A stretch of DNA of 64,000 nucleotides, from NCBI RefSeq assembly GCF_036017915.1, contig NZ_CP107929.1, positions 6,933,001-6,997,000 on the forward strand. Reading direction: 5' to 3'. The stretch comes from Micromonospora sp. NBC_00421 (GTDB lineage Bacteria > Actinomycetota > Actinomycetes > Mycobacteriales > Micromonosporaceae). The notes beneath the pieces were generated by a model that saw only the letters and a program-made list of their open reading frames with translations, ran no database searches and was not told the origin of the DNA. This document shows, piece by piece, positions 1 to 64,000 of this stretch. Numbering within the stretch: position 1 is the first letter of the stretch; each line of letters opens with the position of its first letter. The translations under genes were made by a program, and so were the position numbers.

Positions 1-143
1 TGCAGGCACTGGTCGGTCACGGAGCAGCGCCGGCAGACGGCCTTGGCCTGCTCGACCTGAAGAACCGCCGGGCCGGACGTCCCGATCGGGAAGAACAGCT
101 CCGGGTCCTCGTCGCGGCAGATGGCATTGTGACGCCAGTCCAT
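1..143 (-). CDS. whiB1: WhiB-family iron-sulfur regulator (WhiB1/WblE-like), 5' part only
   Basis: Only the first 48 residues are inside the window; the gene runs off the left edge. The start MDWRHNAICRDEDPELFFPI is the hallmark of the WblE/WhiB1 branch. Cys9, Cys37, Cys40 and Cys46 give the family pattern C...C-x2-C-x5-C that holds a [4Fe-4S] cluster; the C-terminal G[VI]WGG turn and basic tail lie outside. Family members are redox/NO-sensitive transcription factors that bind the primary sigma factor. The ATG at 143 is preceded by a GAGGAG ribosome site. A CRP-type palindrome lies about 260 bp upstream. The symbol is by resemblance to the mycobacterial gene; paralogue identity should be checked on the full protein. 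Confidence 0.9.
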   Translation of the reverse strand, partial: MDWRHNAICRDEDPELFFPIGTSGPAVLQVEQAKAVCRRCSVTDQCL

Positions 144-586
144 GGCGGCAACACTCCTCATTCTGGATGGGCGGAAGATAACGCTCGTGCTTTTCTTATA
201 TCCGTCCGCAGTGCCGGTCGTGACGGTTCGCGTACGACTATTCGGCATTGCGTGAGCAGACTCGTTCAGCGCCTGGGCCTGCTGGAACCGCTCAAGCGGT
301 CGAGCATATCCAGGCAATGTCTCGGTAACTCAAGTTCGCTTGTGAATACTTTCACGAACAAACGCGATGTCAAGGGTGACGCTCGGAAAAACTCCGCTCG
401 GTGAGCAAGCTCACGACCCTTTTGTCCGGTTTTCAGGCTTCCCCGGTTACCCGGCGTACCACAGTCGAGGATCAATATAGTACAGTCCGCGTGACAATGC
501 TGACATTTCCGGCACTACCTCCTCGGTGTGGCGGCCACCGCGCCGTGCGGTGTCCCGACCGCTCGACCTAGGGCGTTACCCGAGAC
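144..586. other. Intergenic region upstream of whiB
   Basis: This 443-bp stretch is less GC-rich than its surroundings and shows no convincing gene: short open frames on either strand lack family signatures and good ribosome sites. It should hold the whiB promoter and a long leader, and the 3' end of the lipid-kinase transcript. Visible structure: a perfect 14-bp palindrome ACCGCTCAAGCGGT at 287-300 and a CRP-type palindrome at 401-414. Confidence 0.6.
401..414. promoter_or_regulatory. Candidate CRP/GlxR-type operator for whiB
   Basis: The sequence GTGAGCAAGCTCAC is a perfect palindrome that fits GTGA-N6-TCAC, the core of the CRP consensus. CRP control of whiB1 is established in Mycobacterium tuberculosis, so a matching site in front of a whiB1-like gene is plausible. 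The distance of about 260 bp to the start codon requires a long leader or upstream promoter, which I cannot confirm. Confidence 0.5.
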
Positions 587-1537
587 CTAACAGATTACTC
601 TCAGTGCGCCGGAAACGGAGGAAAATCTGACCTTGTGTCGCTCGCCGAGGTAGTCGCCGTCCAGCTGGAAGGCCTGTGGACGGGCCGAGACCAGGGTGAA
701 CTCGTCCACGTCGTGCAGCCGGAGCACCTGCTTGCCGCGCGGATCGGGGTGTCGGGACAGGAACTGCGTCACCGTCCGTGTGGTGCTGGCGACGCGCAGC
801 TGACGAAGCGCCATCACGTCCAGCCCGAGATCGAACGACGCCTCCGGGTTCGGGTTGATCTCCCGCTCGCCCAGGTACGTCCACGGCGCGGTGTTCTGGA
901 TGATCACCGTGCCCAGCTCGCCCTCGGCCGGCTCTCCCGGCCGCTCCAGGCTGATCGCCGGGTGCCGCCGGTCCGAACTGAGGAAGTAGTGACTCAGGGT
1001 GGAGCGGAAGTAGAGCGACGGTGAGGACACCCGCCCCCGCCGCCGGGCCTGCTCCACCCGGTGGATCACCGCCGCGTCCAGGCCGAAGCCGGCACAGAAG
1101 GTGAAGTAGCGGTCGTCGGCCAGGCCCAGCCCGATCGTCCGGGACCGGCCGAGCCGCAGCCCCTCCAGGATCATGCTGGTGCCGTCCGCCCACTCCCGGG
1201 GCAATCCGAGGGCACGGGCGAAGACGTTCGTCGAACCACCCGGCACGGTGGCCAGCGCCGGCAACCGCTCCGCCGGGGAGCCGCCGGTACGGATCGTCGG
1301 CGGCTCGGCGGTCATCAGTCCGTTGACCACCTCGTTGACCGTGCCGTCGCCACCGAGCGTGACCACCAGGTCGACGCCCTCCTGGGCGGCCTCCCGGGCC
1401 AGGTCGGTGGCGTGACCCCTGCGCCGGGTGTACCGCACCGACAGGTCTACTTGGCTGCGCAGTGCCCGGACCAGCACGTCCCGGCTGCGTTCACTGGTGG
1501 TGGTGGCCTTCGGATTGACCACCAGGACGGCCCGCAT
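587..1537 (-). CDS. Diacylglycerol/lipid kinase family protein (DgkB/YegS type)
   Basis: This 316-residue protein is a soluble, membrane-associated ATP-dependent lipid kinase of the DAGK catalytic family. It shows the nucleotide-binding motif GGDGTVNEVVNG at residues 62-73 and the following PGGSTNVFARALGLP segment, both diagnostic. The likely substrate is diacylglycerol recycled from phospholipid turnover, but sphingosine- or other lipid-kinase activity cannot be excluded from sequence. The ATG at 1537 is preferred; an in-frame GTG nine bases upstream (1546) is an alternative and neither has a strong ribosome site. The gene ends in front of the whiB upstream region and is divergent from the small membrane gene at 1571. 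Confidence 0.85.
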   Translation of the reverse strand: MRAVLVVNPKATTTSERSRDVLVRALRSQVDLSVRYTRRRGHATDLAREAAQEGVDLVVTLGGDGTVNEVVNGLMTAEPPTIRTGGSPAERLPALATVPGGSTNVFARALGLPREWADGTSMILEGLRLGRSRTIGLGLADDRYFTFCAGFGLDAAVIHRVEQARRRGRVSSPSLYFRSTLSHYFLSSDRRHPAISLERPGEPAEGELGTVIIQNTAPWTYLGEREINPNPEASFDLGLDVMALRQLRVASTTRTVTQFLSRHPDPRGKQVLRLHDVDEFTLVSARPQAFQLDGDYLGERHKVRFSSVSGALRVIC

Positions 1538-1570
1538 GGGCGGCACTTTACGTGATCGGGCGGGGGTATC

Positions 1571-1969
1571 GTGGCCCGCGTGACGATCGACTCCGCGCCG
1601 GTTCCCGACACTCTGCGCTGGGCGGTACGCCTGCTGCGGGCCGAGGCGGTCGCCCTCGCGCTGATCTCCGGATGGTTGGTCTGGGCCGACCTGACCGCCA
1701 CCAGGACCGACCTGGTCTCGGCACTCTTCGTGACCGGGTTCGCCGTCGCCGGCGCCGTCGCGCTCTGGGCGTTGGGCGGGGCGTTGGCCCGCCGCCGGGC
1801 CGGTGCCCGCGCCCCGGCGATGGTGCTGGAGCTGATGCTGCTGCCGGTCGGCTGGTTCATGATCGGCGGCGGGCTGGGCTGGCTCGGCGTACCGCTGATG
1901 GCGCTCGGCCTCGGCGTCTGCGCACTGCTGGTCAGCCCGCCCACCACGAAGGCCCTGGGCTTCGGCTGA
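1571..1969 (+). CDS. Small integral membrane protein
   Basis: A 132-residue hydrophobic protein with about four predicted membrane helices (about residues 24-42, 48-70, 84-104 and 108-124), the second and third separated by a basic ARRRAGARAP loop, then a short polar tail. I do not recognise a named family. The GTG at 1571 follows GGGCGGGGG at good spacing; a second in-frame GTG at 1580 would give MTIDSAP as N-terminus and is equally possible. It is divergent from the lipid kinase with fewer than 35 bp between start codons, so the two probably share a promoter region. No function is assigned. Confidence 0.65.
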   Translation: MARVTIDSAPVPDTLRWAVRLLRAEAVALALISGWLVWADLTATRTDLVSALFVTGFAVAGAVALWALGGALARRRAGARAPAMVLELMLLPVGWFMIGGGLGWLGVPLMALGLGVCALLVSPPTTKALGFG

Positions 1970-2054
1970 GCCACCACCGGCGGACCGGGCCGAGACGCGT
2001 CGGCCGAGACGTCGGCCGTGCCCGCCGGGCGGTGCGGAGCCCGGCAGCGGCGGG

Positions 2055-2459
2055 TCAGTAGCTGGCGGAGCGGCGGGTCAGCAGGGAGATGGTGGCCCGG
2101 CCGTCGGCGGACTCGGCCGCCGCCGCCGTGGTCAGCGCGGTGAGCACCTTCCAGGCGAACGAGGACTCGCCCGGCAGCGCCGCACCGCGCACGATCGGCA
2201 CCGTCACCTCGACGGTCAGCGCGTCCTCGGTGACCGCGAAACGGCACTCCAACTCGGCGTCGCGGGTGGCGATGGCGAGCAGCATCGCGCACGCCTCGTC
2301 CACCGCGATGCGCAGGTCCTCGATCTCGTCGAGGGCGAACTGGAGGCGGGCCGCGAGCCCCGCCGTGGCGGTGCGCAGCACGCCCAGGTAGCCGCCGTCG
2401 GCGGGCACGGTGAGGTGCACGACGTCGTCGGTCGCTGGCTGGCCGGTCAGTTGAGTCAC
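2055..2459 (-). CDS. Anti-sigma regulatory factor, RsbW/UsfX-like ATPase
   Basis: A 134-residue GHKL-type ATPase-fold protein resembling the anti-SigF factor UsfX/RsbW of mycobacteria: it carries DLRIAVDEACAMLL near residues 48-61 and SSFAWKVLTAL near 99-109, matching the family's DLRLAVDEVC and GSFSWHVLTAL segments. As in UsfX, the canonical N-box Asn is not present. Such proteins sequester an alternative sigma factor until a partner antagonist releases it. It is the last gene of a sodN - GNAT - rsbW-like operon, with its GTG start overlapping the GNAT stop (GTGA). No sigma-factor gene sits next to it, so its target is elsewhere in the genome. Confidence 0.8.
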   Translation of the reverse strand: MTQLTGQPATDDVVHLTVPADGGYLGVLRTATAGLAARLQFALDEIEDLRIAVDEACAMLLAIATRDAELECRFAVTEDALTVEVTVPIVRGAALPGESSFAWKVLTALTTAAAAESADGRATISLLTRRSASY

Positions 2460-3013
2460 GCCTCATCCCCCCGGTCCGGGACTCTACCCGGCCGGGCTCG
2501 GGCGTGCGTGGTCGACGTCACCCCAAGGCTCGCAAGAGCGTGTAGGGCCGTTCCACTGAGCCGGTAGGGAACCCACTCGGACATCGGTTCGGCCCCGATC
2601 GAGGCGTAGAAGTGGGCGGCCGGGTTCCAGTCGAGCATCCACCACTCCAGCCGCTGGTAGCCGCGCTCCACACAGACCGCGGCGAGCGTGGCGAGCAGCG
2701 CCCGGCCGGCCCCGGTGCCCCGGTGGGTCGGCCGGACGTACAGGTCCTCCAGGTAGATGCCGTGCACGCCGGCCCAGGTGGAGAAGTTGAGGAACCACAG
2801 CGCGAAGCCGACGGGGACGTCGTCGTCCACCGCGACATGACCGAACAGGGTCGGGGCCGGGCCGAACAGGGCATCGTCGAGCTGCGCCGTGGTGAGCAGG
2901 CACTGATCGGCGGCCCGCTCGTAGTCGGCCAGCTCGTGCACCATCGCGACGACGGCCGGCACGTCCTGTGGACGTGCCGGCCGGATCGTCGGTGCCGTGA
3001 CGGGCAGGGTCAC
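2456..3013 (-). CDS. GNAT family N-acetyltransferase
   Basis: A 185-residue GNAT-fold acyl-CoA-dependent transferase. The N-terminal TIRPARPQDVPAVVAMVHELA is the typical strand-helix opening, followed by the central YLEDLYVRPTHRGTGAGRALL, whose R-x-x-G-x-G/A loop binds the CoA pyrophosphate, then FYASIGA near the C-terminus. It resembles diamine/spermidine-type acetyltransferases (the WFLNFSTW and GIYLEDLYV segments), but the substrate is not fixed by sequence. The GTG start at 3013 overlaps the sodN stop as GTGA, and its own stop overlaps the next start, so all three genes are translationally coupled. That places it in an oxidative-stress operon. Confidence 0.85.
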   Translation of the reverse strand: MTLPVTAPTIRPARPQDVPAVVAMVHELADYERAADQCLLTTAQLDDALFGPAPTLFGHVAVDDDVPVGFALWFLNFSTWAGVHGIYLEDLYVRPTHRGTGAGRALLATLAAVCVERGYQRLEWWMLDWNPAAHFYASIGAEPMSEWVPYRLSGTALHALASLGVTSTTHARARPGRVPDRGDEA

Positions 3014-3414
3014 GCCTGCTTGGTCTCCCAGAAGATCTTGGAGATCTCGTCGATCTTCTGGAGCAGTTCGTCGGCCTTGGCCGGGTCGGTCGCACCCTTG
3101 GCGCCGGCCGCGCCGGCCGCCTTGGTTGCCTCGTTGAACAATTGGTGCAGGTGCGGGTACTTCTCGAAGTGCGCCGGCTTGAAGTAGTCGGTCCAGAGCA
3201 CCCACAGGTGGTGCTTGACCAGATCGGCGCGCTGCTCCTTGATCAGGATCGCCCGGGTGCGGAACTCCGGGTCGGTGTTCGCCTGGTACTTCTCGCAGAT
3301 CATTTTGACCGACTCGGCCTCGATGCGGGCCTGCGCCGGGTCGTACACGCCGCACGGCAGGTCGCAGTGCGCGCTGGCGGTCACACGGGGCGAGAGGATG
3401 CGGGGAAGTCGCAT
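3010..3414 (-). CDS. sodN: Nickel superoxide dismutase precursor
   Basis: A 134-residue precursor of the cytoplasmic Ni-SOD, which dismutates superoxide. Residues 1-15 (MRLPRILSPRVTASA) form the cleavable propeptide; the mature protein begins with His16-Cys17-Asp-Leu-Pro-Cys21-Gly-Val-Tyr, the nickel hook in which the freed His N-terminus and the two Cys ligate Ni. The rest is the expected four-helix bundle. I chose ATG 3414 because it has GGAGG six bases upstream and gives the standard propeptide length; longer in-frame starts exist but break this. The maturation protease gene sodX is divergent 84 bp away, and GNAT and anti-sigma genes follow in the same operon. Confidence 0.97.
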   Translation of the reverse strand: MRLPRILSPRVTASAHCDLPCGVYDPAQARIEAESVKMICEKYQANTDPEFRTRAILIKEQRADLVKHHLWVLWTDYFKPAHFEKYPHLHQLFNEATKAAGAAGAKGATDPAKADELLQKIDEISKIFWETKQA

Positions 3415-3498
3415 CAGGGTCCTCCATGGGAAGTTTGCGATGATCCGAGACGACACTACTCCTGAGGACGTCCCCGGCAGGGGCGGAGGGGAAACCTC

Positions 3499-3849
3499 GT
3501 GACGGTCGGCGGGTCCAGTCCCACCCCACGGCTGCCCGCCCCGCTCACCGCCGTGGGCGTGAGCGGGCCGTCCATGTCACCGACGCTGCGGCACGGCGAC
3601 GCCGTCCTGGTCCGTCGGGGCGGTCGGCCGGTCCGTCCCGGGGACGTGGTGGTGGCCGTCTTCCGGAGCCGGCCGGACCTGCTGGTGGTCAAGCGTGCCG
3701 TCCGCCGCCAGGACGACGGTTGGTGGCTGCGCGGTGACAACGAGTTAGTCACCGACGACTCCCGGGTGTACGGGGTGGCCGACGTGCTGGGTCGGGTGCT
3801 GTTCCGCTACTGGCCCCGCCCCGGTCGGTTGACGCCGAAACCGATATGA
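3499..3849 (+). CDS. sodX: Nickel superoxide dismutase maturation protease (SodX)
   Basis: A 116-residue S26/S24-type peptidase related to signal peptidase I but without an N-terminal membrane anchor. The catalytic Ser25 lies in GPSMSPTL and the general-base Lys65 in LLVVKRAV, followed by the conserved GDN box at 79-81. SodX-type proteases remove the sodN propeptide so that the free His can bind nickel. Divergent pairing with sodN, separated by 84 bp, is the classical arrangement and supports the call more strongly than sequence alone. The GTG start follows a GGAGGGG ribosome site. Both divergent promoters must lie in 3415-3498, where a nickel-responsive operator would be expected. Confidence 0.93.
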   Translation: MTVGGSSPTPRLPAPLTAVGVSGPSMSPTLRHGDAVLVRRGGRPVRPGDVVVAVFRSRPDLLVVKRAVRRQDDGWWLRGDNELVTDDSRVYGVADVLGRVLFRYWPRPGRLTPKPI

Positions 3850-3990
3850 CCCTCCTCACATGCGGCCGAGGAGCGGCTGACTATGCTCGGGGGTGTTCGG
3901 GTGACCCCCCGCATCGCGTGTCGCCGCTCCGCCTCACCTCGCGCCCTCGCGCCGGCCGCTCCGTCTGCTTCGACAGATCCTGGAGTCACC

Positions 3991-5169
3991 ATGTCTGCAT
4001 CCACCGTGGATCCCGCTGATCCCGTCTTCCGGTTGCACCTCGGCGGCAAGCTGGCCGTCGCCTCGACCGTCCCGCTGACCAGCCGGGAGGACCTCTCCCT
4101 CGCGTACACCCCGGGGGTGGCCCGGGTGTGCGAGGCGATCGCCGCCGACCCGGCCCTGGTCGACGACTACACCTGGGTGTCGCACGTCGTCGCGGTCGTC
4201 ACCGACGGCTCCGCCGTGCTCGGGCTCGGCAACATCGGCCCGCGCGCGGCGCTGCCGGTGATGGAGGGCAAGGCGGTGCTGTTCAAGCAGTTCGCCGGGG
4301 TGGACGCGGTGCCGATCTGCCTGGACACCCAGGACGTCGACGAGATCGTGGCGACCGTGCGGGCCCTCGCCCCGTCGTTCGGCGGGATCAACCTGGAGGA
4401 CATCAGCGCGCCGCGCTGCTTCGAGGTGGAACGGCGGCTCGACGAGGCGCTGCCCATCCCGGTCTTCCACGACGACCAGCACGGCACCGCCATCGTGGTG
4501 CTGGCCGCGTTGCGCAACGCGGCGACCCTGCTCCACCGCAAGCTCGGTGACCTGCGGGTGACGGTGAGCGGGGCCGGCGCCGCCGGGATCGCGGTCACCC
4601 ACATGCTGGTCGCCGGGGGAGTGGATCCCGAGCAGGTGGTGGTCTGCGACTCCCGGGGCGTCATCGGCCGGCACCGGCCCGATCTGACCGAGACCAAGGC
4701 GCACCTCGCCGAGACCACCAACGCCGAGGGCCGCCGGGGCGACGTCACCGAGGCGCTGCGCGGCGCGGACGTGCTGATCGGCGTCTCCGGCGGCCGGATT
4801 CCCGAGGCGGCGGTCGCCGGCATGGCCCCCGGCGGCATCGTCTTCGCGCTGGCCAACCCCCAGCCCGAGGTGGACCCCGAGGTGGCTGCCCGGCACGCGG
4901 CGGTGGTCGCCACCGGGCGCAGCGACTACCCCAACCAGATCAACAACGTGCTCGCCTTCCCCGGGGTGTTCCGGGGTGCGCTGGACGCGCGGGCCACCCG
5001 GATCACCGACGGGATGAAGGTGGCCGCCGCCGACGCGATCGCCCGGGTGGTCGACGGGTCGCTCAGCGCGGACGCCATCGTGCCCTCCCCGCTCGACCCC
5101 CGGGTCGCCCCGGCGGTGGCGGCGGCGGTCGCCGAGGCGGCCCGCCACGATGGCGTCGCCCGCGCCTGA
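3991..5169 (+). CDS. NAD(P)-dependent malic enzyme
   Basis: A 392-residue malate dehydrogenase (oxaloacetate-decarboxylating) that turns malate into pyruvate and CO2, feeding gluconeogenesis or NADPH supply. Evidence: N-terminal malic domain with [16 protein letters not shown], the metal/substrate segment [16 protein letters not shown], the signature [12 protein letters not shown], and a Rossmann motif GAGAAGIA in the C-terminal NAD-binding domain, ending with the conserved [20 protein letters not shown]. The length matches the short bacterial form without a phosphotransacetylase tail. ATG 3991 has GGAG at -9 and starts just before the conserved [11 protein letters not shown]; upstream in-frame starts add only a low-complexity leader. 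NAD versus NADP preference is not determined. Confidence 0.93.
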
Positions 5170-5179
5170 GCCGACGCGC

Positions 5180-5205
5180 GGCGCACCGCCGACCAGCGGT
5201 GCGCC
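5180..5205. terminator. Hairpin after malic enzyme
   Basis: A perfect 10-bp stem, GGCGCACCGC and GCGGTGCGCC, around a 6-nt loop (5190-5195) begins 11 bp after the malic-enzyme stop. There is no U-tract, as is common for actinobacterial terminators. Confidence 0.6.
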
Positions 5206-5291
5206 ACCCGCGCCTGCCGGCGGCGTGCGCGGGCGGAACAGGCCGGGCCGGACCCTTCGTGAACGATCGTCGCGCTGTTACGGTGCGGATC

Positions 5292-6245
5292 ATGCGTGCC
5301 GCCTATGCCTCCCGGTTCGACGCCGACAACCCGCTCGCCGCGCTCACCGTCGGCGACCGTCCCGAGCCCGCCCACCCGGAGGACGACTGGGTGACCGTGC
5401 AGGTCAGGGCCAGCTCGCTCAACCACCACGACCTGTGGTCGCTCAAGGGGGTCGGGCTCGCCGACGCTCAGCTGCCGATGATCCTCGGCTGTGACGCGGT
5501 CGGCACCGACCCGGACGGCAACGAGGTGGTCGTCTACTCGGTGCTGCCCACCCCCGGCGACCCGCGCGGCGTCTCCATCCTCTCCGAGCACTACCAGGGC
5601 ACCCTCGCCGAGCGAGTGGCGGTACCCCGGGCGAACCTGTTGCCGCTGCCGAGCGGCCTGTCGGCGACCGACGCGGCCTGCCTGCCGACCGCCTGGCTCA
5701 CCGCCTGGCGGATGCTCACCACCCGGGGCCGGGTCGCCGACGGCGAGTCGGTGCTGGTGCAGGGGGCCGGTGGCGGCGTCGCCACCGCGGCGGTCGCGCT
5801 GGGCGTGGCGCTCGGCAAACGGGTGTACGCCACCAGCCGCGACGCCGGCAAGCGGGAACGCATCGCCGCGCTGGGGGCGACCGCGCTGGAACCCGGTGCC
5901 CGGCTGCCGGAGCGGGTCGACGTGGTGGTCGAAACTGTCGGCGCGGCCACCTTCGACCACTCGTTGAAGTCGGCCGCCCCGATGGCCCGGATCGTGGTCG
6001 CCGGCGCGACCTCCGGCCACCTGCCGGCGGTGAACCTGCGCCGGGTCTTCGCCATGCAGCTGGAGATCCTCGGCACCTCGATGGGCACCCCGGACGAGCT
6101 GACCGAGCTGCTCGCCTTCTGCGCCGAGCACGAGGTACGCCCGGTGGTGGACAGCGTGGTCCCGTTCAGCCGGGTGGCCGACGCCTTCGCCCGGCTGCAC
6201 TCCGACGAGGTCTTCGGCAAGGTCGTCGTCGACCACACCAGCTGA
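5292..6245 (+). CDS. Zinc-type alcohol dehydrogenase-like/quinone oxidoreductase family protein
   Basis: A 317-residue MDR-superfamily oxidoreductase. The GroES-like N-terminal half contains SSLNHHDLWSLKG and GCDAVGTDPDGNEVVVY; the Rossmann half has the variant dinucleotide loop VQGAGGGVATAAVALG and the downstream GASFDH-like GAATFDHSLK. No Cys cluster for structural zinc and no catalytic zinc Cys is visible, which fits the quinone-reductase/enoyl-reductase side of the family; NADPH is the likely cofactor. The ATG at 5292 is chosen because MRAAYASRFD is the typical start; the ribosome site is weak (GTGCGGATC). It stands alone after the malic-enzyme terminator. The substrate is unknown. Confidence 0.82.
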   Translation: MRAAYASRFDADNPLAALTVGDRPEPAHPEDDWVTVQVRASSLNHHDLWSLKGVGLADAQLPMILGCDAVGTDPDGNEVVVYSVLPTPGDPRGVSILSEHYQGTLAERVAVPRANLLPLPSGLSATDAACLPTAWLTAWRMLTTRGRVADGESVLVQGAGGGVATAAVALGVALGKRVYATSRDAGKRERIAALGATALEPGARLPERVDVVVETVGAATFDHSLKSAAPMARIVVAGATSGHLPAVNLRRVFAMQLEILGTSMGTPDELTELLAFCAEHEVRPVVDSVVPFSRVADAFARLHSDEVFGKVVVDHTS

Positions 6246-6317
6246 CAGTCGTACCCGGCCTGGTCGGGACTGCCGGGCGGGTCGACCGGGCGGGTCGGGC
6301 GGCGACGGTGGGAGCGC

Positions 6318-7280
6318 TCAGAGTCGGTCGTCGAGGGTGGCGACGTCGCCCCGGGCGGCCGAGGCGGGGAGCCGGCCCTTGGCGGCCCGGTCGCCGTAGA
6401 GGGTCCAGCGGAGGAACTCGATCGTGGTGTCGGAGACCACCCGCAGGGCCGGGCCGTCACCGAGCAGCGCCCGACCGTGGTCGCCCCGGGGCAGGCTGAG
6501 CATCGCCTTGGGCCAGGGCACCGCGTCGAAGACGGCCTTGCCGGCGGCGTAGTCGACCACCTCGTCGGCCTGACCGTGCACGAAGAGCTGCGGGGCGGCG
6601 GCCCCGGCGAAGGCGGTGCCCACGCCCAGCCCGGTCCCGGCGAAGACCACCCCGGCGTCGAGCCGTTCGTCCCGGCCGGTGGTGAACAGGCCGATGGTGG
6701 TCACCCCGCCGGCCGAGTGCCCGGCCGCCGCCACCCGGTCGGTTGCCAGCCGGCCGCGCAGCGGGTCACCGGCCTTCGCGTCCAGCGCCAGCACCTTGTC
6801 CAGCACGTACGACACGTCGGCGGGCTGGTTGAGCACGTCGAGGACGCTGCCGTCGCCGCCCTTGCCGGTGTGCGGGAAGGTCGGTGCGGCCACCACGAAA
6901 CCGGCCGCCGCCCAGCGGGTCAGCAGCACCTGGTAGTCGACGGGTCGCCCGTCGAGGCCGTGGCTGAACGCCACCACCGGGAACCGCCCTGTCGCCGCCG
7001 TCGCGTCGCGTCGCGCCGCCTCACCGGCGGTGCCCCGGGCCGGGTACCAGAGGGTCACCGGCAGCGGGCGGTCGCCACCCCGGTTCAGCTTCAGCTGTCG
7101 TACGCCGACCGCGAACGCCTCGGCCGGCGCGGTCCCGGCGGGAACGCGCGGTGCCGGCGTGGTGGCCTTCGGCGGCTCCGGCGGGGCCTCGGTGCGGGCG
7201 GGAGCCTGGGCCGAGCAGCCGACGAGGCCGGTGGCGAGCAGCGCGGTGGTCAGCAGGACCGGGGTACGGCGACGGAACAT
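6318..7280 (-). CDS. Secreted lipoprotein alpha/beta hydrolase (dienelactone hydrolase/PAF-AH-like esterase)
   Basis: A 320-residue predicted lipoprotein: basic MFRRR, hydrophobic h-region and lipobox LVGC with lipidated Cys22, followed by a Thr/Pro-rich linker. The catalytic domain begins at RPLPVTLWYPARG, has the oxyanion segment FSHGLDGRP and the nucleophile elbow GHSAGG, with the acid (QADEVVD) and His (GDHGRA) further on. The fold matches platelet-activating-factor acetylhydrolase/chlorophyllase-like secreted esterases; the substrate is unknown. The neighbour at 7411-8307 is a clear paralogue with the same motifs in the same order, so the pair arose by tandem duplication. Confidence 0.83.
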   Translation of the reverse strand: MFRRRTPVLLTTALLATGLVGCSAQAPARTEAPPEPPKATTPAPRVPAGTAPAEAFAVGVRQLKLNRGGDRPLPVTLWYPARGTAGEAARRDATAATGRFPVVAFSHGLDGRPVDYQVLLTRWAAAGFVVAAPTFPHTGKGGDGSVLDVLNQPADVSYVLDKVLALDAKAGDPLRGRLATDRVAAAGHSAGGVTTIGLFTTGRDERLDAGVVFAGTGLGVGTAFAGAAAPQLFVHGQADEVVDYAAGKAVFDAVPWPKAMLSLPRGDHGRALLGDGPALRVVSDTTIEFLRWTLYGDRAAKGRLPASAARGDVATLDDRL

Positions 7281-7410
7281 GAACCCGATTGTGCCCTGCT
7301 GGTCGGGCTACCCGGCCGGCTACGGCCCGTCGCACCCCCGGTGGACGTCCTCGTCACGGCCCGTGGACGTCTTCGTCGCGGCCCGGTGGACGCCCGCGTC
7401 GGGGCGGCGG

Positions 7411-8307
7411 TCACCGTCCGTCGTCGGTCAACCGGTCGTCGAAGGTGGTGACGCCGGGGCGGGCGGCGTCGGTACGCAGCCGGCGGCCGGCGTCCCGGTC
7501 GTCGTAGAGGGTCCAGCGCAGGAAGTCGGTGGTGGTGGCGAGGAACTCGTCGAAGCCGGGCCGGCCCGGGATCAGGTAGTCGCCGTGGCCCTGCCCGAGC
7601 AGACTCAGGAACGCCTTCGGGCCGGTCGCCCGCTGGTAACCGGCCTGACCGACGGTCAACGGCACCACCGGGTCGGCGGTGCCGTGCACGAAGAGCAGCG
7701 GGGCGGTCGGCCCGGCGAAGGCCCCGGCCAGCCCGCCCCCGGCGATGATCACGCCGGAGCGCAGCCGGGCCGAGTGGCCGGAGGTGAACATGCCTGCGGT
7801 GGTGAACCCGCCCGCCGAGTGGCCCGTCGCGGCGAACCGGCCGACGTCCAGGTGCCCGGCCAACGGGTCACCGGCACGGGCGTTCAGCCGGACCAGGTGC
7901 CGGATCACCCGCCAGGCGTCGGCGGGCTGGTTGCGGACGTCGGCGCGACTGAACCGGGCCGCCCGCCGGCTGGTGTACGGGTAGGTCGGCGCGGCCACCA
8001 CGAACCCGGCGGCGGCCCACCGGGTGGCCAGCGCGGCGTGCAACTCGGGCAGGCTGCGCAGGCCGTGGCTGTGCACCACCACCGGGAACCGGCCCGAGGC
8101 GACCCGACCGCGCTCGGTCGGGTACCAGAGCGTCACCGGCAGCGGACGCGGCCCGGACGGGTCGACGGTGAGGGTGCGGACCGCGACCGGCCGGGCCTGG
8201 TCCGGGGCGTGTCGGGCCGGCGGTGGTGCCTCGGTGGCGGCGGTGGCCGGGCCACAACCGGCGAGCAGCGCGGCCAACAGCACGGCGCCCAGCCGTCTCA
8301 CCCCCAT
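7411..8307 (-). CDS. Secreted lipoprotein alpha/beta hydrolase, tandem paralogue
   Basis: A 298-residue lipoprotein with lipobox LAGC (Cys18). Shared segments with the gene at 6318-7280 are RPLPVTLWYPTERG, ATRWAAAGFVVAAPTYP, GHSAGGFTTAGMFTSG (nucleophile Ser in GHSAGG), LFVHGTADPVV and FLRWTLYDDRDAGR near the end, so it is a diverged duplicate with a probably different substrate range. The catalytic His is likely in LGQGHGDYL. It lies 130 bp upstream of its paralogue on the same strand, and the two may be co-transcribed. No ribosome site of note; the start MGVRRLG gives the expected basic n-region. Confidence 0.82.
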   Translation of the reverse strand: MGVRRLGAVLLAALLAGCGPATAATEAPPPARHAPDQARPVAVRTLTVDPSGPRPLPVTLWYPTERGRVASGRFPVVVHSHGLRSLPELHAALATRWAAAGFVVAAPTYPYTSRRAARFSRADVRNQPADAWRVIRHLVRLNARAGDPLAGHLDVGRFAATGHSAGGFTTAGMFTSGHSARLRSGVIIAGGGLAGAFAGPTAPLLFVHGTADPVVPLTVGQAGYQRATGPKAFLSLLGQGHGDYLIPGRPGFDEFLATTTDFLRWTLYDDRDAGRRLRTDAARPGVTTFDDRLTDDGR

Positions 8308-8394
8308 CCCTCGACGGTAGGCGGTCGGCGGCCGGTGCGGCCCCGCCGTCCGGACCGATGGTGGTCAGCTCCCCGGTCGGTCAGCCCCCACCCG

Positions 8395-9516
8395 TCAGCT
8401 CGCGTCGGCCAGCACCGCGCGGGTCTGCCGGGCGATCTCCCGCTCCTCGTCGGTGCCGACCACGCAGATGCTCACCTCCGCGCCGGCCGGGGAGATCACC
8501 CGGTCCCCGGTGCCGGCGTTGCGCTCCGGGTCGACGGCGATGCCGAGCCGGTCCAGCCCGGCCAGGGCGGCGGCCCGCACCTCGGGGGAGTGCTCGCCCA
8601 CCCCGGCGGTGAAGGTGACCGCGTCCACCCGGCCCAGCAGTGCGTAGTACGCCCCGACGTAGCCGGTGATCCGCCGGCAGTAGACGTCGAAGGCGAGGAT
8701 GGCGGCCGGGTCGGCAGCGGCCCGGCGGGACAGCACCTCCCGCATGTCGTTGGCCCCGGTCAGCCCGAGCAGCCCGCTGCGGTGGTTGAGCAGGTCGTCG
8801 ATCTCGTCGACGCTCAGCCCGCCTTCGCGGCGCAGGTGGAAGATGACGGTCGGGTCGAGGTCACCGCTGCGGGTGCCCATCACCAGCCCTTCGAGCGGGG
8901 ACATCCCCATCGAGGTGGCCACGCTGCGTCCGCCGTCCACGGCGCAGGCGCTCGCCCCGTTGCCCAGGTGCAGGCTGATCGTGCGCAGCCGGTCGTACGG
9001 CCGGTCCAGCAGCTCGGCGGTGCGCTTCGACACGTACGCGTGGGAGGTGCCGTGGAAGCCGTACCGGCGGATGTCGTGGCGGCGGGCGGTGGCCAGGTCG
9101 ATGGCGTAGGTGGCGGCGGCCTCGGGCAGGGTGTGGTGGAACGCGGTGTCGAAGACCGCCACCTGGGCGACGTCCGGCAGCAGCTCCCGGGTGACCTCGA
9201 TGCCGGCCAGGTTGGCCGGGTTGTGCAGCGGGGCCAGCGGCACCAGCTCCTCGATCGCGGCGAAGACCGCGTCGTCGATCCGGACCGGGGCGCTGAACCG
9301 TCGGCCGCCGTGCACCACCCGGTGCCCGACGGCGGTCAACCCGGTCAGGTCGAGCCGACCCAGGATGTCCCGGACGGCGGTGGCGTGGTCGGCCGGTCCG
9401 CCGCCCGGCTCGCCGACCCGCTCGACGGTGCCGGAGTCGACCGTCGACTCCCCGTCGTAGAGCCGGTACTTCACCGACGACGACCCGCAGTTGAGTACCA
9501 GCACCCGGTCGGTCAC
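8395..9516 (-). CDS. ackA: Acetate kinase
   Basis: A 373-residue ASKHA-fold kinase converting acetyl phosphate and ADP to acetate and ATP. Diagnostic motifs: VLNCGSSSVKYRLYD at the N-terminus, GHRVVHGG, FDTAFHHTLPEAAATYAI, RYGFHGTSHAYV, HLGNGASACAV, and GMSPLEGLVMGTRSGDLDP. It is somewhat shorter than the roughly 400 residues of typical AckA, through small surface deletions. The GTG start at 9516 overlaps the pta stop as GTGA and is preceded by GGAGGAGGG, so translation is coupled. Together with pta it forms the reversible acetyl-CoA - acetyl-P - acetate route used for overflow and acetate assimilation. Confidence 0.96.
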   Translation of the reverse strand: MTDRVLVLNCGSSSVKYRLYDGESTVDSGTVERVGEPGGGPADHATAVRDILGRLDLTGLTAVGHRVVHGGRRFSAPVRIDDAVFAAIEELVPLAPLHNPANLAGIEVTRELLPDVAQVAVFDTAFHHTLPEAAATYAIDLATARRHDIRRYGFHGTSHAYVSKRTAELLDRPYDRLRTISLHLGNGASACAVDGGRSVATSMGMSPLEGLVMGTRSGDLDPTVIFHLRREGGLSVDEIDDLLNHRSGLLGLTGANDMREVLSRRAAADPAAILAFDVYCRRITGYVGAYYALLGRVDAVTFTAGVGEHSPEVRAAALAGLDRLGIAVDPERNAGTGDRVISPAGAEVSICVVGTDEEREIARQTRAVLADAS

Positions 9517-11588
9517 GACCCCTCCTCCGGCGATCCGGCCGCCTGGATGGCGGTGATCGCCACCGTGTTGACGATGTCGGCGACCCTCGCGCCCCGGGAC
9601 AGGTCGTTGACCGGCCGGCGCAGGCCCTGCATCACCGGCCCGACGGCCACCGCCCCCGCCGACCGCTGCACCGCCTTGTAGGTGTTGTTGCCGGTGTTGA
9701 GGTCCGGGAAGACGAACACGGTGGCCCGTCCGGCGACAGTGCTCTGCGGCAGCTTGGTCGCCGCGACCTGCGGGTCGATCGCTGCGTCGTACTGGATCGG
9801 CCCCTCGACCAGCAGGTCGGGCCGGCGCTCGCGGACCAGCCTGGTGGCGGCGGCGACCTTCTCCACGTCGGCCCCCGCGCCGGAGTCCCCGGTCGAGTAG
9901 GACAGCATCGCCACCCGGGGCTCGATGCCGAACCGGGCCGCCGTGTCGGCCGAGGAGATGGCGATGTCGGCGAGCTGGGCGGCGTCCGGGTCGGGGTTGA
10001 CCGCGCAGTCGCCATAGACCAGCACCCGGTCGGCGAGCAGCATGAAGAACACGCTCGACGCCACCGAGACGCCCGGCACGGTACGGATGATCTCGAAGGC
10101 GGGGCGGATGGTGGCGGCCGTGGTGTGGGTGGCCCCGGAGACCATCCCGTCGGCGTGCCCGGTGGCCACCATCATGGTGCCGAAGTAGTTGGGCTGGGCC
10201 ACGATGTCGTACGCCGACTCGACTGTGACGCCCCGGTGGGCGCGCAGTTCCGCGTACCGGGTGGCGAACTCGTCCCGCCAGCCGCTCCCGGCCGGGTCGA
10301 CCACCTCCGCGCCGGTGAGGTCGATGCCCAGCTCCCGGGTGCGGCGGGCCACCTCGTCCGGACGGCCGAGCAGGGTCAGCTCGGCCACTCCCCGGCGGAG
10401 CAGGATCTCGGTCGCCCGCAGGATGCGCTCGTCGGTGCCCTCCGGCAGCACCAGCCGGCGGCGGTCGGCGCGGGCCCGGTCGATCAGGTCGTACTCGAAC
10501 ATCAGCGGGGTGACCCGCTCGGAGCGGCTGACCCGCAGCCGGCGGGCCAGGTCGACGGTGTCCACGTGGCCCTCGAACGCGCCGAGCGCGGCCTCGACCT
10601 TGCGCGGGTTGGCCGGGCCGGGCCGCCCCTCGATGTGGCTGGACGCCTCGACCGTGTCGTAGCTGTCGCTCGTCACCGAGAGCACGGCGAAGCCGGTGTT
10701 GAGCCGCTCGACCAGGCGCATCGCCCGGGGGTCGGGCTGCTCGCCGAGGGTGAGCACCACCCCGGCCAGCGAGACCTGCCCGGCGACGTGCGCGGTGCTC
10801 GCCGCGACCAGCAGGTCGGCCCGGTCACCGGGGGTGATCACCAGCGCCCCCTCGGTCAGGTGGTCGAGCAGGATCGGCACGTGCGCCGCGCCGACCACGT
10901 AGTCGAGCACGTCCCGACCGAGGGCCGCGTCGTCCCCGGCCAGCAGGGTGGCGTCGAGGGCCGCCGCCACCTCGGCCACCGTCGGCGCCGACACGCTCGG
11001 CACCTCCGGGATGGCGTACGTGGGGACCGGCAGCTCCGGCAGGGTCAGCGCCCCGGTCACCCGGTTGGCGATCACCGCCAGCACCGTCGCGCCCAGGTCC
11101 ACCAGATCGTGGTACGCCCCCCGCGCCGTGGCCGCGGTCGTCTCCGGTTGCTGCCCGAAGCCGTCCACCACCGGCACCACCACGCTGCCGAACTCGGTGG
11201 CCAGCCGGGCGTTGAAGGCGAGTTCCCGGGGGCCGGCGCCGTCCCCGCCGTCGGCGAAGTCGCTGCCCACCACGACGACCGCCGGGCAGCGTCGTTCCAC
11301 CGCCCGATACCGCTCGACGATCCGGGAGATCAGCTCCTCCCGCCGCCCGTCGGCGACCAGGGCCGCCGCCTCCGCGTACGTGGTGCCGGTCAGGTCGGCC
11401 TCGGGCAGGTCGATCCGGTAGCGGTCGTGCAGCAGGGCGAGGATCGGGTCGGGGCCGGCGTCGGAGACCAGCGGCCGGAACACGCCGATCCGCTCGACCT
11501 GCCGGGAGAGGAGTTCCGCGAGGCCGAGGGCGATGGTCGACTTACCCCCGCCGGACCCCACGCTGGTCAGGTAGACGCTGCGGGCCAC
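9513..11588 (-). CDS. pta: Phosphate acetyltransferase, long three-domain form
   Basis: A 691-residue enzyme that exchanges CoA for phosphate on acetyl-CoA. Domain order: an N-terminal BioD-like P-loop domain with SVGSGGGKSTIALGLAELL (about residues 9-27), a central DRTGG-type regulatory domain (about 215-335), and the catalytic PTA_PTB domain from about 370, with VLPEGTDERIL, VSGATHTTAATIRPAFEII, ALLSYST-like AMLSYSTGDSGAG and VFPDLNTGNNTYKAVQ. This is the class II form, which is generally allosterically controlled through the N-terminal half. It is the first gene of the pta-ackA operon and is divergent from the gene at 11744. Confidence 0.95.
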   Translation of the reverse strand: MARSVYLTSVGSGGGKSTIALGLAELLSRQVERIGVFRPLVSDAGPDPILALLHDRYRIDLPEADLTGTTYAEAAALVADGRREELISRIVERYRAVERRCPAVVVVGSDFADGGDGAGPRELAFNARLATEFGSVVVPVVDGFGQQPETTAATARGAYHDLVDLGATVLAVIANRVTGALTLPELPVPTYAIPEVPSVSAPTVAEVAAALDATLLAGDDAALGRDVLDYVVGAAHVPILLDHLTEGALVITPGDRADLLVAASTAHVAGQVSLAGVVLTLGEQPDPRAMRLVERLNTGFAVLSVTSDSYDTVEASSHIEGRPGPANPRKVEAALGAFEGHVDTVDLARRLRVSRSERVTPLMFEYDLIDRARADRRRLVLPEGTDERILRATEILLRRGVAELTLLGRPDEVARRTRELGIDLTGAEVVDPAGSGWRDEFATRYAELRAHRGVTVESAYDIVAQPNYFGTMMVATGHADGMVSGATHTTAATIRPAFEIIRTVPGVSVASSVFFMLLADRVLVYGDCAVNPDPDAAQLADIAISSADTAARFGIEPRVAMLSYSTGDSGAGADVEKVAAATRLVRERRPDLLVEGPIQYDAAIDPQVAATKLPQSTVAGRATVFVFPDLNTGNNTYKAVQRSAGAVAVGPVMQGLRRPVNDLSRGARVADIVNTVAITAIQAAGSPEEGS

Positions 11589-11743
11589 GCCACCACCCTA
11601 GGAGATCATGTCGTCCGCCGCCCGGGACCTTCGCCCCGAACCGCTACCTCCGACGGCGCGGGTCGGCGTCGAGGATGCGATCAGAGTCTCATTCGTGGGA
11701 CGCACTGGGAGCTGAGCGATCCTCGTGCCTAGACTCGCATCCC

Positions 11744-12553
11744 ATGACTGCCGACCGCCTGAGCAGCAATAACGTGCCGAACCGGAGATCGATGCCGGTG
11801 GGTGCAATCGGCGGTCGGTCGACTGTTGGTCCAAAGTGTATCGATCCCGTGACGAATTTCGATGGGCCCACCGAGATTCAGCCGAGGGCGGCCCACCCGG
11901 TGGTGCGACGCCGGACCGCCGGCATCCCCGTCGGCTCGGCCACCCCGATCAGACCGGCCGCCCCGACCGACGGGCCGACCGTGGTGATCAGCCCGGCCGA
12001 CGGTCCCACCGCGCTGATCGCCGCGGTGCCCGAGCTGACCCCGGTCTTCGTCGACCCCAGCGGCAGACGCCACTCCCGGCTGCGCTGGCTCGCGTACACC
12101 CTCGGGCTGGTGGGTCTGGTCTACACCGGGCTGGTGGGGGTCAGCTTCGCGGGCGGCATCGAGCCGCACACGGTCCTCCCTTTCGTGGACGAGGTCGAGC
12201 AGCCCGAGCGGTCGTCGTCGCCGCAGGCCGAGGCGCTCACCACCACGGCCACCACTCCGGCCGCCGCAGCCGCCGTGCCCACGACGGTCGCCACGCGTAC
12301 GCCGAGGGCGAGCGCGCCCGCCGTCGTCCCGGCCACCCCGTCCCCGGCCGTCTCGCCCACCGCCACCCCCTCGCGGTCGCCCAGCGCCACCCGTTCGCCG
12401 AGCCGCAGCCCGGCGACCTCGTCGACGTCGCCCCGACCGACCCGCACCGTCCCGGAAGCCACCACGCCCGACCCGCCGGACCCGACCGGCGAACCGCCAG
12501 CCCTGCCCGACCTGCTGTCCGGCCGGGTCGACGACGCCCGTGCCGATGGCTGA
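11744..12553 (+). CDS. Single-pass membrane protein with Ser/Thr/Pro-rich exterior (MatA-position protein)
   Basis: A 269-residue protein with a disordered, Pro/Thr-rich cytoplasmic half (1-110), one membrane helix at about 114-137 (WLAYTLGLVGLVYTGLVG), and an external tail of about 130 residues made of Ala, Thr, Ser and Pro runs, a good candidate for wall-spanning or O-glycosylated sequence. It has no catalytic domain. Its stop codon lies inside the first codons of the following deacetylase-glycosyltransferase gene, so the two are coupled. In Streptomyces the bifunctional synthase MatB is preceded by the small partner MatA; the position fits, but homology to MatA cannot be confirmed by eye. 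ATG 11744 is chosen; the in-frame ATG at 11675 lacks a ribosome site. Confidence 0.7.
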   Translation: MTADRLSSNNVPNRRSMPVGAIGGRSTVGPKCIDPVTNFDGPTEIQPRAAHPVVRRRTAGIPVGSATPIRPAAPTDGPTVVISPADGPTALIAAVPELTPVFVDPSGRRHSRLRWLAYTLGLVGLVYTGLVGVSFAGGIEPHTVLPFVDEVEQPERSSSPQAEALTTTATTPAAAAAVPTTVATRTPRASAPAVVPATPSPAVSPTATPSRSPSATRSPSRSPATSSTSPRPTRTVPEATTPDPPDPTGEPPALPDLLSGRVDDARADG

Positions 12554-14732
12554 GCCGGTCGTCCCGCCGACCCGCCGTCGCCTCACCGGGTCGGCCCGGC
12601 GTCGTCGGGCGGTACCGCCGCCGAGCTGGATCCTGCTGAGCACGGTGCTGACCCTGCTGGCCGGCGTGCTGCTCGTCGGCGCGTACGCCAACGCGTCGTT
12701 CGCCCCGGACCGCCGGCAGAGCACCGCCGGGCAACGCGAGGTGCCGACCTCGGTGGTGACCGGTGGGCCGATCATCAGTGCCAGCAGCGAGCTGGTCCGC
12801 TCCTACCGGCTGCCGCCGCGCACCATCGCGTTGACCTTCGACGACGGCCCCGACCCGGTCTGGACCCGCGAGGTGCTGCGGGTCCTGGACACCCACCAGG
12901 TCAAGGGAACGTTCTTCGTGCTGGGCTCGCAGGTGGCCCGGCACCCCCGGATTGCCCGGGACCTGGCCGACGGTGGGCACCAGCTCGGCGTGCACACCTT
13001 CACCCACCCCGACCTTGCCGAGCTGCCGGTGTGGCGGCAACGCCTGGAGTACGCCCAGACCCAGCTCGCCGTGGCGGGCGCGACCGGCCTGCGGACCTCG
13101 CTGGTGCGGTTCCCGTACTCGTCCCACCCGGGTGCGATCGACAACCGGGACTGGCCGGTGGTCACCGCCGCCGGTGACCTGGGCTACCTGACGTTCCTCA
13201 ACGACACCGACAGCCAGGACTGGTCGCTGCCCGGGGTGGACCGGATCATCGAGAACGCCGCCCCGGAGGGCGACTCCGGTGCCGTCACCCTCTGGCACGA
13301 CGCCGGTGGCGACCGGGCGCAGACCGTGGCCGCCCTCGACCGGTTCATCCCGATGATGAAGCAGCGGGGGTACCGGTTCGTCACCGCGACCGAGGGGTTG
13401 AACCTCGCCTTCGCCGCCGCCGGGGCGGACCACCGGGTGGATTCCGCAGGGGTCGCCACCGCCGGGGACCGGTGGCGTGGCCGGATGCTGATCTGGGCGG
13501 TGCAGGGCGCCGACACCATGCTTACCGTGTTCGGGGGGCTCTTCGTCGTCGTCGGTCTGCTCACCGTGGGTCGTACCCTCGCGCTGTTCGTGCTGGCCGG
13601 GCGGCACGCCCGACGCCGCCGGGCCAGGGGCTGGAGCTGGGGGCCACCGGTCACCGCGCCGGTGTCGGTGATCGTCCCGGCGTACAACGAGAAGGAGGGG
13701 ATCGCCGCGGCGGTCCGCTCCCTGGCCGGTGGCGACCACCCCGGCGGGATCGAGGTGGTCGTCGTCGACGACGGCTCCACCGACGGCACCGCGGACATCG
13801 TCGACGCGCTCGGCCTGCCCAACGTCCGGGTCGTCCGCAAACCCAACGGCGGTAAGCCCAGTGCCCTGAACACCGGCCTGGCGCTGGCCCGGCACGACCT
13901 GATCGTGATGGTCGACGGGGACACCGTCTTCGAGCCCGACGCGGTCCGCCGGCTGGTGCAACCCTTCGCCGACCCGCAGGTCGGCGCGGTGGCCGGCAAC
14001 GTCAAGGTCGGCAACCGGCGCAGCCTGATCGCCAAGTGGCAGCACATCGAGTACGTCATCGGCTTCAACCTGGACCGGCGGCTCTACGAGACGCTGCGCT
14101 GCATGTCCACGGTGCCCGGGGCGATCGGCGGGTTCCGGCGGGAGGCGCTGCGCTACGCCGGGGGGATGACCGACGACACCCTGGCCGAGGACACCGACAT
14201 CACCATCGCCCTGGGCCGGGCCGGCTGGAAGGTGGTCTACGAGGAGACCGCCCGCGCCTGGACGGAGGCCCCGGCGACCATCGGGCAGCTCTGGAAGCAG
14301 CGTTACCGGTGGAGCTACGGCACCATGCAGGCGATGTGGAAGCACCGTCGCTCGGTGCTCGACAGGGGCTCGTCCGGCCGGTTCACCAGGCGGTGTCTGT
14401 TCTTCCTCAGCCTCTTCGGGGTGCTGCTGCCACTGCTCGCGCCGGTGATCGACCTGCTGGCCCTGTACGGCCTGTTCTTCCTCGACCGCAAGGCCACGGC
14501 GGTGGCCTGGCTGGTCATGCTCGGCGTGCAGACCGCCACCGCCGTGGTGGCGTTCCGGCTGGACCGGGAGAAGCTGGGGGTGCTGTGGGTCCTGCCTCTC
14601 CAGCAGTTCGTCTACCGGCAGTTGATGTACCTGGTGATGATCCAGGCGGTGGTCACCGCGGTGACCGGTGGCCGGCTGGGCTGGCAGAAGCTCCGCCGCA
14701 CCGGCCTGGAACCCGCCGTCCGCACCGGCTGA
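12546..14732 (+). CDS. matB: Bifunctional polysaccharide deacetylase / family 2 glycosyltransferase (MatB-like)
   Basis: A 728-residue membrane fusion enzyme. Order: TM1 at about 28-49; an external NodB-type deacetylase with TFDDG at 97-101, HTFTH (metal His150 and His154), RFPYSS and TLWHDAG; a membrane segment near 318-342; a cytoplasmic processive GT2 domain with VDDGSTDGT, VMVDGDT (DxD), EDTDITI and QRYRW; then three or four C-terminal helices. This layout fits synthesis of a beta-linked N-acetylhexosamine polymer with deacetylation outside the membrane, as in MatB of Streptomyces, which makes poly-N-acetylglucosamine for mycelial aggregation. ATG 12546 is chosen over GTG 12540; it overlaps the end of the upstream gene. 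The polymer's identity is inference. Confidence 0.85.
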   Translation: MAEPVVPPTRRRLTGSARRRRAVPPPSWILLSTVLTLLAGVLLVGAYANASFAPDRRQSTAGQREVPTSVVTGGPIISASSELVRSYRLPPRTIALTFDDGPDPVWTREVLRVLDTHQVKGTFFVLGSQVARHPRIARDLADGGHQLGVHTFTHPDLAELPVWRQRLEYAQTQLAVAGATGLRTSLVRFPYSSHPGAIDNRDWPVVTAAGDLGYLTFLNDTDSQDWSLPGVDRIIENAAPEGDSGAVTLWHDAGGDRAQTVAALDRFIPMMKQRGYRFVTATEGLNLAFAAAGADHRVDSAGVATAGDRWRGRMLIWAVQGADTMLTVFGGLFVVVGLLTVGRTLALFVLAGRHARRRRARGWSWGPPVTAPVSVIVPAYNEKEGIAAAVRSLAGGDHPGGIEVVVVDDGSTDGTADIVDALGLPNVRVVRKPNGGKPSALNTGLALARHDLIVMVDGDTVFEPDAVRRLVQPFADPQVGAVAGNVKVGNRRSLIAKWQHIEYVIGFNLDRRLYETLRCMSTVPGAIGGFRREALRYAGGMTDDTLAEDTDITIALGRAGWKVVYEETARAWTEAPATIGQLWKQRYRWSYGTMQAMWKHRRSVLDRGSSGRFTRRCLFFLSLFGVLLPLLAPVIDLLALYGLFFLDRKATAVAWLVMLGVQTATAVVAFRLDREKLGVLWVLPLQQFVYRQLMYLVMIQAVVTAVTGGRLGWQKLRRTGLEPAVRTG

Positions 14733-14788
14733 CCCCTCGCCGTCCCGGTCCCCGCCGGCCCGCGTTGACCGGGGTGCGGTGCCGGTCG

Positions 14789-14880
14789 GCGTCGCGGTGT
14801 GGTGCCGGCCCGCGTCGCGGTGCGGTGCCGGCCCGCGTCGCGGTGTGGTGCTGGTCCGCGTCGCGGTGCGGTGTTGGTCC
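14789..14880. repeat. 23-bp tandem repeat, four in-phase copies
   Basis: Four consecutive 23-bp units (14789-14811, 14812-14834, 14835-14857, 14858-14880) share the core GCGTCGCGGTG and end in GGTGCCGGCCC or a variant. They differ at only one to four positions. A degenerate copy (GCGTTGACCGGGG...) precedes at 14762 and another (GCGTTGACGCGC) follows at 14881. Units abut without spacers, so this is a minisatellite, not a CRISPR array. It lies in the 236-bp gap between matB and the DUF6104 gene. Confidence 0.85.
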
Positions 14881-14968
14881 GCGTTGACGCGCTGCGGCTC
14901 GCACGCGCCCTGGCACGACATGGTGCCCGGGGAACGAGGGCCGGGGCGGGCGGATGCCCGCCCCGGGC

Positions 14969-15148
14969 TCAGTCCTCGTCGAGGTCGTCGAGGCGGGCCA
15001 GCCAGGTGGCGAAGCGCTCGATCGGCGTCTCGAACTCGGGGTTGAGGTCGACGAAGTCGCGCAGCCGCTCGCCGAGCCACTCCAGGGTGACCTGCTCGTC
15101 ACCCCGCCGCTGCACCAGTTCCTCGATCCCACGGTCGGTGAAGTACAC
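14969..15148 (-). CDS. DUF6104 family small protein
   Basis: A 59-residue acidic protein, too short to stand out as an open frame but clearly coding: GTG start at 15148 behind a GAGGAGG ribosome site, opening VYFTDRGIEELVQRRGDEQ and continuing with EWLGERLRDFVDLNP and FATWLARLDDLDED. I recognise this as the actinobacterial DUF6104 family, a small conserved protein often found near the alpha-ketoglutarate decarboxylase gene, as here. It is probably helical and cytoplasmic. Its function is unknown. Confidence 0.8.
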   Translation of the reverse strand: MYFTDRGIEELVQRRGDEQVTLEWLGERLRDFVDLNPEFETPIERFATWLARLDDLDED

Positions 15149-15529
15149 CGCGCCTCCTCACTGCTGCGTTCCGTGCCTCGGACCAACTCGGAAAGTGGAC
15201 ATGATCCCTCCCGACCGGGGGCGCTCCGCCACCCGGGTGGCGGACGATCCCACCGGTCACCATGCCCCACTCGCCGCGCCCGCCGCGCAGCGGGTTCAGC
15301 TCTTTTGGGGAGAGTTGTTGTCGCTGGGGCGACAACAACTCTCCCCAAAGCTGCGGTGCGGCGTGGCCATGGCGTGGAGCGGTGCGGTGCGGTGCGACGT
15401 GGTGGGCGTGGTGCGGTGCGGCGTGGTGCGACGTGGCGTGGCGAGGTGCGGGGCGGGCCGCGACATGGGACGGCCCGCGCCCCTGGAGGGGGCGCGGGCC
15501 GGGGTGGTACCGGGTCGGGGCTGGTGCGG
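15149..15529. other. Intergenic region with a long hairpin and GGTGC-rich low-complexity DNA
   Basis: The 381 bp between the DUF6104 start and the kgd stop contain no supportable gene. They hold the DUF6104 promoter, the 20-bp-stem palindrome at 15304-15349, and, from about 15352 to 15450, a strongly skewed run of GCGGTGC/GACGTGG words (for example GTGCGACGTGG occurs twice) related in composition to the 23-bp repeat on the other side of the gene. Confidence 0.6.
15304..15349. repeat. Long perfect palindrome, family A copy 1
   Basis: The left arm TTTGGGGAGAGTTGTTGTCG (15304-15323) is exactly complementary to 15330-15349 around a 6-nt loop CTGGGG. It lies about 180 bp downstream of the kgd stop. 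The right arm recurs almost unchanged at 47626-47647, so this is a dispersed element and not just a terminator. There is no U-tract on either strand. Confidence 0.85.
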
Positions 15530-18500
15530 TCAGGGGCGGGGGAGGGCGGTGTCGATCAGCCCGGCCTGCTCCACCTCGTGCATCTTCGCCGAGCCGACCG
15601 CCGGGGCGGCGGCGGCGGGGCGGGAGATGCGGCGCAGCCGGACGTCGGCCAGGTGCTCCAGCAGGTTGAGCGCGACGAAGCTCCACGCCCCCTGGTTGGC
15701 CGGCTCCTCCTGCACCCAGGCGAAGTCCTCCGCGTTGGGGTACGCCGCGAGCGCCGCCCGGATCTCCTCCACCGGCAGCGGGTAGAGCTGCTCGATCCGG
15801 ATGATCGCGGTGTCGGTGACACCCCGCTCGGCGCGGGCGGAGAACAGGTCGTAGTAGATCTTGCCCGAGCAGAGCAGCACCCGCTTGACCTGCTCAGGCG
15901 CGGGTGCGGCGGTGTCGGCCAGCACCGGGGCGAAGGTGCCTGTGGTGAAGTCCTCCACCGGGCTGACGCAGAGCTTGTGCCGCAGCAGCGACTTCGGCGT
16001 GAACACCACGAGCGGCTTGCGCTTCGGCGACAGGGCCTGGCGACGCAGCAGGTGGAAGTAGTTCGCCGGGGTGGTCGGGATGGCCACCCGCATGTTGTCC
16101 TCGGCACACATCTGCAGGAACCGCTCCGGGCGGCCGGAGGTGTGGTCCGGGCCCTGCCCCTCGTGGCCGTGCGGCAGCAGCAGGGTGACCGCGGAGCGCT
16201 GACCCCACTTCACCTCGCCGGAGGAGATGAACTCGTCGATCACCGACTGGGCGCCGTTGACGAAGTCACCGAACTGGGCCTCCCAGCAGACCAGCGCGTT
16301 GACGTTCTCCACCGAGTAGCCGTACTCGAAGCCCATCGCGGCGTACTCGCTCAGCAGCGAGTCGTGCACGAAGAACCGGGACCGCTCGCCGTCGGCGGTG
16401 AGCGTCTTGAGCGGCAGGTAGTCCTCGCCGGTCTTGGCGTCGACCACCGAGGCGTGCCGCTGGACGAAGGTGCCCCGGCGGGAGTCCTGGCCGGCGAGCC
16501 GGACGGTGACCCCGTCGTGCAGCAGCGAGCCGAAGGCGATGATCTCGCCGTACCCCCAGTCGATGTTGCCCTCGACGGACATCTTGGCCCGCCGGTCGAG
16601 CAACTGCTGGATCCGCTTGTGCGGGGTGAAGCCCTCGGGGAGGTTGACGTGCGCCTCGCCTACCGCCTTGACCACGGCGGCGTCGGTGGCGGTCTCCACC
16701 TGCGGCTCCGGCTCGTCCTCGCGGCGCGGTCGGGTGGCCTGGCGGGGGGTGGTGGCGGCATCCCGGGTGGCCTTGAAGACCCGCTCCAGCTGCGACTGGT
16801 AGTCGCGTAGCAGCTCCTCGGCGTCCTCGACGGTGATGTCGCCCCGGCCGATCAGCTCCTCGGTGTAGAGCTTGCGGACCGAGCGCTTCGAGTCGATGAT
16901 CTTGTACATCTGCGGGTTGGACATCGAGGGGTCGTCGCCCTCGTTGTGCCCGCGCCGGCGGTAGCAGACCATGTCGATCACGACGTCCTTGTTGAACGCC
17001 TGCCGGTACTCGAAGGCCAGCCGGGCGACCCGGACCACGGTCTCCGGGTCGTCGCCGTTGACGTGGAAGATCGGCGCCTGGATCATCCGGGCCACGTCGG
17101 TGCTGTAGAGGCTGGACCGGCTGTACTCCGGGGCGGTGGTGAAGCCGACCTGGTTGTTGACCACCACGTGCACGGTGCCGCCGGTGCGGTAGCCGCGCAG
17201 CTGGGACAGGTTGAGCGTCTCGGCGACCACGCCCTGCCCGGCGAAGGCGGCGTCACCGTGCACCGCCAGCGGCAGCACGGTGTAGCCCTCCAGCTTGAGG
17301 TCGATCCGGTCCTGCTTGGCCCGGACGATGCCCTCCAGCACCGGGTCCACGGCCTCCAGGTGCGACGGGTTCGCCACCACCGAGACCTTGACCGAGTGGT
17401 CGCCGTCCGGGGTGGTGAACTTGCCGTTCTGCCCCAGGTGGTACTTCACGTCGCCGGAGCCCTGGGTGGAGCGCGGGTCGAGGTGACCCTCGAACTCCGA
17501 GAAGATCTTCTCGTACGGCTTGCCGACGATGTTGGCCAGCACGTTGAGCCGGCCCCGGTGCGCCATGCCGATGACGACCTCGTCCAGCCCGTCCTCGGCG
17601 GACGCCTCCAGCACCTCGCCGAGCAGCGGGATCAGCGACTCGCCGCCCTCCAGCGAGAACCGCTTCTGGCCGACGTACTTGGTCTGCAGGAAGGTCTCGA
17701 ACGCCTCGGCGGCGTTGAGCCGGTTGAGCACGTGCTTCTGCTCGTCGGCGGCCGGCTTCTCGTAGCGGCGCTCGATCCGCTCCTGGATCCAGCGGCGCTC
17801 CTCCGGGTCCTGGATGTGCATGTACTCGATGCCGAGCCGCCGGCAGTACGAGTCGCGCAGCACCCCGAGGATCTCGCGCAGCTTCATCCGCTGCTTGCCG
17901 GCGAAGCCGTTGACCGGGAAGGTGCGGTCCAGGTCCCACAGGGTCAGCCCGTGCTGGAGGACGTCCAGGTCGGGGTGCTTGCGGATGGCGAACTCGAGCG
18001 GGTCGGTGTCGGCCATCAGGTGGCCCCGGACCCGGTAGGCGTGGATCAGCTCGTGCACCCGGGCGGTCTTGTTGATCTGCCCTTCGGAGTCGACGGCCAC
18101 GTCCCGCACCCAGCGCACCGGCTCGTACGGGATGCGCAGCGAGGTGAAGATCTGGTCGTAGAAGCCGCGCTCGCCGAGCATCAGCTCGTGCATCACCTTG
18201 AGGAACTCGCCGGACTGCGCGCCCTGGATGATCCGGTGGTCGTAGGTGCTGGTCAGCGTGATGATCTTGCTGACCGCCAGCTCGGCCAGGGTCGCCTCGC
18301 TCATCCCCTGATACGGCGCGGGGTACTCCATCGCGCCGACCCCGATGATCGCGCTCTGCCCCTGCATCAGCCGGGGGATCGAGTGCACCGTGCCGATGCC
18401 GCCCGGGTTGGTCAGCGAGATCGTCGTACCGGCGTAGTCCTCCATGGTCAGCTCGTTGCGGCGGGCCCGCCGGACCACGTCCTCGTACGCCTGCCAGAAC

Positions 18501-19315
18501 TGCCGGAAGTCCATCTGCTCGCAGCCCTTGATGGACGGCACGACCAGGTTGCGGGTGCCGTCGGGCTTGGTCAGGTCGATGGCGATGCCCAGGTTGACGT
18601 GCTCCGGGCGGACCATCGCCGGCTTGCCGTCGACCTCGGCGAAGGAGTTGTTCAGCTCCGGGTGCTCGACCACGGCGCGGACCAGCGCGTAGCCGATCAG
18701 GTGGGTGAAGCTGACCTTGCCACCACGCCCCCGGGCGAGGTGGTTGTTGATCACGATGCGGTTGTCGACGAGCAGCTTGGCCGGGACGGCGCGCACGCTG
18801 GTGGCGGTCGGCACGGACAGCGAGGCGTCCATGTTCTGCACGATCCGGGCGGCCACCCCGCGCAGCGGCGTGGTGCCGGCGGCGCTGGCCGTCGGTGCCT
18901 TCGCTGCCGGCTTGGCCGGGGCGGCCTTCTCGGTCGCGGCGGGCTTGGCCGGTGTGGGCTTGGCGGCGGTGGCCGGCTTCGCGGTCGCGGTCGGCTTCGC
19001 GCTGGCCGTCGGCGCCTTGGTGGCCGGGGCGGTCTTGCCGCCACCGGCCGGTTCCTGCTGCCCGGCCGGTTCCTGCTGCCTGGCCGGTTCCTGCTGCCTG
19101 GCCGGCTCGGACGTTGCGGCCGGGGTGCCCTTGCCGTCGGCCGGGCGCGGTGTCGCGGTGCCGGGGGCGGGTCGGTAGTCGGCGAAGAAGTCGTGCCAGG
19201 CCGAGTCGACGCTCGACGGGTCGGCGAGGTAGCGCTGGTACATCTCCTCGACGATCCACTCGTTCGGGCCGAAACCCGCCAGTGGGTTCTCCTGCGAAGT
19301 CTGCTGGGTCGACAC
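15530..19315 (-). CDS. kgd: Multifunctional 2-oxoglutarate dehydrogenase E1 / alpha-ketoglutarate decarboxylase
   Basis: A 1261-residue actinobacterial Kgd/OdhA/SucA. The N-terminal helix [24 protein letters not shown] is followed by an Ala/Pro/Lys-rich linker (about 55-135) containing three QQEPA(R/G) hexapeptides, an E2-like acyltransferase domain ending in [10 protein letters not shown], and the thiamine-diphosphate E1 dehydrogenase from about 400 ([49 protein letters not shown]). It decarboxylates 2-oxoglutarate in the TCA cycle, forming succinyl-CoA with E2/E3 partners. In relatives it is inhibited by the FHA protein GarA/OdhI; no such site is tested here. The GTG start at 19315 has GAGG about 12 bp upstream. 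Transcribed alone. Confidence 0.97.
19046..19099 (-). repeat. 18-bp in-frame tandem repeat in the kgd linker
   Basis: Three consecutive 18-bp units (19046-19063, 19064-19081, 19082-19099), identical except for one base, encode the hexapeptide repeat [12 protein letters not shown] in the flexible linker between the N-terminal helix and the acyltransferase domain. Length variation here would keep the frame. Confidence 0.9.
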
Positions 19316-19641
19316 GGCCGGTAATCGCCTCTTTCACGCGGGTCTGTGTGTCACGCGGTGTCCGCCGTCGTCCGGAAGTGCGAGTGGGCGGGGGATGGTT
19401 CCCAGGCTACGCCGTGAGATTACGGTAGGCATTCCCACCTCGGTCGGGTGGCCGGTTTCACAGAAGATGCCGGAAGTCAATCAGCTCTTCGTATCCTGTT
19501 GACTCCGGACCGGAGTGGGGCTTCGCCTCCGGACCTGAGGCGGGACCGGAGCGGGACAGGGCGACGACCACCTCCCGACAGCCGACCGGCCCGGCGCGAC
19601 AGTCGTCACGCCGGGCCGGAACGGTCCGGAAAGCGGGTCGG
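19316..19641. other. Intergenic region: kgd promoter and exporter-operon terminator
   Basis: These 326 bp separate the kgd start from the end of the ABC permease gene, both on the minus strand. No gene is supported. The right end holds the hairpin at 19588-19617; the left end, less GC-rich (around 19410-19500), is the likely kgd promoter region. Confidence 0.55.
19588..19617 (-). terminator. Terminator of the ABC exporter operon
   Basis: The arms GGCCCGGCG (19588-19596) and CGCCGGGCC (19609-19617) form a 9-bp GC stem with a 12-nt loop, 25 bp beyond the permease stop codon. Confidence 0.6.
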
Positions 19642-20466
19642 TCAGGAGATGTCCCGCCGCCGCATGGTGAGCGTGCCGATCGCGCCGGCCACCACCGCGT
19701 ACCCGATCAGGACCACCGCGCCCGCCCAGCGGGGCGGGTTGCCCGGGATCTCGGCCCCGCTGACCATCAGCGACGACGCCAGCGACGGCACCAGCACCTG
19801 GAGGTCGTTGATCCAGTCGCCCCACTTGGCGGCCAGGATGCTGATCGCGATGGCCGCGCCGACCGCGCCGCCCAGGTAGAGCAGGATGCCGGTGACGGTG
19901 GCGCCGATCTGGCTGCGGATCAGCACCCCGATCCCGACCCCGAGCACCGACCAGAGCAGGTACGCCAGGCCGTTGAGCGCGGTCGCCCGCCAGACCGCGC
20001 CGCTGCCGAGCTGGGAGCCCAGGTCGACGCTGCTCATCACCAGTGCCCCGAAGAGCAGGTTGAACACGGTGGTGACCAGCCAGAACAGCATGGCCAGGAT
20101 GGCTGCGGCAGCCAGCTTGGCCAGCATCACCGCCGTCCGGTGCGGCACGGTGAGGAAGGTGGTGGTGACCGTCTGGTGGAAGAACTCGCTCGTCACCACG
20201 ATGATGCCGAGCAACATCACGATCATCAGGCCGAAGAACTGCCCGTTGGTGTAGACGTTGGCGGCCAGGCTGTCCACCGACTGCACGGCCTGCATCTGGT
20301 CGGCCTGGTCGGCCGGTACGTCGCCGAAGTTGTTGCTGGCCAGCGCGTCGGTCTGCAACCAGTTGATCAGCGCGGTGAGCGCCCACAGCGGCACCGTGAT
20401 CAGCCCGAAGATCCACCAGGTGCTCGTGGTACGGATCTTCAACAGCTCGGATCGGACCAGGTTCAT
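19642..20466 (-). CDS. ABC-2 type transporter permease
   Basis: A 274-residue integral membrane protein with six predicted helices and the typical opening MNLVRSELLKIRTTSTWW. A long extracellular loop (about residues 40-75) follows the first helix, then FFGLMIVMLLGIIVVTSEFFHQTVTTTFLTVPHRTAVMLAKL, the ABC-2 coupling-helix region. Its ATG overlaps the stop of the ATPase gene upstream (ATGA), so the two form one exporter. Substrates of this family include antibiotics, lipids and polymers; nothing in the sequence decides. Confidence 0.88.
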   Translation of the reverse strand: MNLVRSELLKIRTTSTWWIFGLITVPLWALTALINWLQTDALASNNFGDVPADQADQMQAVQSVDSLAANVYTNGQFFGLMIVMLLGIIVVTSEFFHQTVTTTFLTVPHRTAVMLAKLAAAAILAMLFWLVTTVFNLLFGALVMSSVDLGSQLGSGAVWRATALNGLAYLLWSVLGVGIGVLIRSQIGATVTGILLYLGGAVGAAIAISILAAKWGDWINDLQVLVPSLASSLMVSGAEIPGNPPRWAGAVVLIGYAVVAGAIGTLTMRRRDIS

Positions 20467-21395
20467 CGGATGCCCGCCTTCCCGGCCGTCAGCTCCAGGA
20501 AGACCCGTTCCAGGTCGGGCCGTTCCGGGGTCAGTTCGTGCAGCTCGACCTTGGCGGCCAGCGCGGCCCGGCCGATCGCCGGCGCGTCCACCCCGCTGAC
20601 CAGCAGCACGCCGTGCTCGTCGGTCTCCACCGTCGCGGACTGCTCGCGCAGCGCCACTGTCAACTCCTCGGCCTGCGGGGTGCGCACCCGCACCCGGCCG
20701 CTCTCTGCCATCGAGCCGAGCACCTGCTCCACCGGCCCCTGCCGGATCAGCTTGCCGGCCGCGATGATCACCACGTCGTCGGCGAGGAGCTGCATCTCGG
20801 ACAGCAGGTGGCTGGAGACCAACACCGTGCGCCCCTCGTGCGCCAAACCCTTGAGGAAGCCGCGCATCCAGCGGATGCCCTCCGGGTCGAGGCCGTTGGC
20901 CGGCTCGTCGAGGATCAGCACCCGGGGGTCACCGAGCATCGCGGCGGCGATGCCGAGGCGCTGCTTCATGCCCAGCGAGTAACCCTTGAACTTGCGCTTC
21001 GCCGCCGGGGTGAGCCCGACCAGGGCCAGCGCCTCGTCGGCCCGGCTCTTAGGCAGGCCGGCCGCCGCGCAGATCACCCGCAGGTGGTTGATGCCGGTAC
21101 GGCCCTTGTGCGCGCTGGACGCCTCCAGCACCGCGCCCACGTGCCGCAGCGGGTCGGTCAGGTCGGCGTACCGCTGGCCACCGATGGTCGCCGTGCCACC
21201 GGTCGGGGTGACCAGGTTCAACAGCATCCGTAGCGTCGTCGTCTTGCCCGCGCCGTTCGGGCCGAGGAAGCCGGTCACCCGGCCGGCCTCGACCGTGAAG
21301 GACAGGTTGTCGACCGCCCGTACGTTCTTGTACTGCTTGGTCAACCCGGACACGACGATCTGGCCGGTGCTGGGGCTCCACTGCCCGTCGGACAT
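20463..21395 (-). CDS. ABC transporter ATP-binding protein
   Basis: A 310-residue ATPase of the exporter class that pairs with ABC-2 permeases (DrrA/BcrA-like). Walker A GPNGAGKTT, a Q-loop near GAVLEASSAHKGRT, an ABC signature YSLGMKQRLGIAAA (consensus LSxGMKQR), and Walker B VLILDEPANGLDPEG are all intact, with the switch His in SSHLL. The last 80 residues form the accessory domain typical of the DrrA-like group. ATG 21395 has GGAGGAG upstream; an in-frame start 33 bp earlier is less well supported. Operon with the permease at 19642. Confidence 0.92.
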   Translation of the reverse strand: MSDGQWSPSTGQIVVSGLTKQYKNVRAVDNLSFTVEAGRVTGFLGPNGAGKTTTLRMLLNLVTPTGGTATIGGQRYADLTDPLRHVGAVLEASSAHKGRTGINHLRVICAAAGLPKSRADEALALVGLTPAAKRKFKGYSLGMKQRLGIAAAMLGDPRVLILDEPANGLDPEGIRWMRGFLKGLAHEGRTVLVSSHLLSEMQLLADDVVIIAAGKLIRQGPVEQVLGSMAESGRVRVRTPQAEELTVALREQSATVETDEHGVLLVSGVDAPAIGRAALAAKVELHELTPERPDLERVFLELTAGKAGIR

Positions 21396-21546
21396 CGTTC
21401 TCCTCCCGTGCGGCGGCGCATCGTGCACCGCGTCCTGCGGCGCCGTTACGGAATGCGCCGCTGACCAGCCTCGCTGGTGACGTCAAGTTACGCCATCAGC
21501 CCGGGTCGGTAGGTCGTGCTCCCTCTCAGGCAGGAGGCGGTAGTCC

Positions 21547-22212
21547 TCAGGGACGAGACGCGGGCGGCAGTGCGACCCAGGTGGCGCGGGCCCGGCCGAG
21601 CAGCCCACCGGCGCTTCCGTAGAGGCTGGTGTGCACCACCGCCAGCCGGCCCTCGGCGGTGACCACCGCACCGGTGACCACGCACTGCTCACCCGGCTCG
21701 GGCAGCGTGTCGAGCGCGACGGCGAGCCGGCCCAGCACGTACGGCCGGCCGGGGGCGATCACCGTCCAGCCACCCGGGCAGTCCAGCGCCGCCCAGGCGG
21801 TCGGTGCGGTCACCCGCTGTGGCGTCCGCCACGGCGCGGCGGTCCGCCCGTCGGGCAGCCGGCCGGGAAAGATCCGCAGGCCGTCGGGGTGCTCCGGGCC
21901 GCAGACGTAACAGCCGGGGAAGGGGTGGTCGACCAGGCCCGGATAGCCGGCCGAGGCGGCGTGCGCGGTCGCCGGGTCGACCGGGGGGACCGGGGCGGGC
22001 GGGTCGTCGGCCGGGCGTACCTCGGCGACCAGGTGCCCGTCCGGGTCGTACACGTCGCCGTCGGTGAGGGTGAGCGGGGTGTCCAGCGGGGGTGGGCGAC
22101 GCAGCGTCACCTCGACGGGCCGGTCCGCGCCGTACGCCTCGGCGAAGACCCCGGCGCTCCAGCCGCCGTTGCCCGAACCGGGCGGGCCGTTGTACCGGGA
22201 TTCGATGATCAT
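21547..22212 (-). CDS. Conserved protein, hotdog/acyl-thioesterase-like
   Basis: A 221-residue cytoplasmic protein starting MIIESRYNGPPGSGNGGWSAG with GGAGGG just upstream of ATG 22212. The NGGWSAGVFAEAY opening, the central FPGCYVCGPEHPDGLRIFPG segment and a C-terminal half reading like a hotdog sheet (VLGRLAVALDTLPEPGEQCVVTGAVVTAEGRLAVVHTSLY) resemble actinobacterial proteins of thioesterase-like fold that lack a characterised substrate. The GCYVCGP motif is conserved in that group and may bind a metal or be structural. It is divergent from the olsB-like gene, separated by 192 bp. Function is not established. Confidence 0.65.
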   Translation of the reverse strand: MIIESRYNGPPGSGNGGWSAGVFAEAYGADRPVEVTLRRPPPLDTPLTLTDGDVYDPDGHLVAEVRPADDPPAPVPPVDPATAHAASAGYPGLVDHPFPGCYVCGPEHPDGLRIFPGRLPDGRTAAPWRTPQRVTAPTAWAALDCPGGWTVIAPGRPYVLGRLAVALDTLPEPGEQCVVTGAVVTAEGRLAVVHTSLYGSAGGLLGRARATWVALPPASRP

Positions 22213-22404
22213 CAACCCTCCGCCGCGTCGTCCGTCCGGCCCAGGTGGCCGGCTTCCCCGCAGGCAGCCTCGCACACACCCCAGGCGTCCCGTCGGCCCC
22301 ACCTGCCCCGCAGGTCACACGCGGGGCCGGACCGCCGACCGGCGTTCATCGGATCGACACCCTTCGCCGGGCGGCAGGCAACCCGGGGCACCTAGACAGG
22401 TCCC

Positions 22405-23184
22405 ATGGCTGTTCTGCATGCCGCTGGCGCACCCCTGACGACCAGTGGATACACCCTGCTGATCGCCGACGACCCGACCCAGGTCGCGGCCGCGCAACGC
22501 CTGCGCCACGAGGTGTTCGCCACCGAACTCGGCGCGACCCTGCGCCCGGGGGCCGCCGGGCTGGACGCCGACGACCTCGACGTCCACTGCGACCACCTGA
22601 TCGTCCGCGAGGAGCGCACCGGCGCGGTGGTCGGCACCTACCGGCTGCTGCCACCCGGCCGCACCGACCGCCGGTACGCCGCCGGTGAGTTCGACCTGAC
22701 CGCGCTGGACCCGCTGCGCGACCTGCTTGTCGAGACCGGCCGCTCCTGCGTCCACCCGGACCACCGCTCCGGCGCGGTGATCAACCTGATGTGGGCGGGA
22801 CTGACCCGCTACCTGCACCTGCGTGGCTCCAACTGGCTGGGCGGCTGCGCCTCGGTGCCCGTCGACGACGGCGGCCGGGCCGCCGCCGAGGCATGGGCGC
22901 TGATCCGGGCCGGGCACCTCGCGCCCCCGCCGCTGAGGGTGCGCCCGCTGCGGCCCTGGTTCGCCGAGCCGGGCGCGGCGGCACCGGAGACCGCCACCGG
23001 CGGCCCCGCCGGGCGGGCGCTGGTCCCACCGCTGCTGCGCGGCTACCTGCGGCTCGGCGCGTGGATCGCCGGAGAGCCGGCGTACGACCCGGACTTCCGC
23101 TGCGCCGACTTCTACGTGCTGTTCTCGCTGGACCGGATGAACCCGCGTTACCTGCGGCACTTCCTCGGTGGGGAGACGCGGTGA
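22405..23184 (+). CDS. Ornithine N-acyltransferase-like GNAT protein (OlsB-like)
   Basis: A 259-residue acyltransferase of the hemolysin-like/autoinducer-synthase branch of GNAT. Typical segments are QRLRHEVFATELGA, the acidic DLDVHCDHLIVRE, VVGTYRLLPP and VETGRSCVHPDHRSGAVINLMWAGLTRYL. OlsB joins a 3-hydroxyacyl chain from ACP to ornithine, giving lyso-ornithine lipid. The strongest support is context: the next gene, overlapping by GTGA, encodes a PlsC-type acyltransferase, the usual OlsA partner. Start ATG 22405. The alternative is a related N-acyl amino acid synthase. Confidence 0.75.
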   Translation: MAVLHAAGAPLTTSGYTLLIADDPTQVAAAQRLRHEVFATELGATLRPGAAGLDADDLDVHCDHLIVREERTGAVVGTYRLLPPGRTDRRYAAGEFDLTALDPLRDLLVETGRSCVHPDHRSGAVINLMWAGLTRYLHLRGSNWLGGCASVPVDDGGRAAAEAWALIRAGHLAPPPLRVRPLRPWFAEPGAAAPETATGGPAGRALVPPLLRGYLRLGAWIAGEPAYDPDFRCADFYVLFSLDRMNPRYLRHFLGGETR

Positions 23185-24107
23185 GCGCCGAACTGTGGCG
23201 ACCGACCGCCGGCTGTGGCCCGGACTGCCTGCCGGGGGCGGGGCGGACGGAGGTGTCGCTAGGGCGGCGGGTGCTCCGGCTGCTTGGCGTGCTCGGGATG
23301 CTGCTGGTCGGGGTGGGTGTGGTCGTACTGCTGCCGGTGCTGCCGACGGCGGAGCGGGCGGCGGTGGTCCGGGGCTGGGCCCGGGGGACCGCCGGGGCGC
23401 TCGGCGTGCGGCTGACGGTGCGCGGTCGGCTGCCCCGGCGGCGGGCGCTGCTGGTCGCCAACCATGTCTCCTGGCTGGACGTCCTCGCGGTGCTGGCGGT
23501 CGCGCCGGCCCGGCTGCTGGCCAAGCGGGAGGTGCGGACCTGGCCGTTGCTGGGGCTGCTGGCCCGCGCCGCCGGCGCGGTCTTCGTCGACCGGTCGCGT
23601 CCCCGGGACCTGCCGCGCACCGTGGCCCGGCTCGCGGCCACCCTGCGGGCCGGTCACCCGGTCGCGGTCTTCCCCGAGGGGACGACCTGGTGCGGCGTCG
23701 CCCCCTCGGCGGACTGCCGGCCGCCCCGGGGGTTCCGGCCGGCGGCGTTCCAGGCGGCGATCGACGCCGGGGCCCCGGTGGTGCCGATACGGATCAGCTA
23801 CCGCTCTGCTGCCACCGGGGCGACGACCACCACCGCCGCCTTCCTCGGCGACGAGACCCTGTGGCGCTCGTTGGGCCGGGTGCTGGCCGCCCGGGACCTG
23901 GTGGTGGACGTCGCGGTGACCGCCGCCCTGCACCCGGCCCCCGGCGCGGACCGCCGGGTGCTGGCCCGGGCCGCCGAGTCGGTCGTGCACCTGCTCCCGC
24001 CCCGCCCGGTCACCCGCCGCCTCACCCTGGCCGCTGTGCCCGTGGTCGCCCTGCCCGGGTCCGCGTCCGCGCCGGCCGCCGGGAAGGGCCTCGGTCTGGC
24101 CGCCTGA
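23181..24107 (+). CDS. 1-acyl-glycerol-3-phosphate/lyso-ornithine lipid O-acyltransferase (OlsA/PlsC-like)
   Basis: A 308-residue PlsC-family acyltransferase with one N-terminal membrane segment (about 33-55), the catalytic HX4D box in NHVSWLD, the FVDRSRPRD segment, the substrate motif FPEGTTWCG, and VVPIRISYR, the four PlsC blocks in order. It would add the second acyl chain to lyso-ornithine lipid made by the overlapping upstream gene, or act as a general lysophosphatidate acyltransferase. The GTG start at 23181 overlaps the upstream stop. A short Ala/Pro tail ends the protein. The long palindrome starting 33 bp later may end the transcript. Confidence 0.82.
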   Translation: MSAELWRPTAGCGPDCLPGAGRTEVSLGRRVLRLLGVLGMLLVGVGVVVLLPVLPTAERAAVVRGWARGTAGALGVRLTVRGRLPRRRALLVANHVSWLDVLAVLAVAPARLLAKREVRTWPLLGLLARAAGAVFVDRSRPRDLPRTVARLAATLRAGHPVAVFPEGTTWCGVAPSADCRPPRGFRPAAFQAAIDAGAPVVPIRISYRSAATGATTTTAAFLGDETLWRSLGRVLAARDLVVDVAVTAALHPAPGADRRVLARAAESVVHLLPPRPVTRRLTLAAVPVVALPGSASAPAAGKGLGLAA

Positions 24108-24140
24108 CCCGTCTCACCCAAGGGGCCGCTTCGACGGCAT

Positions 24141-24214
24141 GATCCACTCGGGTGGGCCGTTGTTGCGGTGTCCTGGCGACCGGTTACCGCAACACCGACC
24201 CAAGTGAGTGGATC
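24141..24214. repeat. Long imperfect palindrome, family B copy 1
   Basis: Left arm begins GATCCACTCGGGTGGGCCG and right arm ends AGTGAGTGGATC; the roughly 33-bp arms match at about 26 positions. The same sequence in better-paired form recurs at 24494-24568. The element lies just past the olsA-like gene and may terminate it. Confidence 0.75.
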
Positions 24215-24418
24215 GCGTCATCGAGGCGGCGGTCTGGCGGTGGCTGGTGTGCCGGTGGCGGGACGGCAGGTCCGCCCGTTGGCGGGTGTGGCCAGGGCGG
24301 CCTGTTCTGGGCGTAGGTGGTATGACGCTGTGGCATAAACATGACGGACAGGAATACTCGTCCGCCGGAGTTGGGGACGCCTCGGCTGGCGTGGGTCAGG
24401 TCGCCGGGCGGATACACC

Positions 24419-24453
24419 AAGGGACCGCTCGGCATCGTGCCGAGAGGTCCCTT
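24419..24453. terminator. Strong hairpin in the gene-free region
   Basis: The arms AAGGGACCGCTCGGCA (24419-24434) and TGCCGAGAGGTCCCTT (24438-24453) pair over nearly their full length around a 3-nt loop TCG. It looks like an intrinsic terminator but has no gene upstream on the plus strand, which suggests an unannotated transcript. Confidence 0.6.
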
Positions 24454-24493
24454 CAGCGTTGGTTGTCCGCCCGGCCGGCATGGTCGCCAGCCT

Positions 24494-24568
24494 GACCCAC
24501 TCGCGTGGGCCGATGTTGCGGTATCCCGGGTGACTGGTTGCCGCAACATCGGCCCACGCGAGTGGATC
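24494..24568. repeat. Long palindrome, family B copy 2
   Basis: A perfect 25-bp inverted repeat, 24497-24521 against 24541-24565, with core GTGGGCCGATGTTGCGG and a 19-nt loop. It extends with one mismatch to GATC at the right end. Homologous to 24141-24214, in the same orientation. Confidence 0.85.
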
Positions 24569-24628
24569 AAGGTGGGGGCGAGGCGGGGGTGGGCATTGGC
24601 GGGTTTGCGACTCACGACAGTCTTGTTC

Positions 24629-24648
24629 TATCGCGATGTATCGCGTTA
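24629..24648. promoter_or_regulatory. Candidate PadR operator
   Basis: TATCGCGATGTATCGCGTTA is two copies of TATCGCG spaced 11 bp, overlapping the inverted form TATCGCGAT. AT-centred TCGCGATA-type repeats are typical for PadR-family binding sites, and the operon 57 bp downstream ends in a padR gene, so autoregulation is likely. Confidence 0.6.
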
Positions 24649-24704
24649 CGCTCTGCCCGTGCAGTGGCGCGGCTACCGGCCGCGACCCACCGAGGGGAGA
24701 CGTC

Positions 24705-25535
24705 ATGGCCACCTGGAAGGTCGACAGACCACAGCAGCTCACCATCGACGGGCCGGTCACCCGGCTCGACGTACGCCTGGTCACCGGGCGGCTCAACGTG
24801 GTCGGCACGGACGGCCCGGCCCGGGTCGACGTCACCCGGATCAGCAGCCGGCCGCTCATCGTCGAACACCGCGACGGTGTGCTCACGGTCGGGCACGAGC
24901 GCCACCCGCGCCGGCCCGGGCTCCTCTGGTGGCTCGGTCAGCTCGGTCGCCGGTTCCGCGCCGAGGTGTCCATCGCCGTCCCGGCCGACACGCTGGCCGA
25001 CCTGCACCTGATCGACGGCTCGCTGGTCGCCTCCGGCCTGGTCAACGACAGCACCGTGAACGTCACCTCCGGGCAGGTCACCCTGATGGGCCTGGCCGGG
25101 CGCACCAGGGCACGGGTCGTCTCCGGCCCGGTCGAGGCGCTCGGCGTGACCGGTGAGCTCAGCCTGGACACGGTCTCCGGCGAGGTGACCCTCGCCGAGA
25201 GCGCGGCCGGCCGGGTGCACGCCAACACCGTCTCCGGGGCGATCACCTGCGACCTGGACAATCCCCGGCGCAGCGAGATCCGGCTCACCACCATCTCCGG
25301 GCCGATCACCGTCCGGGTCCGCGAGGACAGCGACCTCGCCGTCCACCTGCACACCACCTCCGGCCGGATCACCAGCGGCTTCCCCCAGGTCAGCGGCGCA
25401 AGCGGGATCGGACCGGTCAAGGACAGCCACGGGGTGCTCGGCGCGGGCGAGGGTAAGCTCTGGGCGTCCGCGACCTCCGGCAGCATCGCGCTGCTCGCCC
25501 GGCCGGTGGACGACGACCAGGAGGAGCAGCCGTGA
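24705..25535 (+). CDS. DUF4097 family beta-helix protein
   Basis: A 276-residue protein of the DUF4097/putative-adhesin family. From about residue 90 it consists of repeated short strands with the family phrases VNVTSGQVTL, ARVVSGPVEA, LDTVSGEVTL, ANTVSGAITC, LTTISGPITV and HTTSGRITSG, each turn carrying a (T/V)SG step, so a right-handed beta-solenoid is expected. No signal peptide is seen, so despite the family name it is probably cytoplasmic. ATG 24705 has GAGGGGA upstream. Its stop overlaps the padR start (GTGA). DUF4097-PadR pairs are common in actinobacteria; the role is unknown. Confidence 0.85.
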   Translation: MATWKVDRPQQLTIDGPVTRLDVRLVTGRLNVVGTDGPARVDVTRISSRPLIVEHRDGVLTVGHERHPRRPGLLWWLGQLGRRFRAEVSIAVPADTLADLHLIDGSLVASGLVNDSTVNVTSGQVTLMGLAGRTRARVVSGPVEALGVTGELSLDTVSGEVTLAESAAGRVHANTVSGAITCDLDNPRRSEIRLTTISGPITVRVREDSDLAVHLHTTSGRITSGFPQVSGASGIGPVKDSHGVLGAGEGKLWASATSGSIALLARPVDDDQEEQP

Positions 25536-26173
25536 CCGCCGTGTTCAGTCACGGGCGGCTCCGGCTCTATCTGCTCCGGCTGCTCGACGACGGTCCCAAG
25601 CACGGCTACGAACTGATCCGGCTGCTGGAGGAGCGCTTCCTCGGCCTCTACGCCCCGAGCGCCGGCACCATCTATCCCCGGCTGCAACGCCTGGAGGCCG
25701 ACGGCCTGGTCACCCACACCGCCGCCGGTGGCCGCAAGGTCTACGAGATCACCGAGAGCGGTCGGGCCGAGTTGCGCCAACGCGCCGACGAGGTGACCAC
25801 CCTGGAGACCGACATCACCGCCTCGGTGGAGGATCTGTCCGCGCTGGCCGGGGAGATCCAGACCGAGGTACGCGGCTCGGTGCGCGACCTCAAGCGCGAA
25901 CTGCGCGAGGCCACCCGGCAGACCCGGCAGACCCGCTGGGACCGCCCGGTGCCCGGCCCGACACCCCGCCCGGCGCCCGGCTCGACATTCCGCCCGGCGG
26001 ACCCCGCTCAGGGCGATTCCCCCCTGCTGGCCGATTTCGACAAGCGATTGGCCGAGTTCACCGTCGAGGTCGGCGCGCTGGTCCGGGCCGGGCGGCTCAG
26101 CGACACCCAGCTCCGGACCGCGATCCGGGTCCTCGACGGCGCACTGGACGGGCTGCGCCGACTGCTGCGCTGA
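25532..26173 (+). CDS. PadR family transcriptional regulator
   Basis: A 213-residue regulator with an N-terminal winged helix: LRLYLLRLLDDGPKHGYELIRLLEERF, then APSAGTIYPRLQRLEADGLVTH (recognition helix and wing) and GRKVYEITESGRAEL. A coiled-coil region follows, interrupted by a Pro-rich spacer (about 130-160), and the last 45 residues form another helix pair. GTG start overlaps the DUF4097 stop. It most likely represses its own operon through the TATCGCG repeats at 24629-24648; the ligand is unknown. Confidence 0.9.
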   Translation: MTAVFSHGRLRLYLLRLLDDGPKHGYELIRLLEERFLGLYAPSAGTIYPRLQRLEADGLVTHTAAGGRKVYEITESGRAELRQRADEVTTLETDITASVEDLSALAGEIQTEVRGSVRDLKRELREATRQTRQTRWDRPVPGPTPRPAPGSTFRPADPAQGDSPLLADFDKRLAEFTVEVGALVRAGRLSDTQLRTAIRVLDGALDGLRRLLR

Positions 26174-26339
26174 CGGCCGCGGCGCGCTGACGTGGGCGGC
26201 GCGCTGACGTGGGCGGCGCGCTGGCGGCCGCGGCGACGTGCACGGTTGCGCTGATGGTTGCGCACGGCTGCCGCGTACGGCTGCGCAGGCTGGCGTGCTG
26301 GCGGCGGCCGGGCACGGCGGCGCGGGCCGGTTCACGGCT

Positions 26340-26367
26340 TCACAGGGTTTTTCCAGCGAGCATCCAG
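26340..26367 (+). promoter_or_regulatory. Candidate response-regulator operator upstream of its own gene
   Basis: Three hexamers at exact 11-bp steps: TCACAG (26340), TTCCAG (26351) and ATCCAG (26362). The last two, TTCCAG-N5-ATCCAG, recur at identical spacing in front of htrA (28688-28704), where a third box TTTCAG also lies 11 bp upstream. Direct repeats one helical turn apart are the standard layout for OmpR-family regulators. Confidence 0.6.
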
Positions 26368-26401
26368 CGCCGGCGCAGCGACGTCACGGATGATGGCCGG
26401 C

Positions 26402-27103
26402 ATGGCCGCTACCCATACCGAGGCGCGACTGCTCGTCGTCGAGGACGATCCCAACATCCTCGAACTACTCTCCGCCAGTCTCCGCTTCGCGGGGTTCGAC
26501 GTGGCGACCGCCACCAGTGGCAGCGCGGCCCTGCACGCGGCCAAGGACCACCGGCCCGACCTGGTGGTGCTCGACGTGATGCTGCCCGACCTGGACGGCT
26601 TCGAGGTCATCCGGATGCTCCGCGAGGGCGGCACGCGTACCCCTGTGGTGTTCCTGACCGCCCGGGACGCGACCGACGACAAGATCCGTGGGCTCACCCT
26701 GGGCGGCGACGACTACGTCACCAAGCCGTTCAGCCTGGAGGAGCTGACCGCCCGGATCCGGGCGGTGCTGCGGCGCACCGCGACCGGCGAGCAGGCCCCG
26801 TCCCGGCTCACCTTCGCCGACCTGGAGCTGGACGAGGAGACCCACGAGGTGCACCGGGCCGGGCAGCGGGTGCAGCTCTCGCCTACCGAGTTCAAGCTGC
26901 TGCGTTACCTGATGCTCAACGCCAACCGGGTGCTGTCCAAGGCGCAGATCCTCGACCACGTGTGGAACTACGACTTCCGGGGCGACGACAACATCGTCGA
27001 GTCCTACATCTCCTATCTGCGCCGGAAGGTGGACAACACCCAGCCCCGCCTGATCCACACCCTGCGCGGCGTGGGCTACGTCCTGCGCAAGCCGGCGGCG
27101 TGA
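26402..27103 (+). CDS. OmpR-family response regulator
   Basis: A 233-residue two-domain regulator. The receiver has the acidic pair in VVEDDPN, the phosphoacceptor Asp58 in VVLDVMLPDLDG, the switch Thr in FLTARDA and Lys in DYVTKPF. The C-terminal winged helix includes LSPTEFKLLRYLMLN, ILDHVWNYDFRGDDNIVESYISYLRRKVD and LIHTLRGVGYVLR, the OmpR/PhoB class. The kinase gene follows with a GTGA overlap, so they are a cognate pair. ATG 26402 is preferred; in-frame ATGs at 26390 and 26393 are possible and no start has a strong ribosome site. Probable targets are its own operon and the downstream htrA through shared operators. Confidence 0.93.
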   Translation: MAATHTEARLLVVEDDPNILELLSASLRFAGFDVATATSGSAALHAAKDHRPDLVVLDVMLPDLDGFEVIRMLREGGTRTPVVFLTARDATDDKIRGLTLGGDDYVTKPFSLEELTARIRAVLRRTATGEQAPSRLTFADLELDEETHEVHRAGQRVQLSPTEFKLLRYLMLNANRVLSKAQILDHVWNYDFRGDDNIVESYISYLRRKVDNTQPRLIHTLRGVGYVLRKPAA

Positions 27104-28653
27104 GCCCGCTCGACGAGGCGAAAGGGCGGATCCGGAGCGTCCCGCTGCGGGTCAAGCTGGTCGCGGCGGTGCTCACCCTGGTCGCCGTCGCCCTCGTGGT
27201 GATCAGCTCGCTGACCACGTACTTCCTGCGCGAGTACCTGATCGGGCAGGTCGACGGGGAGTTGCAGTCGGCAAGCGTCCAGGTCGGCCGGGCGCTGCCC
27301 AACCTGGAGAGCGGGCTGGCCAGGGCCACCCTGCCCACCGACTACGTGGTCGCCCTCGCCGACGGCGACGGCTCCCGGTTCATCGGGTACGACCCGGCCC
27401 TCGAACCGGACGACCTGCCACCGGTTCCCGCCGACGTGGCCGGATTCCGGGGTGACGAGGGCGATCCGTTCACGGTCCGGTCCCAGGACGGCCGGGAACG
27501 GTGGCGGATGCTCTACCGGGAACTCTCCGACGGCCGGGTGCTCGCCGTCGGACAGCACCTCACCGACGTCGACCTGGCCGTGAAGCGGTTGATCTGGATA
27601 GACATGCTGGTCGGTGGGGCGGTGCTGATCCTGCTCGCCTCGGTCGGCGCGGCCATCGTGCGCACCAGCCTGAAACCACTCGTGGAGATCGAACGCACCG
27701 CCGCCGCGATCGCCGGTGGCGATCTGACCCGCCGGGTGCCCGACCCGGAGGAGGGGCAGGAGTGCGCCACCTCCGAGCTGGGCCGGCTCTCCCGGGCGCT
27801 GAACGCGATGCTGGCCCAGATCGAGGCCGCCTTCACCGCCCGCGCCGCCTCGGAGATGGCCGCCCGTACGGCGGAGGCGGGTGCCCGGGACGCGGCGCAC
27901 GCCGCGCTGGCGTCCGAGGCCCGCGCCCGCCGGTCGGAGGAGCGGATGCGGCAGTTCGTCGCGGACGCCTCGCACGAGCTGCGGACCCCGCTGACCACCA
28001 TCCGGGGCTTCGCCGAGCTGTACCGGCAGGGGGCGGCCCGCGCCCCGGAACAGACCGCCGACCTGCTGCGCCGCATCGAGGACGAGGCGGCCCGGATGGG
28101 GCTGCTCGTGGAGGACCTGCTGCTGCTGGCCCGGCTGGACCGGGAGCGCCCGCTGTCGCTGGCCCCGGTGGAGCTGCCGGTGCTCGCCTCAGAGGCGGTC
28201 GAGGCCGCCCGGGTGGTCGCCCCGGAGCGGCGCATCGAGCTGGAGATCGCTCCGGGCTCCGGCCCGCTCGTGGTGTACGCCGACGACGCCCGCCTGCGGC
28301 AGGTGATCGGCAACCTGATGACCAACGCGCTTACCCACACCCCGCCGGAGGCGTCGGTGACCCTGCGGCTGCGCTCCGAGACCGGCAACCTGGCCGTGGT
28401 GGAGGTGGCGGACACCGGCCCGGGGCTCGCCCCGGAGCAGGCCGAGCGGGTCTTCGAACGGTTCTACCGGGCCGACGCGGCCCGGACCCGCCGGGCCAGC
28501 GGGATCACCAGCACCGGCCTGGGGCTGGCCATCGTCGCCGCGCTGGTCACCGCCCACCAGGGCACGGTCGAGGTGGACGGGACGCCTGGGGGCGGGGCGA
28601 CCTTCCGGGTCCGGCTGCCGCTGCTGCCCGAGCCCGACGGCGACGTGGAGTGA
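27100..28653 (+). CDS. Sensor histidine kinase
   Basis: A 517-residue membrane kinase. TM1 about 19-42, an extracytoplasmic sensor of roughly 120 residues, TM2 about 165-187, HAMP to about 245, an Ala/Arg/Glu-rich helical linker (245-282), then HisKA with the phosphorylated His292 in DASHELRTPLTTIRGFAELY, and HATPase_c with NLMTNALTH (N-box), DTGPGLAPEQ (G1) and TGLGLAIV (G2). The sensor loop is acidic and has no recognised ligand domain. GTG start at 27100 overlaps the response-regulator stop. Layout and downstream HtrA resemble envelope-stress systems such as MprAB, but the inducing signal is unknown. Confidence 0.93.
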   Translation: MSPLDEAKGRIRSVPLRVKLVAAVLTLVAVALVVISSLTTYFLREYLIGQVDGELQSASVQVGRALPNLESGLARATLPTDYVVALADGDGSRFIGYDPALEPDDLPPVPADVAGFRGDEGDPFTVRSQDGRERWRMLYRELSDGRVLAVGQHLTDVDLAVKRLIWIDMLVGGAVLILLASVGAAIVRTSLKPLVEIERTAAAIAGGDLTRRVPDPEEGQECATSELGRLSRALNAMLAQIEAAFTARAASEMAARTAEAGARDAAHAALASEARARRSEERMRQFVADASHELRTPLTTIRGFAELYRQGAARAPEQTADLLRRIEDEAARMGLLVEDLLLLARLDRERPLSLAPVELPVLASEAVEAARVVAPERRIELEIAPGSGPLVVYADDARLRQVIGNLMTNALTHTPPEASVTLRLRSETGNLAVVEVADTGPGLAPEQAERVFERFYRADAARTRRASGITSTGLGLAIVAALVTAHQGTVEVDGTPGGGATFRVRLPLLPEPDGDVE

Positions 28654-28676
28654 TGCTCCACCGGTCCCGGTGTGAC

Positions 28677-28704
28677 TTTCAGAAAACTTCCAGGCAGGAT
28701 CCAG
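28677..28704 (+). promoter_or_regulatory. Candidate response-regulator operator upstream of htrA
   Basis: Boxes TTTCAG (28677), TTCCAG (28688) and ATCCAG (28699) at exact 11-bp steps, matching the arrangement at 26340-26367. It sits 28 bp before the htrA start codon and just past the kinase stop, in a short patch that is clearly less GC-rich. Confidence 0.65.
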
Positions 28705-28731
28705 GGTGGTGACAGTGCCACGGGGAAAACT

Positions 28732-30453
28732 ATGGGCATGACCGAGTTCGAGACCGACCCGCAGCGTCGGCCGGCTGCCACCGACGCCGAGCCGTCGCAC
28801 CCCTCCGCCGAGCCGTCCCGCGTCGAGCGCGGCGAGTCCGACACCACCGCCGCTCCGGGCGACGCCACCGCCGCTCCGGGCGACACCGCCGGCGCCGCGG
28901 GGGAGCCGGCCGGCACGCCAAACCCCGGATCGTCGTACGGGCCACCGTCGTCGCCGTACGCGCAACCCTCCGCCACCCCGTACCCGCAGGCTGCGTACCA
29001 GTCCGGTGCGTCCGCCGGCGACCAGGCGTACCGGCCCGGCTATCCGGCGTCCGGCTACCCGGGCTACCCGCAGGCGGGCCAGTACCCGACGGCCGGTTAC
29101 CCACAGTCCGGCCCGCAGCAGCCCGGCCCGCAGCAGCCCGGGTGGGCCGCCGGTCATCCGGGCCAGCAGCAGCACCCCGGCGCACCGGGTCAGCCCGGTG
29201 TGGGCGCCCCCTCTGCCGGTTATCCGGGCCAGCCCGGTTCCGCCGGCCCGGGTCAGCCCGGTGGCGGTTACCCGGGCCAGCACGCCCTGGCCGGAGCGGG
29301 CCAGCCGTCTGCCGGCTACCCGGGGCAGACCGGCCCGGGTGGCCCGCAGCACCCCGGCCAGCCGGTCCCGCCGTGGGCGTCGGCCCCGGGGCCGCAGGCC
29401 GGCAAGGTGGCCAAGTTCGTCGGTGCCGGGATCGCGGTCTTCGCCCTGATGCTCGGCTCCGGCGTGGCCGGCGGCGCGCTCGCCCTGGCGGTCGACGGCG
29501 ACCGGGGGGGCATCACCCGCACCTATTCGGCCGCGCCGGTCATCGACAGCGCCGACCTGCCCAAGATCGCGGCGTCGGTGCAGGACAGTGTGGTCTCCAT
29601 CCTCACCGACAACGGTGAGGGTTCGGGCGTGATCCTCAGTGCCGACGGCTTCGTGCTGACCAACAACCACGTCGTCGCGTCCGCCTCCGGCGACACCGTC
29701 CGGGTGGTCTTCGCCAACGGCAAGACCGCCTCGGCCAAGATCGTCGGCACCGATCCGAAGACCGACCTCGCGGTGGTCCAGACCAGCGGCGTCGACAACC
29801 TCAAGGCGGCGAAGTTCGGCGACAGCGACGCCATGCAGGTGGGCGACCAGGTGCTCGCCCTGGGCAGCCCGCTCGGCCTCCAGGGCTCGGTGACCGCCGG
29901 CATCCTCAGCGCCCGGGACCGCACCATCCGGGCCGGCAGCGAAGACAGCCCGCAGCAGGCCCCGCAGGGTGGTGCCAGCTCGATCTCCGGCCTGCTCCAG
30001 ACCGACGCCCCGATCAACCCGGGCAACTCCGGGGGCGCGCTTGTCAACACCCGCGGCGAGGTGATCGGCATCAACACCGCCATCGCCACCGCCGGGCAGG
30101 GCAGCACCGGCAACATCGGTGTCGGCTTCGCCATCCCGAGCAACAAGGCCAAGGACGTCGCCGAGAAGCTCCAGCGGGGCGAGAAGATCAGCCATCCGTC
30201 CCTCGGCGTCAGCGTCAACGCGGCCGAGGACGGCGGTGCCCTGGTCGCCGCGGTCGCCGGTGGCAGCGCCGCCGAGAAGGCCGGGATCCAGCGGGGTGAC
30301 GTGATCACCAGGTTCGGGGACAAGGCGATCAACGACTCCAACGACCTCGTCGGCGCGGTGCAGGCCGGCAAGGTCGGCGACCGGGTCCAGGTGACCTACA
30401 AGCGAAATGGCACCGAGGCGACGGCAACCGTCACGCTCGCCGAGACGTCATAG
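28732..30453 (+). CDS. HtrA-like S1C serine protease with PDZ domain
   Basis: A 573-residue membrane-anchored protease. The cytoplasmic N-terminus (about 1-226) is disordered and rich in Gly, Pro, Tyr and Gln, with repeated GYPGQ/GQPG units. One membrane helix (about 228-253) precedes a trypsin-like domain with triad His313 (TNNHVV), Asp345 (KTDLAVV) and Ser433 (NPGNSGGALV), then a single PDZ domain (HPSLGVSVNAAEDGGALV onward). It degrades or refolds damaged proteins outside the membrane. ATG 28732 with GGGG six bases upstream is preferred over ATG 28738. It follows a two-component system whose likely operator lies directly in front of it. Confidence 0.92.
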   Translation: MGMTEFETDPQRRPAATDAEPSHPSAEPSRVERGESDTTAAPGDATAAPGDTAGAAGEPAGTPNPGSSYGPPSSPYAQPSATPYPQAAYQSGASAGDQAYRPGYPASGYPGYPQAGQYPTAGYPQSGPQQPGPQQPGWAAGHPGQQQHPGAPGQPGVGAPSAGYPGQPGSAGPGQPGGGYPGQHALAGAGQPSAGYPGQTGPGGPQHPGQPVPPWASAPGPQAGKVAKFVGAGIAVFALMLGSGVAGGALALAVDGDRGGITRTYSAAPVIDSADLPKIAASVQDSVVSILTDNGEGSGVILSADGFVLTNNHVVASASGDTVRVVFANGKTASAKIVGTDPKTDLAVVQTSGVDNLKAAKFGDSDAMQVGDQVLALGSPLGLQGSVTAGILSARDRTIRAGSEDSPQQAPQGGASSISGLLQTDAPINPGNSGGALVNTRGEVIGINTAIATAGQGSTGNIGVGFAIPSNKAKDVAEKLQRGEKISHPSLGVSVNAAEDGGALVAAVAGGSAAEKAGIQRGDVITRFGDKAINDSNDLVGAVQAGKVGDRVQVTYKRNGTEATATVTLAETS

Positions 30454-30474
30454 CAATCAGACCTGCCTCCTCCG

Positions 30475-30523
30475 GGGCGGCGGGCGGCGGAGCCAAGGGG
30501 GTTGGCTCCGTCGCCCGCCGCCC
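30475..30523 (+). terminator. Terminator of htrA
   Basis: A 22-bp GC stem with one mismatch: 30475-30496 (GGGCGGCGGGCGGCGGAGCC then AA) pairs with 30502-30523, loop GGGGG, followed by TTCTTCC. It begins 21 bp after the htrA stop. Confidence 0.85.
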
Positions 30524-30648
30524 TTCTTCCTGCCCGGGACGCTCGCCCGGCCGGGTGCGTTTGACCTCCCGGCCGAGGGGAAACCGCCGCTGATCCCGCT
30601 TACCGGGCAGCCGCCGATCCCGCTCATCCGGACAACGGGGGAGGATCC

Positions 30649-31764
30649 GTGACCGTGACCCACCGTCCGTCGGAACACCCGCCGTCCGGGCCGCCGCTGC
30701 GGATCGCGATGCTGGTCCCGCCCTGGCTGTCGGTGCCGCCCCCCGGGTACGGCGGGCTGGAACAGGTCGTGCACGGGCTGGTGGACGCGCTGGTCGGGCA
30801 CGGTCACGAGGTGACCCTCTTCGGTGCCGGCCGGCAGCACGGGACGGCCGCCGGCTTCGTCTCCACCATCGACGAGTTGCAGTACGACCGGCTGGGCGAG
30901 TCGCTGCCCGAGCTGGCCCACCTGGCGCGGGCCAAGCAGTTGATCTCCGCCGCCGACTTCGACGTGATCCACGATCACACCACGATCGGGCCGCTGGTCG
31001 CCGGCCGTCGGGCGGTGCCCACCGTGGCCACCGTCCACGGCAACCCGGTCGGGGAGTACGGGACGGTGCTCGGTGACACCGACCACGGGGTGGGCCTGGT
31101 GGCGATCTCGCACGCCCAACGTCGGGCGAACCCCGGCCTGCCCTGGGTGGGTACGGTGCACAACGCGCTCGACGGCCGGGACGTGCCCGCCAAACGGGAA
31201 CCCGGCCGGGGACCGGTGCTCTGGCTGGCCCGGTTCAGCCCCGACAAGGGCCCCGACCTGGCGATCCGGGCCTGTCGGGCGGCCGGCCTGCCGCTCACCC
31301 TGGCCGGCAAGTGCAACGAGTCCGCCGAGCGCCGCCACTTCGCCGAGGTGGTCCAGCCGATGCTCGGCGAGGACGTCAACGTGATCATGAACGCCGGCCG
31401 GGAGGAGACGCTGCGGCTGCTTGTCGACGCCCGCTGTCTGATCATGCCGATCCAGTGGGAGGAACCGTTCGGCATGGTGATGGTGGAGGCCATGGCGACC
31501 GGCACCCCGGTGGTGGCGTTGCGTCGGGGCGCGGTGCCGGAAGTGGTGGTCGACGGGGTGACCGGGCTGATCTGCGACGGTGCCGGGGAGTTGCCGGCGG
31601 CGATGCGCGAGGTGGTCCGGATCGACCCGGCGGCCTGCGTCGCGCACGTGGCCCGGAACTTCTCCACCGAGCGGATGGCGCGCGGCTACGAGGCGGTCTA
31701 CCGCAGCGTCGTGCTCGGCACGACCCCGCCCCTGCACCGGCCCGTGCCGATCCACTCCCACTGA
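30649..31764 (+). CDS. Family 4 glycosyltransferase
   Basis: A 371-residue GT-B fold retaining glycosyltransferase. The N-terminal domain has IAMLVPPWLSVPPPGYGGLEQVVHGLVDAL, the acceptor-side GYGGxE motif of GT4; the C-terminal domain has LWLARFSPDKGPDLAIRA, AGKCNE and the donor-binding block MPIQWEEPFGMVMVEAMATGTPVVALRRGAVPEVV with the E-x7-E motif. It resembles cytosolic GT4 enzymes that glycosylate lipids or small molecules; donor and acceptor are unknown. GTG start 30649 follows GGAGGATCC. It stands alone and is convergent with the kinase gene. Its last codons and stop are partly duplicated 74 bp downstream. Confidence 0.88.
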   Translation: MTVTHRPSEHPPSGPPLRIAMLVPPWLSVPPPGYGGLEQVVHGLVDALVGHGHEVTLFGAGRQHGTAAGFVSTIDELQYDRLGESLPELAHLARAKQLISAADFDVIHDHTTIGPLVAGRRAVPTVATVHGNPVGEYGTVLGDTDHGVGLVAISHAQRRANPGLPWVGTVHNALDGRDVPAKREPGRGPVLWLARFSPDKGPDLAIRACRAAGLPLTLAGKCNESAERRHFAEVVQPMLGEDVNVIMNAGREETLRLLVDARCLIMPIQWEEPFGMVMVEAMATGTPVVALRRGAVPEVVVDGVTGLICDGAGELPAAMREVVRIDPAACVAHVARNFSTERMARGYEAVYRSVVLGTTPPLHRPVPIHSH

Positions 31765-31841
31765 CCGCTCCGAGCGGCGGCAGACCGCGCTGACCGCCGG
31801 GCCCCCTGCACCGGTCCGTGCCGGTCCGCTCCCACTGACCG
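31731..31841. repeat. Partial duplication of the glycosyltransferase 3' end
   Basis: A 37-bp segment spanning the last codons and stop (31731-31767) recurs at 31805-31841 with three substitutions, including the CTCCCACTGACCG end. The period is 74 bp. The second copy is untranslated. Confidence 0.75.
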
Positions 31842-31882
31842 GCCAGCGGTGCGGACCGGGCAGGCCCGGGTGGAGCAGACCC

Positions 31883-33616
31883 TCAGGTCGTCGTCGCGGC
31901 CAGGTCCCGGGCGGCGGCGTCGAGCTGACGACCGTACTCCCGGGTGATGCCGCCCTCGTCGATCCGGCGGGTGACCTTCGCGCGGAGCGCGGCGGCCTGG
32001 GCGGACACGTCGGAGCTTCCCTCGGCGGCGGACCGGGTCAGGTTGGCGAGCACGTTGCGCAGGTCCAGGCCGACGTCCTCGCGGATCTCGCCGGTACGGA
32101 CCCCGTCGTCGACCAACCGGCGCATCCGGTCGGCCGCCTCGGTCAACCCGCCGCCACCCTGCCCACCGTCCGGGCTCGGCTGGGGGCGCGGCGGGGTGGG
32201 CGTGACGGTTGCCCGGCGGGTGCCCGGTGTCGACGTGGGGTCCGCCGGGGGTTGGGTGCGCGGTGCCGGCGGCTCGGTCACCGGAACCTCGGTCACCGGT
32301 GCCTCCGTCGGCCGGGCGACCGGCGGGGTGTGGGTCCCTGGCTCCAGGAGCGGAGCGAGCAGGAGGACCGCCGCCACTGTGAACACGACCAGCGCGCCCA
32401 CCGCCACCAGCGGACGGCGCGACGGCGGCAGCTCCGGCTCGGGAGGCCCGTTCACCGCGCCACCGTTCCCGGCGCCGCCGTTGCCTGGGCCGCCGTTCCC
32501 GGCGAGCCGACCCCCCACCGCGTTGGCGCCCGCCGTGCCGGCACGTGGCGCGGCGGTGCCTACGGTCCGGCCGTCGGTACCGGCCCCGGTCTTCCCGGTC
32601 CCCGCGCCACCGCCCGGGCCCGCTGCGGGGCCGGATGCCGTGGCGGCACCGACGCCGGCCGCCGCGACCCGGGCGGTGGCGGTGACGCCCGTGCCGGTGG
32701 TAGCGGCCCCGGGGGTGGCGGGCGGGGTGGCGAGGGCGGGCAGGCTGACCGTCGGGGCGAGCATGGTGGCCGCCTGCGGGTCGCCCGGCAGCAGCTGGTC
32801 GCGCAGCGCGGTGGCGACCTGGTGCGCGGTCGGCCGTTCGTGCGGGTCGCGGGCCAGGCAGCGCAGGCAGACGTCGACCACCACCGGTGGCAGCCCGGGG
32901 ACGCCGTCCAGCGTCGGCGGCGTCTCGTCGGTGATCGCGGCGGCGAGCTGTTCCCAGGTCTCCGCCGGGTACGGCGGTTGGCCGGTCAGCGTCTCGTAGA
33001 GCAGCACGCCCAGGGAGTAGACGTCGGTCGACGGCTGGGCCGGCGCCCCGTCCAGCCGCTCCGGGGCCACGTACGCCGGGGTACCGAAGGTGCCCCCGTC
33101 CTCGTCGTCGTCGGGGGTGCCGATCTGGGTGGCGATGCCGAAGTCGAGCACCTTGGCGCCGACCCTGGTCATCATCACGTTCGCCGGGGTGATGTCCCGG
33201 TGCACGATGCCCAGCCGGTGCGCCGCCGCCAACGCCTCGGCCACCTGGGCGCCCACCTCGACCGCCTCCGGCCAGGGCAGCGCCCCCTCGGTCAGCCGGT
33301 GCTCCAACTCCTCGCCGGTGAGCAGCTCCATCACCACGAACGAGGTGATCTCGCCGTCCGGGGCGAGCGCCTCGCCGTAGTCGTGCACCGCGGTCACGTG
33401 CGGGTGGACGAGCTGGGCGGCGGAACGCGCCTCCTCGCGGACCATGTCCCGGAAGCGGGCGTCGGCGGCCAGCGACGGCGCGAGCACCTTGACCGCGACG
33501 ACCCGGTCGAGCACCTCGTCGCGGGCCCGCCAGATCACCGACATCCCGCCGGCCCCGATCCTGTCGAGGAGCCGGTACCTGCGGGCCAGCAACCTACCGG
33601 CGTTCAGGGCTGCCAT
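31883..33616 (-). CDS. Transmembrane serine/threonine protein kinase (PknB-type catalytic domain)
   Basis: A 577-residue Hanks-type kinase. G-loop IGAGGMSVIW at 20-29, Lys43 in VAVKVL, catalytic loop HRDITPANV at 139-147, DFG at 158-160, GTPAYVAPE and DVYSLGVLLYE. The Lys of the usual HRDxKP is Thr143. A Gly/Ala/Thr-rich linker (about 285-395) leads to one membrane helix (about 405-430), a Pro/Thr external stalk, and a helical extracellular C-terminus of about 100 residues without PASTA repeats, so it is not a PknB orthologue. ATG 33616 is preferred to GTG 33628. It is divergent from the patatin gene. Confidence 0.88.
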   Translation of the reverse strand: MAALNAGRLLARRYRLLDRIGAGGMSVIWRARDEVLDRVVAVKVLAPSLAADARFRDMVREEARSAAQLVHPHVTAVHDYGEALAPDGEITSFVVMELLTGEELEHRLTEGALPWPEAVEVGAQVAEALAAAHRLGIVHRDITPANVMMTRVGAKVLDFGIATQIGTPDDDEDGGTFGTPAYVAPERLDGAPAQPSTDVYSLGVLLYETLTGQPPYPAETWEQLAAAITDETPPTLDGVPGLPPVVVDVCLRCLARDPHERPTAHQVATALRDQLLPGDPQAATMLAPTVSLPALATPPATPGAATTGTGVTATARVAAAGVGAATASGPAAGPGGGAGTGKTGAGTDGRTVGTAAPRAGTAGANAVGGRLAGNGGPGNGGAGNGGAVNGPPEPELPPSRRPLVAVGALVVFTVAAVLLLAPLLEPGTHTPPVARPTEAPVTEVPVTEPPAPRTQPPADPTSTPGTRRATVTPTPPRPQPSPDGGQGGGGLTEAADRMRRLVDDGVRTGEIREDVGLDLRNVLANLTRSAAEGSSDVSAQAAALRAKVTRRIDEGGITREYGRQLDAAARDLAATTT

Positions 33617-33806
33617 CAGTGTTCGCACCTGCCTGGGGTCGGGGTGGTGTCAGGTTGCGGGAATGTGTCCCCCCTGTCAACGGTTGTCCAATTGCCCGAT
33701 CGCTGTGGGCGGTGGTGCGTTCTCCCACCGCTACGAACCCGCGGTCGGGGCCGGTGGCCAGCGGCTGCGCCGCAGCTGCGGGCGGCGGCGTGCCAGGATG
33801 AACGGC

Positions 33807-34637
33807 ATGAGTGGCGGTCCGGTGGCGTTCGTGCTCGGCGGCGGGGGAGTGCTCGGCGCGGTCGAGGTGGGCATGCTGCGCGCCCTGTTCCGGGCCCGGA
33901 TCCGCCCCGACGTCGTGCTCGGCACCTCGATCGGCGCGGTCAACGGCGCGTTGGTCGCCGCCGACCCGTCCGAGGCGGTCACCGACCGGCTGGTACGGCT
34001 CTGGGCCTCGCCGGAGGCGAGCGAGGTGTACGGCGACTCGGTGGCCCGGCAACTGCGCCGGTTCGCCGCCCGTACCCACCTGCACTCGCCCCGGCCGCTG
34101 CGCAAGCTGTTGGAGGGCGAGTTGGGGGCGGAGACCACCTTCGCCGACCTGAAGGTGCCGTTCCGCTGCTGCGCGGCCAACATCGAACGGGCCGCCGAGC
34201 ACTGGTTCCACACCGGACCGCTGGTGCCGGCGGTGCTCGCCTCCGCCTCCGTGCCGGGGCTGCTGCCCCCGGCCCAGATCGACGGTCAGCACTACATCGA
34301 CGGCGGGATCGTCAACTCGATCCCGATCGGCGAGGCGGTGGCGGTCGGCGCGAAGCAGATCTTCGTCCTCCAGGTGGGTCGGATCGAGCGGGAGTTGACG
34401 CCACCCCGACGGCCCTGGGAGATCGCCCAGGTCGCGTTCGAGATCGCCCGCCGGCACCGGTTCGCCAGGGAGTTGGCGGCGCTGCCCGAGGGGGTGGCGG
34501 TGCACGTGCTGCCGACCGGTGGGCTGGAGCCGCGCGACGACAGCCCGTGGGCGTACCGGGACATGGCGGCGGTGGGGCGGCGGATCAGCCGCGCCTACAC
34601 CGCCTCCCGGGCCTACCTGGCGACCCTGGACCGCTGA
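33807..34637 (+). CDS. Patatin-like phospholipase
   Basis: A 276-residue acyl hydrolase with a Ser-Asp dyad. The oxyanion loop GGGGVLGA opens the protein, the nucleophile elbow is GTSIGAVNG, and the catalytic Asp lies in YIDGGIVNSIPI. These proteins are bacterial patatins of the RssA/YlbK kind and release fatty acids from phospholipids. The ATG at 33807 has AGGATG eight bases upstream; ATG 33798 is an alternative start three codons earlier. The next gene, a PlsC-type acyltransferase, begins inside its stop codon (TGATG), so deacylation and reacylation activities are coupled. Confidence 0.88.
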   Translation: MSGGPVAFVLGGGGVLGAVEVGMLRALFRARIRPDVVLGTSIGAVNGALVAADPSEAVTDRLVRLWASPEASEVYGDSVARQLRRFAARTHLHSPRPLRKLLEGELGAETTFADLKVPFRCCAANIERAAEHWFHTGPLVPAVLASASVPGLLPPAQIDGQHYIDGGIVNSIPIGEAVAVGAKQIFVLQVGRIERELTPPRRPWEIAQVAFEIARRHRFARELAALPEGVAVHVLPTGGLEPRDDSPWAYRDMAAVGRRISRAYTASRAYLATLDR

Positions 34638-35656
34638 TGCCGCTACCCCCACGATGGGTGCGCCGGTTACTGTTCGCGCCCGCGGTGATCCTGCTCGCGA
34701 TCACGGTGGTGACCACCGTGCCGGTCTGGGCGCTGCTCGCGCTGGCCGTGTCACCGTTCGTGCCGGGCCGGCTGCGTCCGCTGCGGCTGCTCTGGATCGG
34801 CTGCGTCTACCTGCTCTGGGACGCTGCCGCGCTGGTCGCCCTCTTCGTGCTCTGGCTGGCCTCGGGATTCGGCCGGTGGAAACGTTCACCGGCCTTCCAG
34901 CGGGCCCACTACGTGCTCGCCGGTTGGTTCCTCCAGGCCCTGTTCTGGCAGGCCCGGTGGACGCTGCGGTTGAGCATCGACGTGGTCGGCACCGACCCCG
35001 ACACCGCGCTTCCCGGTCGGCCGGAGCTGGTGCTCTGCCGGCACGCCGGCCCGGGTGACTCGTTCATCCTGATCCACTCCCTGGTCAACTGGTTCCGGCG
35101 GGAGCCCCGGATCGTGCTCAAGGAGACCCTCCAGTGGGATCCGGCGATCGACGTCCTGCTCAACCGGTTGCCCAACCGCTTCATCGCCCCCGGTGACGGC
35201 CGTGATTCGGCGGTCCGGCAGATCGGCCACCTCGCCACCGACCTGGACGACGACGACGCCTTCGTGATCTTTCCGGAGGGCGGCAACTTCACCCCGGGGC
35301 GGCGGTTGCGGGCCATCGCCAAGCTGCGCGGGCTCGGCCTGGAACGGATGGCGGCGCGTGCCGAGCGGATGCAGCACGTGCTCGCCCCGCAGCCCGGTGG
35401 GGTGCTGGCCGCCCTGGACGCCGCCCCGGACGCCGGGGTGATCTTCGTGGCGCACACCGGCCTGGACCGGATGCTGACAGTCGGCGACGTCTGGCGGGAA
35501 CTGCCGATGGACAAACGGATCGTGATGCGGTTCTGGTCGGTGCCTCCGGAGGACGTCCCGACCGGTCGTCAGGAGCGGATCGACTGGCTCTTCGACTGGT
35601 GGGCCCGGATCGACAGATGGGTCGCCGCCAACCGGGACGGCGTGACCACCGGATAG
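34637..35656 (+). CDS. PlsC-like membrane acyltransferase
   Basis: A 339-residue protein with two N-terminal membrane helices (about 12-33 and 50-80) and a PlsC-type domain. The catalytic box is CRHAGPGD, which keeps HX4D but replaces the usual Asn before His by Arg; FVIFPEGGNFTPGRR is the substrate-binding block, and GVIFVAHTGLD the later conserved strand. The C-terminus is Trp-rich (RIDWLFDWWARIDRWV). ATG at 34637 overlaps the patatin stop. Likely role: acylation of lysophospholipid in membrane remodelling together with the upstream patatin; substrate unproven. Confidence 0.82.
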   Translation: MPLPPRWVRRLLFAPAVILLAITVVTTVPVWALLALAVSPFVPGRLRPLRLLWIGCVYLLWDAAALVALFVLWLASGFGRWKRSPAFQRAHYVLAGWFLQALFWQARWTLRLSIDVVGTDPDTALPGRPELVLCRHAGPGDSFILIHSLVNWFRREPRIVLKETLQWDPAIDVLLNRLPNRFIAPGDGRDSAVRQIGHLATDLDDDDAFVIFPEGGNFTPGRRLRAIAKLRGLGLERMAARAERMQHVLAPQPGGVLAALDAAPDAGVIFVAHTGLDRMLTVGDVWRELPMDKRIVMRFWSVPPEDVPTGRQERIDWLFDWWARIDRWVAANRDGVTTG

Positions 35657-35708
35657 ACGCACCGTGACGGTGGACCGGTTCGACCTCGTTCCCACGTAGG
35701 GTGCGCAG

Positions 35709-36029
35709 GTGGACCAGATCTGCGTGGTGACGACAGTGGTGGACTCGCGGTCCGTCGCGGACCTGATGGCGGCTGCCGCGGTGGCCGGGCGACTGGCCGC
35801 CTGCGCCCAGGTCGGCGGCCAGGTCGACAGTACGTACTGGTGGCGGGCCGGGGTGGAGACCAGCACCGAGTGGTCGGTGCAGTTCAAGACCGCGCCCGAC
35901 CGGGCCACGGCGCTGGTCGGCCAGATCCGGGCCAACCATCCGTACGAGGTGCCCGAGATCCTGGTCACCCGGGTGGAGAGCGGCGACCCGGCGTACGCCG
36001 TCTGGGTGCACGAGACCACCCGTACGTAG
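35709..36029 (+). CDS. cutA: CutA divalent-cation tolerance protein
   Basis: A 106-residue trimeric PII-like-fold protein: CVVTTVVDSRSVADLMAAAAVAGRLAACAQV, STYWWRAGVETSTEWSVQFKT, IRANHPYEVPEILVTRVESGDPAYAVWV. These are the family's three conserved blocks, including HPYEVPEI and the W-x-G-x-E type segment. The length is normal. CutA was first linked to copper tolerance, but the actual role is uncertain. GTG start 35709; the ribosome site is weak (GTAGGGTGCGCAG). Stands between the acyltransferase and the giant membrane protein. Confidence 0.92.
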   Translation: MDQICVVTTVVDSRSVADLMAAAAVAGRLAACAQVGGQVDSTYWWRAGVETSTEWSVQFKTAPDRATALVGQIRANHPYEVPEILVTRVESGDPAYAVWVHETTRT

Positions 36030-36077
36030 GTACGGGCACTCTGGCCTGCGATCGCCGCCCCCCGGCAGGATGGCCGG

Positions 36078-39000
36078 GTGGAGAACACCGGTTACCCCTG
36101 CCCCCGCTGTGGTGCGCCCGCCGAGCTGACCCGGGGGTGTGTCCGCTGCGGGCTCGGGCCGTACCCGCCCGCCGCTGAGGTGGTCCGGCTGGACCGGGAG
36201 ATCGTCACCCTCGGCCGGGAGGTCGAACGGGCCCGGGAGGCGTACCAGGGGGTCGGCGCGCGACTGCTCGCGGCGCAGCGCCAACGGGCGGAGCTGGCGG
36301 CCCGGATCCGCCGCGAGATCCCCGCGCCGACGCCGGTCGGCGCGGCTGCCCCTCCGGCCCTGACGGCCGCGCATCCGGTCGCGCCCGCACAGGCTGTCCG
36401 CCCGCCCGCCCAAGCCGTCCACCCGCCCGCGCCGGGCGCGCGCCCGGCCGCACCGGCCGGCCGCCCGGTGGTGCCGGTGCCCCGGGGCGGCGTCGTCGCG
36501 CCCGGTGGGCAGGTGCCGCCGGCCGGGTCCGGGAACCCGTCGGCGCCGGGTCGTCCGGAGACCTCGACGCGGACGATCCAGTGGCTGCTGTTCGTCCTCG
36601 GCGGCCTGCTGCTCGGCACGGCGGCGGTGGTCTTCACCGCGGTCGCCTGGGCGACGGTGGGGGTGGCCGGCCGGGCGCTGATCCTGGCCGCGTTCACCGC
36701 GCTCGCCCTGGCGGTGCCGCTGGTGGCGAGGTGGCGTGGACTGCGCGGCACCGCCGAGACGTTCGCCGCGGTGGGGCTGCTGCTTGTGGTCCTCGACGGG
36801 TACGCCGCCTGGTCGGTGAACCTGCTCGGCACCGCCGACTGGCCGGGCACCCGGTACGCCGCCCTGGTCGGCGGGGTCAGCGCGGCGGTCGCCACCGGAT
36901 ACGCCCTGCTCAGTCGGCTCACCGTGCCGTGGTTCGCGGCGCTGCTCGTGGTCCAGCCGGTGCTGCCGCTGGCGGCGGCGCAGTCCCGACCCGGGGCCAC
37001 CGGCTGGACGCTGGTCTTCCTCGGGGTGGCACTGCTCGACCTCGCGGTGGTGGTCGCGCTGCGCCGCCGGTCGCCGGCTCCGGCCGCCCCGGCGGCCACC
37101 GGCACGACCGGCCCGGTGCCGGGTGGGCCGAATCCCGCCGCTCCGGTGCCGGCCGGAGCGCTGCCGCCAGGGTCGGGTCCGGCCGCTCCGGGGCCAGAGG
37201 GAGCGGTGGTGGTGCCCGCCGGGGGGGCGGGCACCACCACCCCACGCGCCGGGGAGGCGTTGGCCGGCTCGGCCGCCGTGCTCGCCGGCCGGGTGTTCGG
37301 CTGGCTCGGCTTCGGTGCCGCGGTGACGGTCGCCGCAAGTTGCGCCCTGGTGCCGCTGGCCCTGGGCCGGGCCGCCGGCCAGCCGCTGCTCGCCGGCCTG
37401 CCGCTGCTGCTGGTCGGGGTGGTGCTGGCCGGCGCGGCCCGGGCCGCCGGTGCCCGGGTGTTCCGGCAGCTCACCGCCGGGCTGCTGGTGCCGTTGGTGG
37501 CCGCCGCGTTGCTGCGGCCGGTAGCCGAGCTGCGGGCCGGTTTCCTGCTGCTCGCCGTCGGCCTGGTGGCGGCCGGTCTGGCCGGTGCCGTCCGGCTGCT
37601 GCCGCAGCGGCACCGGATCGGCCCCCGGGTCGGCGCGTTGCTCGTCGCGGGCGGGGCGGCCCAGGTCGGCCTGCTCGCCAGCGGGGCGGTCGCGGCGCTC
37701 GCGGTGGACCGGTCACTGCCCGCGTGGCGGGGCGCCGCAGCCGGACCCGACCTGTCCTGGGGCTGGCAGCTCCCGCTCGCCGTGCTGTTCACCGTCGGTG
37801 CCGGCGTACTGCTGCTGCCGAGGGCGGCCCGTCCGGTGACCGTACTGCTGGGGGCGGTGGTCACCGCCGCAGCGCTGCCGGCGGTGACTGTCACCCCGTG
37901 GCCGGCCACCCTCGCGGTCGACCTGGTCGTCGGCGCGGCGCTGCTGCCGGTCGCGGTGCTGCGGGCCCGTCGTACGCCGACCGTGCTGGTCGGTGCCGGG
38001 GGTGCCGCCGTGCTGCTCGGGCACGGGCTGCTGGTGGCGTCGGCCGACCCGGTGGGGCTGCTGGTGGCGCTCGGGGTGGTGCTGGCCGTCGGGCTGGCGG
38101 TGGCGCTGCCCGGCCGCCCGGTGAACGCCGTCGCGGGCCGGGTCGCCGGGGTAGCGCTGACTGTCGCGCTGCTCACCGTGCCGGCCGGCGCGGCAGTCGC
38201 GCTGCGGGCCGCGGGTTCGCCGCCGTGGTGGCAGCTGCGGGCCGGGTTCGCCGCCGCCGTGCTGCTGATGGTCCCGCTCCTCGCGCTGCGTCGCCGCCGC
38301 CCCGCCCTCGACGGGTACGCCGGCACCGCGCTTGCCGTGGCGCTCGCCGCCGTGGTCACGCCGGCCGTCGTACCGGGTGGCGAGTCGGCGGCGCTCTACG
38401 CCGCGCTGGCGCTTGTCGCGCTGGTGCTGGCCGACCGGCGTACCGATCCGGTGACACCGGGCCGGGTGGTCGGCGTAGGGCTGGCCGGGTGCGCCCTGGT
38501 CGCCTCCGCTCCGGTGGCCCTGACCGCACTGTTCGCCCCGTACGGTGGGCCGGTCCGGCCCTGGTCTGGGGCGCCGACCGGAGACGGGCCGCCCGGTGCG
38601 GCGGTGGTCGGGGTGGCGCTGCTGACCCTCGCCCTCGCTGCCGCGCTGATCGCTCACCGGCACACCGGCGGCCGGTCCGGTCCGGTCGTCGCCGCGCTGC
38701 CGTTCGGGGCGGCGGCGCTGCCCGTGCTGCTGCTCGCCGGTCCCGTCCCCTGGCCGGTGGTGCCGGCGGCGGTGCTGCTCGTCGGCGTCGCCGCCCTGCT
38801 GATCGCCGCGCTCGCCGGCACGGGCGTCCCGGTGACCACCCCGGTCGGTCTGCTGTGGACGGGCGCCGGTCTGGTCGGGCTGCTCGCCACCCGGGCCGGC
38901 ACCCTGGCCGGGCTGGCCCTGCTGGTGGTCACGGCGGCGGTGGTCGGTGCGGTAGGCAGGTGGGCCGGGGTACGGCTGCTCGGCTGCCTGACCACGGTCG

Positions 39001-39794
39001 CGGCGGCCACCTGTTTCGCGCTCACCGCTCCGCTGGCGGCCGGTCTGCCCACCCGGACGGCCGGCTTCCCGGTGCTCGGGGTGGCGGTGGCGGTGCTCCT
39101 CGGCACGCCCCTGCTGGCCCGGCGCGGGCCGCTCACCGTACGGGCGCTGGAGGCGGCGGCGCAGGCGGTGGCCGTGCTCGCCCTGCTGCTCACCGTCGGC
39201 GCGATCCGGCACGCCGCGGTGATCTGCGTTCTCTGGGGGGCCGCCGCCGCGCTGCGGGTGCTGTACCCGGGCCGGCCGGCCGGCAGACGGTGGGTCTTCG
39301 CAGTGGTGGCCGGCGGCAGCGAGCTGCTCGGGGCGTGGCTGCTGCTGATCAGTGGCGAGGTGGTGCTGCTGGAGGCGTACACCCTGCCGGCGGCCGGGTT
39401 GACCCTGGTGGCCGGCCTGCTGGCGCTGCGCACCCGGCCGGGGTTGACCAGCTGGCTGGCCCTCGGTCCCGGGCTCGCCGCCGGGTTGCTGCCCAGCCTG
39501 GTCTCGGTGCTGGTGGCTGCGGACCCGCAGCCGGTGCGGCGGCTGCTGCTCGGTGCCGCCGCACTGGGCGTGGTGCTGGTCGGGGCGACCCGGCGCTGGC
39601 AGGCGCCGGTGGTGCTCGGCGGTGGCAGCCTCGTCCTGCTCGCGCTGCACGAGCTGGTCCGGGGTTGGGACCTGCTGCCCCGCTGGATCTACCTGGCCGT
39701 CGGCGGGCTGACACTGATCACCCTCGCCGCCACCTACGAGCGGCGGCGGCGTGACGTGACCCGGCTGCGGGCGGCGGTGGGCCGGATGGGTTGA
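36078..39794 (+). CDS. Giant polytopic membrane protein, SCO7613 C-terminal-domain family
   Basis: A 1238-residue protein. Residues 5-26 form a zinc ribbon (CPRCGAPAELTRGCVRCG), followed by a short coiled coil (VVRLDREIVTLGREVERAREAY), a Pro/Ala-rich linker (about 90-165), and then more than thirty hydrophobic helices up to the end, with a second disordered insertion rich in Pro/Gly near 335-395. The arrangement matches actinobacterial proteins named after SCO7613, whose function is unknown. There is no transporter or enzyme motif. GTG start 36078. The composition is extremely Ala/Leu/Val-rich. It lies upstream of an FHA-domain gene, separated by 119 bp. Confidence 0.8.
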   Translation: MENTGYPCPRCGAPAELTRGCVRCGLGPYPPAAEVVRLDREIVTLGREVERAREAYQGVGARLLAAQRQRAELAARIRREIPAPTPVGAAAPPALTAAHPVAPAQAVRPPAQAVHPPAPGARPAAPAGRPVVPVPRGGVVAPGGQVPPAGSGNPSAPGRPETSTRTIQWLLFVLGGLLLGTAAVVFTAVAWATVGVAGRALILAAFTALALAVPLVARWRGLRGTAETFAAVGLLLVVLDGYAAWSVNLLGTADWPGTRYAALVGGVSAAVATGYALLSRLTVPWFAALLVVQPVLPLAAAQSRPGATGWTLVFLGVALLDLAVVVALRRRSPAPAAPAATGTTGPVPGGPNPAAPVPAGALPPGSGPAAPGPEGAVVVPAGGAGTTTPRAGEALAGSAAVLAGRVFGWLGFGAAVTVAASCALVPLALGRAAGQPLLAGLPLLLVGVVLAGAARAAGARVFRQLTAGLLVPLVAAALLRPVAELRAGFLLLAVGLVAAGLAGAVRLLPQRHRIGPRVGALLVAGGAAQVGLLASGAVAALAVDRSLPAWRGAAAGPDLSWGWQLPLAVLFTVGAGVLLLPRAARPVTVLLGAVVTAAALPAVTVTPWPATLAVDLVVGAALLPVAVLRARRTPTVLVGAGGAAVLLGHGLLVASADPVGLLVALGVVLAVGLAVALPGRPVNAVAGRVAGVALTVALLTVPAGAAVALRAAGSPPWWQLRAGFAAAVLLMVPLLALRRRRPALDGYAGTALAVALAAVVTPAVVPGGESAALYAALALVALVLADRRTDPVTPGRVVGVGLAGCALVASAPVALTALFAPYGGPVRPWSGAPTGDGPPGAAVVGVALLTLALAAALIAHRHTGGRSGPVVAALPFGAAALPVLLLAGPVPWPVVPAAVLLVGVAALLIAALAGTGVPVTTPVGLLWTGAGLVGLLATRAGTLAGLALLVVTAAVVGAVGRWAGVRLLGCLTTVAAATCFALTAPLAAGLPTRTAGFPVLGVAVAVLLGTPLLARRGPLTVRALEAAAQAVAVLALLLTVGAIRHAAVICVLWGAAAALRVLYPGRPAGRRWVFAVVAGGSELLGAWLLLISGEVVLLEAYTLPAAGLTLVAGLLALRTRPGLTSWLALGPGLAAGLLPSLVSVLVAADPQPVRRLLLGAAALGVVLVGATRRWQAPVVLGGGSLVLLALHELVRGWDLLPRWIYLAVGGLTLITLAATYERRRRDVTRLRAAVGRMG

Positions 39795-39913
39795 CCCGGC
39801 CACCGGTAGGGTCGTCCCATGGCAGCGCCTGCCCACTGTCGAGCCGGCGCCCAGGTGCTGGTCGGGCCGGCGGTGGCAGCCCGGCAGAGCGACGAGATCC
39901 TCCGGAGCGCGCG

Positions 39914-41065
39914 ATGAGATTCGAGATCAGCAAGGTGCTCGACGCGATCGAGGGGCGGGTCTGCACCGACCCGTCCCTGGCCCGAGCCGTACTGGACCTG
40001 GCCGAGGTGATCCGCTACCAGGACCTCGACGGCGGCCGTCCGGCCAGCCTGCTGCGGCTCGGCATGGTGATCGACGCCCTGTCCCGCGAGCTGGAGGAGG
40101 ACAGTGTCCCGGTCTACGCGATCGTGCACCGGGCGTTGCTCTCCGACGCCGACCTCACCTCCAACGAGCGGATGGTGGTGCGCCGGTGGGCCGACGACGG
40201 CCTGGTCGAGGTGCTCGACAATCCGGGCGACCGGATGCTGGAGGTGGCCGACCTGCTCGGGCTGCCGGTGGTCAGCCGGGTTCGGCTCGACGGCCTGCGC
40301 GGCCGGTTCCCGTGGTTGGTGGAGCAGCCGGGGCGGGTGGTCGCCCCGGTGCCCGGCGCGGGTGGCCCGGTCTTCGTCGCGCACGTCGGTGGTGGGCACA
40401 GCCCGGTCGAGGGTGACCGCTCCCCGGTCGGTGGGCAGCTGCTGGCCCGGCAGTGGCGTTGCCCCGAGTCGGGCTGCGCGTTGTTCGGCGGGGGTGGTGG
40501 TGGCGGGGCGTTCGCCGATCTGGCCCGGGTGGACCGCGCGCCGGCCGGTCAGCCGCCGCCGGCCCTGCGGCAGGGCGTGCCGACCTGTCCCCGGCACGGC
40601 ACCCGGCTCTCCGACGCCGGGCCGCGCCCGCGCAGCGAGGTGCTGGCGATCCGGATCGGCGGTCTGATCCGCCGTCGTTTCGTGCTCACCGAGGAGCAAC
40701 CGGTGACGGTCGGCCGGGCACCGGAGGAGCCCGGCGGCGTGATGCTCGGCCAGTGGCTCAACGACGAGGCACGTCGGTGGATCAGCCGGGGTCACGTCCG
40801 GTTCGAGCTGCGGGTCGGCGAGGTGATCGTCACCGACGTCAGCACCAACGGCTCCGGCATCCGGCCGAACGGGTCGATGACCGAGTCGGAGCGCGTCGTG
40901 CTGGCCCCGAAGCAGTCCCGGGTGCTCGGCGGCGCGGACATGGTGGAGCTGTATCCCGGGGTGCAGATCGGTCGGGCCCGGGAGCTGCCCACCGGTGCGG
41001 CGTTCACCCCGACGTCGGTGATGGCCGAGGCTCCCACCATGGCGATGCGGCTGCCCCGCAACTGA
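39914..41065 (+). CDS. FHA-domain protein with internal Cys/His cluster
   Basis: A 383-residue cytoplasmic protein. Residues 1-130 are helical with no known domain; a central segment has WRCPESGCALF...PTCPRHGTRLSDAG, a probable zinc-binding CxxxxC/CxxH module; the C-terminal FHA domain (about 260-345) shows VGRAPEE, SRGHVRFEL and TDVSTNGSGIRPNG, the phosphothreonine-recognition loop set. FHA proteins read Thr phosphorylation by Ser/Thr kinases, and one such kinase is encoded 6 kb away, but no direct link is shown. ATG 39914 follows GGAG. Runs of Gly (GGGGGGGG) lie in the middle. Confidence 0.82.
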   Translation: MRFEISKVLDAIEGRVCTDPSLARAVLDLAEVIRYQDLDGGRPASLLRLGMVIDALSRELEEDSVPVYAIVHRALLSDADLTSNERMVVRRWADDGLVEVLDNPGDRMLEVADLLGLPVVSRVRLDGLRGRFPWLVEQPGRVVAPVPGAGGPVFVAHVGGGHSPVEGDRSPVGGQLLARQWRCPESGCALFGGGGGGGAFADLARVDRAPAGQPPPALRQGVPTCPRHGTRLSDAGPRPRSEVLAIRIGGLIRRRFVLTEEQPVTVGRAPEEPGGVMLGQWLNDEARRWISRGHVRFELRVGEVIVTDVSTNGSGIRPNGSMTESERVVLAPKQSRVLGGADMVELYPGVQIGRARELPTGAAFTPTSVMAEAPTMAMRLPRN

Positions 41066-41245
41066 ACCGGCCACCGCTGCGGGCGGTGCCAGACGGTGGG
41101 CATCGGGACCATGTTCCGACGCCCGCCGTCCCGCCTCCGACCGGCGATGTCCCGGTGGCGCGGGTCCGGTAGGGGTAACCCCACCCCCGACTCGGGGTAT
41201 TGCAGGATTGCCCCGCGCTACCAATACCGCCAGGATTGTGACGGA

Positions 41246-41268
41246 GGGTCGCACATCACGTGCGACCC
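41246..41268. promoter_or_regulatory. Candidate operator for the desaturase gene
   Basis: A perfect inverted repeat GGGTCGCAC / GTGCGACCC with a 5-nt centre ATCAC, 23 bp before the start codon. Upstream are two CAGGATTG words and an inverted GGTATTG/CAATACC pair (about 41198-41227). A TetR-like repressor site is a reasonable reading; the 9-bp stem could alternatively act in the mRNA leader. Confidence 0.5.
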
Positions 41269-41291
41269 GCGACACCGGAGGGCGACATCAC

Positions 41292-42344
41292 ATGAGTTCA
41301 TCGACGTTGGCAGCGTCGACCGCCCGGCGGGGCAGCGACTATGCGCGCCTGTCCCGCCAGGTTGCCGAGGCGGGACTGCTGAGCCGGCGGCCCGGCCGGT
41401 ACGCGGTCCGCATCGTCGGAACCCTGGGCGCCTTCCTGGCCGGTTGGGTGTTGGTAGGGGTGGTCGGCGATTCCTGGTGGCAGCTGCCGCTGGCGGTCGT
41501 GATGGCGGTGGCCACCACCCAGGTGGCGTTCCTCGGGCACGACGCCGGGCACCGGCAGATGTTCCGCCGGCGCGGGCCCAGCGAGGCGGCCGGCCTGATC
41601 GCCGGCAATCTCGCCGTGGGGCTCAGCTACGGCTGGTGGGTGGACAAGCACAACCGGCACCACGCCAACCCCAACCACACCGACGACGATCCCGACGTCG
41701 GCGCGGGCGCGCTGGTCTGGACGCACGAGCAGGCGATGGCGACCCGGGGCCTGGGCCGGCGGATGGCCCGCCGGCAGGCGTGGCTGTTCTTCCCGCTGCT
41801 CCTGCTGGAGGGGCTGGCGCTGCACGTGGCGAGCATCCAGGCTCTGACCGGCCGGGAGTCGGACGGCCGGTGGCGGGTGCCGATGCGGCACCGGGTCGTG
41901 GAGGCGCTGCTGCTCGTGCTGCACACCGTCGGCTACGTCGGCCTGCTGCTCGCGGTGATGTCTCCGGTGAAGGCGCTGCTCTTCGCCGTCGTCCACCAGG
42001 GGCTCTGGGGCCTCTACATGGGGTGCGCCTTCGCCCCCAACCACAAGGGCATGCTGATGCCCACCGACGAGGACGACCTCGACTACCTGCGCAAGCAGGT
42101 GCTCACCTCGCGCAACGTGTCCGGCGGCTGGTTCGTCGACCAGGCGCTGGGCGGCCTGAACTACCAGATCGAGCACCACCTGTTCCCGAACATGCCCCGG
42201 GGTAACCTGCGCCGGGCCCAGCCGCTGGTCAAGGCGTACTGCGCCGAGCAGGGCATCTCGTACACGGAGACCGGGCTGATCGACTCGTACCGGCAGGGGC
42301 TGGCGCACCTGCACGAGGTGGGGCGACCGCTGCGCGAGGGCTGA
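41292..42344 (+). CDS. Membrane acyl-lipid/fatty-acid desaturase
   Basis: A 350-residue di-iron desaturase. The three histidine boxes are complete: HDAGH (His83 and His87), HNRHH (His120, 123, 124) and QIEHH (His295, 296), with hydrophobic pairs between them (about 40-75, 170-235). It resembles DesA3/acyl-lipid type enzymes that introduce a cis double bond into acyl chains, needing a ferredoxin or oxidoreductase partner that is not encoded nearby. ATG 41292 has GGAGG nine bases upstream. The gene is monocistronic with a palindrome upstream and a hairpin terminator after it, fitting independent control of membrane fluidity. Confidence 0.92.
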   Translation: MSSSTLAASTARRGSDYARLSRQVAEAGLLSRRPGRYAVRIVGTLGAFLAGWVLVGVVGDSWWQLPLAVVMAVATTQVAFLGHDAGHRQMFRRRGPSEAAGLIAGNLAVGLSYGWWVDKHNRHHANPNHTDDDPDVGAGALVWTHEQAMATRGLGRRMARRQAWLFFPLLLLEGLALHVASIQALTGRESDGRWRVPMRHRVVEALLLVLHTVGYVGLLLAVMSPVKALLFAVVHQGLWGLYMGCAFAPNHKGMLMPTDEDDLDYLRKQVLTSRNVSGGWFVDQALGGLNYQIEHHLFPNMPRGNLRRAQPLVKAYCAEQGISYTETGLIDSYRQGLAHLHEVGRPLREG

Positions 42345-42372
42345 CCCCGGCGGGCCTGACGCACCGGCACGA

Positions 42373-42403
42373 AGGCGCCGGGACCATAGCGGTCCCGGCG
42401 CCT
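42373..42403. terminator. Bidirectional terminator between desaturase and rocD
   Basis: A perfect 13-bp stem AGGCGCCGGGACC / GGTCCCGGCGCCT with loop ATAGC, between the convergent desaturase (ending 42344) and rocD (ending 42421). Confidence 0.85.
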
Positions 42404-42420
42404 CTCCCGTGGTACGGAGG

Positions 42421-43635
42421 TCAGCCGGCCAGCACGGCGGCGAGCTGCGCCACCGCGTGGTCGATCTCGTCGGAGGTGATCACCAACGGCGGGGCCAGCC
42501 GGATGGTGGAGCCGTGGGTGTCCTTGGCCAGCACACCCCGCTCCATCAGCCGCTCGCAGGCCTGCCGACCGGTCATCAGCGCCGGGTCGATGTCCACGCC
42601 GGCCCACAGCCCGCGCACCCGCACCGCCACCAGCCCCTTGCCGAGCAGCCCTTCCAGCCCGGACCGCAGCCGTTCGCCCAGCTCGGCGGAGCGGCGTTGG
42701 AACTCACCGGTGGCCAGCAGCCGGACCACCTCGGTGGCGACCGCGCAGGCCAGCGGGTTGCCCCCGAAGGTCGAGCCGTGCTGGCCCGGCTTGAGCACCC
42801 CGAGCACGCCGGCGTTCGCGGCCACCGCGGAGACCGGCACGATGCCACCGCCGAGCGCCTTGCCCAACAGGTACAGGTCAGGTACGACGCCCTCGTGCTC
42901 ACAGGCGAAGGTGCGCCCGGTGCGGCCCAGGCCGGACTGGATCTCGTCGGCCACGAACAGCACGTTCCGCTCGGTGCAGACCCGGCGTACGCCCGGCAGG
43001 TAACCCTCCGGCGGCAGTACGACGCCCTGCTCGCCCTGGATCGGCTCCAGCAGCACCGCCACAGTGTTCTCGTCGATCGCCGCCTCCAGCGCCGCCAGGT
43101 CGCCGTAGGGCACCACGGTGAACCCCGGGGTGTACGGCCCGAAGTCGGCGCGGGCGTCTTCGTCGGTGGAGAAACTGACGATGGTGGTGGTCCGGCCGTG
43201 GAAGTTGCCGTCGGCCACGATGATGTTGGCCTGCCCCGGGGCGACCCCCTTGACCTGGTAGCCCCACTTACGGGCGACCTTGATGCCGGTCTCCACCGCC
43301 TCGGCGCCGGTGTTCATCGGCAGCACCAGGTCCTTGCCGCAGAGTGCGGCCAGCTCCCGGCAGAAGTCGGCGAACTGGTCGTGGACGAACGCCCGACTGG
43401 TCAGGGTGAGCCGGTCGAGCTGCTCGTGGGCGGCCCGGATCAGGGTGGGATGCCGGTGGCCGAAGTTCAGCGCCGAGTAGCCGGCCAGGCAGTCCAGGTA
43501 GCGGCGGCCGTCCACGTCGGTGAGCCAGGCCCCCTCGGCCGACGAGATCACCACCGGCAGCGGGTGGTAGTTGTGCGCGGTGTACCGCTCCGCGTCCCGG
43601 ACGGCGGACGGGGTCCGCAGCATGTCGTCGATCAC
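42421..43635 (-). CDS. rocD: Ornithine aminotransferase
   Basis: A 404-residue class III PLP aminotransferase that converts ornithine and 2-oxoglutarate to glutamate semialdehyde and glutamate. Motifs: YLDCLAGYSALNFGHRHP, MNTGAEAVETGIKVARKWGY, NFHGRTTTIVSFSTD, EPIQGEQGVVLPPEGYL, the PLP-phosphate Asp in FVADEIQSGLGRTGR and the Schiff-base Lys in LLGKALGGG. GTG 43635 overlaps the ddaH stop (GTGA), giving translational coupling; ATG 43623 is an alternative. With the upstream amidinohydrolase it forms an arginine/ornithine breakdown unit. Confidence 0.95.
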   Translation of the reverse strand: MIDDMLRTPSAVRDAERYTAHNYHPLPVVISSAEGAWLTDVDGRRYLDCLAGYSALNFGHRHPTLIRAAHEQLDRLTLTSRAFVHDQFADFCRELAALCGKDLVLPMNTGAEAVETGIKVARKWGYQVKGVAPGQANIIVADGNFHGRTTTIVSFSTDEDARADFGPYTPGFTVVPYGDLAALEAAIDENTVAVLLEPIQGEQGVVLPPEGYLPGVRRVCTERNVLFVADEIQSGLGRTGRTFACEHEGVVPDLYLLGKALGGGIVPVSAVAANAGVLGVLKPGQHGSTFGGNPLACAVATEVVRLLATGEFQRRSAELGERLRSGLEGLLGKGLVAVRVRGLWAGVDIDPALMTGRQACERLMERGVLAKDTHGSTIRLAPPLVITSDEIDHAVAQLAAVLAG

Positions 43636-44453
43636 TGGCTCGCCTTTCCCTGACGGAGTCGCAACGTGCAGCACTTCGGTCCGCCGCCGGCCTTGCGCAG
43701 CTCGGACAGGTCGACCCCGATGGTCTGGTAACCCCGGTCGCGCAGCTGCGCGGCCAGCCCGGTGGCCTGCGCGGGCAGCACCACGTGCCGGCCGTCGCTC
43801 ACCGCGTTGAGGCCCAGCACCCCGGCGTCGGCCATGGTGGCGTGGACCGCGTCCGGGAAGAGCCGACGCAGCACCGCGCGGCTGCCGGGGGAGAACGCCT
43901 CGGGCAGGTACGCCACGGTCCGCTCGTCGAGCACGGTAAGCGCGGTGTCCAGGTGGTAGAAGCGCGGGTCGACAAGCTGCATGGTGATCACCGGGTAGCC
44001 GAAGACCTCCTGCAACTGGGCGTGCGCGGCGTGCGCGGTGCGGAACCCGGTGCCGGCGAGCAGGTGGTCGCCGACCAGCAGGACGTCGCCCTCGCCCTCG
44101 TTGACGTGCTTCGGGTCGTACACCTCGAAGCCGGCGGCCTCGAACCAGGCCCGGTAGGCGGGGGCCTCGTCGGCGCGCTGCGGGTCGCGGAACTGCACCG
44201 CCATCGCCCGGTCGTCGAGCACCGTGCCGCCGTTGGCGGCGAAGACCATGTCCGGCAGACCGGCGACCGGGTCGATCAGCTCGACGGTGTGGCCGAGATC
44301 GAGGTAGGTGCGGCGGAGCTGCTCCCACTGCCGGATCGCCAGCGCGGTGTCGACCGGCGCGGTCGGGTCCATCCACGGGTTGATGGCGTAGTCGACGGCG
44401 AAGTACGTCGGCCGGCACATCAGGAAGCGCTGGCTGGTGGGGTCCATCGTCAT
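43632..44453 (-). CDS. ddaH: Dimethylarginine dimethylaminohydrolase / arginine-deiminase-superfamily amidinohydrolase
   Basis: A 273-residue penta-propeller guanidine-modifying enzyme. FLMCRPTYFAVDYAINPWMD opens the fold; the active-site carboxylates lie in DMVFAANGGTVLD and the His in TGFRTAHAAHAQLQ (FRTxHxAH), with the nucleophilic Cys near the end in GGGPKCCTLRL. DDAH releases citrulline from methylated arginine; relatives paired with rocD may instead act on arginine itself, giving ornithine for RocD, which cannot be told here. ATG 44453 has AGGA upstream; ATG 44447 is an alternative. Two genes in one operon with rocD. Confidence 0.88.
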   Translation of the reverse strand: MTMDPTSQRFLMCRPTYFAVDYAINPWMDPTAPVDTALAIRQWEQLRRTYLDLGHTVELIDPVAGLPDMVFAANGGTVLDDRAMAVQFRDPQRADEAPAYRAWFEAAGFEVYDPKHVNEGEGDVLLVGDHLLAGTGFRTAHAAHAQLQEVFGYPVITMQLVDPRFYHLDTALTVLDERTVAYLPEAFSPGSRAVLRRLFPDAVHATMADAGVLGLNAVSDGRHVVLPAQATGLAAQLRDRGYQTIGVDLSELRKAGGGPKCCTLRLRQGKASQ

Positions 44454-44607
44454 TGTCCTGGCTCCCGGGGTCGGGCGCGCCCGGCCTCCGTGGCCCACGG
44501 GCTGGCGCCGTGGGTCAACGGTATGCGGCCGGGGGCCACGACAACCACCGCCGAGACTTGCGTACGGCAGCAGTTCATTGCGTGTGCTGGGGATGGGGCG
44601 GCGATCC

Positions 44608-44625
44608 GTTGCGTGGCAGCGCAAC
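44608..44625. promoter_or_regulatory. Candidate operator for ddaH-rocD
   Basis: GTTGCGTGGCAGCGCAAC is a perfect 6-6-6 palindrome. TTGCGT half-sites repeat 31 and 51 bp closer to ddaH. Phased half-sites suit Lrp/AsnC-type regulators, which often control ddaH-rocD-like operons, but no such gene is present in the window. Confidence 0.45.
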
Positions 44626-44630
44626 GCGAA

Positions 44631-44662
44631 GGGGCCGTCACCTCGGCGGAGGTGACGGCCCC
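44631..44662 (-). terminator. Terminator of the membrane-protein gene at 44805
   Basis: A perfect 14-bp stem GGGGCCGTCACCTC / GAGGTGACGGCCCC with loop GGCG; read on the minus strand it is followed by TTCG. It lies about 140 bp past the stop of the gene at 44805-45713, with no other gene between. Confidence 0.75.
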
Positions 44663-44804
44663 TGTGCGCATCGGTGACGGCGAACCGCTGCCACCGAACG
44701 ATATGGGTGCCCGGCTGGTGAACCACCAGAGCTGATCGGGCGAAGCCGGCGAACCGGCTGGTCCAGCGTTGCCGGCGAACCGCCGGCGGGGTCATATGTG
44801 CCCG

Positions 44805-45713
44805 TCAGAACCGGTCCGCAAACTGTGAGTCAAGCCACTCGCGGAGCCGGGCCACCCAGTCGCCGTCCGTGGTCGGCCAGTCGAACTGACCGGTGAACGC
44901 GACCACGCCCAGCACCACCGCGGCCAGACCGACCAGCACGCCGATCAGCGCGTCCGTGGTGCCGGCCACGTGCCGACGCCGGGTCGCGATCAGGCCCAGC
45001 ACCGAGCAGACCGCGCCGAACGCGCCGAGCGCGATGCCGTACCCGGCGAGGGTGCCGGTGAGCACGAACGCCGCACCCACCACCGAGACGATCAGGCCGA
45101 GCGTGGCGAGCAGGCTGGCCCGCGGCTTCGGACCGGCCACCACAGCCGCCTCCGGGCGGGCCCCGTCGGCGTCGACCCGGTCCCGGTCGGCGGGGCGGGT
45201 GGCGACGCCGGCGGTGGGCATCGTCGGGTCGACGGCCGTCGTCCGGTCCCGGGCGGTCGGGCGGTCGGCGTCCACCGGGCGCGGTGCGGTGCGGACCGGG
45301 CCGGCGTCGGCGACTCGGATCGGGTCGGTCGGCGTGCGCGGCTCGTCGTCGACGGTCGAGGGCCGCGCGGCAGCGGCGCTCCGCGTGCCGTCGACGGCGC
45401 TGCGGGCGGTCGCCGCCCGCGCCAACGCGCCGCGCTCCGCCGCGCGCCGCTCGGCGTCGGCGTCAGGCCCGGCGTCCATGGTGCGTTCGCCGGTCGGTCG
45501 GCCGCCGACCCCGGCCGCGTCGGCGTCGCGTTCGGCGGTGCGTCGCGCCGCGTCGGCGTCGCGCTCGCCGTCGGTGGCCAGCGACCCGCTGCGGTACGTC
45601 GCCCGGTCGGCGTCCCGGTCGGTCACCACCGGCTGCCCGTCGCGCGCGTCGACCACCCCGTCACCGTTGCTGTCCTGCGCCGTACGGCGACGCAGGAGAG
45701 AAGGAACGTTCAC
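44805..45713 (-). CDS. Membrane protein with a cytoplasmic EF-hand-like motif and acidic linker
   Basis: A 302-residue protein. Near the N-terminus DSNGDGVVDARD matches the calcium-binding loop DxNxDGxVxxxD of EF-hand/dockerin type. Residues 25-190 are a highly charged, disordered Asp/Arg/Ala-rich linker. The C-terminus has three hydrophobic helices (about 205-225, 228-248, 255-275) and ends with a short amphipathic tail (WVARLREWLDSQF). The family is a DUF4190-like membrane module in actinobacteria; the role is unknown. Three GTG codons follow AAGGAGGT; the third (45713) has the best spacing. Confidence 0.7.
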   Translation of the reverse strand: MNVPSLLRRRTAQDSNGDGVVDARDGQPVVTDRDADRATYRSGSLATDGERDADAARRTAERDADAAGVGGRPTGERTMDAGPDADAERRAAERGALARAATARSAVDGTRSAAAARPSTVDDEPRTPTDPIRVADAGPVRTAPRPVDADRPTARDRTTAVDPTMPTAGVATRPADRDRVDADGARPEAAVVAGPKPRASLLATLGLIVSVVGAAFVLTGTLAGYGIALGAFGAVCSVLGLIATRRRHVAGTTDALIGVLVGLAAVVLGVVAFTGQFDWPTTDGDWVARLREWLDSQFADRF

Positions 45714-45874
45714 CACCACACCTCCTTGTCGATGCGTGCAGCCCTCGGAAGGTCGGTGGCCGCCACGCGGGAACTACAGGTACGTACCCCACCCGTCGAT
45801 CGACCACACTCCGATCGGCAGGCCGTGGCACCGGCGTCGGTGGGGCCCCGGCCGCCTGACTACCCTTGGCACCC

Positions 45875-46681
45875 GTGCCAGAGGGACACACCATCCACCG
45901 CCTCGCGGCCCGGCACGCCGAGCTGTTCGCCGGCGACAAGGTCACCGCCAGCAGCCCGCAGGGCCGGTTCGCCGAGGGCGCCGCCCGGCTCTCCGGCACC
46001 GTCCTCGACGACACCGAGGCGTACGGCAAGCATCTGCTGCACCACTACGCCGACGAGCGGACCCTGCACGTCCACCTCGGCCTGTACGGCAAGTTCACCG
46101 ACGGGGACGGTGAGCCGCCCGTACCGGTGGGGCAGGTCCGGTTGCGGCTGGCCAGCGACCGGCACTGGCTCGACCTGCGCGGACCCACCGCCTGCGAGCT
46201 GCTGACCCCGCCCGAGGTGGCGGCGCTGCGCGGCCGGCTCGGCCCGGACCCGTTGCGCGCCGACGCCGACCCCGACCACGGGTACGCCCGGATCCGGCGC
46301 AGCCCCACCCCGCTCGCCGCGCTGCTGCTGGACCAGTCGGTGGTCGCGGGCACCGGGCTGATCTTCGTGACCGAGGCGCTGTTCCGGGCCGGTCTGCGGC
46401 CGACGTTGCCCGGCCGGCAGCTCACAGCGGCCTGCTGGGCGGCGCTCTGGGCCGACCTGGTGGAGTTGATGACGCTGGCGGTGGCGCGCGGCCGGATCGA
46501 CACCGTCCGCGACGCCCACCTACCCGAGGCGATGGGCCGCCCGGCGCGCGTCGACCGGCACGGCGGCGAGGTGTACGTCTACCGCCGCCCCGGTGCCCCC
46601 TGCCACGTCTGCGGCAGCCCGATCAGCCGGGGTGGGCTGGCCGGCCGCAACCTCTACTGGTGCCCCACCTGCCAACCCTGA
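45875..46681 (+). CDS. nei2: Fpg/Nei family DNA glycosylase (Nei2-type endonuclease VIII)
   Basis: A 268-residue base-excision repair enzyme that removes oxidised bases and nicks the abasic site. The processed N-terminus PEGHTIHRLA puts Pro2 as the Schiff-base nucleophile and Glu3 as the acid. The H2TH region is FVTEALFRAGLRP; the C-terminal zinc finger is CHVCGSPISRGGLAGRNLYWCPTC with four Cys. PEGHT rather than PELPE indicates a Nei-like instead of MutM-like enzyme. GTG 45875 is required because the mature protein must begin with Pro directly after Met. Divergent from the gene at 44805. Confidence 0.93.
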   Translation: MPEGHTIHRLAARHAELFAGDKVTASSPQGRFAEGAARLSGTVLDDTEAYGKHLLHHYADERTLHVHLGLYGKFTDGDGEPPVPVGQVRLRLASDRHWLDLRGPTACELLTPPEVAALRGRLGPDPLRADADPDHGYARIRRSPTPLAALLLDQSVVAGTGLIFVTEALFRAGLRPTLPGRQLTAACWAALWADLVELMTLAVARGRIDTVRDAHLPEAMGRPARVDRHGGEVYVYRRPGAPCHVCGSPISRGGLAGRNLYWCPTCQP

Positions 46682-46705
46682 GCCGCGTCGCCGGGGGTGC
46701 CGGGT

Positions 46706-47572
46706 TCAGTGGCCGTCGAGCAGCCAGCGGGCCACCTCCACCTGGTTGGTGAAGACCGTGTCGCCGTCCAGGCTCCAGGCGAGGCAGTGCGCGATCGTCC
46801 AGCCGGCCACCCGCTCCCGGTCCAGCCCGAGCGCGCCCGTGATCCGGTCCAGCCGCCGCCGTACCGCCCCGGGGGAGTGCCCCAGCTCGACGCCGCGCAC
46901 GATCGGCACCACTGCGAACTCCCGCTCGCCCAGCAACGGCTTGGGGTCGATCACCAGCCACGGTTCGCGGGTCGCCCGCAGCACGTTGCCGGCGTGCAGA
47001 TCCTGGTTGACGAGCACCTGCTCGCCCTGGCTGCCGGCCAGCCCGTCGAGCCGGTCGAGGGCCGCATCGACGAGTCGCCGCTCGTACGGCCGGCCGGCCC
47101 GTTCCCACTTCTCGGGCAGCCGGTGCCGCCAGCCGGTGGCCTCCTCGGCGAGCGGGATGAACGGCCCGGCCGGCCGCCGCCACAGCCGGGGCAGCAGCGC
47201 GGCGACCACGTCCACCGCCTCGTCGGAAGGGAGTTCGTGCAGGGGTGAGCCGGGTCGGCACCGCTCCACCAGCAGCGCCCGTCGCTGCGGGTCGTGAGCG
47301 AGAAGCCGGACCGCCGCCTCGCCGTCCCAGTGCGCCAGCGCGTCGGCCTCGTGCCGGCTGTCCGGGTCCGGGTACTGCAACTTCAGCACCGCCGAAGTGC
47401 CGTCGGGCAGCTCGGCCGGCATCGCCAGCGAGGCGAACGCGTAGGGGAAGGGCCTGCCGAGCCGCAGCGACCACTGCTGCGCGCACTCGTCCCGCCACCG
47501 GGGCAGCACCGCCAGCCACTCCCGCCCGTCGGGTTGCTGCCGCACCCACGACAACCCCGCCGGAACCTCCAC
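46706..47572 (-). CDS. Aminoglycoside/hydroxyurea phosphotransferase-like kinase (APH(6) family)
   Basis: A 288-residue kinase-fold phosphotransferase. The N-terminal lobe has AVLKLQYPDPDSRHEADALAHW (Lys and Glu for ATP), and the catalytic loop is VNQDLHAGNVLRA (HxDLHxxN type) followed by WLVIDPKPLLGEREF with the metal-binding Asp. These features match the APH(6)/hydroxyurea-phosphotransferase family, which includes streptomycin 6-kinases. Whether it confers resistance or acts on a housekeeping metabolite is unknown; chromosomal copies in actinomycetes are common. It ends 25 bp from the nei2 stop in convergent orientation. Confidence 0.85.
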   Translation of the reverse strand: MEVPAGLSWVRQQPDGREWLAVLPRWRDECAQQWSLRLGRPFPYAFASLAMPAELPDGTSAVLKLQYPDPDSRHEADALAHWDGEAAVRLLAHDPQRRALLVERCRPGSPLHELPSDEAVDVVAALLPRLWRRPAGPFIPLAEEATGWRHRLPEKWERAGRPYERRLVDAALDRLDGLAGSQGEQVLVNQDLHAGNVLRATREPWLVIDPKPLLGEREFAVVPIVRGVELGHSPGAVRRRLDRITGALGLDRERVAGWTIAHCLAWSLDGDTVFTNQVEVARWLLDGH

Positions 47573-47590
47573 CCGCCCATTGTGGCGATC

Positions 47591-47647
47591 GTGGAGTGTT
47601 GTTGCTGAACTGGCGACTGGCTATAGCGACAACAACTCTCCACAAAG
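47591..47647. repeat. Long imperfect palindrome, family A copy 2
   Basis: The right arm GCGACAACAACTCTCCACAA (47626-47645, continuing AG) matches the family A arm at 15329-15350 in 21 of 22 positions. The left arm GTGGAGTGTTGTTGC (47591-47605) is a damaged complement, and the loop is longer (about 20 nt) and less GC-rich. Lies just upstream of the phosphotransferase start, in a 255-bp gap whose rest holds GTGCGGGGTGGT-like repeats. Confidence 0.75.
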
Positions 47648-47827
47648 GCAACAGCACGACGGCAGCAACGCGGGCGTCGCCGTGCGGGCCGGTGCCGGCG
47701 TGGGGGTGGTGCGAGCGTGCGGGGTGGTGCCGGCGTGCGGGGTGGTAGGCCGCGATGGTGTGGCGCGGGGAAGACTGCGGGCCGGGCGGGGGTGCAGCGC
47801 AGAGACGGTGGGCGGGGGGATGGCAGG

Positions 47828-49198
47828 TCAGCGGTCGAGGGCGTCGACGGCCTTGCGGGCGGCGATCAGCACCGGGTCCCAGACCGGGGCGTACGGCGGG
47901 GCGTAGCCGAGATCGAGGGCGGTCATCTCGTCCACAGTCATCTCGTTCCACAACGCCACGGCCAGCGCGTCGATCCGCTTCGCCGCCTCGGAACGACCGA
48001 CGATCTGCGCGCCGAGCAGCCGCCCGGTGGGCCGCTCGGCGATCAGCTTCACCGTCATCGGCTGGGCCCCCGGGTAGTAACCGGCCCGGTTGGTCGACTC
48101 GGCGATCACCGAGACGAACTCGAACCCGGCCGCCGCGGCGTCCCGTTCCCGCAGCCCGGTACGCCCCACCTCCAGGTCGCAGACCTTCGTCACGGCGGTG
48201 CCGATCACGCCGGGGAAGGTGGCGTACCCGCCGCCGATGTTGATCCCGGCGACCCGGCCCTGCTTGTTGGCGTGGGTGCCGAGCGGGATGTGCACCGACG
48301 TGCCGGTGACCCGGTGCAGGGTCTCCACGCAGTCGCCTGCCGCCCAGACGCCGGGCACCCCGGTCACCCGCATCCGGCGGTCCACCCGTACCCCGCCGGA
48401 CTGGCCGAGGGGGAAGCCGGCGGCGGCGGCGAGCGCGGTGTTGGGGCGTACGCCCAGGCCGAGGACCACGACGTCGGCCGGCACCGGGCCGGCGGAGGTG
48501 ACCACCGCGGACACCCGGCCGTCGCGCTGCTCGACCCCGCTCACCGTGACGCCGGTACGGATCTCGATGCCCAGCTCGCGCATTGCCCTGGCGACCAGGC
48601 CGGCCATGTCCTCGTCGACGGTGGCCATCGGCTGCTCGGCCCGTTCGACCAGGGTGACGGTGAGCCCGCGCTGGATCAGCGCCTCGGCCATCTCCACCCC
48701 GATGTAACCGCCGCCGACGACCACCGCGCGGCGGGGTGCCGGGGTGCCGTCCAGCCAGGCACGTAACCCCGCCGCGTCGTCGAGGGTCTGGATGCCGAAG
48801 ATGCCGTCGACGTCTTCGGTCGCCCAGTCGGGCAGGTTGGGGACCGCGCCGGTGGCGTACACCAGGGTGTCGAACCGTTCGTGGACCTCGCCGCCGTCGT
48901 CGAGCCGGCGGGCGGTGACCTCCCGACGGTCGAGGTCGATGCCGGTGACCTCGGTACGCAGCCGCACGTCGATGGCGAAGTCGTCGCGGAAGGTGGCCGG
49001 GTCGCGGGCGATCAACGCGTCCCGCTCCTCGACCAGGCCACTGATCCAGTACGGGATGCCGCACGCCGAGTACGACGTGAAGTGTCCCCGCTCGAACGCC
49101 ACGATCTCCAGGTCGTCGCTGCCCCGGCGGCGGCGGGCCTGGGAGGCCGCCGCCATCCCGGCGGCGTCCCCACCGACGACGATCAGCCGCTCTGCCAC
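47828..49198 (-). CDS. CoA-disulfide reductase-like FAD-dependent oxidoreductase
   Basis: A 456-residue flavoprotein of the NADH oxidase/CoA-disulfide reductase branch. FAD-binding GGDAAGMAAAS near 9-19, single redox Cys46 in SYSACGIPYWISG (the CoADR active site, not a CxxxxC pair), NAD(P)-binding VVGGGYIGVEMAEAL, and the second FAD block GVWAAGDCVE. The C-terminal domain carries the dimerisation Tyr motif region DLGYAPPYAPVWDP. It would reduce CoA disulfide or persulfide for thiol homeostasis, or act as NADH oxidase. ATG 49198. The gene downstream is absent (palindrome region); upstream lies the ligase gene on the same strand. Confidence 0.9.
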   Translation of the reverse strand: MAERLIVVGGDAAGMAAASQARRRRGSDDLEIVAFERGHFTSYSACGIPYWISGLVEERDALIARDPATFRDDFAIDVRLRTEVTGIDLDRREVTARRLDDGGEVHERFDTLVYATGAVPNLPDWATEDVDGIFGIQTLDDAAGLRAWLDGTPAPRRAVVVGGGYIGVEMAEALIQRGLTVTLVERAEQPMATVDEDMAGLVARAMRELGIEIRTGVTVSGVEQRDGRVSAVVTSAGPVPADVVVLGLGVRPNTALAAAAGFPLGQSGGVRVDRRMRVTGVPGVWAAGDCVETLHRVTGTSVHIPLGTHANKQGRVAGINIGGGYATFPGVIGTAVTKVCDLEVGRTGLRERDAAAAGFEFVSVIAESTNRAGYYPGAQPMTVKLIAERPTGRLLGAQIVGRSEAAKRIDALAVALWNEMTVDEMTALDLGYAPPYAPVWDPVLIAARKAVDALDR

Positions 49199-49312
49199 GA
49201 TGCCCAGTCTTCCACGCGCCGGCCGAGCACGGGCCGGTCAGCGGCACGACGGCCGCCCCCGGACCACCTGCCGACGGGCCGACCAGCGACGGGCCGGCCA
49301 GCGGCACGATGG

Positions 49313-50452
49313 TCAGCCACGGGTCTGCCGGGCGACCTCGGCGACCACGTCCTCCAACCGACCCGACCGGGCGAACACGGCCCGCTGCCGGGCGGCCCCG
49401 GTGCCGTGCCGACGCAACCCGGCCAGCAGTTCGGTCACCTCGGCCAGGTCGTCGTGCGCCTCCAGCGCCGGACGGACCCGCTCGACCAGCCGGTCCACCA
49501 GCTCCCAGGCCGGGCGCAGCTCACCGTTGGCCAGGTCGACGCCGTCGCCCTCCAACCCGTCGTGGGCGGCCCGCCAGTGCGCGGCGACCAGCATGTGATG
49601 GTCGGTGTTCACCGCCGGGCGGCCCGCCGCCACGTCGTCCATGGCGGTGGCGACCAGCGCCCGGACCAGCCCCGCCACCAGCACCGCGTCGTCCACCGAG
49701 GGGCAGACGTCACCGATGCGGACCTCCACGGTCGGGTACTTCGCCGACAGCCGGGCGTACCAGTAGAGCATCCCCTCGTCGAGCATCACCCCGCTGGCGA
49801 TCAACTGCCGGATCAGCCGCTCGTAGTGCTCGGACGACTCCAGGTAGGGGGTGGGCGCCACCGAAGGCCAGCGCTCCCACTCGACGGAGCGCCAGCTCGC
49901 GTAGCCGGTGTCGACGCCCTCGGAGAACGGCGAGTTGGTGGTCATCGCGTGCAGCACCGGCAGCCACGGCCGGATGTGGTTGAGCACCTGCACCCCGGTG
50001 TCCGGATCGGGAACACCCACGTGTACGTGCATGCCGTTGTTGCCGGGGCCGGGCACCAGCAGCCGGAACCGCTCGATCATCCGGTCGAAGCGGGGCTTGT
50101 CCACCACCGGCGGCACCGGCCCCGCCACCGGACCGGTCCCGATGGCCAGCACCCGTACGCCGGCCCGCTCGGCGGCGTCGGCCAGCGCGGCGCGCAGCAC
50201 GCCCAGCGAGTGCCGGATCGAGCTCAGCTCCAACCCGGGCGGGCTGCCGATCTCGATCTGGCTGGTCTGGAACTCCCGCTCCACCTGCCCGCGCAGCTCG
50301 GCCGGCACCTGCGCCATGACCAGGTCGATGGCGGGCACCGCGGCACCGGTGTGCGGGTCGACCAGGAGGAACTCCTCCTCCACGCCCACCGTGAGCCGGT
50401 CGACCCCGGTCTGCTCCGGAGCCGTCGCCCCGGCCGCCACCCCACTGGTCAT
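49313..50452 (-). CDS. Carboxylate-amine ligase, YbdK/glutamate-cysteine ligase 2 family
   Basis: A 379-residue GCS2-type ATP-grasp-related enzyme. LTVGVEEEFLLVD is the family opening; FQTSQIEIGSPPG, GNNGMHVHVGVPD, TTNSPFSEGVDTGYASWR and YPTVEVRIGDVCPSVDDAVL are the conserved blocks. YbdK-type enzymes have weak glutamate-cysteine ligase activity, and the actinobacterial group includes EgtA-like proteins, but no ergothioneine genes are adjacent, so the amide product is unknown. ATG 50452 is used; MTSGVAAG is non-conserved and a start at VDRLTVGVEEEF would also be functional. A 100-bp gap with GACGGGCCGG repeats separates it from the flavoenzyme. Confidence 0.85.
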   Translation of the reverse strand: MTSGVAAGATAPEQTGVDRLTVGVEEEFLLVDPHTGAAVPAIDLVMAQVPAELRGQVEREFQTSQIEIGSPPGLELSSIRHSLGVLRAALADAAERAGVRVLAIGTGPVAGPVPPVVDKPRFDRMIERFRLLVPGPGNNGMHVHVGVPDPDTGVQVLNHIRPWLPVLHAMTTNSPFSEGVDTGYASWRSVEWERWPSVAPTPYLESSEHYERLIRQLIASGVMLDEGMLYWYARLSAKYPTVEVRIGDVCPSVDDAVLVAGLVRALVATAMDDVAAGRPAVNTDHHMLVAAHWRAAHDGLEGDGVDLANGELRPAWELVDRLVERVRPALEAHDDLAEVTELLAGLRRHGTGAARQRAVFARSGRLEDVVAEVARQTRG

Positions 50453-50656
50453 CGCCCATCACCGTCCGTCCCGTCGGGTCGCGGCGGGTTTCGCCGCGGT
50501 GTCGCCCGGCCCATTACCCAGAGTGTCCGGCGGGGAAAACGCGACACGGCGGGCCATCGCGCCGGATGCTTACCATGACCCGGTCCGCCGACCGGTGCCG
50601 TGGCGCACCCCCGCCCCGACCGGGTGGGCCGGGGCCGGCGACGTGAGGGAGGTCAG

Positions 50657-53600
50657 GTGACCCCGACGACGGTGTCCCAGGTCGCGGCCCCGCCGGTCCA
50701 CCCCGGCCACACCGGCCGCCCGGGCCACCCCGCCCGGCCGTCCGCGCCGGACTGGCGGCGGCAGGTGCCCCGGATGTTCGCGGCGCTGCTGTGGTTCATC
50801 GCCGCGATCTGCGCGCTGGCGGCGGTGAGCAGTGCGGCCAACGCCGAGTTCCAGCCGGTGCGGACCACCATCGACACGCTGCTGGTGCCTGCCCCCGCCA
50901 ACCTGGCGTACGCGGTGTTCCTGGGCACCCTCGCCGCGGCGGTGCTGCGGCGTAAACGGCTGGCGTACTGGGTGCTCGTCGTCTACTTCACCCTCAGCCT
51001 GGTCGTCGGCGCGCTGGCCGGTCTGCTGCTGGTGACCGTCGGCGCGGACCGGCTCACCGACGACGCCGGGCGGCGGATCTTCGACCTGATCGACACCGTG
51101 GGCGTCTGGGTGGGCATCGGCTTCGCCGCCGCCGCGCTGGCCCTGCTGCTGGCCGCCCGGCGGGAGTTCTACGCCCGGGTCCGCAGCGGCAGCACCCGCC
51201 GCGCCCTGGGGGTGTTCTTCGGCCTCGCCGCGGGCGCCGTCGGGCTCGGCTACCTGCTGCTCACCGCCGTGCCCGGCAGCCTGCGCAGTTGGCTGGACCG
51301 GCTCGGGTACGCCATCGAGAAGGTCTTCGGCGGGGCGATCACCCTGGACGTCACCCGGCACGGTCAGGCCCCCGGCTGGGTCAACCTGCTGCTCGGCGGG
51401 ATGGGCGCGGTCGCCTTCCTCGCCGGCCTGTTCACCCTGCTGCGCTCGCAGCGCGCCGCCGCCGTGCTGCACCCCGACGAGGAGCAGCGGATCCGGGAGC
51501 TGCTGGCCCGCTACGGCGAGCGGGACTCGCTCGGCTACTTCGCCACCCGGCGCGACAAGGCGGCGATCTTCTCGGCCAGCGGCAAGGCGGCGCTGACCTA
51601 CCGGGTGGTCAACGGGGTGAGCCTGGCCAGCGGCGACCCGGTCGGCGATCCGGAGGCGTGGGGGCCGGCCATCACCGCCTGGCTGGAGCAGGCCCGGGAG
51701 TACGCCTGGACCCCGGCGGTGATGGGGGCCAGCGAGGTCGGCGCGCGGGCCTACCACAGGCACGGGTTGAAGGTGCTGCAACTGGGCGACGAGGCGATCC
51801 TGCTGGCCCGGGAGTTCGACCTGGGCGGGCGGGACATGCGTCCGGTCCGGCAGGCGGTGCACCGGGTCGAGCGGGCCGGGCACACCGCGCTGGTCCGTCG
51901 GCACGCCGAGATCCCGCCGGACGAGCTGGCCGACCTCGCCGCGCTGGCCACCCGCTGGCGGGACACCGAGCACGAGCGCGGCTTCTCGATGGCGCTGGGC
52001 CGGCTCGGCGACCCGGCCGACGGCGACTGTGTGCTGGTCGAGGCCCGGGACGGCACCGGCCGGGTGCGGGCGCTGCTGTCGCTGAGCCCGTGGGGCGCCG
52101 ACGGGTTGTCGCTGGACCTGATGCGTCGGGACCGCACCGCCGACAACGGGGTCACCGAGTTCATGGTGGCCGCGCTGCTCGGTGCGGCCCCCCGGCTGGG
52201 CGTCGAGCGGGTGTCGTTGAACTTCGCCGTGTTCCGGTCGGTCTTCGAGCAGGGTGCCCGGATCGGTGCCGGCCCGGTGATCCGGCTGTGGCGGCGTACC
52301 CTGCTGTTCTTCTCCCGCTGGTGGCAGTTGGAGTCGCTGTACCTGTCCAACGCCAAGTACCAGCCGCACTGGACGCCCCGCTACCTGTGCTTCGGCGAGC
52401 GGCGGGAACTGGCCCGGGTGGGGTTGGCCGCCGCCGTCGCCGAGGGCTTCCTGGCGTTGCCCGGTGGCCGCCCGTCCCCGCTGTACGGGGCACCACCGGC
52501 CGGTGGTGGGGTGGGGTTCGTGCCGCCGGAGGCCGCAGTGGTGCACGCGGTCAGCCCGGAACCGGCCCGCGAGCAGCTTCCCGAGCAGGTCCGGGTGCGT
52601 CGGGCGAAGCTGGACCGGCTGCGGGCGGAGGGCGTCGAGGCGTACCCGGTGGGGTGGCCGCGTACCGACGGGTGTGCGGCGGTGCGGCAGCGGCACGCCG
52701 GGCTGGCCCCGGACACCGGCACCGGGGAGACGGTCTCGGTGGCCGGGCGGGTGCTGCTCGTCCGCGACCACGGCCGGGTCTGCTTCGTCACCGTCCGTGA
52801 CGGCAGTGGCGACCTGCAACTGATGCTGGAGAAGGAGCTGGACCGGTGGCGGGCCACCGTCGACATCGGCGACCACGTCGGCGCGACAGGCGAGGTGTAC
52901 GCCACCCGGCGCGGCGAGGTGTCCGTGCGGGTGGCCGACTGGCGGCTCACCGCCAAGTGCCTGCGCCCGCTGCCGGACAAGCACCACGGCCTGGCCGACC
53001 CGGAGGCGCGGGTCCGCCGCCGCTACCTGGACCTGGCGATCAACCCGTCGGCGCGGGAGCTGCTGCGGGCGCGCAGCGCCACCCTGACCAGCCTGCGGCG
53101 GACCCTGGTGACCCGGGACTTCCTGGAGGTGGAGACGCCGATCCTGCAACGGGTGCACGGCGGCGCCAACGCCCGTCCGTTCGTCACCCACAGCAACGCC
53201 TACGACCTGCGGTTGACCCTGCGGATCGCCCCCGAGCTCTATCTGAAGCGGCTCGCCGTGGGCGGCGTCGAGCGGGTGTACGAGTTGGGTCGGGTGTTCC
53301 GCAACGAGGGCGTCGACTTCAGCCACAACCCGGAGTTCACCGTGCTGGAGGCGTACCAGGCGTACGCCGACTACCACGACATGCGGGAGCTGGCCCGGGA
53401 GTTGATCGTGGCGGCGGCGGTGGCGGTGCACGGCGCTCCACTGGCCCGTCGACCGGGCACCGGTGAGCTGGTGGACATCGGTGGGCCGTGGCCGGTGCGC
53501 ACGGTGCACGAGGCGGTCTCCGCCGCGCTGGGCGAGGAGGTCACCGTGGACACCGACGGGGCCACCCTGCGCCGCCTCGCCGACGGCGCCCGGGTGCCGT

Positions 53601-54028
53601 ACGACCCGGGTTGGGGGCGCGCCGAGCTGCTGTCGGAGCTGTACGAGCGGCTGGTCGAGGCGGTCACCGACGTGCCCACGTTCTATCTGGACTTCCCGAC
53701 CGAGGTCTCGCCGTTGACCCGTCAGCACCGGGTCGACCCCCGGCTGGCCGAGCGGTGGGACCTGGTGGCGTTCGGGATGGAGCTGGGCACCGCGTACTCG
53801 GAGCTGGTCGACCCGACCGAGCAGCGGCGGCGGTTGACCGCCCAGTCGCTCAAGGCGGCCGGCGGCGACCCGGAGGCGATGGAGCTGGACGAGGACTTCC
53901 TCACCGCGCTGGAGTACGCGATGCCGCCGACCGGCGGGTTGGGGCTGGGCGTGGACCGGCTGGTGATGCTGCTGACCGGCCGGTCCATCCGGGAGACCCT
54001 GCCGTTCCCGATGGTCCGCGAGTCGTGA
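50657..54028 (+). CDS. lysX: Bifunctional lysylphosphatidylglycerol synthetase / lysyl-tRNA synthetase
   Basis: An 1123-residue fusion. The N-terminus has about six to seven membrane helices (40-230), then an MprF-type DUF2156 aminoacyl-PG synthase domain (about 270-580; YFATRRDKAAIFSASGKAALTYRVV, EHERGFSMALGRL, LNFAVFRSVFEQG). The C-terminal half is a class II lysyl-tRNA synthetase: OB fold (VSVAGRVLLVRDHGRVCFVTV), motif 2 RVFRNEGVDFSHNPEFT and motif 3 GLGLGVDRLVMLLTG. LysX charges tRNA and moves lysine to phosphatidylglycerol, giving a positive membrane surface and resistance to cationic peptides. GTG 50657 follows GGGAGGTCAG. First of a coupled gene run. Confidence 0.95.
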   Translation: MTPTTVSQVAAPPVHPGHTGRPGHPARPSAPDWRRQVPRMFAALLWFIAAICALAAVSSAANAEFQPVRTTIDTLLVPAPANLAYAVFLGTLAAAVLRRKRLAYWVLVVYFTLSLVVGALAGLLLVTVGADRLTDDAGRRIFDLIDTVGVWVGIGFAAAALALLLAARREFYARVRSGSTRRALGVFFGLAAGAVGLGYLLLTAVPGSLRSWLDRLGYAIEKVFGGAITLDVTRHGQAPGWVNLLLGGMGAVAFLAGLFTLLRSQRAAAVLHPDEEQRIRELLARYGERDSLGYFATRRDKAAIFSASGKAALTYRVVNGVSLASGDPVGDPEAWGPAITAWLEQAREYAWTPAVMGASEVGARAYHRHGLKVLQLGDEAILLAREFDLGGRDMRPVRQAVHRVERAGHTALVRRHAEIPPDELADLAALATRWRDTEHERGFSMALGRLGDPADGDCVLVEARDGTGRVRALLSLSPWGADGLSLDLMRRDRTADNGVTEFMVAALLGAAPRLGVERVSLNFAVFRSVFEQGARIGAGPVIRLWRRTLLFFSRWWQLESLYLSNAKYQPHWTPRYLCFGERRELARVGLAAAVAEGFLALPGGRPSPLYGAPPAGGGVGFVPPEAAVVHAVSPEPAREQLPEQVRVRRAKLDRLRAEGVEAYPVGWPRTDGCAAVRQRHAGLAPDTGTGETVSVAGRVLLVRDHGRVCFVTVRDGSGDLQLMLEKELDRWRATVDIGDHVGATGEVYATRRGEVSVRVADWRLTAKCLRPLPDKHHGLADPEARVRRRYLDLAINPSARELLRARSATLTSLRRTLVTRDFLEVETPILQRVHGGANARPFVTHSNAYDLRLTLRIAPELYLKRLAVGGVERVYELGRVFRNEGVDFSHNPEFTVLEAYQAYADYHDMRELARELIVAAAVAVHGAPLARRPGTGELVDIGGPWPVRTVHEAVSAALGEEVTVDTDGATLRRLADGARVPYDPGWGRAELLSELYERLVEAVTDVPTFYLDFPTEVSPLTRQHRVDPRLAERWDLVAFGMELGTAYSELVDPTEQRRRLTAQSLKAAGGDPEAMELDEDFLTALEYAMPPTGGLGLGVDRLVMLLTGRSIRETLPFPMVRES

Positions 54029-54684
54029 ACCGCCCCCGCGCGGCCCGGACCGGGGCGGCGGTGGCGCTCGTGCTGGCGGCGGTCTGTTACGCCTCCTGGC
54101 TGCTCGGCCCGGTGCTCAACCCGGGGCTCGACCCGGTCGGCAGCTACCTCAGCGAGCTTGCCGCGCGGGACCAGCCGTACCACAGGCTCTTCCAGCTGGG
54201 CGACGTGGCGACCGGGCTCTGTGCGGCGGTGGCCGGGCTGCTGCTGGGCCGGGTGGCCCGGGACGTGCCACGGCCGGCCTGGTGGGGGTTGCTGCTCTTC
54301 GGAGTGGCCACCGCCGTGGACGGCGGCTGGACCACGATGGACTGCGCACCGTCGGTGGACGCCCGCTGCGCGCGGCTGGAGGAGCTGGGCGAGCTGTCCT
54401 GGCGGCACCAGGCGCACACAGTCACCTCGTCGGTGGCGGTGGCCGGCGCGCTGCTCTCGGTGGTGGCGATCCTCGCCGTGCTGCGTGGCCCGGCCCGCCG
54501 CCGGGCCGGGCTGGTGGTGGCGGTGGTGCTGCTGGTCGGCACGGTCGGGACGCTGATCGCCGCGGTGCGCCCCGAGTGGGGGTTGGGCCTGTGGCAGCGG
54601 ACCCAGTTGACCGGGCTGTCCGGCTGGCTGCTGCTCGCCGCCGCCGTCGCCCGCCTGGGTCCCCGCCCGGAGGAACCCCGGTGA
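54025..54684 (+). CDS. DUF998 family membrane protein
   Basis: A 219-residue protein with six predicted helices. The opening GAAVALVLAAVCYASWLLGPVLNPGLDPVGSYLSELAARDQP is typical of DUF998, with the conserved S-E-L-x-A/D near the first external loop. A Cys pair (CAPSVDARC) sits in an external loop and could form a disulfide. GTG start overlaps the lysX stop (GTGA), and its own stop overlaps the next start, so it belongs to the lysX operon. Function unknown; an assisting role in lysyl-PG handling is only suggested by position. Confidence 0.8.
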   Translation: MNRPRAARTGAAVALVLAAVCYASWLLGPVLNPGLDPVGSYLSELAARDQPYHRLFQLGDVATGLCAAVAGLLLGRVARDVPRPAWWGLLLFGVATAVDGGWTTMDCAPSVDARCARLEELGELSWRHQAHTVTSSVAVAGALLSVVAILAVLRGPARRRAGLVVAVVLLVGTVGTLIAAVRPEWGLGLWQRTQLTGLSGWLLLAAAVARLGPRPEEPR

Positions 54685-55577
54685 CCGGCCGGCCCGGCGA
54701 CCGGCCCGCCGCCGACCGGGCGGCGCAGGGTGGCGTGACCGGTCGGTCGGGCGGGGCCGGTGGGCCGGGGGTGCTGCTCTGCCCGGGGATGGGGGAGGGG
54801 GCGGAGACCTGGGACCGGCTGGCCCCCCTGCTGCGTGCCGCCGGCTACCGGGTGGGCCGGCTGGACCGGCCGGGGCCGGAGGACTTCCGGGTGCCCACCC
54901 TCGGCGACGAGGTGGCCCGGATCGCCGCGGGGGTGGCCGGGCTGGAGCGGCCGGTGCTGGTGGCCCACTCGGCGGCGGCCCTGCCCGCGGAGGCGTACGC
55001 CCGGCGGCATCCGGGGCGGCTGGCCGGGCTGGTGCTCGCGGATCCCAGCCTGGCGGCACCGCGCCTGGCGGACCCGGGCGGGACCCGGGCAGCGGGCTGG
55101 GAGCGGTTGTCGGCGTGGTCGGCCGGCGCGGTGGCGGCGGCCGCCCCGATGGTGGCCGGGGCGCTGGACCGGTCGGGGCTGGTCCGTCGGGTCGGCCCGT
55201 GGGCCTGGCATCGGGCGGTACGCCGGATGAGCGTCCGGCCGCCCGACCCGGCGGCGGCGGTGCCGTACGGCTCGGCGGCGGTGCTTGTCGGCGCGCTGGT
55301 GCAGTGGCTGGCGCATCCGGCGGTGGCGGCGGAGCTGGTGGCGCTACGCGAGGTGACGGCGGCACCGACGCTGCCGGTGCGGGTGCTGACCGCGCTCGGC
55401 GACGTGCCCACCCCGGTTGGTCGGGCGGCGTGGCGGGCCGGGCACGCCCGGCTGGCGGCGAGCTTCCCGGCGGGCCGGCAGGAGGTGTTCCGGGACGCCC
55501 GGCACCTGCTGCACGTCGACCGGCCGGCGACGGTGGTCGAGGCCGTCGCGGCGGTGGGACGTGACAGCGGGTCCTAG
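54681..55577 (+). CDS. Alpha/beta hydrolase with an altered nucleophile elbow
   Basis: A 298-residue alpha/beta-hydrolase-fold protein. GVLLCPGMGEGAETWDRLAPLLRAAGYRV gives the first strand and oxyanion turn, LVAHSAAALPAEAYARRHP the nucleophile region, and RDARHLLHVDRPATVV the catalytic His. The elbow reads AHSAA in place of the usual G-x-S-x-G, and the acid is likely in TALGDVPTP. No signal peptide. Coupled by GTGA to the DUF998 gene. One testable possibility is hydrolysis of an aminoacyl or acyl lipid in the LysX pathway; sequence alone supports only the fold. Confidence 0.8.
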   Translation: MTGRPGDRPAADRAAQGGVTGRSGGAGGPGVLLCPGMGEGAETWDRLAPLLRAAGYRVGRLDRPGPEDFRVPTLGDEVARIAAGVAGLERPVLVAHSAAALPAEAYARRHPGRLAGLVLADPSLAAPRLADPGGTRAAGWERLSAWSAGAVAAAAPMVAGALDRSGLVRRVGPWAWHRAVRRMSVRPPDPAAAVPYGSAAVLVGALVQWLAHPAVAAELVALREVTAAPTLPVRVLTALGDVPTPVGRAAWRAGHARLAASFPAGRQEVFRDARHLLHVDRPATVVEAVAAVGRDSGS

Positions 55578-55581
55578 TCTG

Positions 55582-55896
55582 GTGCGCGTGCCGGGTCTGC
55601 GGGTGGTGACGGGTCTGTGGGCGTACGCGCTCATCGGGCTGACGCTGTTCGCGGACCGGCCGGGCGACCTGCTGGCCGGTGCGGCGGTGGTGGCCGCGCT
55701 GTTGCTCGTCGTCCTGCTGGCGGCGCGTCCCCGCCCGGTGACCGGCCCCGGGCTCGGGCGGCGGGCGGTCGGGCTGCGGGACCGGGCCCGACGTCGACGG
55801 GTGCCCCGCCAGGTCGACCCGGACGCGGCGGGCCGACCCCGCCCCCGGGCACCCGGGCGTTGCTCTCCGGTCGGGTGGTCCCCGGTCGCGGGCTGA
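55582..55896 (+). CDS. DUF6412 family small membrane protein
   Basis: A 104-residue protein with two hydrophobic helices (about 10-27 and 30-46) and a strongly basic C-terminal half (GLRDRARRRRVPRQVDPDAAGRPRPRAPG). I recognise the DUF6412 family, which usually precedes the YidC-like gene in actinomycetes, as here. Start GTG 55582 or GTG 55588 (six bases later); it follows the hydrolase by 4 bp. The basic tail could bind ribosome or RNA, which would fit an insertase partner, but that is inference. Confidence 0.72.
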   Translation: MRVPGLRVVTGLWAYALIGLTLFADRPGDLLAGAAVVAALLLVVLLAARPRPVTGPGLGRRAVGLRDRARRRRVPRQVDPDAAGRPRPRAPGRCSPVGWSPVAG

Positions 55897-56025
55897 CCCG
55901 CGCGCCGCCGACCCCTGACCGATTCCGTCGTCATCCGTCCCTGCGGTGCACGGGCCGGCGTCCCCTGGTGGGCCGCCGGCAGCCGTCCCGTGCGGACTTC
56001 CGGAATCGGACCGAGGGGTTCCTCC

Positions 56026-56763
56026 ATGCTCGCCTTCTCACCTGTGCACGACGCGGCTGTCGCCGCGGGTTCCTTCGTCGGCTGGCTCGCCGAGCTGCTG
56101 ACGCCACTGGGCGGGGTCGCCACCGCCGCCGCCATCGTCCTGTTCACCGTCGCCGTCCGACTGCTGATCTCGCCGCTCACCGTCGCCCAGGTCCGCGGGG
56201 AGCGGCGTCGCGCGGCGCTCGCCCCGCAGCTCCGCCAGCTCCGGCAGCGGTACGCGGGCGACCCGGCGAAGCTGCAGTCGGAGATGTTCGCGCTCTACCG
56301 CCGGGCCGGCGCGTCGCCGGTGGCGGGGTGCCTGCCGGCTCTGCTCCAGGCGCCGTTCTTCCTGGTCATGTACCGCCTGTTCGGCACCGGGGACGGTGCT
56401 GCCGGGTTGCTCGACGCGCGGCTGGCCGGGGTGCCGCTGGGCTGGCACCTGGGCGACGGGCTGTCACCGTCGGTGCTTGTGGTCTTCGGGGTGCTGCTGG
56501 CGGCCCTGCTCGGGTCGGCCCGGTTCCTGTCCCGGCGGGCCCAGCGGACGGCCGCGTCGGCAGATGCCCCGACGGATCAGCCGGGGGCGGCACTGCTGGC
56601 CCGGGTGATCCCGCTGCTGCCGTATGGCACGGTGCTGGTGGCGTTGGTGGTGCCGTTGGCGGCGGTGCTCTACCTGGTCACCACCACCGGGTGGACGGCG
56701 GCCGAGCACCTGCTGCTGCGCCGGCCACAGTCGGAACTCGTCGAAGCCATCGACGAACGTTGA
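56026..56763 (+). CDS. YidC/Oxa1-type membrane insertase
   Basis: A 245-residue polytopic protein of the YidC/Oxa1/Alb3 family without the large periplasmic domain. AAIVLFTVAVRLLISPLTVAQVRGERRRAALAPQLRQLRQRYAGDPAKLQSEMFALYRRAGASPVAGCLPALLQAPFFLVMYR is diagnostic: the Arg in TM2 (AVRLLISP) forms the hydrophilic groove and the charged coiled loop follows. Three more helices complete the core. A second, shorter YidC paralogue besides the main copy near rnpA is usual in actinomycetes. ATG 56026. The 129 bp upstream hold no clear signal, so it may have its own promoter. Confidence 0.85.
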   Translation: MLAFSPVHDAAVAAGSFVGWLAELLTPLGGVATAAAIVLFTVAVRLLISPLTVAQVRGERRRAALAPQLRQLRQRYAGDPAKLQSEMFALYRRAGASPVAGCLPALLQAPFFLVMYRLFGTGDGAAGLLDARLAGVPLGWHLGDGLSPSVLVVFGVLLAALLGSARFLSRRAQRTAASADAPTDQPGAALLARVIPLLPYGTVLVALVVPLAAVLYLVTTTGWTAAEHLLLRRPQSELVEAIDER

Positions 56764-56796
56764 CAAGTAGCGGGGCGGGAGCGTAGAAAACCGCTC

Positions 56797-56810
56797 AGAG
56801 AGCGCTCTCT
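56797..56810. promoter_or_regulatory. LacI/CebR-type operator in front of the GH16 gene
   Basis: AGAGAGCGCTCTCT is a perfect 14-bp palindrome centred on GAGCGCTC, the core of actinobacterial LacI-family (CebR) operators (consensus TGGGAGCGCTCCCA). It lies 30 bp before the glucanase start codon. The regulator is not in the window. Confidence 0.75.
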
Positions 56811-56840
56811 AGCTCCCGTCCCCCTCGGAGAGGCATCCCG

Positions 56841-58277
56841 ATGAACGCTGTCCCGGCGGCCCCGGTCGCCCCCACCGCCCCGCGCCGGTCCCGCCGCCGG
56901 CTCGCCCTGGCGGTCACCCTCGCCACCGTCACCGCACTGACCGGCCTCTCGGTCGCGGCACAGGCCGCCGTCCCGACGCCGCCGTCGGGGTGGAACCTGA
57001 TGTGGAGCGACGACTTCACAGGTGCGTCCGGCACCCTGCCGTCCTCGGCCAACTGGATCGTGGACACCGGCACCAGCTACCCCGGCGGCCCGGCCAACTG
57101 GGGCACCGGCGAGATCCAGACGTACACCGGAAGCACCGCCAACCTGGCCCAGGACGGTGCCGGCAACCTGCGGATCACCCCGCTGCGCGACTCCGCCGGC
57201 CGGTGGACCTCGGCCCGGATCGAGACGGTCCGCACCGACTTCAAGCCCCCGTCCGGCGGGGTGCTGGCGATCGAGGGGCGAATCCAGATGCCCAACGTCA
57301 CGGCCGCCCAGGCGGCCGGCTACTGGCCGGCGTTCTGGGCGCTCGGTGCGCCCTATCGGGGCAACTACCAGAACTGGCCGGGCATCGGCGAGATCGACGT
57401 GATGGAGAACGTCAACGGGCTCAACCAGGTCTGGGGCGCGCTGCACTGCGGGGTCGCCCCCGGTGGCCCGTGCAACGAGTTCAGCGGGCTCGGCGCCACC
57501 CGGGTCTGCCCCGGCAGCGCCTGCCAGGCCGCCTTCCACACCTACCGCACCGAGTGGGACACCTCGGTCAGCCCGCAGCAACTGCGCTGGTACGTCGACG
57601 GGCAGCTGTTCCACACCGTCACCGAGACCCAGGTCGGTGCGACCTACTGGGCGCAGATGACCGGCCACGGCGGCTACTTCCTGCTGCTCAACGTGGCGAT
57701 GGGCGGCTCCTTCCCGGACGGGGTGGCCGGCTACGTCACGCCGACCGGCTCGACGGTCTCCGGTCGGCCGATGCTCGTCGACTACGTCGCGGTCTACCGT
57801 CGGGGCGGCGGCTCCAACCCGACGCCGACCCCCACCACGCCGGCCCCGACCACGCCGCCGCCGTCCGGCACCGTGGACGCCTACGGCACGATCCAGGCCG
57901 AGGCGTTCTCCGGGCAGAACGGGGTCGCGGTCGAGACGTGTGCCGAGGGCGGGCAGAACATCGCCGCGCTGCGCAACGGCGACTGGGCCCGCTACGACAA
58001 CGTGGACTTCGGCACCGGCGGGCCGCGCGACTTCCTGGCCCGGGTGGCGTCCGGGGCGGCCAGCGGGGTGAGTGGCCTGGTCGAGGTCCGGTTGGACAGC
58101 CCGACCGGCACCCCGATCGGTAGCTTCGCCCTGGCCAACACCGGTGGCTGGCAGAGCTGGCGGTCGGTGCCGGGCAACGTTTCGGCGGTGACCGGCCGGC
58201 ACAGCGTCTACCTGACCTTCAGCAGCGGCCAGTCGGCCGACTTCGTCAACGTCAACTGGTTCACCTTCCGTCGCTGA
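56841..58277 (+). CDS. Secreted GH16 beta-1,3-glucanase with CBM6
   Basis: A 478-residue secreted enzyme. The signal peptide runs RRSRRRLALAVTLATVTALTGLSVAAQA with cleavage near residue 45. The GH16 domain (about 48-325) has catalytic Glu184 and Glu189 with Asp186 in GEIDVMENV, plus two Cys pairs. A Pro/Thr linker (about 327-345) connects to a C-terminal CBM6 (IQAEAFSGQNGVAVETCAEGGQNIAALRNGDWARYDNVDF... to NVNWFTFRR). It cleaves beta-1,3-glucans such as laminarin or fungal wall glucan. ATG 56841; a LacI-type palindrome precedes it, so induction by oligosaccharide is likely. Confidence 0.93.
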   Translation: MNAVPAAPVAPTAPRRSRRRLALAVTLATVTALTGLSVAAQAAVPTPPSGWNLMWSDDFTGASGTLPSSANWIVDTGTSYPGGPANWGTGEIQTYTGSTANLAQDGAGNLRITPLRDSAGRWTSARIETVRTDFKPPSGGVLAIEGRIQMPNVTAAQAAGYWPAFWALGAPYRGNYQNWPGIGEIDVMENVNGLNQVWGALHCGVAPGGPCNEFSGLGATRVCPGSACQAAFHTYRTEWDTSVSPQQLRWYVDGQLFHTVTETQVGATYWAQMTGHGGYFLLLNVAMGGSFPDGVAGYVTPTGSTVSGRPMLVDYVAVYRRGGGSNPTPTPTTPAPTTPPPSGTVDAYGTIQAEAFSGQNGVAVETCAEGGQNIAALRNGDWARYDNVDFGTGGPRDFLARVASGAASGVSGLVEVRLDSPTGTPIGSFALANTGGWQSWRSVPGNVSAVTGRHSVYLTFSSGQSADFVNVNWFTFRR

Positions 58278-58286
58278 GTCGGCAGT

Positions 58287-58317
58287 CGGGGTCCGTGCCG
58301 CGTCGGCACGGACCCCG
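58287..58317 (+). terminator. Terminator of the GH16 gene
   Basis: A perfect 14-bp stem CGGGGTCCGTGCCG / CGGCACGGACCCCG with loop CGT, nine bp after the stop codon. Confidence 0.85.
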
Positions 58318-58402
58318 TTGGCCCGTCGGCCGGTGCGGCCGGTGCGCGGTGCGGCCGGGGGCTGGGCCGGCGGGGAAGTTGTCCGGCGCTGGACATTAAC
58401 AG

Positions 58403-58415
58403 TTAAGAGTCTTAA
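58403..58415. promoter_or_regulatory. AT-rich palindrome upstream of the chitinase
   Basis: TTAAGAGTCTTAA is a 13-bp palindrome inside an AT-rich island (about 58393-58420, ATTAACAGTTAAG then AGTCTTAATAATAG) that stands out sharply in DNA of over 70 percent GC. Such islands are typical of operators before secreted glycosidase genes. It lies 129 bp before the chitinase start, so promoter and leader must follow. Confidence 0.55.
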
Positions 58416-58543
58416 TAATAGGCGGACGTAGACAACCGTGGATCGGTCCATCGGTCGTCCCGGCGGTCCCGCCCCCGGACCGCGCCCCCACCGGCCCGCG
58501 CAGGCGGGACGGTCACCCCCGCCCCGGTCCCTGGAGGCCACCC

Positions 58544-60106
58544 GTGAGACTCCGCTCCCCCCGCGCGGCCACCCTCGCCGTCGCGCTCGCCGCTGCCCTG
58601 GTCGCCGGCACGCTCGTGGCCCCGCCGGCCGCGTCCGCCGCCACCGCCGCCTTCGTCCGCACCGCCAGCTGGAGCAGCGGGTACGAGGCGAAGTTCACAG
58701 TCACCAACGACACCTCGACCGCGATCAGCTCGTGGAACGTCCAGTTCGACCTGCCGTCGGGCAGCGCCGTCGGCTCGTTCTGGGACGCCCGGCTGACCAG
58801 CTCCGGCCAGCACGTCACCGCCCTCAACCAGAGCTGGAACGGCAGCCTCGCACCGGGTGCCAGCACCACCTTCGGTTTCGTCGTCGCCGGCACCGGCGAC
58901 CCGACCGACTGCACGGTCAACGGCGGGGCCTGCACCGGCGGCGGCCCCGGCAACCCGACCGGCCCGGCCACCCCCGGCGGGCTGCGGGTCACCGGCACCA
59001 CCGCGTCCTCGGCCACGCTGGCCTGGAACGCCGTCTCCGGCACGGTCACCGGCTACCGGATCTACGAGGGCAGCACGGTGAAGGCCACCGTCACCGGCAC
59101 CTCCACGACCGTCTCCGGGCTGGCCACCTGCTCCGCGCACAGCTGGACCGTCACGGCGTACAACTCGGTAGGCGAGTCGGCGAAGTCGGCAGCGGTCTCG
59201 GCCACCACCACCGGCTGCACCGGGGGCACCGGCCCGATGGCCGCCGCCCCCTACCTCTACCCGGGCTGGGGTGACCCGCCCGCACCGGCCACCGTGATGG
59301 GGGCGACCGGGGTCAAGTGGTTCACCGTCGCGTTCGTGCTCTCCGGTGGAGGCTGCACCCCCGCCTGGGACGGTTCCGGCCCGCTCACCGGTGGCGCGCA
59401 CGCCAGCACCATCGCCGCGATCCGGGCGGCCGGCGGCGACGTCATCCCGTCGTTCGGCGGGTGGAGCGGCAACAAGCTCGGCCCGAACTGCGCGTCGGCA
59501 AGCGCCCTCGCCGGGGCCTACCAGCAGGTGATCAACGCGTACGGCCTGAAGGCGATCGACGTCGACATCGAGAACAGCGACGAGTTCGAGAACGAGGCGG
59601 TGCAGGACCGGATCCTCGGCGCGCTGAAGATCGTCAAGCAGAACAACCCGGGGATCAGGACGATCGTCACCTTCGGCACCACGACCACCGGGCCGTCGTA
59701 CTACGGCACCCGGCTGGTCAGGCAGGCAGCCGCGCTCGGTGCGAACATCGACACCTTCACCATCATGCCGTTCGACTTCGGCGGCGGGGCGAACATGTAC
59801 CAGAACTCCGTCGATGCCGCCGAGGGGCTGAAGAACACCCTGAAGTCGGCGTTCGGCTGGTCCGACGCCACCGCGTACGCGCACATGGGCATCAGCGGCA
59901 TGAACGGCCTCTCCGACCAGCAGGAGCTGACCTCGCCGGCCACCTGGACCCAGATCCGGGACTGGGCCAAGGCCCGGGGGCTGTCCCGGTTCACCTTCTG
60001 GGCGGTCAACCGGGACCGGCCCTGCCCGGGTGGCGGAGTGGTCGCCAACTGCTCCGGCATCGCCCAGAACACCTGGGAGTTCACCTCGATCACCGCGAAG
60101 TTCTGA
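58544..60106 (+). CDS. Secreted GH18 chitinase with CBM2 and fibronectin III domains
   Basis: A 520-residue secreted enzyme. Signal peptide with cleavage near AASA (about residue 33), a CBM2 (about 34-130, with Trp residues SWSSGYEAKF, SSWNVQFDLP and LNQSWNGSLAPG), an FnIII domain (about 145-225, PGGLRVTGTTASSATLAWNAV), and a GH18 barrel whose motif is AIDVDIE with Asp339, Asp341 and catalytic Glu343. The first Asp of DxxDxDxE is not conserved (Lys/Ala at that place), as in the compact bacterial subgroup. It degrades chitin outside the cell. GTG start 58544 follows GGAGG. It stands beside the GH16 enzyme, consistent with attack on fungal walls. Confidence 0.92.
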   Translation: MRLRSPRAATLAVALAAALVAGTLVAPPAASAATAAFVRTASWSSGYEAKFTVTNDTSTAISSWNVQFDLPSGSAVGSFWDARLTSSGQHVTALNQSWNGSLAPGASTTFGFVVAGTGDPTDCTVNGGACTGGGPGNPTGPATPGGLRVTGTTASSATLAWNAVSGTVTGYRIYEGSTVKATVTGTSTTVSGLATCSAHSWTVTAYNSVGESAKSAAVSATTTGCTGGTGPMAAAPYLYPGWGDPPAPATVMGATGVKWFTVAFVLSGGGCTPAWDGSGPLTGGAHASTIAAIRAAGGDVIPSFGGWSGNKLGPNCASASALAGAYQQVINAYGLKAIDVDIENSDEFENEAVQDRILGALKIVKQNNPGIRTIVTFGTTTTGPSYYGTRLVRQAAALGANIDTFTIMPFDFGGGANMYQNSVDAAEGLKNTLKSAFGWSDATAYAHMGISGMNGLSDQQELTSPATWTQIRDWAKARGLSRFTFWAVNRDRPCPGGGVVANCSGIAQNTWEFTSITAKF

Positions 60107-60115
60107 CCGACGCCG

Positions 60116-60171
60116 CCCGAGGGACCGGCCGGTTGCGGCGGGCAGGTCTCTCGGGCCGAGCGGTCGCTCGG
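60116..60171. terminator. Hairpins between chitinase and DedA
   Basis: In the 105-bp convergent gap, CCGAGCG-GT-CGCTCGG (60156-60171) is a perfect 7-bp stem, and CCCGAGGGACC at 60116-60126 pairs imperfectly with GGTCTCTCGGG at 60145-60155. Either could end both transcripts. Confidence 0.4.
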
Positions 60172-60211
60172 GCGGGGCGACCCGGTGGGGTGGCCCGGTG
60201 GGGTGGCCCGG

Positions 60212-60883
60212 TCAGTGGTCGGCGGTCGCCGACTGCCTGTCGTTCCGGTCGCGCCGGGAGCGGATCTTCTTGCCGGCCCAGCTCACGATCATGACGGCGA
60301 GGACCGCGAAGATGGCGTAGTTGAACCAGTCGCTGTACTTCTCGACGTCCTGCCAGCGCGAGCCCAGCGTGTAGCCGAGACCGACGACCAGCGCGTTCCA
60401 CGCCCCGCTGCCCAGCGTGGTGAGCAGGACGAACTCGCCCATCGGCATCCGGTTCGCACCGGCCGGGACGGAGACCAGGCTGCGGACCACGGGCACCAGC
60501 CGGCCGATCAGCACCGCCCACCGGCCGTGCCGCTCGAACCAGCGGTCGGCCTTCTCCAGGTCGTCCCGGTCGACCAGCGGGATGTGGTCCAGCCAGCGCT
60601 TGAGCCGCTCCTCGCCGAGCGCGGCACCGAGCCAGTAGAGCACCAGTGCGCCGACCAGCGAGCCGACCGTCGCGGCGAGGACGATCACCACCAGGTTGAA
60701 CCGGCCCTCGGCGGCGAGGTAACCCGCCATCGCCAGCACGATCTCGCTGGGGATCGGCGGGATGATGCTCTCCAGCGCCACCAGGAAGGCGACACCGGCC
60801 GCGCCGAGGGCGTCGATCACGCTCGCCACCCAGCCGGTCAGCCCGGTGAACTGGTTCGGGTCGACGTCCTGGGCGAGGGCCAT
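60212..60883 (-). CDS. DedA family membrane protein
   Basis: A 223-residue DedA/SNARE-associated (VTT-domain) protein. The reentrant-loop motif ESIIPPIPSEIVLAMAGYLAAEGRFN, the segment GSLVGALVLYWLGAALG, and the second loop RLVPVVRSLVSVPAGANRMPMGEF are the family hallmarks, with about four to five helices and a basic C-terminus. DedA proteins are lipid scramblase/undecaprenyl-phosphate or phospholipid translocases linked to envelope charge and resistance to cationic peptides. ATG 60883 has GAGGAGG upstream; longer in-frame starts are not supported. Confidence 0.9.
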   Translation of the reverse strand: MALAQDVDPNQFTGLTGWVASVIDALGAAGVAFLVALESIIPPIPSEIVLAMAGYLAAEGRFNLVVIVLAATVGSLVGALVLYWLGAALGEERLKRWLDHIPLVDRDDLEKADRWFERHGRWAVLIGRLVPVVRSLVSVPAGANRMPMGEFVLLTTLGSGAWNALVVGLGYTLGSRWQDVEKYSDWFNYAIFAVLAVMIVSWAGKKIRSRRDRNDRQSATADH

Positions 60884-60987
60884 CGTCGTCCTCCTCGGTG
60901 CCGGTGGGATCGGACAGTGGTACCCGCCCGACCACCGCTTACACCTGCGGGTGGGCCGGGCCACCCTGTCCCGCCCTGACCCGAGGC

Positions 60988-61602
60988 TCAGTCCGTCGGG
61001 TGCAGTTCCCGGTCCGCCGGCCCCTGCCGCCAGCCGGTGAACCGGACTGTCAACCCGCCCCGGGAGGGCGAGCAGCAGAACGGCCCGGCCAGCGCGACCG
61101 CGTCCGGGGCGAGCGGGGCCAGCCGGACCAACCGCCACCCCTCGTCGTCGGTGCAGGCCCGGACGGTCAACGCGTCGCCGTCCCGGCTGACCCGTACGGT
61201 CACCACGCGCCCGGTCCAGTCCGGCACCGGGGCCACCGACCAGTCCGAGAACTCCCTGGTGACCACCGCGCCGACCTGCGGCAGCCCGTCGCTGATCTCC
61301 ACCCCGGCCTTCACCCAGTTCCGCTCGTCCACCCGGACCAGCACCCCGGCCTGGTCGAACTGCGCCGTGTAGTCCAGCACGAAGCTCACCTCGACCGCGC
61401 CGCTGGCGGGCAGCGCAGCGAGCAGCGCCGGCCCGTCGTCGTGGACGAAGCCGTAGCCGGTGTGCCGCCACAGGTCGCTCTCCGCCCCCGGCTCCACCAG
61501 CAGTCCACCGTCGTCGGTCCGGTCCACCCGCACCGGTGGGTGCGACCACCGGCCCTCGTCCCAGTCCACCGTGCGGGAGCCGTCCGTCGGATGATCAGCC
61601 AT
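60988..61602 (-). CDS. DUF1349 domain protein
   Basis: A 204-residue protein of the DUF1349/YesU-like jelly-roll family. Typical segments: VEVSFVLDYTAQFDQAGVLVRVDERNWVKAGVEISDG, VTREFSDWSVAPV, VTVRVSRDGDALTVRACTDDEGWRLVRLAPL and VALAGPFCCSPSRGGLTVRF. No signal peptide. The fold is lectin-like and relatives sit near sugar-metabolism genes, here a divergent GH13 enzyme 77 bp away, so a carbohydrate-related role is possible but not shown. Confidence 0.82.
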   Translation of the reverse strand: MADHPTDGSRTVDWDEGRWSHPPVRVDRTDDGGLLVEPGAESDLWRHTGYGFVHDDGPALLAALPASGAVEVSFVLDYTAQFDQAGVLVRVDERNWVKAGVEISDGLPQVGAVVTREFSDWSVAPVPDWTGRVVTVRVSRDGDALTVRACTDDEGWRLVRLAPLAPDAVALAGPFCCSPSRGGLTVRFTGWRQGPADRELHPTD

Positions 61603-61679
61603 CCCGGCACCGTACCCCGGACCTCGCGGGAGGAGGACTCGCGTTTGCGGCGACGGCGGAACGGAGACATTAGGCCGGC

Positions 61680-63332
61680 ATGGGTGACAGGTGGTACTCC
61701 GAGGCAGTCGTCTACTGCCTCGACGTCGACACGTACGCGGACTCCGACGGTGACGGGGTCGGTGACTTCCGTGGCCTCATCGGCCGGCTCGACTACCTGG
61801 CGCGGCTGGGGGTGACCTGCCTCTGGCTCAACCCGATCCATCCCTCGCCCAACCAGGACGACGGGTACGACGCGACCGACTTCTACAACGTCGACCCACG
61901 ACTGGGGACCCTCGGCGACTTCGCCGAACTGCTGCACCAGGCGCAGAACCGGGGGATCCGGGTGATCATCGACCTGGTGGTCAACCACACCTCCGACCAG
62001 CACCCGTGGTTCCAGTCGGCCCGATCCTCGCCCGACTCGCCGTACCGTGACTGGTACGTCTGGGCCGACCACGAGCCGGCGGACCGGCACCAGGGCATGG
62101 TGTTCCCGGGCGAGCAGCACGAGACGTGGAGCTACGACCGGACCGCCAAGGCGTGGTTCTACCACCGCTTCTACAAGTTCCAGCCGGACCTGAACATCGA
62201 GAACCCGAAGGTCCGCGCCGAGATCAAGAAGATCACCTCGTTCTGGCTCCAGCTCGGCGTCTCCGGGTTCCGGATGGACGCCGTGCCGTTCATCATCGAG
62301 CAGACCGAGCCGGGCAACCCGGACGCGCCCAAGGACTTCGACTTCCTCACCGACCTGCGCCAGCACGTGCAGTGGCGGCGCGGCGACGCGGTGCTGCTGG
62401 CCGAGGCGAACGTCGAACCGGACCAGTTGCCCGTCTACTTCGGCGACGGCAGCGGCTCGGGCAACCGGATCCACATGCTCTTCGACTTCATGCTCAACGG
62501 CCGGCTGATGCTCGCCCTCGCCCGGGAGGACCCGGAGACGATCGTCGACGCGCTGCGCGACACCCCGAAGCTGCCCACCGGCGGCCAGTGGGCGACCTTC
62601 CTGCGCAACCACGACGAGATCGACCTGTCCCGGCTCACCGCCGACCAGCGCAACGACGTGCTGGCGAAGTTCGGGCCGGACGAGAACATGCAGCTCTACG
62701 GCCGGGGCATCCGGCGCCGGCTCGCCCCGATGCTCGGCAACGACCGCCGGCACATCGAGCTGGCGTACGCGCTCCAGTTCTCGCTGCGCGGCACGCCGGT
62801 GCTGCGTTACGGCGAGGAGATCGGGATGGGCGAGAACCTGGCGCTGGACGGGCGCAACGCGATCCGTACCCCGATGCAGTGGTCGTACAAGGAGAACGCG
62901 GGCTTCTCCACGGCCGACCCGGAGAAGCTGATCCGCCCGGTGATCGACCAGGGTGACTTTGGTTACCAGCAGGTCAACGTCACCGCCCAACGGGGTGACC
63001 CGAAGTCGCTGCTGGCCTGGTTCGAGCGGATGATCCGCACGCTGCGGGAGGCCCCCGAGATCGGCTCCGGCTCGACCTCGCACATCGACGTGCCGATGCC
63101 GGCCGGGGTGCTCGCGCACCGCGCCGACGGCCCCACCGGCACCATGGTCTTCCTGCACAACCTCGGCACCGAGGACGTCGAGGTGGACCTGGGCACCCTG
63201 GCCGCCGAGGCGGACCTGCCGATCGACGTGCTCACCGACCGGGGTTACGGCGACGTCGGCAAGCTGGACAGCCTGAAGCTGGGCGGGCACGGCTACCGCT
63301 GGATCCGGCTCTGCCGTTCCGCCACCTACTGA
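61680..63332 (+). CDS. Trehalose-synthase-like GH13 alpha-glucosidase family enzyme
   Basis: A 550-residue cytoplasmic GH13 enzyme. The Ca-binding DSDGDGVGDFRG (about 21-32), region I IIDLVVNHTS, region II GFRMDAV with nucleophile Asp200, region III LLAEANVE with acid/base Glu242, and region IV FLRNHDEIDL with Asp312 are all intact. Sequence blocks such as WYSEAVVYCLDVDTYADSDGDG and RNAIRTPMQWS place it in the TreS-like subfamily, which interconverts maltose and trehalose, but it is not fused to maltokinase and treS neighbours (treZ, mak, glgE) are absent, so hydrolase activity on another alpha-glucoside is an alternative. ATG 61680. Confidence 0.88.
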   Translation: MGDRWYSEAVVYCLDVDTYADSDGDGVGDFRGLIGRLDYLARLGVTCLWLNPIHPSPNQDDGYDATDFYNVDPRLGTLGDFAELLHQAQNRGIRVIIDLVVNHTSDQHPWFQSARSSPDSPYRDWYVWADHEPADRHQGMVFPGEQHETWSYDRTAKAWFYHRFYKFQPDLNIENPKVRAEIKKITSFWLQLGVSGFRMDAVPFIIEQTEPGNPDAPKDFDFLTDLRQHVQWRRGDAVLLAEANVEPDQLPVYFGDGSGSGNRIHMLFDFMLNGRLMLALAREDPETIVDALRDTPKLPTGGQWATFLRNHDEIDLSRLTADQRNDVLAKFGPDENMQLYGRGIRRRLAPMLGNDRRHIELAYALQFSLRGTPVLRYGEEIGMGENLALDGRNAIRTPMQWSYKENAGFSTADPEKLIRPVIDQGDFGYQQVNVTAQRGDPKSLLAWFERMIRTLREAPEIGSGSTSHIDVPMPAGVLAHRADGPTGTMVFLHNLGTEDVEVDLGTLAAEADLPIDVLTDRGYGDVGKLDSLKLGGHGYRWIRLCRSATY

Positions 63333-63342
63333 CCGGAGTATC

Positions 63343-63379
63343 CGCCGGCCGGCCCGGTCGCTGACCGGGCCGGCCGGCG
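63343..63379. terminator. Terminator after the GH13 gene
   Basis: A perfect 17-bp stem CGCCGGCCGGCCCGGTC / GACCGGGCCGGCCGGCG with a 3-nt loop GCT, ten bp past the stop codon. Confidence 0.85.
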
Positions 63380-63431
63380 TGCCGCTGGGTTAAGCTCCTC
63401 CGATCGAGCCACAAGTTACCGGGAGGTAGTC

Positions 63432-64000
63432 GTGTCGGAGGAGCCCCGCGTCGCCATCGTGACCGGAGCCGCGCGCGGCATCGGCGCGGCCACCGCCAGT
63501 CGGCTGGCCGCCGACGGGATGGTCGTCGCCGTGGTCGACATCGAGGAGCAGGCGACCAGGCAGACGGTCGACGCGATCACCGCCGCCGGTGGTCGGGCGC
63601 TCGGGGTGGGTGCGGACGTGGCCGACCGGTCCCAGGTGGAGGCCGCCGTCGAGCGGATCGCCACCGAGCTGGGCGGGCCGACCGTGCTTGTCAACAACGC
63701 CGGGGTGCTGCGGGACAACCTGCTGTTCAAGATGACCGACGCCGACTGGGACACCGTGCTGGGGGTGCACCTGCGCGGCGCGTTCCTGTTCAGCCAGGCC
63801 GCCCAGCGGCACATGGTCGAGCGGAAGTACGGCCGGATCGTCAACCTCTCCAGCACCTCGGCGCTGGGTAACCGGGGCCAGGCCAACTACGCGGCGGCCA
63901 AGGCCGGCCTGCAGGGCTTCACCAAGACCCTCGCCATCGAGCTGGGGCCGTTCGGGGTGACGGTCAACGCGGTCGCCCCCGGCTTCATCGTCACCGACAT
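63432..64000 (+). CDS. SDR-family 3-oxoacyl-ACP reductase-like protein (FabG-like), truncated by the window end
   Basis: The first 189 residues of a short-chain dehydrogenase. NAD(P)-binding VTGAARGIGAAT (about 11-22), structural LVNNAGVLRDN, catalytic Ser in IVNLSSTSAL, YAAAKAGL (Tyr-x3-Lys) and VNAVAPGFIVTD form the complete classical-SDR set; only the substrate loop and C-terminus lie outside. FabG-like reductases reduce 3-oxoacyl-ACP or -CoA with NADPH; many paralogues act in polyketide or other pathways. GTG 63432 is preceded by GGGAGGTAGTC. Confidence 0.9.
   Translation, partial: MSEEPRVAIVTGAARGIGAATASRLAADGMVVAVVDIEEQATRQTVDAITAAGGRALGVGADVADRSQVEAAVERIATELGGPTVLVNNAGVLRDNLLFKMTDADWDTVLGVHLRGAFLFSQAAQRHMVERKYGRIVNLSSTSALGNRGQANYAAAKAGLQGFTKTLAIELGPFGVTVNAVAPGFIVTD

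Follow-up and report, generated by a model that had tools for sequence, protein, structure and literature searches.

The window, a stretch of 64,000 nucleotides from a Micromonospora-like soil bacterium, contains genes for an OmpR-family response regulator, a sensor histidine kinase and an HtrA-type serine protease, together with two operator arrays (Table 1). The regulator and kinase genes overlap by 4 nt. Among named regulators, that of Micromonospora sp. RHAY321 is the nearest (98%). The best NCBIfam match of the HtrA protein is TIGR02037 with 279 bits, which is under the 416-bit cut-off.

Table 1. Features of the regulator-kinase-htrA locus (positions are those of the window)
Feature	Position	Strand	Evidence
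Four-box operator 5' of response regulator	26340..26378	+	Window sequence; conserved in Micromonosporaceae
Boxes of regulator array	TCACAG 26340, TTCCAG 26351, ATCCAG 26362, GCGCAG 26373	+	11-bp steps
Predicted -10 hexamer GATGAT (ANNNT)	26389..26394	+	10 bp after regulator box 4
OmpR-family response regulator, PhoP clade	26402..27103	+	PF00072, PF00486; tree; nearest structure PhoP
Sensor histidine kinase, PhoR-type (HAMP, HisKA, HATPase_c)	27100..28653	+	Domains; 46% to L010 kinase
Four-box operator 5' of htrA	28677..28715	+	Window sequence; conserved in Micromonosporaceae
Boxes of htrA array	TTTCAG 28677, TTCCAG 28688, ATCCAG 28699, TGACAG 28710	+	11-bp steps
Predicted -10 hexamer AAAACT (ANNNT)	28726..28731	+	10 bp after htrA box 4
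HtrA/DegP-type serine protease with PDZ domain	28738..30453	+	PF13365, PF13180
Terminator-like hairpin 3' of htrA	30476..30522	+	2 overlapping matches vs shuffle mean 1.1; weak evidence

An earlier note on this DNA had described the two operators as identical arrays of three boxes. Re-reading of the window showed that all of its box coordinates, in both arrays on the plus strand, were correct. Boxes 2 and 3 are the same in the two copies, but there are two base differences in box 1, and the spacers are not identical either. The three boxes exist, but a fourth stands at the next 11-bp step in each array, and the predicted -10 hexamers, which the note had left out, are now added. For htrA, the ATG at 28732 taken as the start is in frame, but relatives conserve the second in-frame ATG, at 28738, as the start, and we predict this start to be leaderless. 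The regulator gene has its predicted leaderless start at ATG 26402, and two other ATGs in the same frame (26390 and 26393) overlap with the -10 hexamer. An equal operator-to-start distance in the two promoters was rejected, as box 3 is followed by gaps of 34 and 33 nt.

When 49 htrA arrays were aligned on box 3, the next 11-bp step carried A in 47 and G in 47, and an ANNNT hexamer stood 10 bp after box 4, with its A in all 49 and its T in 47. Both window promoters show class II geometry: about 10 bp separate the last box from the -10, and the start codon comes 6-7 nt after the -10. From the predicted codon onward, the protein reads M-T/S/N-E/D in nearly all aligned loci. A leaderless start is likely, because the conserved protein begins at this codon and only 6-7 nt separate the codon from the -10. 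In Mycobacterium smegmatis, ANNNT was found between -13 and -6 in 79% of mapped promoters and 24% of transcripts are leaderless (PMC6448022, excerpt). No TTGACA/TATAAT-type promoter was found in 26150-30700 (0.1 in shuffles), which fits expectation if the regulator replaces the -35. Judged from its sequence, the module looks like an activator-dependent (class II) promoter with a putative leaderless start.

The three-box pattern with up to three mismatches had two matches in the window (0.00 expected from 100 shuffles), and the 7,231,838-base (7.23-Mb) genome holds only these two sites; the reversed control pattern had three matches in the same genome. The degenerate pattern WYHCAG, repeated three times at 11-bp steps without mismatch, again found only these two sites, and its control none. 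With one mismatch it yielded four further matches, one of which is again the htrA array, displaced by one box, compared to three for the control, and thus no further sites are claimed. These genome-wide searches led us to reject the idea that the array recurs many times over the genome. When the -10 was added to a four-box pattern, the search found, without mismatch, a third site in this genome, at G000:C1:1686293, before the gene of a second OmpR-type regulator at G000:C1:1686351 (here RR2; 61.5% identical to the window regulator). One mismatch added six more sites, some of them simple tandem repeats, against a control total of three. A larger regulon was therefore not supported by pattern: the third site looks like RR2's own, and no further target is claimed. 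The search of this genome and its relatives that the earlier note had proposed found the pair of sites to be rare in the genome and recurrent in relatives.

For the family Micromonosporaceae, 150 genomes were queried with the regulator and 148 matched at E<=1e-70. One locus from each of 60 matched genomes, together with the window, made up a set of 61 loci (in L171 and L172 the regulator is the second-best copy in its genome). An array was called at a score of at least 10, and a full module had in addition a hexamer, with a start codon 6-7 nt beyond it. The regulator array was present in 59 of the 61 loci and the full module in 46; the array was not found in L163 and L170, and 13 more lack a complete module. 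Before htrA, the array was present in 50 and the full module in 49 of the 54 htrA-bearing loci, window included; in L131, counted in both figures, the hexamer and start were read by eye. The htrA array was not found in L153, L167, L168 and L170, and at htrA of L163 the array and hexamer are present with no start codon at the expected position. Mononucleotide-shuffled controls scored at least 10 in 10 of 1220 regulator regions and 30 of 1080 htrA regions, and kinase-coding control windows in 0 of 215. The motif is thus kept before orthologous regulator and htrA genes when set against these controls; the earlier note had named its absence there as evidence against its claim. Downstream htrA was not seen in seven of the 61 loci: the sequence ends too soon in L148, L162 and L164, L160 has its htrA elsewhere, and L169, L171 and L172 have more divergent regulators.

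The 11-bp step was also tested by counting triplet pairs. Over the 150 bases that precede the regulator (61 regions), CAG was paired at 11 bp 159 times, compared to a mean of 4.66 over 38 other distances; in the htrA region, taken as the 150 bases starting at the kinase stop (54 regions), there were 98 such pairs, compared to a mean of 4.29. Four other triplets were tried in the same test. Weaker 11-bp peaks were found for AGC (45 vs 4.18) and CCA (16 vs 2.16) before the regulator and for CCA (15 vs 3.08) in the htrA region, as expected because these triplets overlap the box; CTG and GAC gave no 11-bp peak. In a genus search, 90 of 121 genomes had a strict three-box site, and every one of 30 such sites fetched lies before this regulator or behind this kinase (in L198 and L201 the contig ends and htrA is out of view).

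The array was also found at htrA genes away from the operon. In genus g12 (G012, G050, G070 and G086), the array occurs at an htrA gene that is separated from the regulator by 6-23 kb. In G012 (L160), the one of the four in which this was checked, htrA is absent behind the kinase, and the hexamer is followed 6 nt later by the HtrA ATG. The HtrA frame opens 35 nt downstream in G050 and 74 nt downstream in G086, and in G070 it is not readable in one piece. In genus g18, a second HtrA-like gene, identified by BLAST, has the module in G088 and G072 (L391 and L392), and the module gene of G018 and G101 (L372 and L373) is HtrA-like by its N-terminal likeness only. In G033 an HtrA gene on a separate short contig carries the module (L383). 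The three-box array was not seen at two other HtrA-like genes of the window's genome (stretches L208 and L209).

Among solved structures, Mycobacterium tuberculosis PhoP was the best match to the window regulator (328.7 bits), with PrrA next (199.6 bits). A search of the M. colombiense genome had PhoP as its best match (66%, 328 bits; its identity as PhoP was checked), compared to 51% and 216 bits for the MprA-like regulator beside a PepD-like gene. In a tree of 102 rows, the window regulator grouped with mycobacterial PhoP (L010, L012 and L014) in 27 rows supported at 99/91 and in a wider group of 57 rows at 100/100, and the MprA-like and CssR-like rows came together in a separate group (100/100). 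L010 was taken as PhoP by its 486 bits to 3r0j, the MprA-like loci were recognized by their PepD-like neighbour and the CssR-like row by its HtrA neighbour; row P2_L247, whose sequence was misread, sits on a very long branch and is meaningless. The window kinase is 46% identical to the kinase beside PhoP in L010 vs 29% to the MprB-like kinase of L233. Of the base-reading residues of PhoP listed in PMC4832192 (excerpt), N212, E215, S216, Y217 and Y220 are identical in the window regulator and V213 is Ile (5/6). On the identities, the kinase match and the tree, we reject the regulator as an MprA or CssR orthologue. We assign the regulator and kinase, by their sequences, to the PhoP/PhoR clade, although the gene order mimics mprA-mprB-pepD.

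Outside the family, 46 PhoP-clade regulator loci (of 79 named tree rows) had at least two boxes in 36 cases and the box/-10/start geometry in 20, and the shuffled control for this geometry gave 1 of 2300. Among the 20, the start in L008 may be chance and L003 is itself a Micromonospora. The geometry was not found in the three mycobacterial loci L010, L012 and L014. In 40 class-level PhoP-clade loci, htrA was found behind the kinase in six (L301, L313, L317, L320, L325 and L333), with arrays scoring at least 10 between kinase and htrA in L301, L317, L320 and L325, and was not found downstream in the other 34. Of 80 named loci, L003, L004, L006, L025 and L066 have htrA after the kinase; boxes stand before htrA in Actinoallomurus (L004) and Phycicoccus (L006), and the three-box array was not seen in Brevibacterium (L025 and L066). 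Linkage to htrA is mostly a trait of Micromonosporaceae.

The M. tuberculosis PhoPR system has a regulator of the same clade with a near-identical recognition helix. Its PhoP binds as a head-to-tail dimer to 7-bp motifs with a strict 4-bp spacer and has higher affinity for three and four tandem motifs than for two; the motif TCACAGC with its spacer gives the same 11-bp steps and higher-order tandem binding (PMC4832192, excerpt). The window arrays show this strict 4-bp-spacer layout, to which binding is predicted. Unlike the window, the stretches around the mycobacterial PhoP genes L010, L012 and L014 have no htrA. Also different are the phoP autoregulatory sites, which lie downstream of +1 in M. 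tuberculosis, so that the sign of control need not be positive, and the size of the regulon, proposed to be 87 genes, whereas here two such sites stand out (PMC3413638, excerpt). According to the same excerpt, the PhoP sites of M. tuberculosis lipF and pks2 overlap the -35.

MprAB-PepD of Mycobacterium, and MprAB with HtrA in Corynebacterium glutamicum, share with the window the order of regulator, kinase and HtrA-type protease, and pepD is under direct MprAB regulation (PMC3062566, excerpt). Four MprA-like loci were fetched; L233, L234 and L236 have an 11-bp CAG pair, TCTCAG-N5-TCTCAG, ahead of the protease gene as well as the regulator, and L235 has it ahead of the regulator only. However, MprA falls in another clade and is not the orthologue of the window regulator, and it has two TCTCAG boxes vs four here. 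C. glutamicum MprA binds its own and the htrA promoters at a different motif, TKTTAAGAAM, unlike the window boxes (PMC12113857, excerpt). In Streptomyces, CssRS and CutRS likewise exert two-component control of HtrA-family genes in secretion stress, but with the gene order htrB-cssR-cssS and a CutR site of TAWATAAA (PMC12802291, excerpt). The CutS and CssS sensors have two conserved cysteines, whereas the sensor part of the window kinase has none (only Cys222 is present), and the CssR-like regulator of S. griseofuscus, not an orthologue, is 47-48% identical to the window regulator. The pho-box of Escherichia coli PhoB resembles the window promoters in that its tandem repeats replace the -35 ahead of the -10 (PMC3413638, excerpt). 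In contrast, four boxes and a probable leaderless start are found here, and PhoB belongs to a different clade. The pho-box leaves a 10-bp gap to the -10.

The earlier note had predicted that the regulator controls itself and htrA. Motif conservation and membership of the PhoP clade support this prediction, and because the shared switch is found again in the majority of the related genomes examined, control of both by the regulator is probable. From the arrays, their spacing, the -10/start geometry, the conservation and the regulator clade established here, we infer the binding, the sign of activation, the signal, leaderlessness and the role of HtrA. We consider it likely that the regulator, once phosphorylated, binds the two arrays and switches on htrA as well as its own operon. 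A cell-envelope signal would activate the kinase, and the phosphorylated regulator would line up head to tail on the four 11-bp repeats. Since box 4 ends 10 bp before the -10, the regulator would occupy the place of the -35 and recruit RNA polymerase from there by class II activation. Its own operon would be raised, giving positive feedback, and htrA would be raised too, and HtrA would refold exported proteins that are damaged, or degrade them. Each mRNA probably has the A of its start codon as first base. Some htrA message may also come by read-through from the regulator operon.

The regulator could instead bind the arrays mainly as a repressor, with autorepression and with htrA repressed until the signal arrives. 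The binding of M. tuberculosis PhoP downstream of +1 at its own promoter would fit this, as would the repression of htrB by CutR in Streptomyces (PMC12802291, excerpt). However, the arrays end 10 bp 5' of the -10, in the class II place, in 49 of 54 htrA and 46 of 61 regulator promoters, the same geometry is seen in 20 of 46 PhoP-clade regulator promoters of named actinobacteria, and no -35-type promoter was found in 26150-30700; we consider repression unlikely. It is also very unlikely that one or both arrays are occupied mainly by another OmpR-family regulator such as RR2, which would leave the circuit not closed. The identity of RR2 to the window regulator and its promoter module of the same geometry favor such a role; under a looser rule of at least three of four boxes ending in AG, this module was found in 28 of 29 RR2 loci of the genus (31 genomes searched, 29 matched). 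On the other side, the RR2 boxes are of a different flavour (GCACAG/ACACAG), from which we take the RR2 module to be RR2's own site. Its first boxes read (G/A/C)(C/T)ACAG, with T initial in none of 28 scored, whereas box 1 starts with T in 83% of 56 regulator arrays and 93% of 48 htrA arrays. Moreover, PhoP Ser216 is kept in the window regulator but is Leu in RR2. Cross-binding between RR2 and the arrays of the window regulator is possible.

We give little credence to the system being an orthologue of MprAB-PepD or CssRS-HtrB: the gene order matches mprA-mprB-pepD (PMC3062566, excerpt) and the MprA-like loci share the TCTCAG pair, but the higher score of PhoP than of the MprA-like regulator in M. 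colombiense, the separate grouping of the MprA-like and CssR-like rows and the greater likeness of the kinase to PhoR than to the MprB-like kinase all argue against it. The chance that the arrays are a random or low-complexity repeat with no regulatory role is negligible. The boxes are short, some shuffled htrA regions score as high, and the reversed control gave three matches; set against this are the conservation, the exact spacing and position, and the distant htrA genes that still carry the array.

Activation of its own operon and of htrA by the phosphorylated regulator would be of a circuit type already known from MprAB-PepD and CssRS-HtrB; what would be new is the wiring of the PhoP clade to htrA via four-box promoters. 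A search by title and the start of the abstract, with most subscription journals outside its coverage, found no description of PhoPR control of htrA in Micromonosporaceae. A more speculative possibility, which we regard as doubtful, is that PhoP/PhoR was ancestrally a self-activating envelope-quality circuit, with tandem boxes, no -35 and leaderless regulator and htrA genes, and that in the mycobacterial lineage htrA was handed to the paralogous MprAB. If so, MprAB uses the same 11-bp CAG grammar and PhoPR was freed for other regulons, and HtrA changed masters between sister regulators without a new operator architecture. The odds of such a handover are lowered by the 34 of 40 PhoP-clade loci outside the family without downstream htrA, which would also fit a late gain.

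HtrA would be wired to two regulator clades that share one operator grammar, and a regulator of the M. tuberculosis PhoP clade would have a probable envelope-proteostasis target. Micromonosporaceae is an actinomycete family known for antibiotic producers, and it offers a non-pathogen setting for PhoP-type activation. The promoter model is precise and testable: four boxes, 10 bp, ANNNT and a start codon. As a pattern of four boxes plus the -10, it had matches in 141 of the 150 family genomes (334 matches in total, with at least two in 118 genomes), compared to 12 matches in 12 of the 150 for the control pattern. Odd single matches were seen at an HtpX-like gene in G043, at the gene of a secreted-looking protein in G061 and at sites without a clear start in genus g11, and these may be chance.

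The third four-box plus -10 module of this genome precedes the gene of RR2, a paralogous OmpR-type regulator that is 61.5% identical to the window regulator. Its boxes read GCACAG/ACACAG, and the four-box module was found at 28 of the 29 RR2 loci of the genus under a looser rule, by which at least three of the four boxes end in AG.

Arrays of this type also precede other genes among the Micromonosporaceae genomes. In genus g12 (loci L386, L387, L388 and L389), the array is carried by an htrA distant from the regulator; the predicted start lies well upstream of where the HtrA frame begins in G050 and G086, and the frame cannot be read in one piece in G070. A second HtrA-like gene of genus g18 has the same module (L391 and L392; also L368, L372 and L373), with ATG 6 nt after the hexamer. 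In a single case, G043 (L390), the array and -10 hexamer lie 49 nt upstream of an HtpX-like gene, named by eye, and this may be a chance match. A box pair rather than this array occurs at L233, L234 and L236, which hold MprA-like, MprB-like and PepD-like genes: TCTCAG-N5-TCTCAG stands upstream of regulator and protease gene alike, with an ANNNT hexamer, read by eye, 10 bp past it.

Within the window, at 28738-29430, HtrA bears a long N-terminal stretch rich in Pro/Gly/Gln ahead of its hydrophobic segment. The DUF4097 protein encoded before the regulator operon is weakly LiaG-like, and the two imperfect palindromes share direct repeats of 46 nt (83%) and 43 nt (81%).

Coordinates of the RR2 module (G000, the window's own genome) and of features upstream of the regulator operon
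Feature	Position	Remark
Two similar imperfect palindromes	window 24131-24214 and 24475-24587	~353 bp apart
DUF4097 protein gene, then PadR-family regulator gene	window 24705-26173	directly upstream of regulator operon
RR2 four-box plus -10 module	G000:C1:1686293-1686344	loci L393, L395
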